Shown one piece after another: positions 1 to 46,451 of a stretch of DNA of 46,451 nt; position 1 is the first letter of the stretch; the number at the start of each line of letters is the position of its first letter. The position numbers and the translations under genes were made by a program. The stretch is from contig JAHLKH010000198.1 of the NCBI GenBank assembly GCA_025526915.1, positions 1 through 46,451 of the forward strand, in the 5' to 3' direction. This DNA comes from Entophlyctis helioformis. Its lineage: Eukaryota; Chytridiomycota; Chytridiomycetes; Chytridiales; Chytriomycetaceae. The notes under the pieces were generated by a model that ran no database searches, was not told the origin of the DNA, and worked only from the letters and a program-made list of their open reading frames with translations.

Positions 1-1767
1 TGCGCACCACAAGCCGGCCGCGTCCGGCAGCCGGTGGCTCTGTCCTGGGACCAGGGTCGGCTGGTGCATCCGGACAGCCAGGCGGCCGCATGTCCAGAGC
101 GGAGATGGCACGCCAGCAGCTCCTTGCCAATCCCAACGCCGTGCGCGCTTTGACCCAGGTTGGTGCTGGCAGTCGGCAGCCTGGCATGATTGGCTCCATG
201 TGCTCACAGGCATGGACCGTGATGCCGTTCCGTGCACTCGAGCAGCAAAACCCAGCCATTGCAAGTGCGCTTTCGGATCCTGCCCAGTTTGAGCGTCTCT
301 TTCTTGAAATGGAGCGCCAGAGAGCCCTTCTTGAGGAGCAACAGCGCCAGGCAATGGTAAGCGGCCTCTGTCCCGCGATCGACGCAGCTCAACACAATCT
401 GCCTTTGTGCACAAACAGCATACTCACATCGCCATCCTTGCGTTTTAGAGCGACATGGAGAGCGCCGACATGTTCGACATTGAGGGGCAACGCAGAATTG
501 AGGAGGAGATTCGCAGGTCCAACATTGCCCAGAACATGGAGGTTGTCGCTTCATCTTGGCGTTTTATTCGTGGTCACGACTAATCCCAGCCATGTACCTT
601 GTCTTTTGGTTCGCTCAGACTGCCATGGAGTACCATCCCGAATCGTTTGGTCGTGTAAGAAAGGATGCCATGTGCACCTGTGGCATCCATTTGTCTGACT
701 TGGCGGTAACCATGACAACGACGGCAAACAACCGGACTGGATTGTTTACAGGTTGTCATGCTGTACATCAACTGCGAGGTCAATGGCCATCCTCTCAAGG
801 CATTTGTCGACTCTGGCGCTCAGGCGACGATCATGAGCGTCGATTGTGCACAAAAGTGCAACATCATGCACCTGGTCGACGAACGGTTTGCTGGCGTTGC
901 TCGCGGTGTCGGAACAGCAAAGATCCTTGGACGTGTCCACTCGGCGCAGATCAAAGTTGGCAACCTTCACCTCCCGTGCTCCTTTACGGTGATGGAGGTG
1001 TGTATCTTTATTGCCGAATGCAAATGTAGCCAAACGAGTTCTTAGACAGACAGCGGCAGTGCCTTGCTTGCTTACACGCTTGCTGAATGAGCGCACAGGG
1101 TAAAGATGTCGACCTTCTTTTCGGTCTTGACATGCTCAAGCGTCACCAGGTTTGTTTGCACGTTGTCCTTTCAAAATGCCTCGTTGCTGACTCTGCTCTT
1201 GTCTATTGTCCTGTCCAACAGGCGTGCATTGATCTGGGGAAGAATGCACTCCGCATCGGTGAAGACGAAGTTCCGTTTCTTCCAGAGCATGAACTTCCTG
1301 AAAAGGCAAAGTGGGAAGCATCAGGAGCCGAGCCAGCATCGAGCAGTGCTGGTCCATGTAAGTCTATGCTGCTGGTTGGCATTTCATGCGGTCGACTGGA
1401 GATTTGGCATGCCGCGACTGGCGCGCAGGAACTTACTCCTGGCGTGGCGGTTGAAACAGCATCGGTGCAGGAACCCTCAGCGCCATCGTCCATTGCTGCG
1501 GCCACTGGCCAGACACAGCCAGTGCCCGCATCCTCGGCGCTGCCAGCAAACGCCGCAAATGCACTAGCATCGGCGCCAGTGTTGGCTTCGGCTGCTGGTT
1601 CCTCCAGGCCTGCTGTGCCCGCTGCAGCTGCCGCGCCACCAGCGTCGCGCTACCCAGAGGCAGTTATCAAGAGTCTGATGGATCTGGGCGTTTCACGAGA
1701 GCAGGCTATTGGCTCTCTTGACGCCTGCGGCGGAAATGCAGACATGGCTGCAAGCATGCTGTTCTGA
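1..1767 (+). CDS. DDI1: DDI1-like ubiquitin-receptor aspartic protease (5' partial)
   Basis: Homologue of DNA-damage-inducible protein 1, a proteasome shuttle with a retroviral-type aspartic protease domain. The N-terminal ubiquitin-like domain lies outside the window. Visible parts in order are the helical linker ([15 protein letters not shown]), the protease domain with catalytic [11 protein letters not shown] and the flap/core segment [24 protein letters not shown], an Ala/Ser/Pro-rich linker, and a C-terminal UBA domain ([16 protein letters not shown]) ending ASMLF-stop. A phase-consistent model is <1-356, 449-541, 619-654, 752-997, 1099-1149, 1222-1357 and 1460-1767. An additional 51-nt intron at 159-209 is possible because it keeps frame. 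All motifs are intact. Its 3' end converges on the tyrosyl-tRNA synthetase gene 170 bp away. Confidence 0.93.
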
Positions 1768-1937
1768 TGGTGTCGGGCGATTGTCCTCTTCTGAAAAATG
1801 TCGAGGGCTCGAGCCATGTACTTCATGCGGCTCGCTCGCTCGCTTGTGTCTGCTTCAAAAGAATGATATCTTGACAACACATTCAATGATGCGGCCAGAA
1901 GAAAGGCCGCGCTTGTGGTGGACGGCACTGGATTGAA

Positions 1938-3956
1938 TTAGCCAATCGTCGCCAGCTTGAGGCTCTTGACAGTCACATTGCCTTGGCTTGTCTGGAAAGG
2001 CGTGTCCTTGTACACGGCAACGCATTCCTCGGTCGTGCGGAAGTCGACGGCGCACTTCTCAAACACCTTCTGCTTGGGGTTGAGCGACTCGTCAGGCGTC
2101 GACGCGAAGCCCTCGAAAATGACGTGCTCGCCAACCTCGCTGTCCTCGTTGGGCTCGAGCAGCTCCACCTCTGACTTGTCTGCGTTGGATGCAGCCAGCA
2201 GCATGCCGGCCGACATGACGCCAGCAAACTTGGCGGGCTTCATGTTGGCAACAACAAGGACAAGGCGGCCAGTAAAGTCCTCCTTGGAAATGTACTTGGC
2301 CAGGCCACTGACAATGGTGCGAGGGCCGGTGGGCTCGCCAAGATCAATCTTTTCCACGTACAGGTTCTATGCGCACAGCCCGTGTTAGCAGCGGAAGCAT
2401 GTCACAGCGGGATGCTGCGCACACTCACATCGCGCTCGGGGTGCTGCTCAACCTCGAGAACCTTGCCAACACGGATGTCTGAGCCGTGGCATTGCATCGT
2501 TAGCCAGGCCATCGGATTTATCGTGTTCGCATGGATGGCTTACCAAGGCGAGACACCTCGGCCGTGACCTTGGGCTTTGGGGCAGGGTAAGCCTCTGCGG
2601 CCAGCTGGAGCAGTGCGGGGTCGGCGCGGAAGGCCTGGCGAATAGGCTCGAGAAGGGCATTGATCGCCGTGGCTGCGGCTGCCTTGAGATCGCCGGGGTG
2701 GAGCTTCTTGGTGCGGAAGGCCTCCTCAAGCTCCTCGGCGTTGGAAAAGGACACATTTCCGCCAAACTTTTCGGGACGGGTGACCACAAACTTGTAGTCT
2801 GGCTTGGTGAGCGAGTTGGCGGGGAAGATGACAATCTTGATAAAGGACAGAATGGGGTTGTCGTCGACATTGCCTTCCTCGCAAAAGGCCTTCTTGAGCT
2901 TGGCAACAACAGAATCGGCCTCCTCGAGAAGGTCGAGCTTGGAATCAGGATCAGACGAGCTCATCTTGCTGCCGCTGAGGCCGCCGACCATGACGTTCAT
3001 CAGATGGGCACGCTTTGTGTAGCCGATCTGCGGCAAAAACTTCTCCGCGTATACAAAGATCTTGCGCTGATCAACACCGCCAAACTGGGCGTCGACGTCG
3101 AGGTACTCTTCGTCAAGAGCCTGGAGCAGCGGGTAGACCAGGCCAGACAGTAGTGGCGATTCGACCTGCTTGACCACCTCGGCGCCGGCCTTCTTGGCCG
3201 AGTGCTCAGTAGTCATGGCAAGAAGACGGTACATATCCAGCGTGTACTCTCTGCTGAGCTGGTACGACGTTCCAACGACAAACTTGAGTCTGTCGATCGG
3301 CACTCCAATCGACGTCAGCATGGCCTTGATCGCAGCCTCGTAGTACTTGGTGCGCAGCTTGAGAAGGTCCCATGGAGCCTTTTGGTTGTCCAGATAGGCG
3401 TGCAGATCGGCAAAAAGGACTGTGACCTGTTCATGGCCTCTGTCAGTAAAAATGCATGTCCTTGTTGTGCACACATTGCGACGCTCACGATGCCTGCGAG
3501 ACGGCGGTGGTGTCTCTCACGTCACACGTGTCAAGCACAAGCGCTGTGCAAGTAAGGCAAAGAGAGACAGCTTCAAGTGCAACGGCTTACATGGCAGCCG
3601 GCCTTGAGGAAGTCGGCAAGCTTGGTCATGGGAACAAAGTAGCCAATGTGCGGCTTGCCCGTAGGTGCCGTGCCCCAGTACACCTTGAGGTCCCGCTTCG
3701 CCAAGACCTCGCGGATCTTGTCTGCGCCAAGGAACTCTTGCAGGTTGCGAGTGATCAGGTTGAACCTGGTGCGACGGTGCGAGTATGTGTGCAGGTAGGT
3801 GGGTGCGGGACGGTTCCAGAGTGCAATGCCGTGAGCAAGGCGCACAGAACAGCAGCGGCAAGAACGCCTGTCGAGTGTGTTGCTTGACAGCCGCACTGCA
3901 GCACCGCTGCTCCAACGTGAGCGCACTTACTTTTCGTCTTGGTTGAGGTCGCTCAT
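1938..3956 (-). CDS. YARS1: Cytosolic tyrosyl-tRNA synthetase with C-terminal EMAPII-like tRNA-binding domain
   Basis: Class I aminoacyl-tRNA synthetase that charges tRNA-Tyr in the cytosol. The model is complement of 1938-2366, 2429-2478, 2544-3426, 3591-3765 and 3931-3956. Exon lengths sum to 1563 nt (520 aa), close to the animal enzyme, and every phase agrees. The first exon is only 26 nt (MSDLNQDEK). The HIGH-box equivalent is PTGKPHIGY and the KMSKS-like loop is [13 protein letters not shown]. The C-terminal OB-fold domain starts at [15 protein letters not shown] and includes [17 protein letters not shown]. Carrying the EMAPII-like domain on TyrRS is best known from animals; most fungal cytosolic TyrRS lack it, so the architecture is notable. 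No disruption is seen. Confidence 0.95.
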
Positions 3957-4045
3957 GATAGGCTGGAGGGAAAGTGCCGTTAAACGATTCATTTGAAATG
4001 CCTACCAATCCGGTATCTCGTGCCTGCCGCAGGATGCGCAACAGT

Positions 4046-7000
4046 TCAGCCCAGGAGAGAGATGGACGACGCCGTCACGTCCTCCATCTCAAACAGCTCC
4101 TTCTCCAGCTTTGCCAGCTTGCTCCAATCGGCGCGCAGAGACAGATATGGGTGCAGGAGGTTGGCCTCGATGCGGCCCAGATAGCCTTCGTTGATGACGC
4201 TCTTGAGATTCTCAGGCTTGACAATAAACAGATTGCCGAGCTCCTTGAGCATATCAAACCGCTCCTGCAACAGATCAATCTTGAACGTCATGATGACTTC
4301 GTGGTATCTGCTCAGGTCCCTGTAAAGCGCAGCAAGCAACAGCGTCAGCATCAGCGTCGTATCTGTTGGCCATCCGCTGCAGCACCTACTTTGTCAAAAC
4401 AAGTCCACCTGCATAGCTGACGTGGAACTTTTTGTAGTGATCGACAAGCAGGCTGCGTGCAATGGCATGAATGGTCAGTATCTGCACGCTTTGCCGCCAC
4501 GCCCGCATCCATTCGCACCTGTGGAGCGACACGCCGATTTCTGTAAGGTACGTTTCGAGGTTTTCGCCGCTCAGGGACTCTTCGGCCTCGTCCTTGACTC
4601 GCCTGACAAAATCAACCGTTTGGTTGCACACCTGATCAATCGCAGAGTTAACAGCGACAGCCTCTTCGGATGTGCATTGAAGCGGCGCACGCACCTGCGT
4701 CGAAAGCGTGTTCACTGCAACAATATCGTCTCGTGGCTTATAGTCTGTCTTTTTCTGTCGCGAAAGTAGAGTCTCGAGCCACGCAACAATCACTGATGGT
4801 TGGCATGGATCGGATGGACATCCCGTTTTAGCAATCCTTAACTGCCTCTCATGGCATTTGTCGCGCATGCGTGTCGTTAATATACACAACAACGTCATGC
4901 TTGCACTCACCAGAGATCTTGCGCTGCAATACACCGTTTGCACGCTGCTCCGTGCTGGAAAAGAAGTCGTTTTTAAACAGGACCATTTCACGATGGAGAG
5001 TCGGCGAGCTGGTCAGCAATGGCAGCTGTATGCCGTAGGCACGGGATGCGATGCAATGCCATCTGGTGAGTGTTGTCGACTTGGAAATCAGTCATTCTTG
5101 CATGCAGTGCGTATCAAGCCTCACCAGCTGAGACTGGAACTGCAGCTGGAAGACCTGCAGCACATGCGTTGCAGTCTTGACCGCGTGCAAGTGTCCAAAG
5201 TCTGGCTCGGCCTTAAAGTCTGCAAGCGACAACTCCTCCAGCTCACTGCACCCATTTCCAGTTAATCGGATAGCTCATCGCTAGGGCAGACATGAGTGCC
5301 GACGGACCTGTCCACAAAGTTTTGCACAAACTTGATCCCGACTTCTTCCACAAGCAATCTGAAAAGGATGCTCGCATAATTCGATCTTTGCATCAAACGC
5401 GATGAATCAATTGTGCACGATGCCTGTCAGTAAGCCATGCCACAAACACTGCGATGACATCGGGAATTGCAGGCCAGCAATCAAAGCCATGCTTACAGAT
5501 CGCTGAGCTTGCAAAGCTCTTTGCACCGCTTGATGCTCTGCGAGTATGCGCGGAAGCAGGACAAGGTGTCCTCGAACGCGGGAACCCATGCCGTCTCTGC
5601 GACAACAGGACTGGCGGCCAGAGAGTGCTGCAGTCCCGTGAGCTGCTGGCCAAGCTCGCTCCCATTGTCTGCACAGTATTCATCGTGGTGGCGACCGTTG
5701 ACATGAACGAAGACACGACCGCTGCTGACGATAACGGAAGAGCAGAGGTCTCCTTGATGGGCGAGATTGACGATCGCGACGGCGACTTGCGATGAAGCGA
5801 GTGCTGCGAGTGGGCTCTGTGGCGAATTGAGGGGGGTCCATGTTGCTGGCTGTTTCGCTGGTAGTAAGGGTTTGGTGTAGTATTTTGCTAATGTGCATCG
5901 GTTTCAAGCCTATCAGTTGATCATTCTTGCAGACATTGTCCATCCAAATACGCAACCGTCGCGACAAATAGGAAAACAGGTAACCACTTACACCTTGCTC
6001 TCCGGCTCCAGCCAAGCAAGCTTGGAGCGTCTCTAGTAGCCATTGCTGCTCGAGTTCGATGTAGCGACTATTGTCCAGATAGGGCACAAATAGGTCATCA
6101 AAGCAGCGATTGACAAGGCCCGACAGCACTGGAGCACCAAGCATGGATGCAATCGTCTTTTCGTCAAATCGGTGAATGTCCGCCACAAGATGGGCTGTTG
6201 CAGCGTGCGAGAGGGCCAAGGTTTGTAGGTATAGCAACAGCGAGTCACTTCTTGCACGTTCAAGAAGTCTCTCTAGGAAGTTTTGAATCTGTAGCGGCAC
6301 GCCCACAAGAAGATGCCAAGCATGACCAATGCGTGTAAGAAGTCTTTTGAAGAGGGCGCACCAATTGACGGCCGCGTCTTGATTGTGCATCCGTCACTCA
6401 CCGACTGCGCAAAAATGCGTTGGACAAACACCTGCATGACCGATGCAGAGTTTGGGAAAACGGCGCAAATAACATCCCACTCGTTGAAGATGGCGATACG
6501 AATCTCTTCATATAGACGCAACAGTCCCTGGTCAGCCTTGGTGGGGCTCACCCTAAAGCAAGATGAATTGCGGCAGTAAGAAAGGATTGTCCTTGATATC
6601 TCTTTGTCGTGATCACATCCGATTCATCAATTGACAGACTTACTGGTCATAGCCGTTGCCTTCCTGTTCCGTCTCGGCAATTTTCAGCAGGTTGATGAAG
6701 AATGCATGCTGGTTCACGTATGTTTGGACACACGAGTTGCCCCCGTTAAAGTCGAGCAAAGTGCGAGCAATTTGCTGATATGTGTACGAGAGAACATGCA
6801 AGGCATGCCATGTCAGACTTGGCATTGCAGTTCACTGCAGTGCATGATGGGGAGAATGCCACTGTTCATGCACTGACACTCATTGTCTCGCGATCTGCTT
6901 GGGAATATGCCTGATCAAACTCGGCGAGGAGGCTCTTCTCCAGACCCTCGCAGTACTTTTCAATGTTGGTACGTGCCTGATAGTCCAATGTAAGCGGTTG

Positions 7001-8237
7001 TGTTGCACCGACGCCAACGCGTTACAGCGAATGGATTGGCAACTGCATGTGTGTGGCATGGGATGCATTTTGGCTGCAGCTTACCGCTTCAGTTCCTGGA
7101 ATATCGACCTCTTTAGCAATCGTGTTGACTCGCCGGGCAATAATAGCGGCCTATCGCAGACATTCAGCAGGATGTGAGAATGCAAACGTTGCGAGCGCAG
7201 CCTGCGATTCCAGCCAAAGGCAAGTGCAGATGGCTGGCAGGCATTATTGCGTTGCACCAACCTACCTTGTACTCCCCCTCAGGCCCAGATCGCCGGAGAG
7301 TGTCCAGTCTTGTGAAGACGCCCTTGTTGAATTCGAGAAACTGCTGGATGAGATCCTTGGCTTCAGCCGCCCGAGTCTTTTGCTTGTCGATTGTTTCAAG
7401 CTGCTCGCCTGCACTGTGCGTTAGAATAAATGCACCACCTTGAAAGCAAGCCGACTCGCATTGGAAAAGCACCTATTCGGATCGTCGTGTTTCCAACCTC
7501 GCTGAGCCGTGAATCAAGTGACTCGAATGCACGTTGAACGTCCTGGAGGTTGAGAGTCGGCAAGAGAGCAGCGAAATGGCAATTGCAACGGACAGCAAGT
7601 GTTAATGCAGAGTGAGACAAGGGCTGAATGGCAAAGGGTCGCAAACATGCAATGCTCATCAACGACACACGTCAAAAGAGTCTGCAAACTCCTTCATCTT
7701 GCGGCGCCTGCCTGTTTCGGAAGCAGCTGCCTGGTCCTCGAGGTCATCAATCTTGCTTTGAATGCGTTTCTTGAGTCGCAAGAGTTCATCAGACGCCGCG
7801 TCAAACACGCGAATAAGCGGCTTGGGGTCAAAGTCTGTTTGTTCTCGGCACATGGCATTGTACGGCCGTCCGCGTGAGAAGGCTGAGTGTTCGCAGTGCC
7901 TGCACTGTCAAGGATAGAAACGCCAAGGCGCCTACATCGTCCTGTTTCACCAGAGCTGCTTCCCAGAACAAGGCTGGTGCTGGGGGCGATGGCATGCTTG
8001 TTGCCAATGTTGCCAGTGTTGTTGTTGCCCACGATAATGAGCTTTGCGGTGATGGCCTCGACAAACTCTCGGGCGGAGAACTTGCCCTTGTGGTTGCATT
8101 GGCAAACACCAACGTGCGTCAGCCAGACGCAGAGCCCAGTCGGTTGGACAAGCACGCACCTTGAAATTGTCCAGCTTTACGAGCTCCTTGACACCCACGA
8201 TATCCGCAGCACCCGACGTGCCAGATCCAGGCGCCAT
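4046..8237 (-). CDS. SEC10: Exocyst complex subunit SEC10 (EXOC5)
   Basis: Subunit of the octameric exocyst that tethers secretory vesicles at the plasma membrane. The start is the ATG at 8237 (MAPGSGTSG). Exon 1 (8160-8237) ends in VKLDNFK and is followed by an exon with FSAREFVEAITAKLI. Typical N-terminal coiled coils follow (FDPKPLIRVFDAASDELLRL; EQLETIDKQKTRAAEAKDLI; FLEFNKGVFTRLDTL). The C-terminal helical region includes LTEIGVSLHRCEW, then LKELGNLFIVKPENL and HPYLSLRADWSKL, the family's usual ending. The gene has many introns (at least ten), several with GCTGAC-like branch points; I did not place every boundary. It is divergent from the selenophosphate synthetase gene, whose ATG is about 250 bp away. 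Confidence 0.85.
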
Positions 8238-8292
8238 TGATTGTTTTGTTGTGGCGAGTTCGCGGTATCGCAGAATTGTATTTTCCCGACAA

Positions 8293-8314
8293 GTCACGTG
8301 TACATTCACGTGAC
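8293..8314. promoter_or_regulatory. Double E-box palindrome in the SEC10/SEPHS2 divergent promoter
   Basis: A perfect inverted repeat, GTCACGTG-N6-CACGTGAC, lies between the two divergent genes. Each arm holds a CACGTG core, the classical site for bHLH factors (Cbf1/USF/Myc type). Its position 56 bp upstream of SEC10 and before the TATA-like box of the selenophosphate synthetase suggests shared control of both genes. That function is inferred. Confidence 0.6.
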
Positions 8315-8327
8315 CCGAATTCCACGG

Positions 8328-8334
8328 TATAAAT
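8328..8334 (+). promoter_or_regulatory. TATA-like box upstream of selenophosphate synthetase
   Basis: The sequence GGTATAAATTGC lies just downstream of the double E-box and about 160 bp upstream of the chosen start codon at 8491. It is plausible as a core promoter element for the + strand gene. A GTGTAAGT donor at about 8369 followed by a CTCAAG acceptor near 8460 could mark a 5'-UTR intron. Confidence 0.4.
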
Positions 8335-8490
8335 TGCAAAATCAGGCGCATCTCAACCATCCACATTCGTGTAAGTGCTGTGCTTGCAGATGTGCTCGCA
8401 ATGTGCTTGCAGATGCGTGCCGTCTGCTGGTTCTCCACGCTGGCTGCTGACTCTCAAGGGCCTCGACATGGCAAGCTGGCGGAAAGCCTG

Positions 8491-9849
8491 ATGCGAAAGC
8501 GGAAGAAACTCACCGACTTTGACGCTGTGGCCGAAGGGCTCTCGCCCGGCTTCCGCCTCACCCGCTGGGCACAGCTCAAAGGGTGAGGCTGCAAGGTCCC
8601 GCAAGCAGAGCTCCTGACGCTGCTTGCGGGCTTCGGCGAGGGTTTCATTGGCATGGACTCTAGCATCACTCCCACCCGTTTCCCGGGGATAAAGCTTGTG
8701 CAGACGACCGACTTCTTCTACCCCGTCATCGAGGACCCGTATGTCCAGGGCATGATCACCTGCGCCAACGTCCTGTCGGACTTGTTCGCCATGGGGGTTC
8801 CAACCTGCGACAATATGCTGATGCTGCTGACGTTGCCAAGAGATATGCCCGAGAGCGACCGCCTCTGCAGTGCTCGCATGACCATTCAAGGCTTCCATGG
8901 TACGGATCTGTCTGCTGCCAACTGCCAACTGCCAACTGCAGTCGTTTCAGCAGCCAGCTGATATGACATGCATGTAGATGCTGCTGCCAAAGCTGGTACG
9001 CGAGTGACTGGCGGCCAGACTGTCCGTGGTCCCTGGTTTATGACTGGCGGCGTTGCGTCAACGGTCGCGTCGGAGAAGGATCTGCTTGCGCTGGACGCGG
9101 CACAGCCTGGCGATGTGCTGGTGCTTACAAAGCCTCTGGGCACGCAAGTTGCCATCAACGTTCAGACATGGCTTTGGGACGAGAGCAAGTTTGCCCGGAT
9201 CGCACATCTGATGACGCGGGACGAAGGTGGGCGGTGCTGACTGCCGGTCTGGACTCTTTGGTGTGGTGCAACTCTAACTTGAGCACGCCATGGCCATGTA
9301 CAGCCAAGCAAGCATTTGACACGGCCACATTGTCAATGGTGCGACTCAATCAGACAGCCGCTCGCCTGATGGTCAAGTATGGAGCACATGCTGCAACAGA
9401 CGTGACTGGCTTTGGCATCATTGGGCATGCGCAGAACCTTGTGTCGCGGCAGTTATCGCCGGTCGACTTTTGCATCACCGCTTTGCCCGTCATTGATCGC
9501 ATGGACCAAGTTGATGCAATCGTCAGCTACAAGCTCAGCCAGGGGCTCAGTGCAGAAACATCTGGCGGTCTTCTCGTCGCTCTGGCACCAGATGCAGTGC
9601 GGCCATTCCTTGACGAAATCCAGCAGCAAGACGGATGGCCCGCACACATTGTTGGGCATGTCGAGCAAGGTGGGCATGAGGCACTTGGCAGATTGCTCCG
9701 CCGTGATGGATGGCCATTGCTTACCATGCTCGCTCGATGTTGCTGTTTGCGTTATTACACGACCAGGTCAAAGACGCGCCGTGCTGAAGGATGCAGAGTG
9801 GATTCGTTGTCCGTGGCAGACCAGTTCCCAACAAGTTGATGGCTGCTAA
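8491..9849 (+). CDS. SEPHS2: Selenophosphate synthetase with UGA-encoded selenocysteine (SPS2/SelD)
   Basis: Makes selenophosphate from selenide and ATP, the selenium donor for Sec-tRNA synthesis. The model is 8491-8899, 8978-9226, 9313-9669 and 9767-9849, with phases consistent (about 365 aa). The catalytic N-terminal loop reads GFRLTRWAQLKG-[TGA]-GCKVPQAELL: the codon at the position normally Sec or Cys is TGA and the conserved GCK follows in frame. Other family motifs are KLVQTTDFFYPVIEDPY, ANVLSDLFAMGV, RVTGGQTVRGPW, VLVLTKPLGTQVA, ATDVTGFGIIGHAQNL and LSAETSGGLLV. A start further upstream at 8380 in the same frame is possible. A SECIS-like hairpin lies 44 nt after the TAA. Conservation on both sides of the TGA argues strongly against a pseudogene. 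Confidence 0.92.
8584..8586 (+). other. Recoded UGA (selenocysteine) codon
   Basis: In-frame TGA between ...AQLKG and GCKVP..., exactly at the redox-active residue of selenophosphate synthetases (Sec in SPS2, Cys in many others, Thr/Arg in SPS1 paralogues). The frame is open for more than 60 codons before and more than 90 codons after it. Confidence 0.88.
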
Positions 9850-9884
9850 TGATGCCAAGTTTATGCCAAACAGCCGCCAACGAG

Positions 9885-9963
9885 GCTTGCGTATGACGCC
9901 GTTTTGTCTGAAAGCTAATGCCTCTCGAGGCACAGCAAATCGGCTGATCCAAACAATATAAGC
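9885..9963 (+). promoter_or_regulatory. Type II-like SECIS element in the 3' UTR
   Basis: Recruits SBP2/eEFSec to decode UGA as selenocysteine. The 5' quartet ATGA is at 9893-9896 and the 3' quartet TGAT at 9945-9948. The intervening helix pairs 9898-9901 with 9941-9944 and 9903-9906 with 9936-9939, with one T-T mismatch, then extends imperfectly to G9910-C9933. Next comes an apical bulge beginning AAA (9911-9913), and a closing mini-stem of 5 bp (9919-9923 with 9928-9932) with a CTCG loop. The arrangement is that of a form II SECIS. The stretch from quartet to AA is about 14 nt, slightly long. A short lower helix (TTG/CAA) is possible. Confidence 0.75.
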
Positions 9964-9989
9964 ATGCCTTTATTGCCGCGATATTGCGC

Positions 9990-12704
9990 TCAAGCGCTGT
10001 TTCCAATGAGGTTCGCGCATAGGTCCTGCTGCTCGACATTCATGCTGATATGTACAATCATCTCGTGCACCTCGTCCAGGAAACGACCGCTGCCAGTGTT
10101 GAGAAGCTTGAGAGAATGCGTCCAGGGTAATGGATATAGGGAGATGTCATAGCGACACACTGCCTCGGTGTCTGGCACCAGACTGATAAAGGCGCTGCAG
10201 AACCACGCGTCAGCAAAACCATTCAGCAGCATTGCGGCAATCGACACATGCCAAGTAGCATTGACACTGATACCTAAATGTTGGAAGTGCCAGCCTTGCC
10301 GAATGTCCAAGCCATTCGACTTGCTGCAAAGCGTCTGCTCCAAGCATTACAGCCATGTCGTGCACAATCATCTGCAAGCCGCATTCACCGACAGCAACAC
10401 GGAAAAAGAGTGCAACATCATCCAACGTCCGCAGTCTGTGCAGACGCTGTGATAGCGGCCCACGACAGGCAAATGTCCCAGACTCTAGCAGCTCAATGGT
10501 GCCCGACGAGCAACCACCAACAAGAATGCTCCATCCACACACGCGCTGTGTAGACCCAGATGCCGAGGTTGGAGCCGATGGCGATCCCTGTTGATCGTGC
10601 GGCCAAGAAGACGAGTGGCGGTTCCAATTGGCAGCCACAAACTGCCGATTGCTGTTGGCGCAGAGTGGAGCCAGTGAAACAGCGAGACGTCCTTGGAACG
10701 ACTGGCTTTCAAGTCGAAGCGTCGACTCTGTCTGTTGTCGCAGCCTCAACAGCCCGTACTGTAGAGCTGGCCCATGAAAGATGCCCTGTCTGCATGCGGC
10801 AGGCACAGCAGTGTCGGTGGTTGTGAGCAGCAATGAGCATATCTGGGCATGATTCGTTAAGAAATGCATTCATACCGAGAATCCTCGGGACTTTGCAGTT
10901 TTTGTTGCTTTCTGAGAGCGATGCGCGTGCCAAGCGCCAGCCAGCGACTGGAGATGTCTGCATTTGCTCTTGAAACAGTGTGTGGATGCATGCAGTTGCG
11001 GTGCGACGCCTGCTCAATTGGAGATGGCTTGAATGAATTCAAGTAAGTAATGGGTCAAAGTCAAGTGTCAAGCCTTACTAACGGAGATGGCATCAAGGAG
11101 ACTGCTTACATCGACTGCATCGGACAATGCGCCATGGACGGCCTGATGATGGTCCAACTGGAACACAAATGCATTGGTGGACAATCTTGCGTGCCGGCCA
11201 AACACGCTCTGCGTTGAGAGTTCTTTGATAATCTGCACAAGGATCAATCCATGCAAGTTGGGGTGAGTCGCTTTGCTGTCCAAAGGATTTGAACAGCTAG
11301 ACAAGCATCTTCTGGTACAGCATGAGATAAGACAACGCACACTGTCGAAAAGCTCAGCCTCAAACACTGCTAGTCGGCCACTGGCTAGATGGGGTGTAAA
11401 GGCATCAGACGACGTGTGCGTGCCTGAGAAAAGGGTGTATGTAAGCAAGTGCTTAGACGGAAGGCGGCATCGAAGTATTGCACATGAGATGGATGTACCT
11501 TGAAGCGCGTAGGGGACATACGAGATGAGATGCTGTGCACATGGTCCTGCTGCGATTGAAGCATCAGGCGGCTCCAGTGATATCCGAAGAAGCAATGCCT
11601 TTTTGTGAACAGCTACGATTGTGATGCTGTCGCTATTGGACTGTCCCACAGGAGTTGGTGCCTCTGGGGCATGGCGCACAACATCCGCCTCGGCAATCTC
11701 GTGAAACTTGGATCCAGCTAACGTGGCATGAAGGTTGAAGTGTGAATGTCTCTGCAGTTTCACCTTGCTTGATATCAAGCGTTTGCACGCCGTCATGACA
11801 AACCTTTGCTGAAGCCGTAGTCAACATACAGAATGGCCCCGTGGACGACGCCAAGACGCGGATGCAGCGGCCAATTGTAGTGGCGCAGTATAAACGCTTG
11901 TTGGCCGTAAAACTGCTGCTCTTGCTCGACAATTCGTTGCAACGAGGCGGCATGTCTGGCAAGGACAGAGGACGCATCACGAAGACACTGTTCAGGCGAC
12001 AGTGAGTCGAGAAGTGAGGCCACCGGCATGACGAGACTCTCAAGCAAGGCATACCAACAACTTGGACGATATAAGATGCTGAATGTCTTTGATCCTCGAA
12101 AAAGGCTTGGGAGCCTGACGCCGAGCAATTCTTGAGATCCGCAGCTGGTTTTCGATGGCCTGCGGATCTTGTGGCTTGCGGACCCTTGCTGCAATCAGCC
12201 GTGTGGTGATGTCCAGCGCCAGCTGGATCTCTTCCCGTGCGTAGCTGTGCGGCATGCGTTGGGTGAGATGATGGCGACCATATCGGCACATTGTCGGCAG
12301 CGTGAGGGTGGGACGTACAACACTCGCTCCTTGATTTGATCCAAGAGTGGAGGGCCGGCTGGATGCAGGGTAGTCTTTTCCTCCACCGGTGAACTCTGTA
12401 TCTGCTCCTTGACACTGGTAGGCGGCTGTGCGTCGGACGAAACGGGCAAGCGTCCATGCTGAATCAGACTGGCGGTCACCAGCGAGGCATTCCGCAAGAA
12501 CAAGTCGGCTCTGCAGTGCGTTGACGCCGCATGTCAGTGACGCCGGTGCCAACAGATGCAGACGCATGTTGAGGTCTGTCCTGACCCGCTGTCTGCTGTT
12601 TCCTCTGCGTCGTCAGCGGCTGTCCTGGCCGGGCTGTTCTCTCCCACAGCCTGCCTGTCAGACTGTGAGGCAGGCTTTGCAGTCGACTCGAGCGAGATGT
12701 GCAT
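9990..12704 (-). CDS. MED17: Probable Mediator head subunit MED17 (Srb4)
   Basis: Med17 is the scaffold of the RNA polymerase II Mediator head. The best-matching segment (about 11800-12100) reads QEQQFYGQQAFILRHYNWPL followed by ILYVDYGFSKG. This parallels the family pattern of a helix with LLxLRxNW, then a VDYGY-GS strand. Upstream are LLDQIKERVLYVPPS and REEIQLALDITTRLI, and downstream FHGPALQYGLLRLR and TLDDVALFFRVAV. The chosen start is the ATG at 12704 (MHISLEST), 118 bp below the SEC66 stop. The stop is at 9990, so the 3' end faces the SECIS element. Several introns exist; N-terminal exon joins are unsure. The match is moderate, resting on one conserved block plus overall helical character. 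Confidence 0.6.
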
Positions 12705-12821
12705 CGCGTTCAACGTTGATCCAAAGGTGCGCTAACCACAAAAACACACGACACCAATGGTTTATTGCCTTGTCACACATGCAGTACAGACACAACGAGT
12801 GCCTTCTCCACAATCAGGCCG

Positions 12822-13920
12822 CTACTTTTTCTTGCCGCGCTTGGCTGCTGCTGCCGGCTTGCCCTTTGACTTGGGCGGCGGTGCCTTGTGGTGCTCGCGC
12901 TCTTCCTCAGCAAGCAGATCGTTCTCAATCTTTCGGCGCTCGTTGTCATCCAGTTCAACAGACACGGCCGATGTCGGAGACAGATCCTCGTCAGTCTTGC
13001 CAGCATGCTTCTTGTTTGGGGCTTTTGCAGCCTGAGGTTGTTGCTGTTGCTGTTGCTGTTGCTGCTGTTGACGCTCAAACTCCTCTAGGCTCTGCTTCTC
13101 GCGGGCCTCCTCTTGTGCACGAATATTGGCCTCCATCTGGTGAATGCGCTGGATCTGCAAGTTGGCAAGCTGCGACGCCTCTTGGAAAATGGTCTTGCTC
13201 CACTCGGGGCGATAAATGTCAGCCTCTTCCATGACCTGCCATCGAGTGGCCATCGAATAGGTATGGGTCAGTCGTGTGGATGGTTGCCAACTCTGGGCGG
13301 CCTGTGCGTCACCCAGACGATGATCCGCGGACAACCAACCTGCTGCAACTCGGCCTCCAGCTCCTGCTCAGCCCTGATCATCTTGTCCCACAGATCCTCG
13401 CCAACAACTCCGTCCCGGACCATCTGCTGCAGCGGCGCCTTCTCCTCGCGGATCTTGAGCACCCTGCGAACATCCTCCAGCGCTCGCTTCATGAGTGCGG
13501 CAACGAGCACTTGCTTGCCGTTGTCGTCTTCGGGAGAGTACTGCTCAGCAAGCTCGTCGTACTCGTACTTGGCCTCATGAACCGGGAAATAGGAGGCCTC
13601 TGAATGGACCGCCAACCAGTGTCAGTTCCAGACTGCAACGGCCAGCCAGCCAACTCGCCAGCACAGGGTGAGCGAGGCAGGATCAGAAGTGATTGTGGCG
13701 GTGAGTTGGCGCTGCGGCGCAAACGGCGAGACTGTCGGCTGGCGTGCTCATACGGTCGGTGGAAGCCGCAGGGCAACAAAGAGGGGCTGAGAAGAATGGA
13801 AGCGGACGTACTCTGGCTTTGACGGACCTGCCGGGCCTTGTTGAAGCGAGCAAACAGGTAGAAGATACCAGCCAAGCTGGACACATACAGAACGAAGAGC
13901 CAAATCGTGGACGCCGCCAT
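12822..13920 (-). CDS. SEC66: ER translocon subunit SEC66/SEC71
   Basis: Part of the fungal Sec62/63/71/72 complex for post-translational import into the ER. The model is complement of 12822-13235, 13340-13599 and 13812-13920, 783 nt, 260 aa, with phases consistent. The start MAASTIWLFVLYVSSLAG opens an N-terminal signal-anchor, then comes a cytosolic helical domain: YDELAEQYSPEDDNGKQVL, LMKRALEDVRRVLKIREEK, GVVGEDLWDKMIRAEQELE and YRPEWSKTIFQEASQLA. A polyglutamine run (about 10 Q) and a Lys-rich tail (KSKGKPAAAAKRGKKK) end the protein. Sec71 is essentially a fungal invention, so this gene is a good lineage marker. The Fanzor element copy A begins 47 bp upstream of its ATG. Confidence 0.88.
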
Positions 13921-13966
13921 ATTGGAAATCGGGGAAAGTGATTTTGGAGAGTGTGCGAGCAACTTT

Positions 13967-14190
13967 GGCCCGATATTCAAACAATTACCAAGCGTTTTGG
14001 AATTGATTCGACCCAAGAGGCGTCGAAAAGAAGCCCGCATATCACACGATGGAAGGTTCGAGTCAGCAATGAGCATGCGACGACAGGCGGGCGAGGCACA
14101 TCCAACGAGGGTCTTACCTTTATCGTTAGAAAAAGTGACCCGTTAGGTCGATCAGGAGGTGCCCCGATTCAAAGTGTTGCTGGTTGTGCT
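13967..14190 (-). ncRNA. Candidate Fanzor guide-RNA (omega RNA-like) region, copy A
   Basis: Non-coding segment downstream of the Fanzor reading frame, conserved with 36530-36740. Shared blocks include the hairpin GACC-CGTTA-GGTC (14137-14149), a GGTTCGAGTCAGCAA block and a GCGACGACAGGCGGGCGAG block. In TnpB and Fanzor systems the guide RNA overlaps or follows the 3' end of the nuclease gene and runs to the element's right end. Position and conservation fit that arrangement; transcription is not shown. Confidence 0.4.
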
Positions 14191-14213
14191 GCAAGTCACT
14201 GTGTGGATGCAGG

Positions 14214-15990
14214 TCAAGTGACTTGAGGGCAGGCTGTCTGCGTGTTGGACGCTGCTGGACGACGGATGGACCGTGTCTTGAACGCCACAGGACGGCAGGC
14301 TGATCTGGTCCCATGAGGCCACATGCGACTTGAAGTGTTTCCGCGTTTGAGGCTGTGGGACAACAGACGGAGCATTTCGTGCACGATCCTGGATGAATAG
14401 ATGCATTGCCTCGATGTCTGCAAGGTACTCTGTCGTGGCTGGATTGCTGTCAGGTTTGTGTGCGTCAAGTAGAGCGGCCGGTGTCCAAAGAGCAGATGCC
14501 ACAGTGCAACCATCCCGATGTTGGTGGCTCCAAGCACATCGCGGTGGTAGACGGTCGTGCAGTCTGTGCACTCGTAGCGTCGCAGGTTGGTGCGGTTCTC
14601 GTATGGGATCCGCTGCTTGCACTGCGGGCACATCTGGCTGGTCAGGTTCTCGTTGCAGCGGTAGATCTGTGTGTGTGTGTGTGCATGATCGTGTGTCAGT
14701 TGGTGTACAGATGGATGGATGGATGGATGGACAGCGTGGCATCAGACGCACATAGGCATATCCAGACGACCGCAGATGCCTGATGAGAAACCTCTCAAAC
14801 ACAGCGTGCCGGCCACCTTGGCCTGCAAAGTCGATGCCAAATGCCCAGACAACGGGAATGTCCTTCTCTGGGTTGCTGACAGGGAGACCTTGAGATGCAG
14901 CAGATGCGCGCTTTCCAGTGGTCGATCCTGCCAGCTTCATGATGCCCTCAAGAGCGTTTCCGCGATCAGACGTGCTGTTGCTGCGCTTGGTGAACCGCTT
15001 GGCCTTGACCTTCTGTGGAATGCCATGCCATGCCATGCCATCCAGTGCAATCAGCAGGCGATCAAGCAGCTTGGCGGCTGTGTCAATGGGCATCCAGAAC
15101 CAGAGAAACCGTACCCGTGCATTCAGGAATGGCGTGCAGTACGCATGGCAGCGCAAATCCCAAAAGGCTCTCTCGCCAGGCTTGATGTCTGGATCGGCAT
15201 GCTTTGTTGTCTTGAATGCAATGGCCTCGTGGACGTCGGCTGCCTTGGCATATCAATTGTTGAGCCTGGCACAAGAGGCAGGCACTGTGAGTTGATCTGG
15301 TCAAGAGTGCATAGAGTCATTGCATGCATACCACCACTGAAAGTCACGCTCAGCATGAAATACGCCAGAGGAGAGCACGTAGTTGGACTCGAGCTTATAC
15401 GAAAAGTCTCTGAGATCAACCAAGATGCTGGACGCGCCATACATGTACCGCTCGCCCCAATCAAAGCTGACAATACGCACAAACCGGTAGCCCTTGTTGG
15501 TGAACAACTTGTTGGCTTTGATGATGTTGGGCAATCGCTGCGAGGCGTAAAAGTTGCGCTTGCCCTGTCATGCCATGGAATGAGTGAGGAATGGGCAATG
15601 CATGTGCACCAATACGTGAGTTTAGCATGCAAGTGGCTTACAGGATTGGGTGTGTATGGCTTGGTGGCTGACGGGTTGGCTGGATTGGCGGCTGTGGATG
15701 GCATGTCAGTTGGTGTGGACAACAAGTGCGCGTCTGGATTGGCACAGCAACTCACATTCACCATCCAAGCCATCATCCAAGCCATCATCATCATCAGGAA
15801 CCCACGGCTGGTCGCCTGAAGACGCCGCGTTGGGGTCTGCAGATCAAGGCGGCAGTCAGAACCAATGTGTGCACCATCGCATTCAAGCATGCCACATACT
15901 GCGAGGTGACTCTGGACGGTCTGTGCGATAGTCCAGCGCCAATTGAAAGATGCTGTATCCATCCGTCATGATGCTGCCCAATTGGATCAG
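14214..15990 (-). pseudogene. Fanzor nuclease, degenerate copy A
   Basis: Remnant of a Fanzor (eukaryotic OMEGA RuvC nuclease). It retains RuvC-I RIVSFDWGERYMYG (about 15440-15480), the pre-RuvC-II segment VVWAFGIDFAGQGGRHA, the relocated glutamate in YRCNENLTSQMC, the zinc ribbon CPQC...CTDC and RuvC-III YHRDVLGATNIG. Three lesions relative to copy B are visible. The 5' exons are missing beyond about 16005. A TGA at 15253-15255 replaces the CGA of copy B. A 1-nt deletion near 14452-14462 shifts the frame after the zinc ribbon, giving an unrelated tail. Intron positions match copy B, including one with a (GT)n/(GGAT)n tract at about 14667-14735. Confidence 0.85.
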
Positions 15991-16005
15991 TTTGCTTGGC
16001 AGATC

Positions 16006-16824
16006 GACTATCTGACAGTACTCGTTACGTGATTCTGCGGAACATCATGCAATTGGCCATTCAAGTGTTCTCACAACAAACCAATATGTTTGCCAGGTCA
16101 GTTCTCACACGATTTACAGCTGCATAACGAAGATTATACAGCCAGCCATTGCTTGCTGAACCAGTCAGGGCATGCAATTCAATAATGCCACATCGGCAAT
16201 CACCCTTTCAGCCGACTGCCATGCTGCTCGTGCCGTTCGCTATGTTGTGAGCAACAGTTTTCTGCCAATTGACTGATGTAGTAATTGCAAAACGATTGGC
16301 TAGTAAAACAGTTATGCTGCACCACGACACACTATCGTTGTTTGCAATTGGATGGCTGGATGACAGTGGTGCTTTACAAACTTGATAGTCAAAGGGGCTT
16401 TGTTTTAATCAGGCATCAGTAAACAATTGCAAAACATAGGCTCCATGAGCATAATGGCCACCTTACATGTGTGGTATCTGTGCGTCAAACAAATGTGACT
16501 ACGATTCTTCAGAGAATAGCGAACGTGCAGACAGGGAAAGAGAACAAAGGAAACAAGAAACAGAAGCTGACAAAGTACATACACACGTCAACGAATGAGA
16601 TCGTCCAGTTGGCATCACAGCTACAACGCTGTGGATTTCTGTCGCATTCGTTCAAAAAGTACAGCATTTTAGGGAATGATGGATGTTGGGGATATCGTGA
16701 GAGACAGTAAAGACCCGTGTGCGCCGTTGAATGACTGCGAAAGAAAGCGAATATGTCATTTTATCCAAACTGCAGTTTGAATACATGGCGCTTCTTAAGA
16801 ATGCTCATGTATCCCTCAGTTATG
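16006..16824. other. About 820 bp without a recognised gene
   Basis: AT-richer sequence between Fanzor copy A and the LINE-like fragment. CAATTG/GCAATT words recur. A short + strand reading frame (about 16471-16710) shows no recognisable domain. I see no RNA gene or structured repeat. Confidence 0.5.
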
Positions 16825-17343
16825 TCATCCCCTTGGTCCGACACGTCCATGGTGATGTATCCGTAAAGTACGCTGGAACACACCATGGGCAGCCTGAAGA
16901 AACGCGCACATTCGCGAGGCGAGTGGACGCACGTCTCCAGGTGCATTGACTTGTTGCTGGTCACCACAGAGCCAAGACTCTGTGATGTCCGCAACACCGG
17001 ATAGAACTCCTCCGCCGAGGAGCGTTATGTACACTTGGTCGATTCTTGTAGATACTCGGATGGTCCTAAACGTAGCCAGAAGATCTTCGTCGTAGCCAAG
17101 CGCGGCGACAGCGGCGGGATCGTTGGATTCGGGGAGCTTGTGTTCGATTGCTTCCGAGATCTGGGCAATAAATGGGGCGAGGTTGGCGTCGTCGCGTTGG
17201 ATGGCGAGGCCGGTGCAGCTGACGACAAAGTGAGCCCACTCGTGGGTGCCGTTCAGGCTCTGGTTGCAGAGGATGCAGCAGCCGTCGGTGAAGGGGTGGT
17301 TGGCGGAGAGGAGGATAAGGCGGAGGGCGAACTTCAGCGATAA
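16825..17343 (-). mobile_element. 5'-truncated LINE-like retrotransposon fragment (C-terminal zinc knuckle)
   Basis: An open frame of about 170 codons without a start. Its sequence includes LKFALRLILLSANHPFTDG, then CILC...HFVVSC, a C-x2-C-x11-H-x4-C pattern typical of the zinc knuckle after the reverse transcriptase of non-LTR retrotransposons. A helical tail follows (RMCAFLQAAHGVFQRTL) to a stop near 16825. Codon use is strongly GC-ended, unlike the flanks. Losing the 5' part is the usual fate of LINE insertions. No reverse transcriptase remains to confirm it, so a host gene fragment is possible. Confidence 0.4.
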
Positions 17344-17404
17344 TAGTGTTTCGGCTGAAATGTCAAAATGCCTTTATTGGCAACTGCTTGAAAATGGAAA
17401 TGTA

Positions 17405-20034
17405 TCAAAGGCTTGCAGCCTGCTGCTGCTGCTGCTGTTGGTCTGTATTTGTAGCCGCATATCCAAGGTTCATCATTGTAAACATGACTGCCGGGGATGG
17501 TAGTAGCTGAAGTGAGAAAGGTTAGTGAGGAGTTCAAATCGATAATGACAAACACTGCATCACAAACCTTAAACAGTGGTTGCTTTGGAGCCTTGGCGGC
17601 AGCATCTCCATTGTCCTTGACAACAAACAGTCGTTTCTGTAGATGTGCACGTTAGCACCCTTGTCGATCATATTGCCGGTCTACTTGTCCTGACAAAACT
17701 ACCTTAAGCTCTTCGTTGTATGAAACAAGCGCTGTCTTGAACTCCGAAATGGCCTTTCGATGCTGTTTCTTGCGCTCGATCAGATTTTCAAGAATAAGCT
17801 TGTGCTTGATGGGTCTTTAGCAGATTGTTGGTTAGTGTGCAATCAGAAAATGCCAGAGAAACAAGTCGCGGCCCCTACTCGGAAGTCTTTATGGCGTTCT
17901 TGTCGACGTCTTCCTTCTTGCTCTTCTTTTTCTTTTTCCCCTTTTTATCCTCCAACTCTGCCTGGCTACCCTTGAGCCGTTGTGACCACCATGTGCCTTC
18001 CAGCTTGTCCCAGTAGGCTTTAAGTGCAAGGAGCTGCGCTTGGCGAATCATCAAGAACGCCTTGCAGTGGTTCTGAGCCTTGATAACTGTGGGAAGTTGC
18101 CAACGAATCAGTATGGCATTCATCCCAATGTCTCAACAATGACGATTTATAGGACTTACCGGAGAAACGGTACTTTTTCACAATTTTAAGCAGCTTTGAC
18201 ACATCGTAAGCTTCTTTAAAGAACGACTGGATTGTGTTGGATGCCTCTCGTCGTCGTTCGTCCTTCCATGACGGATAGAACTTGTGGAACGCACTGACGT
18301 CATATTGGTTAGTGCTTCGTGATTGTGCATACCATGTGCTCAGCTTTTCCCCACCGTCCAATGACCCTGATCGCCATTTTGCGCTGCTTCATAATTCTTG
18401 CTCGGCGCCAAGTTCTGAATCCACGTTGGATAACAATAGCTGCATGCCGCTGGTTGAGGCGTTTTGCCCGATTCGATTGTATATCCTAAATGACGTGCAT
18501 TTGATTGGTCATGCTACAAGTATGGCATGTCATTCAAGCGGAAAAGAAGAGATAATTACCTCAAGGAACGACTTGCACATTTTAACACGTGTCGCAACAA
18601 CGGTGAGAACAAACCACTTTGACTGGATACTCTGCTGCCTGCTACCACCGTCCTTTTCTTTTACAAGATTCTGCGCCTACAGTGCCCATATGCCAACCAA
18701 CGGTAATCGTTTGAATATCTAACAAGCAACATCATACAGTAGACCGCAGAGGCAACTGAGTCCTCACCGCCAACTCCTCCTTTCGCTGCAACGCCTCTTG
18801 CTTGCGTTTTTGAACCCCGACGTCAAGCATCTGCTTTTTGGTAAGCACTTCTTGACGATGCTCTTCGTTTCTTACTTTCTGCATGTTGGCAAACGTCACA
18901 TCATCGTAAGTACACCATTACTGTCGATTGTAAACGCCAAACGCTCGTACCCTTTCTGCAATAACCTTGCGCTTGACTTCAGGAAAGAGCGTCTTGGCAT
19001 CTTTGCGGTTTTGGACAATCATGTCGACTTCGTTTGCATGTTTTTGTCCCTGTCCAGCATGCCGATACGATGCTACCACAAGCGGTGAGCACCAAACGTT
19101 GTATATTGTTGGTGCAGCATCTTGACGTACCAATTTTGGCCTGTAAAGCTTCCCATTCGGCCTGATTTGTCTTGAGGCTTTGGATGCGCTTGGCAAGCTC
19201 TTGCATGATTGCTCGCACTGGCTTCCTTCCGGCAAGTGTGCGTTTATCAGGGCTTGTGTCGACGCCTCCTGGCGAAGTAGCGCCATTTGGCACGGGTGAT
19301 GCCGACGCGGCTGCCCTCTTGTTGGCCTGTTCAAGTACATCGCCTGGCATGTCGCGTCTCTTCTTGGCTGACATATGATCTGATTCTCGCTGGAGACTGG
19401 TGGGCACGTCATCGCCATCAGCATCCGCTTTCTCGTTTATATTCTTTGCAATATCTGTAAGCAGCGTAAGTGTTAGTTGGTGTTATTGCATTTCTTCTGA
19501 TTGATGCTTACCTAGCAGTCGATGGATATCCTGAAGGTTGCGTTCGAAGACAGCACGAAAGTCTGTTGTGTCCGCCATGCTTTCAGACTCATCACCCCAG
19601 GCGGTTCTGACATGAGCTGGATAATCCGAGTGGGCACGATTTATGACTGACAGGATGGAGGAAAGACGCTGGTTTTGTTTACGCGTGGCGGTGGAGAGCA
19701 CAGAAGACAGATACTGCGACTGTCCTGCCCTGACTGATCCGTATCCAAGATTTGCAGGCGCTGTATGGGGCATTTGAGCAGGAGCATACCCAGCCATACC
19801 ACCACCCTCGTTGCTCATGGACGTCAACTGGTTGAATGCTACGTCCGGGCGGCTTGACATGCCGGCACCGCTCCCCATTGGGATGCCTGACGTATGGCCA
19901 TGACTAACTTGAGATGGTGATGTGTGTAGCGGTGGGAAACGCGGAGGTGCTGTCGCCAGTCCTTTGCGTGAGCTGTCACCTCCGGCAAATGGCCGTCGTT
20001 GTCGGTCGCCCGGATCAGGCGTCGAGGAAATCAT
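17405..20034 (-). CDS. IQ-motif, Lys-rich protein of unknown function
   Basis: Not recognised as a named family. The start is the ATG at 20034 (MISSTPDPGDRQRR). About 150 residues are disordered, then come FRAVFERNLQDIHRLL and a charged helical stretch (FANMQKVRNEEHRQEVL; VGVQKRKQEALQRKEELA). IQ calmodulin-binding motifs follow: QRHAAIVIQRGFRTWRRAR, EASNTIQSFFKEAYDVSKLL and VIKAQNHCKAFLMIRQ. Next are a Lys block (KKGKKKKKSKKEDVDK), a helix (HKLILENLIERKKQHRKAIS) and a final polyQ exon ending QQAASL-stop at 17405. About ten exons in all. Repeated IQ motifs with coiled coil are common in axonemal and centrosomal proteins, and two flagellar-family genes lie nearby; a flagellar role is only a guess. 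Confidence 0.65.
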
Positions 20035-20096
20035 ATTTTGTTATGATGCAGGGTAAATCGGATATATTGCCCGCCACAAATGCATGCATTCAAGAA

Positions 20097-20400
20097 GCGT
20101 GTCAAAGTATGCAAACATGGAACGCAGCAAGCCGAACCTATTTATCGGTCCCCAATATAGAGCCGTCGAGCCGAGATAAACGACGATATGGTGCAGATAC
20201 GACGACTGCTTTGCCTGTAATGCCCGCACATCTCCAGAAGGGTCAACACGAACCAAGACACTTGAACCGAACGAAGGGCTTGGCTTGGGGATCATGTGAG
20301 ATGGATAGTGGCCCTGTCAAACCTGGATTGCCATATGCACCTGTGCGGATCACATCTCGGCCGTTGACTCGTTGGACTGCGTGGAGATGCAGTGTTGGAA
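20097..20400 (+). repeat. Dispersed ~300-bp repeat, copy 1
   Basis: Nearly identical (about 98%) to the reverse complement of 31778-32073. It starts with GTGTCAAAGTATGCAAAC and ends near GGACTGCGTGGAGATGC. The few differences I could list are all transitions. There are no clear terminal repeats; a solo LTR, a MITE-like element or a SINE are all possible. It lies between the IQ-motif gene and the Ser/Ala-rich gene. Confidence 0.8.
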
Positions 20401-20512
20401 GAAGCAGACGACGTTCCAGAGCAACTCGAGCCAAACCAGACCAATCATCTTGTTGTTGCGTCCAGTCAAAACCATGTGCGATCACATGCAGTGTCGTGAT
20501 GAGTTGGGCAAT

Positions 20513-22801
20513 TTATTGGATGTCCATATGTCTCCGAGTGGAGAATGAAGAAAGGGCAATGAATTTGTTGTTGCTCAAGCTAGGTGGCGACAACAGTGTG
20601 GTACTGAAGGCAGACTTTTCCGTGCCGTTGTGGCTGATGAGCCGCGCGAGCTTGGTCGAGTCTGGGCTGCTAACCGTACTTGGAAGAGTCGACAGGCTCG
20701 AGATTGAGCTCGATCCATCTTCTGAAGAAACCGAGACAGACCGCTCTGAAAACGGAGTCCCCGGATATTCGAGTGGATTGCTGTAATGGCGAGGTGTTGG
20801 CCGAACCAGGCGGTTGGGACGAGACACACGCACAAGCCTGGGAGGAGAATGGGAGAGATCGTTCGACTCCGAGGCCAGCCCACTGCCGCCACGGAGCATC
20901 ATGTCGGGATCAGGCTCCTCAGCGCGCAACTGCCACAATGACGCATCCTGAAGGCCAGCAGAGCCGTGGCCGTCCAAGAGGCTGCCATTGCCATTGCTGT
21001 CAGCCGCGAGGCTGCTTTGCTCGGTGGCAGTGCGCTGATAAAGGTTCACGAGGTACAACTCTGCGTCGTCCAAGTCGCTACTCGGTTTCACACTGTTGCT
21101 GGTATCGTGCTTGCGAGATGACTGGATGTGTGCGCCTGCCGAAGATGGATGGTAGCTATACTCTGCGTGGACAAATGGATCTGTCGTTTGAATGGCTGGT
21201 GCTAATTGATCAGTTTCTACCGAATGCAATCAAAGCCGAATCAACGTACATGCATCTCGCAAAGTCCCGCATTTAGATCGGATCGACGGTGCAGACGTTT
21301 TCTTGTTTTCAGCCATGCTTGACGCACTTTCGACGGAGCTTGGATAGCCGACACAACCATTCTTTGTGAATGTCTGAGAGCCGCTCATGTCAGCGCTGGT
21401 GTCCAAGTGCGCCGATGCTAGACGAAGGTTGTTTGCTCCAGACGCGCGGGCAACTGGTGCAGAGGCCGAGAAAGCAAAGGAGGGTTTTGGCAGACTAGCG
21501 ATGCTAAGGTTGCTCAATGCTCCACTGATTGACGAGGCATTGGTTGCGTGGTGGGCTTGGCTCGAAGCGGAGCTGCCACCGAAACGAGACGATGGACGCC
21601 AAGTGCGAGACGGGTCGTTGCAATCGCGATCATGAGCATCAGGCAGCCTCTTTGAATGATGATGAACGTGGTGCAGATGGTGTTGATGCTGGCGGTGCTG
21701 GCTATGATGAGCAGAGGAGCCTTGCGTGGATGTACAGGTGCAGTCAATCGCATTCGAGGAAGAAACGGACGAGGCGGTGATGGCCTTGGTGTGGCGTGTG
21801 TGAGACGCGGCGCCAGCAAGCCAATTCTGTGGTGGCGAGCTGCCCTCGAGCCCCAAATGGCCAGCAACTGAGGACGCAACACTCGAGCCGGCAACGGTGA
21901 TGGGGCTAGACGCGGTAGTGACAGCAGCAGCGGTGGTGTTCTGGGAAGTATGCACAGAGTGTGCCGATGCACTAAACGCAGAGACGGACGGATTCGTTGC
22001 GTAGGTGGAAGAGACTGTTGCTGCAACGACGCTCCCAGCACTGTTGCTTCGCAAATAGGCAAGGCCGGACAGCGACGCGGGTGCAGGCCGGGCATCAATC
22101 ACGACGGGTGACGAATTGTAGCTTGCACTGCGACGCAGTGATGCAGAACAAGAGCTTGACGGCGCGGCTGCTGGTCCGCTCGCTGCTTTGGATTGACAGT
22201 GCGCCAAGAGTGTGGTGTTCATAGAATGGCAGATGTAACCAGCACGAGTCAGCAACGTTCGCAGCCCACTATACAAGGAACTGGTGACAGGTGTACGCAA
22301 ACGCTGGCGTAAAAGACATGTGCAGGTATAAGAGGGCATACGACAGTTGATGGGCACACAGCCATGATGGACAGATTATGCAGCATGGCTGAACGCGGAG
22401 TCTCTGTAATGCGCACATGCGAATGGGCACACTCGTTGCACACGCAGCAGCACTTGCCTGAGCGAGACGGGGGAAAGGCCGACGGGGTGAAGGCAACGGC
22501 GCCTGCCGTTGCAGACATGGGAGGCTGCGTTGCGATGCTGCCTGCCAGGCTTCCGGCGGCAGTCAACGAGGCAACGGGCACACTTGGAGACGGCACAAAT
22601 GGCAAAGCGGCTGCTGCTGAACCACCACCACCACCAGCAGATCTGCTCATGGTGACTCCAAGCTGAGCGGACGTGCTGCCCGGGTTACTGCTCGAGTGCA
22701 TTGTCGCTGCAGCCTGGTGTGCTGAAGGAGATGTCGACAGCGCGGCGGCCTTGGACCTGGCAGGGCAGCGTGCAGGCGAGCCGGCTATGCCCGTGCCCAT
22801 T
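20513..22801 (-). CDS. Ser/Ala/His-rich low-complexity protein, unknown
   Basis: No recognised domain. The likely start is the ATG at 22801 (MGTGIAGSPARCPARSKA), 90 bp from the divergent TMEM249-like gene. The first exon is Ala/Ser/Gly/Pro-rich, with a cysteine cluster KCCCVCNECAHSH near residue 120. The second large exon is Ser/Ala-rich with a His tract (HRQHQHHLHHVHHHSKR). The last exon, from about 21190, carries PPRLVRVSRPNRLVRPTPRHY and serine blocks typical of phosphorylated disordered regions, ending MDIQ-stop at 20513. Intron joins near 22240-22330 and 21190-21250 have good GT/AG signals. It could be a regulatory or scaffold protein, but nothing in it fixes a function. Confidence 0.6.
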
Positions 22802-22891
22802 GAAACGATGCTTGGAGGCTCCTGGCGAACAACTGCCAACGACGGGCCGAGGTTTTCCAAAACTCCAAAACTCCAAACTCCGATCACAACG

Positions 22892-23828
22892 ATGCCATCA
22901 TGGAGAGACTGGCTGCGTCCAACGAGCGACTTCAAGATCCACATATACTATTCGTCACTACTCTCGTCCACGTCTGTGCCGCCAGAGGCCATCCTTTCGC
23001 AGCGTCTGCTCGAGAATCCATACTTTCCATTCACTTATACGGGCCAAGGGGCAGGCAAGGCTGTCGCGTCCTGACCATACTACTAACGTGCCGCATTGAG
23101 CTCCAGCTGACACGCGCCTTGTTGACGCGCCAGCACTTGAGCTGACGGTCAGATACGAAGGATTCTACCTGGCTATTCTCGTCTTTCTTGTCTCGTCAGG
23201 AGTGGCGGTGGCGTGGATCGCAACAGACTATGTGTCAAATGGCTTCTTTCCTCTTGCTGTCATGACCATGATTGTGGCTATGGCGGTCATGTACCACTTT
23301 CGCATCATCCGGCGCTACACCCTTTATCCCAACGACTACCAGTACGAATATGCTTCGGGCGACCAAGTGCATGTTCATGGCGACTTTTCCAACATTTACA
23401 TCCGACTTCATCGCGAGGCATTGGAATCGCTTTGTAAGCCATTGGCCGGCCACTATGCCGCGATCACAGAATGGCTTTATGGTTCATGGGTGGAACAAGC
23501 TCGTGTCTTACATGGCTCACAACGCCAACATCTGGCTATGGACAGATCGGCAACGAACATACTACTTGGTGCTTAACGGCTTTGAGATGGACCGTCTTCC
23601 GCTTTGCGCGCCAACTCCAAACCTGGATGTATGTTTGTCTGAACAAGTGGTTGATGCTGGACATGTGCCGGTACATGCATGACACTAAACTGGATCATGG
23701 CGTGTGGGCAAATGCTGGACATCCAGGAGCTGCGTCAGATTGGACAGCGGATTGCTTCAAACCTTAACCTCAACTACTTTGACGAGGCCAACATTTCCAA
23801 GCATCACGTCATTCGCCATTTTCGGTAA
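22892..23828 (+). CDS. TMEM249: TMEM249-like two-pass membrane protein (flagellum/CatSper-associated family)
   Basis: Homologue of the TMEM249 family, known in animals as a sperm-flagellar membrane protein of the CatSper assembly. The start is MPSWRDWLRPTSDFK at 22892. The family signature LLENPYFPFTYT is followed by an intron ending near 23131. Then come LTVRYEGFY and two membrane spans (AILVFLVSSGVAVAWIA; PLAVMTMIVAMAVMYHF), then soluble beta-type sequence (VHVHGDFSNIYIRLH; NGFMVHGWNKLVSYMAH). The C-terminal block IASNLNLNYFD...HHVIRHFR-stop is the family's most recognisable end. About four exons; the first intron appears to lack a GT donor, so a GC donor may be used. The 3' end overlaps the convergent CCDC77-like gene by a few bases. 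Confidence 0.75.
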
Positions 23829-26308
23829 GTGCAGTGCATCTGCCAGTCGTTTGATGAATGGGCTGAATGGCGCTCTTGGCTGATGGCCACTATCTCTGAA
23901 AGCAATGATAGGGGCGTGTTTTCCTTTAGAGAGAGGGGCCAGATTGATTCAGAGCAGTGACTATGCACGCATTTGCACCAAGATTCATGTCGTCTTGAGA
24001 ATGGATGATGCCACGATGTTGCAATCACAAGGCTGTTGTATGGTTTCTTCAGATCGCCATAAACTGGACGCTGTTCAAAATGCCAATCCTTGAACTTCCT
24101 TTTCTGTTGCATACACTTTTGCCTGTAAAATGCACGACGGTGCCGAGCGCCAGTCAGCATATCGACTAGTTCGTTGTTGAGTAATCGGTTCGAAGCGCAA
24201 ACCTTGAGTGTTTGCAATTGTGATGATATCTTGCTTGCTCTTTCTCCTGTCAGTCGAGCTGCCCAATGTGTAAATGGCGTTCCAAGTCAGCACCCCTCTA
24301 AAATGTGGCTATCTACCAATCTACGGAGCGCTGGACTGCTATGCGATCAGCGCCGCGAACAACAATCTGTGCTTACCGAGGTTAAGCAGCACGAGCTCCT
24401 TGTCTTCGAGTGGCGCATACTTTAAGATGCTTTTCTCAAGTGTCCGCAGTTGTTTGCGCAGCGAAAGAATGTCATTTGTGAACCCCTCAATCTCATAGTC
24501 GCGCCGCCGTTTAAGAGACATGTAGCTGCACATGAATCGTATTTTGCAGACACTCAGGCGTAAGATTTCAGGACTGCAGGCGTCTTTGCCAAGGGATCTG
24601 GTGTGATTACCTTGCACTGACAGACTCGAGCCGACTTTTTAGATAGTTTGTGCGCCGAGCATTTGCCGCCTCGGACTGTTCCGCCTTGACCTGTTTGCAA
24701 TGCATAGCCATCAGTCAGCAAACAGACTGATCTCTGATAGGTATTACCCGCAGAGGCGAATGGACGGGTTTCGCTGGCAGCGGCAACCTTTGCTGCTCGA
24801 GACTCCTCTTCGAGCCTGCTAATCTGGAGTCTGAGTTCCGTGACAATGCTTTCTTGCTTCCTGTTTACTCGCTGCTCAATGACCTTGAGCGTTTGGTGTC
24901 ACGTGTAAGCACACGTGGATATAGCGCCAAAGGTGTGTCGGCTGCAGCATGCACTGCACAGGTCGCAAGTAAGAGCCATGACTCACCTTTTCTGCACTCT
25001 CGTTTCTGTTTTGCTCGCGCGACAGCTGTGCACGAAGCCCATTAAGTTCAGACACCATGCGTGCCTTTTCCTCTAGGAGCATTCGTTCGTGTGCATGCGA
25101 TGCCTTTTTCGTCCTTAGCAGCTCTGCAAATGGAGAGGAGAATCAAGGTTAGCATTGTCAAGAGAATAGATGCCCAACCAAGCTACTCCGTTTGCTTGCT
25201 TGCTAGCCACAAAACCGCTTCTGTATACTAACCGCGCGTGTTTTCTCTGCAAAGCGTCCTCAGTCGCTTGATCTTTTCAAGCAGCTCTTCAATCCTCTGG
25301 CCATCATGCTCTCGACGGATCCGCTCCTGCTCAATCAGCGTCCGCCTGTCCTTCATAAGTCCAGCAATCGTCGCGTCGTATGCTTTTCTCTGATACGGCA
25401 GCATACATTGATAGAATTGGTTATCCACGACACCAAGCACACAAGAAAATGCCGAGCGGTAGACGCACCTGTTCGTCTTGCTGAGCTTGGAGTGACGATA
25501 CCGTGAGGCGCAGGCCTTGAACCTCATCCTCCAGAATGACCAGATCGCGTTCTTCGAGCCGCAGCCGCATATCCTACAGTGCAATGCGACTCGCGTTTAG
25601 AACGTCTCGAGCAGAAGCGATAAAGGACAGCAATGCGCAGGCAGACAGGCAGACAGGCAGACAGGCAGACAGGCAGGCAGGCAGGCAGACAGGCAAGTGT
25701 GTAACCTTGTCTTCCAGCTCGTGGCCAGACCCTTGGACACGCGCAATCTTGACCAGTCGCCGGTCCAGACGATCTCGAAAGTACGTCACCTCCTCCTCGG
25801 GAGCCCCACTGAGGGAAAGCAAGAAGCGAATCTTTTTGCGGTCCTTGAGCTCCTGCACTGAAAGGGGCCATGCAACCAGGGTGTTGGTGAGTGGTTGCCG
25901 TTGGCTACTGCTGGCCTCTCGTCCGATTCAGGATACCTTTCAGTTGGTCGTTTTCGGCAACGATGCGCAGTGTGTGCTTGCGCTCTTCAAAGAGGGCAGT
26001 CTGAAAGTCGCTGAGGGCTTGCTGCATCTCAACCACTTCTTGCGAGCGCTTGTGCAGCTCCCACGACAGCTTGTGTGTTTCTTCGTGGGACATGCGCAGT
26101 TGCTCAATGTGCTCCATGGCGTGCTGGTATTCCTCTTCGGCCGTCTCTGCCAATCCCAGACCATGACAGGGCTTGTTAGCAACATGCCAGAGCGGACATT
26201 CCAGCACAGCATGCTGCTCGCACCAATGCGCTGTCGGTAGTATACCAGAAGCTCTTCAGACAGCGGCAGCTGCTGGAGCTCATTGTGAACGTTTGCTGTG
26301 TCTGGCAT
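23804..26308 (-). CDS. CCDC77: CCDC77-like centriolar coiled-coil protein
   Basis: Homologue of coiled-coil domain-containing protein 77, a centrosome/centriole protein conserved in ciliated eukaryotes. The start is MPDTANVHNELQQ at 26308; an in-frame ATG at 26368 is also possible. Matching blocks in order are LPLSEELLVYYRQRI, VEMQQALSDFQTALFEERKHTL (split across an exon), ELKDRKKIRFLLSLSG with EEEVTYFRDR, AGLMKDRRTLIEQERIRREH, long heptad-rich exons, and near the end RRRDYEIEGFTNDILSLRKQL. The gene is almost entirely coiled coil, spread over about ten short exons. Its 3' boundary is uncertain: a frame runs to 23804, overlapping the end of the TMEM249-like gene. It lies tandem with and about 140 bp below the MTHFR stop. 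Confidence 0.75.
25636..25694. repeat. CAGACAGG/CAGG microsatellite in a CCDC77 intron
   Basis: Near-perfect run of GCAGACAG and GCAG units between two coding exons of the CCDC77-like gene. It is open in several frames but lies between good splice sites, so it is best read as intronic. Confidence 0.8.
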
Positions 26309-26448
26309 GCCGTCAGATGATCTGGGAAGCTCGTTCGGACGTGACAAACGCACCCATCGATGGTTCATTACGACCAGTCAGACAGACAAACAGACAGACA
26401 GACAGAGGGGGGGACAGAGAAGAGAGAGAGCACGCAAGACGATCCTCC

Positions 26449-29084
<2,636 letters not shown>

Positions 29085-29501
29085 GTTTGGATGGTGTTGG
29101 CTGACTGTTGATGGAGAGCTGTGGAAGGTTCAAACAGCTTCAATTTATAGTTTTCGCCTCACCAGCCGTCCCCAGCCGTCCCCAGCCGTCGCCGACATGA
29201 TCTCCTTGGCCATGCAGCAAGTTGGCCAGCGAGTTGGCCAGCGAGGTGTCGCAGCGTGGGCACAGCCTGGCGCACTGTTGTGGACACGCACGCACCGGCC
29301 GGCCGCCTTCGCTCGCCACGTCAGCTACTGGTCGGTAGACGGGCCTGCCGTGCAAAGCGGCTACGTGCACGACGAGGCTGGCAAAGACTGACTTGCATCG
29401 ACAGGGATGCAGTGCATGAGCGCCAAGTCGAGGCGACAAAGGCACAGTCCTTCTCGAGCACTCTCAGCAACATCTTCTCCAAGCCCTCGACATCAAGCCA
29501 C

Positions 29502-30980
29502 ATGGCCGATCATCCCGACGGTCTCTTGCAGCAGCTCGCCGACACAGATCCTTTGCCGTCTACAGCAACAGTGCGCATGACAGCCGCCGAGGCCGCCGGC
29601 CTGCGCACGCCGCCAACGAATGCCCGCATGCTGACCCGCGACTTTATCCACACGTCGCTGTACCATCCTGGCTACGGCTACTTTTCAAAGAACGCATACA
29701 TCTTCTCGCCGCCCGAGCCCATCCAGTTCAACGCAATGCGCGACAACTACGCATTCATGAACCATCTGGGCCAGCTGTACAAAGATCTCGAAGACGAGTA
29801 CATCCATGCCCACGACATTGCGCGGCAGGTGTGGCACACGCCAACGGAACTGTTCCGCCCATACTACGGCTACGCAATTGCAAAGCATGTTGTCGACCAG
29901 TTCAAGCTTGATCCGCGCGGCGCCGATCGTATTGTATTGTACGAGATTGGCGCTGGAAACGGCACTCTCATGACCAACATCCTGGACTATATTGCGCAGC
30001 ACGAGCCTGCATTGTATCGCACTGTCAAGTACAACATCATCGAGATCAGCACCAAGCTGGCCGGTCGACAGGAGCGCGCATCGTCAGCGCGTCGCCAGCT
30101 CACCGCGCGGCATCCTGGTGTGCGCATCGTCAACAAGTCCATCTTTGAGTGGGATCAGCCTGTGCAGGAGCCCTGCTTCTTCATTGCCATGGAAGTTATT
30201 GTAAGGCCAGCCTGCGTCCCTCTGATTCCTTGGCATTCCTTGGCATTCGATGGCATTCGATGGCAGATCGTGGCCGTTTGTGCACCTGTCTGGCTCTTGT
30301 CAAGCGTCCATTAATCCATCAGCGTTGCTTCCCCCATGCGCCATCTGCCCTTGCAGGACAACTTTGCACACGACGTGGTGCGCTACGATATAGCAACAAA
30401 CGAGCCGCGGCAAGGCGTGGTTCTGGTTGGCGACGATGGAAACTATCTAGAAGCGTACGAGCCACTGACGGATCCTCTCATCAAGCGCTACCTTGACGTT
30501 CGCAGCCAAGCCGGATATCAATCACCTGTCCTGTCACCATCGCTCCGCGTCAGGGCACAACGCGCTCTCCTGCCGTTTGCCGCCAACATGACCGAGCCAG
30601 AGTTTGTCCCGACCATGGCACTCGTACTCATGGACCGGCTGGCAACCTTTTTCCCCAACCATCGGCTTGTCATTGCCGACTTTGATCGGCTGCCAGACGC
30701 GGTTCCAGGCGTCGACGCGCCTGTGGTCCAAACACGCTACCAGGGCAAAATGGTTGCGTGCTCCACTTACCTGGTCCAGCCAGGCTGGTTCGATATCTTT
30801 TTCCCCACCAACTTTGAGCTTTTGCGAGACGTGTACCGTGCCGTCACTGGCCGCCAGGCTGACGTTGTCACTCAGCACGATTTTCTGCGTAAGAATGCGG
30901 ATCTGCCGGCGACTTCGACCAAGTCGGGCGAGAACCCCATGCTCAGCTTTTATGAAAACTTCAAGTTCATCACCTCTTAG
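29502..30980 (+). CDS. MidA/DUF185-family SAM-dependent methyltransferase (NDUFAF7-related)
   Basis: Member of the mitochondrial MidA/NDUFAF7 superfamily, whose characterised member methylates an arginine in a complex I subunit. The model is 29502-30200 and 30357-30980 with one phase-0 intron. Motifs are MLTRDFIHTSLYHPGYGYF, the SAM-binding motif I IVLYEIGAGNGTLM, FFIAMEVI|DNFAHD (the acidic-Asn-His motif split by the intron), and ACSTYLVQPGWFDIFFPTNF. It resembles the fungal DUF185 branch more than the animal NDUFAF7 branch, so the substrate is open. The frame is open upstream (to 29256) with Arg-rich sequence, so a longer mitochondrial leader cannot be excluded; the ATG at 29502 was chosen because normal family sequence begins soon after it. 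Confidence 0.85.
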
Positions 30981-31225
30981 TAAACTTGTATGCACCGACG
31001 TTGGTCGTCAGCTCCTGTCACGCCACCGCTGTGTGCAATCCTCGATGCAGTGGGCATGAGTGCTCGCATCACGTGACCTGCATTCGACTTTGCATTCAAT
31101 CATCGAAAAATCGACTTTGACCAGAAACATTATTGAAGGTGGATGTTGGCTGGTGTGTGCCGCTGTCTGGTGGTGCATGCCGGCTGCTGACTGCTTGTTC
31201 GTGGTATTGTACGCTATCGCAGGCT

Positions 31226-31549
31226 ATGGCAAGGGGCTCGTTTGTACTCAAGGTTGGTTGTGTTTGCCATGTCTGTGATGCTGCGGTTGAGGACGGATCG
31301 GACCACTTGACTGACTGACAACGGTGCCAGGCTCTTCTGGGAAGCGCACTCGGCCTTGGTCTTGGCTACGCTTGGCAGGTCCAGGCACAGCAAGCTGCGG
31401 ACATTCAACGGCAGCAGCAGCTGGAACAAGAACGGCTGAAGACCAGTGTTGCAGGCAGCCAGGCGATTCTGGAGAGGCAGGTGCATCGTGCATTTGAAGA
31501 GTGCCGGCTTGCAGTGGCTGACGAAGGGCATGGCAGACTGCAAAGGTGA
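31226..31549 (+). CDS. Small (81 aa) single-span protein, unknown
   Basis: The model is 31226-31252 and 31331-31549, phase 0, with a GTTGGT donor and GTGCCAG acceptor. The protein MARGSFVLK|ALLGSALGLGLGYAWQ has a glycine-spaced hydrophobic helix (GSALGLGLGYAW), followed by a charged amphipathic helix (QQAADIQRQQQLEQERLK; HRAFEECRLAVADEGHG). Size and layout resemble small mitochondrial inner-membrane assembly factors, but I could not assign a family. It lies between the methyltransferase gene and the dispersed repeat. Confidence 0.5.
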
Positions 31550-31777
31550 TCTCAGATACGCTCGTTAGCGGCACACATGGGCGATGTGACATTGAGGCCA
31601 ATGAATGTTCTGAAGTGCAGATGGGTTACAACAAGGGATGAGCGAACGCGGCATCTACCGATGCACAGCACCAACGTTGACAAGAAGCGAGATGCAGAGC
31701 CATGCATATGCGACACGGCCGTCATTCATTCATCCGCCGATGATCAGCAAGAATATTGGCTTCTTTGGATCCGACGC

Positions 31778-32073
31778 CGCATCCCCACGCAGTCCAACGA
31801 GTCAACGGCCGAGATGTGATCCGCACAGGTGCATATGGCAATCCAGGTTTGACAGGGCCACTATCCATCTCACATGATCCCCAAGCCAAGCCCTTCGTTC
31901 GGTTCAAGTGTCTTGGTTCGTGTTGACCCTTCTGGAGATGTGTGGGCATTACAGGCAAAGCAGTCATCGTATCTGCACCATATCGTCGTTCATCTCGGCT
32001 CGACGGCTCTATGTTGGGGACCGATAAATAGGTTCGGCTTGCTGCGTTCCATGTTTGCATACTTTGACACGCC
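31778..32073 (-). repeat. Dispersed ~300-bp repeat, copy 2 (inverted)
   Basis: Reverse complement of 20097-20400 with about five differences, all transitions, two of them of the CpG-to-TpG/CpA type. It lies 42 bp past the DSC3 stop codon and may contribute to that transcript's 3' end. Confidence 0.8.
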
Positions 32074-32115
32074 TCTTCCTGCTGCTTGTCTTGAAGGGGA
32101 CTATTGCGCTCGCAT

Positions 32116-33307
32116 TCACATTCGAAGCATCCCAAACGCAAGGTTGATGACCAGACCGGTGACGATGCCTAGCAATCGATGGACGGGTCTCACACAGTCA
32201 GCATATAAATCCGGTTCAAGCTGATCCGTACAGGATGCATGCATACCCAGTTGCTGCCGCCTGTTGTACATGTTGGCTTCCTTGACCCAAAACAGCACGA
32301 GAATGCCCATAAAGAATCCAACCAGCAGACCCACGAGCATGTCCAGATGCGTTCCATCATCTGCCGGTTCATACGCCAAGCCATCAGCACGTGAATGGCT
32401 GCAAGGGCTTTGCAATGGATAGCAGCCTGATGATGCAGATATGCTAGTCACGCTTGGTGCCACACCTTGGTTGGTTGACGGGACATTGCCTGGATTGTCC
32501 ATCCATTCTTCTTCGGCATTTCTCGCCTGATCCGTCCGCTCTGCTGCTCCGTGAAATGATGGGTCAGTCAGCCGGCCGGCTGGCAATGAAGCGAGCCCCT
32601 GCTGGCATACTAGCTGCTTACCGTCTGCGTCTCGTCCCCGCAAGGCATGAAACTGTGATCGCAGATTCTGTACTTCGTCCTGCGACATGCCTGACGGTGG
32701 TTGTGCAAGGCGATCGAGCCGCGAGCCCGACGGTTGCCCGACGGTGCATGCACAAGCAAGATGTGAGCAGCGACGAACCCGGTATGCTCATCTCCACCTC
32801 TGCGCCCCACTCACCCAGCTCAAGTAGGCGATCAAACCCCTGTGCTCTTTCGATTGGCGGCGGCTGGCAGGCACAGTCAGTCTCAAGGCGCAGGCTTTGG
32901 TCGATGCCGGCCAGTGGTGACAAACCTCGAGAGTGTTCTGCGGTGCACTGTCAGACACCAAGCAGTGAATGAACAGCGGGCCTGCAGCATCAGGCGACTG
33001 CGCTGGCCCACCGCCTTCTGCGGCATCTGCATTGGTTGGCACCAACAGGCCGGCGATGGTGTCGGTGTCCTTGAGCAGGCGGCCTCGATACAGCATCCGC
33101 AGAAACTTGCCCTGCAGCGCCGCATCTTGTTGTGCCTGTTGGTGTTTGCAAGAGCACCATGTCAGCCAGCAAGCACACATGGCATGGAGCAGGCATGGCT
33201 GCTTACCGCCATCATCATTGCGTCCCGGACCGTTGTCTGCTCGGCCTGCACAAGCAGCTCAAGGTCATCTCGGCCGTCAGCAAAGCGAAGCCGCAATGGA
33301 AGCGCCA
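32116..33307 (-). CDS. DSC3: DSC E3 ligase subunit 3-like membrane ubiquitin-like protein (Dsc3/TMUB family)
   Basis: Dsc3 is a ubiquitin-like subunit of the Golgi/endosomal DSC ubiquitin ligase. The start is MALPLRLRFADGRDDLELL at 33307. The ubiquitin-like domain shows TTVRDAMMMA, LRMLYRGRLLKDTDTIAG and PLFIHCLVSD. After an intron comes RAQGFDRLLELG, then SQDEVQNLRSQFHALRG, AEEEWMDN, and a C-terminal membrane region HLDMLVGLLVGFFMGILVL with WVKEANMYNRRQQLG and GLVINLAFGMLRM-stop. Domain order matches the fungal Dsc3 N- and C-terminal domains. About five exons; the last intron (LG|IVTG) is phase-consistent. The stop is at 32116. Confidence 0.82.
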
Positions 33308-33323
33308 TGTATGAGATTTTCAT

Positions 33324-36300
33324 TCAAAGAGCGTCGAAATTGATCGAATGAAGTATGCGTCGACGTTCCAACTCATCTTCGCGCTTCTCAGACCAATCCA
33401 ATGCCCACACAATGCCGCCAAGAAGCAGAAGCGATCCAACGAGCACGACCAATAGAGCCAGAGACGACGAGCTTGGGTTCATGTACAGCTCAAGCTTCCA
33501 GCTGTCCGGTCCTGCTGCCTGGCTTGCCTCATACGGCACAATCACAAGCTGGGAGTTGGGAATGACGCCATGATACGCCGCCACGTGCTGCGCCTTGCGT
33601 CTGGATACACCAACAAACAGATCTTCGATGTAGTTGTTGGTCCGTCCAAGGCCAAAGAGAATGTTTGGCGTGTGCATCGCCTGATAGGCCGACTGCGCCA
33701 TCTGCCCAACTTGCGTTGCACGTCGCTGGCCATTTGTGTCGAGCACGGTGTACTTGAACGTCCCTCCGGCGTAATTGACTCCGTAGGGCTGAAAGACAAT
33801 GCTCCCATCGTCAGCTCGTCTGGCAGTGCCAATCACTTACCGATACAGGGCCGTCTCAGATCAAATGACTTTCCAGCTTGCATCACGTACCTTTGGATCA
33901 GGAAATGGATGCTCGCCTGGGCACCACTCGTTGCAAACACCGTTCAGCACTGTGCACAGGGCCCGCGTCAGTCTCCGTCAGCAGATAAGCGGCGACAGTC
34001 ACGATCGGCGAAAAAAACGCAAAGGCACGCCACTGAATTGCCAAACGACAAGGCTTACCCATCGCTTTCAAGAAGAACGCGTCGTTGTAGTAGTTGTTGA
34101 CAAATGAGAATGTCCGGTCCGTGTCGTTCAGCTCACGGACAGAGAGCAGAATATCCAGCGTGCCCTAGTGAGCGTTTGCACGCGGCTAAAAGGTCAGAGT
34201 CGCATATATACATACACAGTTCCATCACGTCGTAAACACATTGGCCATAAGCATACATCCTCGCCAATGTCCATGAAGGATGCACTGGCAATCAGCGCGT
34301 CTCTGAAACTGTCCAGTGGTGCAAGTCCGTCGGTGACTGGCACAAACGAGCGTGCACCATTGCGCTTCCACTCTGGTTTGCATTTGTTGTCGCAGGGAAC
34401 CGACTGCAGCAGACGGACCGTGATCTGTCCAAAGTTGACCATGGACGTGGACAGGAAGAGAATGTCGGGATACCCGTCATTGTTGTAGTCGCCTGTTCCG
34501 ACAAGGAGCAATCCATGAATACTAGGATTAGCATTGACTTTTCCTTCCTGTCTGCCTGTCTGCCTGTCTGGCAAACATACTGGCAATGAGCAATGCAAGA
34601 TGATTTACCAATGCGCAGAAAAGATGGCTTGACGCCATTGAATGTAAGGTCCTTGACGTAAACAACGTCGTTTGGAAACATGTCCGTGACCACAAAAGAC
34701 GTGTATCGCTGTCGAGCCACCAGAGCCCCGAGTGGTTACCGACGCAATGTTTGATAAGCAGATCAGCTGCAAAGACTTACAGGCGATGCGCTTGTCAAAT
34801 CAAATGCAAATCCATTGTCGGCAACGCACAAGTCATGCGGGTCGCGGCATGGCGAAGTGGAGTCGTCCGAGCACAAGCCAATCTGTTGGTTGTAGGCAAT
34901 ATTGATCGTGCAAGGGATGCCCACGGTACAAGTCGAGAAGACCATGTCCATAGTGCCGTCGGCATCTGTGCAGTGTGTCAATGGAGATGCTCGTTAGTCG
35001 CCATAATGCTTTGGCAACGAGTTGTGCTCGTGCTTGCTCTGTTGGTACATGCAGTCGGCCTGCGTACCCATGTCTGCAAATGAAATCTGGTCTGTTGCAT
35101 GCGGCAATGCTTCCTGCCGTGCAAACACAAATCCATCCGTCTTGGTATTGACCCAGATCTGGTACGTCATGTGATTGTTGGCATCCTGGCACACAAGGAA
35201 AATGTCTTCAACAGTTGAATCGCCAAACGTGCTCGGGCAATCAGCATGCCGACTGCCAAGAGAGCAAGTCCAGGCGACTTTTTACAAGCTGTTACCTGCC
35301 AGGCAGTCGCCATTGAGATCCACAAACGCGCTCGAGTGTGGATTTGGTAGATGGCATTCTCTTCCGCCTGGGGCTCGACTACTGAGCTCTGTCCGTCGAC
35401 TGCGAGGCACAAGTCAGCGCCAGCAGTTGGACGCCTGCCTACCGGTGGTTCAAATGGATGCATCGGGACAGGTGCACGCACACATCAAACTCCAGTGATG
35501 TAGTATTGAATGTCCAGACACTCAGGACGTTGGGTTCGCCTCGGACATGGCCCATCAGACTCGGAACCATGGTGCCATCGTAGTCAACAATAAACGGCTG
35601 AGAGATCTCCGCGACGTTTTTGTTGGGCATGCCCTCTATGGTGAATAAAAATGTCAGTCTGGAAACGCGATCGATCCATCCATCCATCCATCCATCCACC
35701 CCACCCGTGCCTCACACGCATGCACTTTTATGACTCTGCTTGGATTACTTCGAGTGTGCTTATTCACTTACCAGCGCTTCCATGCCCATCTCCCAGAAAG
35801 AGCTGAAAATACAGATCGACGTCCTTGGTGCGGCCTGGGTCCAGCTGCCCAAACAGCACAAAGTCTAGTTTGCCATCATAGTTGAAGTCGCCCGGGATGA
35901 CATTGGTGATGGTGAGCTGGACGCCTTGGCTCTCAAGCCTGGAGGCTGTGTTTGCCAGGGCAGCAAAGCGATTCTTTGCTGTGTATGGACGGGGTAATCA
36001 GTGGAGTGCCTGTGACATGCCTTGGAAGTGCTCAGCAAGCATGGATCAGTCATGCTTGCCTTGGTCCCATGCGTAGACGGTGACTGTCTTTTGGTCTGTG
36101 CTCATCACAAACACGTCCGTCCTGTCGACGGCGTTGGCGAGCAAGATCCAACGATTAGCCGCTACATGCAGTGGCAACGCAGGACGCATGCCATTCATGC
36201 GCCGGCTGCCGAGGATACAAGGATTGCGCAGGCGAATGAAGCGCATGGTCGGCGGCTGTCTTGGCTGCAAGTGCAGGCGATGTACATACATGCGGTCGCC

Positions 36301-36462
36301 GTTAAAGTCGCCCAGCGCAGCGATGCGGCCGCTGACCTCGTCCAAGCCAACATTGACGGCATGGAGCCCGGGCGTCGCAAACTTTGGCATTGCGGCCATT
36401 GCAAGCGGCGCTGCGGCATGAAGCACCGCTGCCAGCAGAAGCAGGGGCAGACACTGAGGCAT
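33324..36462 (-). CDS. ITFG1: ITFG1/TIP-like FG-GAP beta-propeller membrane protein
   Basis: Homologue of T-cell immunomodulatory protein/LINKIN, a type I membrane protein with an extracellular beta-propeller. The start at 36462 opens a signal peptide (MPQCLPLLLLAAVLHAA). FG-GAP repeats follow (IAALGDFNGDRM; TGDYNNDGYPDILFLS; DYDGTMVPSLMG). The conserved C-terminal region has FQPYGVNYAGGTFKYTV, NILFGLGRTNNYIEDLFVG and IPNSQLVIVPYE. Then come one membrane span (SLALLVVLVGSLLLLGGIVW) and a short basic tail ending INFDAL-stop. The gene is cut by about ten introns that I did not place individually. Fanzor element B begins 68 bp upstream of the ATG. Confidence 0.85.
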
Positions 36463-36529
36463 CAGGCGGTCGCTCGAGGGTTTCCCAGGAAGCGAGGGGC
36501 ACGCCGCTGCGAGCCAACAGACAGCTTCG

Positions 36530-36740
36530 GGCCCGATATTCATACAATTACCAAGGATTTTGGAGTTAAATTCGACCCAAGAGGCGACGGATGCAAGCCC
36601 ACATATCACGTGATTGAAGGTTCGAGTCAGCAACGAGCATGCGACGACAGGCGGGCGAGGCACATCCAACGAAGTGCTCACCTTCTATTGAAGTGACCCG
36701 TTAGGTCGATCGGGAGGTTCCCCGATTCAAAGTGTTGTTG
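36530..36740 (-). ncRNA. Candidate Fanzor guide-RNA (omega RNA-like) region, copy B
   Basis: Conserved with 13967-14190 and overlapping the 3' end of the Fanzor reading frame (stop at 36727). It carries the hairpin GACC-CGTTA-GGTC (36695-36707), a GGGAGGTTCCCC hairpin just beyond it, and the shared GGTTCGAGTCAGCAA block. If the RNA runs to the element edge, the adjoining bases just upstream of the ITFG1 start would act as the guide. This is inference from TnpB/Fanzor architecture. Confidence 0.45.
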
Positions 36741-39700
36741 TTGGCAGACATGGCAGCATGATCTGATCCCATGAGGCCACGTGCGACTTGAAGGGAAGCA
36801 GATCGGGTGACGGAGGCTGCTGGACGACAGGCTGATCAGGCGGTGTCACGAGCAGCATGATGTGATGTTGTGCACGCCACTGGATGTCATGATGAGTTGC
36901 CTCAATGTCTGCAAGGTACTCTTGCGTGGCTGGATTGCTGTCAGGTGGCGTGTGCGTCAAGTAGAGCGGCCGTTGTCCATAGAGCAGATGCCACAGTGCG
37001 ACCATCCCGATGTTGGTGGCTCCAAGCACGTCGCGGTGGTAGACGGCCTTGCATGCTGTGCACTCGTAGCGTCGCAGGTTGGTGCGGTTCTCGTATGGGA
37101 TCCGCTGCTTGCACTGCGGGCACATCTGGCTGGTCAGGTTCTCGTTGCAGCGGTAGATCTGTGTGTGTGTGTGCATGATCGTGTGGTCAGTTGGTGCACA
37201 GATGGATGGATGGACAGCGTGGCATCAGACGCACATAGGCATATCCAGACGACCGCAGATGCCTGACGAGAAACTTCTCAAACACAGCGTGCCGACCACC
37301 TTGGCCTGTAAAGTCGATGCCAAATGCCCACACAACGGGAATGTCCTTCTCTGTTGGCTTGTCACAACGGCCTTGAGACGCAGCAGATGCGCGCTCTCCA
37401 GTCTTCGATCCTGCCAGCTTCATGATGCCCTCAAGAGCGTTTCCGCGAATTGACGTGCTGTTGCTGCGCTTGGTGAACCGCTTGGCCTTGACCTTCTGTG
37501 GAATGCCACGCCATGCCATGCCATGCAGTGCAATCAGCAGGCGATCAAGCAGCATGGCGGTCATGTCAATGGGCATCCAGAAACAGAGAAAGCGTACCCG
37601 TGCATTCAGGAATGGCGTGCAGTACGCATGGCAGCGCAAATCCCAAAAGGCTCTCTCGCCAGGCTTGACGTTTGGATCGGCATGCTTTGCTGTCTTGAAT
37701 GCAATGGCCGCCTGGATGTCGGCTGCCTTGGCATATCGATTGTTGAGCCTGGCACAGGAGGCAGGCACTGTGAGTTGATCTGGTCAAGAGTGCGCGTGGC
37801 AGAGTCATTGCATGCATACCACTGCTGAAGGCTGTGCTCGGCTCGTGCCATGCCAGAGGCGAGCACGTAGTTGGACTCGAGGGTATAGGTGAAGGTTGCC
37901 AGATCGACCAGCATGCTGGACGCGCCATACATGTACCGCTCGCCCCAATCAATGCCAACAATCCGCACAAACCGGTAGCCCTTGTTGGTGAACAACTTGT
38001 TGGCTTTGACAATGTTGAGCAATCGCTGCGAGGCGTAGAAGCTGAGCTTGCCCTGTCATGCCATGGCATGAGTGAGGAATGTGCAATGCATGTGCACCAA
38101 AGTGCGAGGTTGGCATGCAAGTGGCTTACAGGATTGGTCGCTTTTGGCTTGGTGGCTGATGGGTCGGCTGGATCGGCAGCTGTGGATGGCATGTCAGTTG
38201 GTGTGGACAACAAGTGCGCGTCTGGATTGGCACCGCAACTCACATGTGCCATCCAAGTGATCATGCCCATCATGCCCATCATGCCCATCATCAACTTCAT
38301 CAGCCTCATCGTCATCATCATCATCATCAGGCATGCCATCAGCAAGCCACAGCTGCTCGCCTAAAGATGCCATGTTGGAGCATGCAGATCAAGGCGGCAG
38401 TCAGAACCAATGTGTGCACCAAAGCATTCAAGCACGCCACATACTGCGAGGCGACTCTGGACGGTCTGTGCGATAGTCCAGCGCCAATTGAAAGATGCTG
38501 TATCCGTCCGTCCGTCCGGCAGCTGCCCACCGCGGTTGGTTTGCTTGGACTTGCAGGAGGAAGACCATCGATCACGGCGTCTATAAACTCCTGGCGCTCC
38601 TTGTCAACCAGACCCTCGTGCTCAGCCAGTTGCATCGCATCAGCAATGACTGCGTCATTTGCTTGGACCTGCTCAAACACCTCCTTGTCGGCCTTGTCTG
38701 GCGTCTGATAGCGGCCTTTCTTGGGCCGGAGGCCGGGAAGGAGTATGTTGAGGATACAGAGCTCCTTGCCATTGCTGAGTGCCTTCTTGATCGTCCTGTT
38801 GGATGACGCGAGGCCCAAGCTGGCTTTTTGGTAGTCTTGGATAAAAGTGGAGTGTCAGCATCATATCATGTAGACATGGCATAAACAAGTGCGACCTACT
38901 GAGTACAGCAAGGAGCTGCAGTCGCAAGTATGCCAAAGCAGCACTTTGCTCGCCACAGATGCGATCAACCCTACTCCCCATCACCGCCCAAAAGAGCGTT
39001 GTCTCGGTGATGAGGATGAAGGGATCGCGGCTGGCTGCTTGCGGGCACAGCTTGTTTGTCGTGCCAGCAAGCTTGGACAGCTCGTAAAAGATCACCATCT
39101 CTGACCGAGACACATCAGGCACAAGCGTCTTGAGCTCGTGCAGCTCTTGCGGGACTGTATCAATACCGCTGTCCTCAGTGGCCGAGGAAGAGCTGGATGC
39201 CGCGTCCTTGGTGGTGGCTGCCTTCCTGCCCCGTCGCTTCTTGGGCCTGCCGCCCTTGTTGGCTGACGAAGAGGTGGACCGACCCCGCTTGAGACTTGAC
39301 GTGGGAGGAGCAGTGTCCAAAGTGGCCAGCAGTGTGGCGTCCTCGATCGCCGGTGGTGTAGCGTCCTTGGCAGCCTTGGCAGCAGCAGCCTTGGTGGCCT
39401 TGGCAGCCTTGGCGGTCTTGAAAAGTGCCGCAATCCACACTCTCACGTCCTCAATGGATGCACTGGGCATCATCTTGAGGGCCGCAGTGACGGCCAGCTC
39501 AGACTGGCTAGAGATGTAGTGCCGCGCGAGCATGCCACACACATCCCTGGCCAGATTGCTGTAAATGTCATGCCTTGCATCCGCGCAAAGGCTGCCATCA
39601 AGCCTGTAGGGCAAGACAGCCTCCATAGTGCCCGCGTGCACAGCGTCTGCCGTTTGTGCACTTGTGTGCATCAAGGCCGACAGCTCTGCATCTGCCTGCA

Positions 39701-42700
39701 CCACGGCTGACAGGATCGCGTCGGCCTGGATTGTCACCGTCTGCTGTGTCGCGTCCATCATGTCGACATCCATCATGGCTGCTCGCATCGTGTCCATCTG
39801 TGCCATGTCCATCAGCATCGTGCACGTCTGCATCATGTCCATCCGTACCATGTCATCCTGCAGCTTGGCTGCGTTGGTTTGCAGCACCCTCCGCGTCCAG
39901 GTGCGATGGATCGTCATTTGCATGACTGTTACAATCCAGGAGTGGATGGCATGCTTGGTTGCTTGCGGCTGCACCATCATGCTGTCCGCCAGGACATAGA
40001 CAAGATGGCACAGCAGCATGTCCACAGCACTGCCTCCACCTGATATACTGCTGGTGAGGGCTGTAAGCAGCTCATTTGCTGATGGAACTGCTGCTGCTGC
40101 TGGTGGTGGTGGCGGTTGGACGGCTGAAGATGAAGCGCTGGTGCTGCTGGCCGCTGCTGTCGGCTGATTGTGCTCATCGTGCTCATCGTGCTCGTCCTGC
40201 TCGTCCTGCTCGTCCTGCTCGTCCTGCTTGTCCTGCTCGTCGTGCTTGTCCTGCTCGTCCTGATCGTCGAGGTCGCCATGCATGTTGGTTTGCTTGGCAA
40301 TCTTGGCAGTATCAAAGGCGCAGATCTTGAGAGCCGTGTCACTCTCGAGAGTCACCAAGCTGCCATAGCGAGGGATCTTTGTGTCGCTGCTGTGCGGGCC
40401 GGTGCCGTACATGTGCCAAACAATGATGCCCTGCTTGTGAATGCATCCACCTGACAAGAGCGTCGCGCTCTCGTCCTCGTCAAAGTCCTCGGGGTTGACA
40501 TAGTAATACTGCGTCAGCTTGCCTTGGCTTGCCTCCAGGACACAGTACTCCAGAGGCAGAGGCGCGTCTGCATTCAGCTTGACCAGATCCGCGACCATGG
40601 CGCCGATCAAGGCAAGGGCAGCACGCCACAAGCCGGCCATGAAATAGTAGACTGTGAGGGTGGTGTCGTGGCTGATTGAACTGGGTGTCTGCTCGGCGAG
40701 TGGTGTCTTGGTTTGGGGCCCAAAAAACTTGGTGTTTGCGAGATCGCATGACTGCATCTCCTGCATACCACACAAGTCAGCATACACAAAGCCAAGCAAA
40801 CAGAGCAGCATGCCGATCAAACCCCATACCGCCATTTTGACAATCTGCTCAGGGCGGCTGTGTGCATTGCCTTTAGGTCTTGGCTGTCCTTTGGGATAGG
40901 TGGCCGCGGCAAGTGTCATGACTGGCATCGCAATCATGCGGCTGAGCTTTGCAAGCTTCTGACGAGTTGCCACTCGACTGCCAGCAACCCATCTGTGGCA
41001 TGACACACGTGTCAGCAAGCACATTCAAGGCACATGACATGCCATATGTCGCGTACGCCTTCTTCTTGCCAACAGTTCCAGCCTTGCGAGCATGCAGGCC
41101 AGACTTCTTCTTGTTCTCTCTGATGATCTCCTGTAGTGTGGCCTTCTCTTTTTTCTTGGCACGCTCCTTTGTGTGCGCAGCCCGCTTGGCTGCTGTGAAT
41201 TGGAATGGCGCCTGTGACGGTTGGATGCAGCATCAGGCGGCCATTCCAAGTGCACCAAACACAGCCATAATTGCCAAGGGTGCACCAAACTCACCGTTGT
41301 CTCAGTGTCGGCAAGATCGCCAACGGGAAAGGTCTTGGAGCATGCCAGTGCTGCAAAAATGTTGTTGGACAACCGTGGTGGCTTGGGCGGCGGTGGAGGA
41401 GGACCAGCCTGTGGAGTGGGATGGTGAGCAATCGCGCCAATCATTCCATGCACATGCAGTCAGTGGAAGTCGAGACGCACTGCACTTTGCTCAATGATGG
41501 ACTGCAGCAGGGCAACGGCCTTTTGGCGCTGATTGATGAGTGTCGGCGGTTTGGCGTTTTCTGGATGTGGACCTATGGGGTGCTCCAGGAAATACAGCCA
41601 GGCTGAGGCCTTGTCGTGGATAGCAGCGACAATGGATCGCGGTGCAACTCGCGTGGTCATCCTGCCATGGTACTCGACTTTCTGCGTCTCTGTGTCCAGT
41701 ACTATGCATTCAACACAAATGGATCTGTGAGTGGATGCTGTTGAATCATTTCAATGCAATCAACACCTACTGGGAGTGGATGTATGCCGGTGGGATGCGC
41801 ATGGCGGATTGGCAATCTTGTCCAGCTGCGTCTGCATTCTCATTGCTGCGTTCTGTCCAGAAGCAATGGATCAAGTCAGCCGCATTCAAAATCAGCAAAT
41901 GCACGTGGTGTGATAGCAACAGCATGCATTCAAGCCATGCAAACATACCAATGCGCGATAGATTGGCTCATCTGCTGGGAGGAGCTCAAAAATGCCATCT
42001 GCTCCAAGAAACTGCTCGCTGGCAATCTGCAGCAGCTGGGCACTCGCTGCTTTGCAGATGGCCGCCAGGATGTCGCGACGCATGACAGCATCGTAGCTGC
42101 TCGCAAGGCGGTTGACTGTGCACTTGATGATGGTGTCGAGTGCCACATGGCAACCCTTCACCTCAATGAAGGCAGCATCCAACCGCCTGTTGCCAACAGT
42201 GCTGCTGACAAGCTGCTCAACCCTGCCACGTGTCAGGTGGACAAGCTGGACACCGTTCTCAGCCTGCTGCTGCTGCTGCTGTGCAGTATGGCTCAAGCAG
42301 CATCCATCCATCAAGCACCTGCACAATAATGAGATCGCAGCATCAGAAACAGAAACTCAGTGTCAGTTTTGCCAGAAACGCCACAGATTCCATGCATTCA
42401 TACTTCATTCCAACAGATGGAGTCGTGTTGACATCCATGTGGTTGGTGTGGTTGGCTTGAGGCTCAGATCTGTGCAAGGCATTCAATTGCGTCAATGCCA
42501 GTATGTCCATGACATCCTTCAAGAATAAACCTACCTCGCGACGATCGGCGCTGTGATTGCACCAGCAGAGGCCCCAACATCATTCCGGTTGACAAAGACT
42601 TCAAATGCGTTCTTGAATGCCTGCACGAGGCTCTCATCACCATTCTTGACCAGCTCCTCGATGTACGCGTCCTTGATGGTGTCCATGAACGCCTTGGCCT

Positions 42701-44025
42701 CGTTAGGAGTCTTGAGGATCACGTAGAGGTCAGCCGCCTTGATGTTGAGCTCTTTGACCTTGGCATCAAACCGCGCATTGACAAACTTGACCGCGGCGGC
42801 GATTCCTGGCAGGGAATGCAAGCAGAATCGCGCATGTTGACAAAGAATGGCATGTGAGTGATGGCAGATACTACAAAACAGGCGCGGCAACTCACCATGG
42901 TCATTGCGGCCAAAAAAGTCTGTATGAGAAAGCACAGCCACAGCCAGGCATGCACCGCGAAAATCCCACACGCCCAATGCAGACGCGGTTGAGGCGATAC
43001 CGCCATGGTTGTATGAGCGAATCTGCCCAACCCGCCCATGCTGCAGGTGTGTCAAAACAACACCGCAGTGCCCAGCACAATGTGCCACCAGATCAGAGTC
43101 ATTGGCAATGACAATGATCGGCTTGGCACTGTCACAGAATACAGACCGTGAGCCATCAACTACAGCAGAAGAATGCAAGGCGATCTAACCTGGACTCGCG
43201 AACATGGCAGGCAATGCAACAGTCTGCTTCATAATCACACCAGCAGACTGTGCATCCCTTCTTTTTGCCAGCCAGCTCACTGAGGGCCGCAGCAATGTGC
43301 TGTTTGTCTGTCTGCGTCAACGTGTAGAACCTGTTGAGGGCATACATCTCGTCCCTGATGGCAAGCAGCAGAAGATAGTCAGCATGGCAGCCACACAGTA
43401 GAGAGTAGCAAACTTACTTTGAAAGTGATCCCGTCTGCTTGCATTCTTGGCGGCGGAACGCATACCGCAGGACCTTGACCGCCACATGCAGCATATTGTG
43501 AGCGTGGCTGTAGTGCACAATCTTTATACCTGCGTCTCCGCGGCGACCATCCACATGGAATTTGATGGTGTGGCCGTCGCCGACCGACGCCATGAACAGC
43601 TGAAACGCTGGCTGGACAATGTCCTTCCAGCTGTCAATGGAGTCGGGCATGCTGATGGCGGCTGTGGCGACTAGCTGCGAGAAGAAGACGCTTAGCACGT
43701 CAACGTGCAGCATCCCGCTGAAGTGGGTGGTTGCGGCTGTTGTTGTTGCGGCTGTTGCTGTTGCGGCTGTTGCTGTTGCGGCTGTTGCAGTCTGCTGTTG
43801 CGGTGGTGGCTGTTGCAGTGGCGGCTGTTGCAGTGGCGGCTGTTGTGGCAGCAGCTGTTGCAGCATAGCCTGCAAGACCTGGCACAGGGTCCAGGCAGCA
43901 CTGTAGACACATACAGCCCTGCCTAGCTTGAGCACCCTCAACAAGCCGGCGACCGTCATGCTTCTTTGTCTGTATCTGCGTTTACGAGAAAAGAATCGGA
44001 GCGTCTGGCGGAGTTGAACTTTCAT
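36727..44025 (-). CDS. XPG/FEN1-like nuclease fused to Fanzor RNA-guided nuclease (about 1,940 aa)
   Basis: The model (complement) is 43418-44025, 43190-43354, 42896-43128, 42535-42805, 41949-42291, 41481-41681, 41295-41408, 41039-41211, 40830-40992, 38900-40760, 38445-38835 (holding one short intron or frameshift), 38244-38360, 38130-38179, 37820-38052, 37235-37748 and 36727-37158. The N terminus has the XPG/FEN1 motifs in order: GLLRVLKLG, HVDVLSVFF (about residue 108), IKFHVDGRRGD (157), CDYEADCCIA (243), IANDSDLVAH (268), and VLSHTDFFG with GIAAAVKFV (328). The middle has a Pro run, a Lys-rich segment, a D/E/Q/H repeat, a Met-rich helix and an AT-hook/NLS (KGGRPKKRRGRK). The C terminus has RuvC-I IVGIDWGERY (about 1585), the relocated Glu in NENLTSQMC (1804), zinc ribbon CPQC/CTAC and RuvC-III HRDVLGATN (1841). 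All catalytic acids are present. ATGs at 44085 or 43959 are alternative starts. Two adjacent genes rather than one cannot be excluded. Confidence 0.65.
38503..38518. repeat. (TCCG)4 tetranucleotide in the Fanzor gene
   Basis: Four TCCG units in exon 11 of the fusion gene; copy A has only a degenerate TCCATCCG. Reading straight through them shifts to a frame that stops. Frame is restored either by one unit fewer or by a ~43-nt intron ending at GGGCAG just before the repeat (in mRNA sense). Confidence 0.7.
39215..39275 (-). other. AT-hook/NLS-like segment in the linker of the fusion protein
   Basis: Encodes KGGRPKKRRGRKAA, preceded by LKRGRSTSSSAN. The GRPKK-RGRK core resembles an AT-hook and also a bipartite nuclear localisation signal, suitable for a nuclease acting on nuclear DNA. 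Confidence 0.6.
40160..40275 (-). repeat. Acidic D/E/Q/H tandem repeat in the fusion protein
   Basis: A tandem 9-bp array (GTCCTGCTC on the + strand and variants) encodes repeated DEQ and DEH triplets. This is typical of replication-slippage-prone linker DNA. It separates the XPG-side sequence from the Ala/Met-rich helical part. Confidence 0.8.
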
Positions 44026-44164
44026 TGCTGACACAGACAGAGAGCGAGTGGATAGAGAGCGAGCAGTCTGGCACTCGCCGCCCACTGCCCGACAACCATC
44101 AAGGGAGCAGCGAGCACAGCCAACAGCCAGGCGTTCAAGATGCGGTCATGTGTTGCTGGCACAG

Positions 44165-45354
44165 TCATTGATGTGATGCCACCCAGTGCGCAGCTCGACA
44201 TGCACTGTGCAGCATCACTTTGCGTGTCATGAGCTGCATTGCAACGAGCCTCTCTCCGAGTAGCATCTTCTCAGTCAATGTCCCACTGCATCCATCGATC
44301 GTCCTGATATGCATCTGCATTGTGACCCAGTGCGATGCAGTTGGTATTGCCTGACTGGCCAGCTGGTCCATGAACTGGTTGGCCGTTGACGCACTGCCTG
44401 CATCGCCGCTCTGCTCTGGATCGTCCTCGTCAACAAGCACAGTGCATGCAAGACTGTGATCGTCAGGGTCTTCGCCATCATCGTCATTGTGGTTGTTGAA
44501 TGGATCGAGAGTGCTTGGTCTGTCTGTCTGGCCACTCCAGTTGCTGGTCAGTGGGTCGCATCCAAGATGCCATCGCACCAAGTGCAATGTGGCCAGACAC
44601 GCCTGCCAGCACTCGCGTCCTCCTCACCAGTCTCGCCTGGATCAGTGTCGTTGAGTGTGCTGCTCATCGAGTGTGCTGCCTCTGTCGAGTTTGGCGTCCA
44701 AGTCGGCATGCCAATCCAGCTGCCCAGCAAGCAGTTCCTGCAGCCAACTCCAAGGATCGATCCATTGAGCACGTCTCAGTGGCTGCTCATTGCTGCTGCT
44801 GCATCCCATGTCGCAGTCGGAAAGCACCAGGCAGCTTGGTCCTGCGATGCCAACGCTCTCGCTGTCCTCTTGAACAACAGCCAGATCGCCCTGTTCACAG
44901 CCGTCTTGCCAACGTCTCTTGTTGCTGTTTGGACCCATCAGACATGCACGCAGTCAGTGCCAAGACCACACAGACACGGCCGTCAGACTGCTGTGCTGTC
45001 GTCGTCGTCAACAGGCAATGGAGCATGCCTGGACAGACAGCGAGTCAACGCACCTGCTTGCCTGTCTGCAGCCTGCCTTCTGTCCCCCCGCCTTGTTGGG
45101 CACGCCTCTCAGACGGCCACGACCACGCTGCTCTGCTGCATGGCCTGCTGCATGGCCTGCTGCATGCCACCTTGAGCGGTGAGCCTCGCAGTCTCCCCCG
45201 AAAGGACTCGTCCAGCAAGCGAGTGTTGTCCCATATCCGTGCTGTCGCCTGCGTCGTCGTCGCTGTCGTTGGATTCGTTGTTGCTTGTGTGCAGTTGGGC
45301 GGCAAGTGCAGCAGCGTCTGGATCTGGCATGGCGCGTTGCTGCTGTGCTCGCAT
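44165..45354 (-). CDS. Possible accessory acidic protein upstream of the fusion gene
   Basis: Three open segments in the same direction could be exons of one gene. From the ATG at 45354 come a disordered acidic piece (NNESNDSDDDAGDSTDMG) and a middle piece (VVQEDSESVGIAGPSCLV; PWSWLQELLAGQLDWH). The last piece carries HNDDDGEDPDDHS and DEDDPEQSGDAGS, then a helical end (LLGERLVAMQLMTRKVML) to a stop at 44165. No family is recognised. Splice joins are not convincing, so this may be one gene, several pieces, or upstream exons of the fusion gene. Confidence 0.3.
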
Positions 45355-45387
45355 CGCGCAGTGTCTGCACCACGCAAGGGCTCTCTA

Positions 45388-45531
45388 GATCGGCCAATCA
45401 CAGCGATTCCACCAGGATCGGCCAATCACAGCGATTCCACCAAGAGTTGACCAATCACAGCGATTCCACCAGGATCGACCAATCAGAGCGATTCCACCAG
45501 TATTGACCAATCACAGCGATTCCACCAGGGG
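45388..45531. repeat. Five 28-29 bp tandem repeats with CCAAT boxes
   Basis: Units of roughly GATCGGCCAATCACAGCGAT plus TCCACCAG, with CCAATCA at 45394, 45422, 45451, 45479 and 45508 (spacing 28, 29, 28, 29). Small differences between units are clustered in the GATCG part. They lie immediately upstream of the possible accessory frame on the - strand, so they could be a promoter array binding the CCAAT (HAP/NF-Y) complex or a subterminal element repeat. Confidence 0.85.
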
Positions 45532-45592
45532 TAATGGTATGAGAACCGCAGGAAGGGTCTACTATACTACCCCCCATACGAGAGTCCATTTG

Positions 45593-45694
45593 GCAAAGGG
45601 TTTGCCCCTCTTCGAGGGGCACCCCCTTTGCTACGCGCAGTGCCTGCGGCACTGCCAGCGCGCTCCGCGCGCACCCAGCAGCTCCGCTGCTGGG
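45593..45694. repeat. Cluster of perfect GC-rich hairpins (double-hairpin/GC-cluster-like)
   Basis: Four consecutive perfect hairpins, each with a 3-nt loop: 45604-45610 with 45614-45620 (7 bp, loop TTC), 45637-45644 with 45648-45655 (8 bp, TGC), 45658-45663 with 45667-45672 (6 bp, TCC), and 45674-45682 with 45686-45694 (9 bp, TCC). The first is enclosed by an outer 8-bp stem (45593-45600 with 45624-45631). Such strings resemble the mobile double-hairpin elements and GC clusters of chytrid-type mitochondrial DNA. This could be a mitochondrial insertion in the nuclear genome or a nuclear relative. Confidence 0.75.
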
Positions 45695-45699
45695 CAGGG

Positions 45700-46451
45700 G
45701 CTGCTGGGCGGCTCGGGTCGGCTCGGCTCGGCTCGGGTCGGCTCGGCTCGGCCTGGTTTGGGTGCCGCCGGTTGCCGCCACTTTGGGTTCAGACCTTCTC
45801 CCACTCCCGCCGCTCCAACGCACTGGGATCTGGAGATGGCGGCACCGTGACCGTGTGGCATGCTGGCACCAGTTGCTGGGCCCGTGTCGTGCTCGTGCCG
45901 CCCTCGTGTCGCCAACACCACGCTGTCCCTTCTGTTTGTTTGCTGGCGGAAGGGCCGGATCTGATCACTTCATCGCGACACGCGTCTGCCCTCCGACCCT
46001 TCGACTCTCCGACCCCCATGTGCCACCCTTGGAGCTGCTCAGTCAGCCATTCCCCGCCCGCCACTGACTTGTTTGCATCCGTCCGCCCAACAACACAGCC
46101 GTTCTCAAGGTCGGCTTGGCTGCCAGCCCCCTCTCGCCACAAGTGCCACGACCGCCTCCAAGTCAGAGACCACAGCGCTCGTCCAGGCAGCCAGGCGTTT
46201 CTGCCGAGGTTGGTCACTCTGGCCTGTCCTCTCTTGCCTCTTGCGTGCAAGGCACTCACAACGCAACCCACAAGCCGCCAGATCTTCGTCGCCGCGGTTG
46301 CTGGCCCACCTGCGCGGCATCTGCGACAACACCAAAGACCAAGACCACTCGTGGGGCTTATCCTCAGCCGCCAGCAGCAACCCGCCAACCTTCTGAGATA
46401 GCGCCAGCACTGTCGCTCTCCTCGCAAACTGCCCTCTCCCGCGTTCACGGC
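45700..46451. other. Right-hand 750 bp, no gene identified
   Basis: Begins with GCTCGG/GTCGGCTCGG short repeats (about 45711-45752), then GC-rich sequence with overlapping open frames on both strands. None of these shows a recognisable motif. It may be the 5' region of a gene lying beyond the window. Confidence 0.4.

Follow-up and report, generated by a model that had tools for sequence, protein, structure and literature searches.

Here, we report an analysis of 46,451 nucleotides of Entophlyctis helioformis DNA (the window), which probably holds (about 55%, in our estimate) one copy of a multicopy inverted-repeat transposon with a predicted ~1,950-residue fusion of an XPG/Exo1-like nuclease to a Fanzor-like nuclease and a putative cut-and-resect mode of copy-back. 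If this is true, the cutting and trimming steps of RNA-guided DNA change sit in one molecule. By coupling an Exo1/FEN1-type nuclease to a Fanzor-like cutter, such a transposon would reveal how elements bias repair toward self-copying, and it would point to a compact genome-editing design in which cutting and resection are combined. What Fanzors do for transposons can be tested directly in this one chytrid genome, given its many natural variants. The element and its ends lie as follows:

36530..45547, minus strand: whole transposable element, about 9.0 kb (conserved termini; copies stopping at the same base)
45530..45547, minus strand: 5' terminal inverted repeat core, GGTTCTCATACCATTACC (genome-wide match count)
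45388..45530, minus strand: 5' minisatellite, unit about 30 bp (BLAST self and cross matches)
36530..36552, minus strand: 3' terminal inverted repeat, ending in GGTAATTGTATGAATATCGGGCC
36530..36731, minus strand: 3' noncoding end with the inverted repeat, candidate scaffold of a guide (omega/re) RNA
13967..15967, minus strand: second copy in the window, its 3' module alone recognizable, with one stop

The 5' core had 95 genome matches at ≤2 mismatches (70 exact; reversed control, 0). Counted by eye, 19 of 23 bases of the 3' repeat were identical to the 5' end of other copies, GGCCCGGTTCTCATACCATTACC, and the five bases beyond 45547 in the window copy were unlike the GGCCC of most others. The same minisatellite also lies upstream of copies L036, L038, L039, L041, and L042 (BLAST). 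Target duplications were scored in 26 copies, 24 of which had both ends; the 8 bp were at least 7/8 identical in 10 and fell below 7/8 in 14, with one copy (C30) scored at a wrongly picked 3' end. Most 5' flanks differed from one another, so that no single target is evident.

Across the 29.6-Mb E. helioformis genome, the XPG-like exon gave 146 matches, with 150 scored among 153 candidates; for the Fanzor exon, with 150 scored among 391, the number was at least 150. After merging to 145 XPG places, 90 were followed on the same strand by the Fanzor marker, compared with 1, 1, and 3 in the other three orientations, and chance neighborhood was rejected on this ground. The domain pair is thus real and part of a repeated element with at least 90 copies. 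Among the matches listed, 55 of the 145 places had no Fanzor partner. A contig start cuts 8 of these short; at C122, the Fanzor part was present when the sequence was read, at C100 the element was lost after exon 1, and at C5:203068 the stretch examined held no Fanzor part. A single host gene was also rejected, because the family is multicopy and bounded by inverted repeats.

In the window copy, an exon chain was followed on the minus strand from 44025 to 36727, leading from the XPG motifs to the Fanzor-like C terminus. Its GT-AG introns and compatible phases agree with the sequence-only reading; its exons number 17, not the 16 or so given there.

44025-43418, 43354-43190, 43128-42896, and 42805-42535, minus strand: exons 1 to 4, low-complexity leader, then XPG/5'-nuclease-like domain
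42318-41949, 41852-41771, 41701-41481, 41408-41295, and 41211-41057, minus strand: exons 5 to 9, bridging region
38900..40992, minus strand: exon 10, 697-codon open exon with a low-complexity D/E-rich insert
38445..38835, minus strand: exon 11, WED-like part (judged from position), TDG motif, T codon at 38513-38515
38360-38244, 38179-38130, and 38052-37820, minus strand: exons 12 to 14, RuvC-I Asp at 37948-37950
37748-37598, 37495-37235, and 37158-36727, minus strand: exons 15 to 17, C-terminal RuvC/zinc-ribbon part
37141-37143, 37122-37051, and 37030-37032, minus strand: exon 17 sites, alternative RuvC-II Glu, CxxC...CxxC, and RuvC-III Asp
43699-43701, 43549-43551, 43228-43230, and 43222-43224, minus strand: codons of XPG acids 1 to 4
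43098-43100, 43092-43094, and 42918-42920, minus strand: codons of XPG acids 5 to 7

The XPG-like domain spans residues of about 100 to 426. All five active-site blocks named in the sequence-only reading (HVDVL, FHVDG, YEAD, NDSDL, and HTDFF) and the H2TH-like GIAAAVKF were found on the minus strand. The seven conserved acids lie in order, all kept in the window copy (one Asp is lost in L044); we take their single roles to be those of FEN1. The comparison with FEN1 structures that had been proposed for the N-terminal part turned out favorably: the predicted model, itself poor (mean pLDDT, 46.7), matched Exo1, FEN1, and XPG chains, Exo1 best. With Pfam XPG_N, XPG_I, and XPG_I_2, no XPG match above cutoff was found in pieces of the window; XPG_I_2 was nonetheless the top match for 5 of 5 proteins tested (8 found; E, 0.00019 to 0.014), all under the 24.2-bit cutoff (best, 21.5 bits). 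A PDB sequence search with the XPG alignment gave chance matches only. With the XPG family (FEN1, EXO1), the domain shares the strand/helix order in the model, the seven acidic positions, and, beyond the last Asp, a GIxxA helical motif, whereas its sequence is too divergent for the Pfam XPG cutoffs and sits in a predicted transposon protein. Motifs arising by chance were rejected, given the 146 exon matches in the genome and the fold matches.

The C terminus is predicted to be a Fanzor-like RuvC nuclease, likely RNA-guided; the Fanzor-like part is taken to start in the 3' end of exon 10. PF07282 (TNB zinc ribbon) scored 41 to 42 bits in the window copy (41.1 in one search) against a cutoff of 26.3, bearing out the zinc ribbon of the sequence-only reading, and matched all four members of alignment A3, the window included. 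NF040570 (guided_TnpB) matched at an E value of 5e-6 with 25.9 bits, far under its 100-bit cutoff. The alternative RuvC-II pattern given for Fanzors (PMC10711439), ExxxxxxCxxCx(12,18)CxxCx(4,8)D, matched the predicted protein at residue 1843. The same paper describes DPG as "near exclusively" the Fanzor RuvC-I motif; the window, the other three A3 members, and L086 have DWG, so we say Fanzor-like and do not file the domain as a typical Fanzor. The earlier claim of a Fanzor C terminus with all RuvC acids therefore stands for the acids, with DWG in place of the typical DPG. Of 30 sequences that included the window copy, 29 had TDG, a Fanzor1 WED feature; L086 reads NG. By its position, the stretch bearing it would be the WED domain. 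A PDB sequence search with the Fanzor alignment gave chance matches only, and a structure predicted from three public models for part of the Fanzor-like half (mean pLDDT, 39.9) was set aside.

A single gene of about 17 exons, encoding the predicted fusion protein, is the best reading of the region. The public NCBI models found place the halves in separate short proteins, P0004 ending in exon 5 and P0003 starting in exon 10; none spans both halves, and no full-length relative turned up when one was searched for. These models suggest two adjacent genes in one transposon, XPG-like then Fanzor-like, joined only by our exon model, as does the intron at residue 426, which is placed differently among copies and in P0004. 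We nevertheless consider two genes quite improbable. Among nine copies, window included, from six divergent groups (same intron, within 2 residues and in phase), 9 of the 16 introns were identical in every spanning copy, 6 in all but one, and 1 (that at 426) in 4 of 9. The bridging introns 549/0, 577/1, 650/0, 688/0, and 740/2 were common to 8 or 9 of the 9, so that the paralogues do not present the halves as always separate genes, the case named beforehand as fatal to a fusion. Both nuclease domains are under purifying selection, as is the bridge; in the one frame, such selection was found at residues 431 to 740 and 741 to 1290 (bridge dN/dS, 0.22 to 0.77 in ten pairs) and was slight at codons 1541 to 1640 (0.47 to 0.98), many dS values exceeding 1, where the method is rough. 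Spliced alignment placed the first stop or shift not before residue 879 in L041 and 1674 in L086, but the aligner started from the window model and put extra exon 10 introns in both, which may hide breaks. The split public models may themselves derive from broken copies.

In its present state, the window copy cannot encode the complete fusion protein. A frame change lies in its exon 11, near 38.5 kb, inside a short tandem tract, the length of which differs from that in all 29 other sequences in which the spot was located (about 25 distinct copies); 41 sequences were examined, and 11 of them had no match. The single XPG-Fanzor protein of the sequence-only reading is the best account of the family, while this copy is frame-broken and public models split the halves. 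Frame breaks also occur in L041, L039, and others, and every copy read full length had shifts, stops, or doubtful introns, as would be seen if the fusion once existed and present copies were old relics of a mostly dead, formerly active family. This we think distinctly unlikely, as 145 of the 146 XPG-exon matches are free of stops and 70 inverted-repeat cores are exact. The 3' module is open in 23 of 32 sequences, a favorable sample, because it was drawn from the best-scoring matches. In two close pairs, window/L041 and L038/L039, XPG dN/dS is 0.21 to 0.22, though L038/L039 gave 0.67 to 0.69 in two other segments.

For the candidate guide RNA, 35 of the 50 sources yielded 200 bases or more; one of these, with a garbled end, was excluded. 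Across the 34 aligned copies, 98.5% of cells were paired at 38 predicted pairs. Covariation was weak, with 3 of 38 pairs changed on both sides, which 39 of 500 shuffles reach. An additional hairpin near the 3' end, covarying by eye, was inconsistent between aligned rows and was dropped. An Rfam isrG match in the exon 1 repeat was subthreshold (33 of 100 bits) and was taken as chance.

Some Academ elements carry an XPG nuclease alongside a transposase. They share with the Entophlyctis element a repair-type enzyme on a DNA transposon; in Entophlyctis, by contrast, the predicted partner of XPG is an RNA-guided-type nuclease, and searches recognized no transposase. Fanzor1-bearing eukaryotic DNA transposons have been described (Bao and Jurka 2013, PMC3627910; Yoon et al. 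2023, PMC10711439; Saito et al. 2023, PMC10432273). They share inverted repeats, target duplication, many copies, and a C-terminal RuvC/zinc-ribbon nuclease with the alternative RuvC-II glutamate and TDG. The prototype is SPu-1, a chytrid (Spizellomyces) element of about 2.1 kb with a 633-amino-acid protein in one open frame; the Entophlyctis gene has about 17 exons, and its predicted protein of ~1,950 amino acids, with DWG and not DPG, also bears a 5'-nuclease-like domain at the N terminus and a long bridge. Among the titles listed in literature searches, none for Academ with XPG and transposons dealt with such elements, and none for a Fanzor-flap endonuclease fusion dealt with such a fusion. 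Fanzor with Entophlyctis gave none, TnpB with XPG gave only Cas12a work, and XPG nuclease with transposase gave papers unrelated by title.

To our knowledge, known RNA-guided nucleases leave end processing to the host. Under the favored cut-and-resect copy-back, 3'-end transcripts running into the flank would act as guide RNA. Departure of the element would expose an empty site to cutting by the Fanzor-like half; the XPG half, tethered to it, would resect the 5' ends, and the element would be restored by homologous repair from a copy still bearing it. Insertion at new sites is a step for which no recognized domain appears to account. Pfam, NCBIfam, and PDB sequence searches recognized no transposase domain in the element's single gene; for the bridge and exon 10, Pfam and NCBIfam searches gave no known family, and a PDB search with the middle alignment was empty. 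This would suit an idea of the sequence-only reading, that the fusion is itself the transposition enzyme, the XPG-like domain processing ends and the Fanzor-like half picking or cutting the target in an RNA-guided insertion with no other transposase. We regard it as unlikely. Short inverted repeats with 8-bp target duplications usually betray a DDE-type transposase with fixed stagger, we know of no strand transfer by a structure-selective 5' nuclease, and the differing 5' flanks point to no single target. The "self-contained insertion machine" suggested at the outset stays conjectural: no transposase domain was recognized, but the 8-bp duplications imply some integrase-like activity at the element ends. 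Similarly doubtful is a self-contained RNA-guided element in which one protein would cut and resect or process flaps, move or home without a separate transposase, and keep its own 3' end and guide RNA uniform among copies via its breaks. As side observations on the genome, a hAT family search found no match anywhere, its control being likewise silent, and KDZ transposase had four matches.

The window is contig C198 of the 29.57-Mb, 482-contig genome assembly. The gene modelled on its minus strand joins an N-terminal XPG/Exo1-like 5'-nuclease domain (XPG part), through a bridge, to a C-terminal RuvC/zinc-ribbon nuclease (Fanzor part). The features of the window referred to here are as follows.

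44025-36727, minus strand: modelled gene, 17 exons with GT-AG introns
near 38.5 kb, minus strand: short tandem tract inside exon 11
36727-36729, minus strand: stop codon
36530-38512, minus strand: 3' end of the element (3' module)
38243-37159, minus strand: introns at residues 1606, 1622, 1700, 1750, and 1837
13967-15967, minus strand: second copy, with the 3' module alone recognisable
33.3-36.7 kb, minus strand, downstream of the element: open frames with motifs read by eye
45555-45587: flank beyond the 5' end

A single frame runs through exons 1 to 10 of the window model (1,437 residues); exon 11 begins in frame, which is lost inside the tandem tract, and exons 12 to 17 are open in their own frame up to the stop. 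The intact reading frame claimed by the sequence-only reading thus fails for this copy as assembled. The length of the tract in the window was unlike that in all 29 other sequences in which the spot could be located (11 of the 41 sequences inspected gave no match; the 29 represent about 25 copies, some of them included twice); therefore, either the window copy is broken or the tract contains an assembly error.

Both parts of the gene are multicopy, with at least 150 genomic matches to the Fanzor exon (150 scored of 391 candidates), at least 146 to the XPG exon (150 scored of 153), and at least 150 to the TNB family model, which is independent of the window sequence (150 scored of 205). At 90 or more of 145 merged XPG places, a Fanzor marker followed on the same strand no more than 12 kb downstream, with a spacing of 4.5 to 7.5 kb in 75 of these pairs; a marker lay upstream on the same strand at one place and on the opposite strand at one and three places in the two arrangements. 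The 90 pairs are a lower bound, limited by the number of matches listed; element copy L041 (C122), for example, carries both parts though it has no partner among those matches. Both parts were also present in L086 (C15), a copy from a 37% identity group, in which the spliced aligner found one shift and no stop and placed extra introns in exon 10. L042 (C100) is a real fragment, with similarity gone after exon 1. In another copy (L037), about 1.8 kb of extra DNA splits the XPG-coding part within the XPG exons.

Intron positions were compared using a self-written spliced aligner (tested on the window), with the window protein as query against eight other copies; agreement meant a position within 2 residues and the same phase. 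The nine copies form six groups, with close pairs window/L041, L038/L039, and L085/L086. Agreement was 9/9 for introns 203, 336, 549, and 650 (numbered by residue), 8/9 for introns 258, 577, 688, and 740, 7/7 for introns 1567, 1606, 1700, 1750, and 1837, 6/7 for introns 1438 and 1622, and 4/9 for intron 426; the five introns bridging the XPG and Fanzor parts rank among the best kept. The public NCBI protein models agreed with the window model by eye at 8 of 11 compared junctions (P0004, 3/4; P0003, 3/4; P0002, 2/3), and none of the three spans the XPG-Fanzor join. In a search with a full-length alignment, none of the 7,993 length-compatible candidate proteins that were scored reached an E value of ≤0.1. 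At the level of the gene, the architecture is a fused XPG-Fanzor one, and a predicted single protein is a better reading than two genes.

Selection acts on both nucleases. By codon counting between copies, nine of ten pairs had a dN/dS of 0.21 to 0.34 in the XPG domain, and eight pairs had 0.32 to 0.52 in the RuvC part; values were 0.22 to 0.77 over residues 431 to 740 and 0.13 to 0.61 over residues 741 to 1290 (ten pairs each), and 0.47 to 0.98 over residues 1541 to 1640 (eight pairs), where constraint is weak or none. The C-terminal part has a clear PF07282 match, and the pattern that the accessible text of PMC10711439 gives for Fanzors and their bacterial kin is matched at residue 1843 of the window model; the same text names a TDG motif for Fanzor1, and this motif was read in 29 of the 30 sequences of the tract comparison. 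RuvC-I reads DWG here, whereas Fanzors, as far as that text goes, almost always have DPG, and the part is therefore labelled Fanzor-like.

Shared ends, inverted repeats, and flank matches identify the element as a DNA transposon, about 9.0 kb long, whose target duplications measure 8 bp. The 3' end falls at the same base in most copies, the 5' end GGCCCGGTTCTCATACCATTACC is common to many, and the two ends, which delimit the transposon, match at 19 of 23 bases (counted by eye). Both ends were present in 24 of the 26 copies compared, and in 10 of the 24 the flanks matched at 7 or 8 of 8 bases (2,000 shuffles: mean, 0.29; maximum, 3). The sequence ATTTGCCGGCGGTTTGCCGGC occurs at 58 places (≤2 mismatches), several of them right past the 3' end (e.g., in copies L007, L013, L018, and L032), and may mark either a repeated target or a subfamily whose end is longer.

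The final 200 bases before the 3' end are conserved across 34 aligned copies, and RNAalifold predicted 38 pairs in the alignment, the last hairpin being the inverted repeat. Across these pairs, 98.5% of cells were paired. Both-side changes occurred at three pairs only, a number reached by 39 of 500 shuffles, and in seven cells, a number reached by none of 500, although relatedness can inflate this measure. With 35 copies and different scoring, the fold scored −84.8 versus −56.4 ± 4.4 in 30 column shuffles. Fanzor1 guide RNAs include an inverted repeat and the target duplication, according to the accessible text of PMC10711439, and the conserved pairing is consistent with a candidate guide RNA of this type.

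Six divergent pairs spanning both regions had dS values of about 0.9 to 2.3 over the first 1,540 codons (one value saturated) and 0.13 to 0.18 over codons 1641 to 1905; third-position identity increases toward the 3' end. Introns of the 3' module are 87 to 95% identical among 30 to 32 copies (90 to 95% for the five introns at residues 1606 to 1837), and four-fold sites in exons 1568-1660 are 72 to 83% identical, below those introns. The module and its counterparts in copies L036 to L041 and L086 appear homogenised among otherwise highly diverged copies. The simplest reading is that the 3' module has been swapped between copies.

In the mechanism we propose, the Fanzor-like half would cut at sites specified by RNA from the element's 3' end, the tethered XPG half would then process 5' ends, and repair would copy the element back; exchange of 3' ends among copies would be in keeping with repeated breakage and repair at that end. 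Domain and profile searches recognised no transposase in the element's only recognised gene, and new insertions may arise via a cryptic fold within exon 10 or the bridge, or else via an enzyme from elsewhere. No XPG-Fanzor fusion was found described in the literature searched, including the accessible text of PMC10711439, PMC3627910, and PMC10432273, with subscription papers and some preprints outside the search.

Elsewhere in the genome, KDZ transposase had four matches, on contigs C334, C271, and C396. The sequence flanking the 5' end in the window is also present at two further sites, on C334 and C348. The motifs in the open frames downstream of the element are FG-GAP-like by eye.
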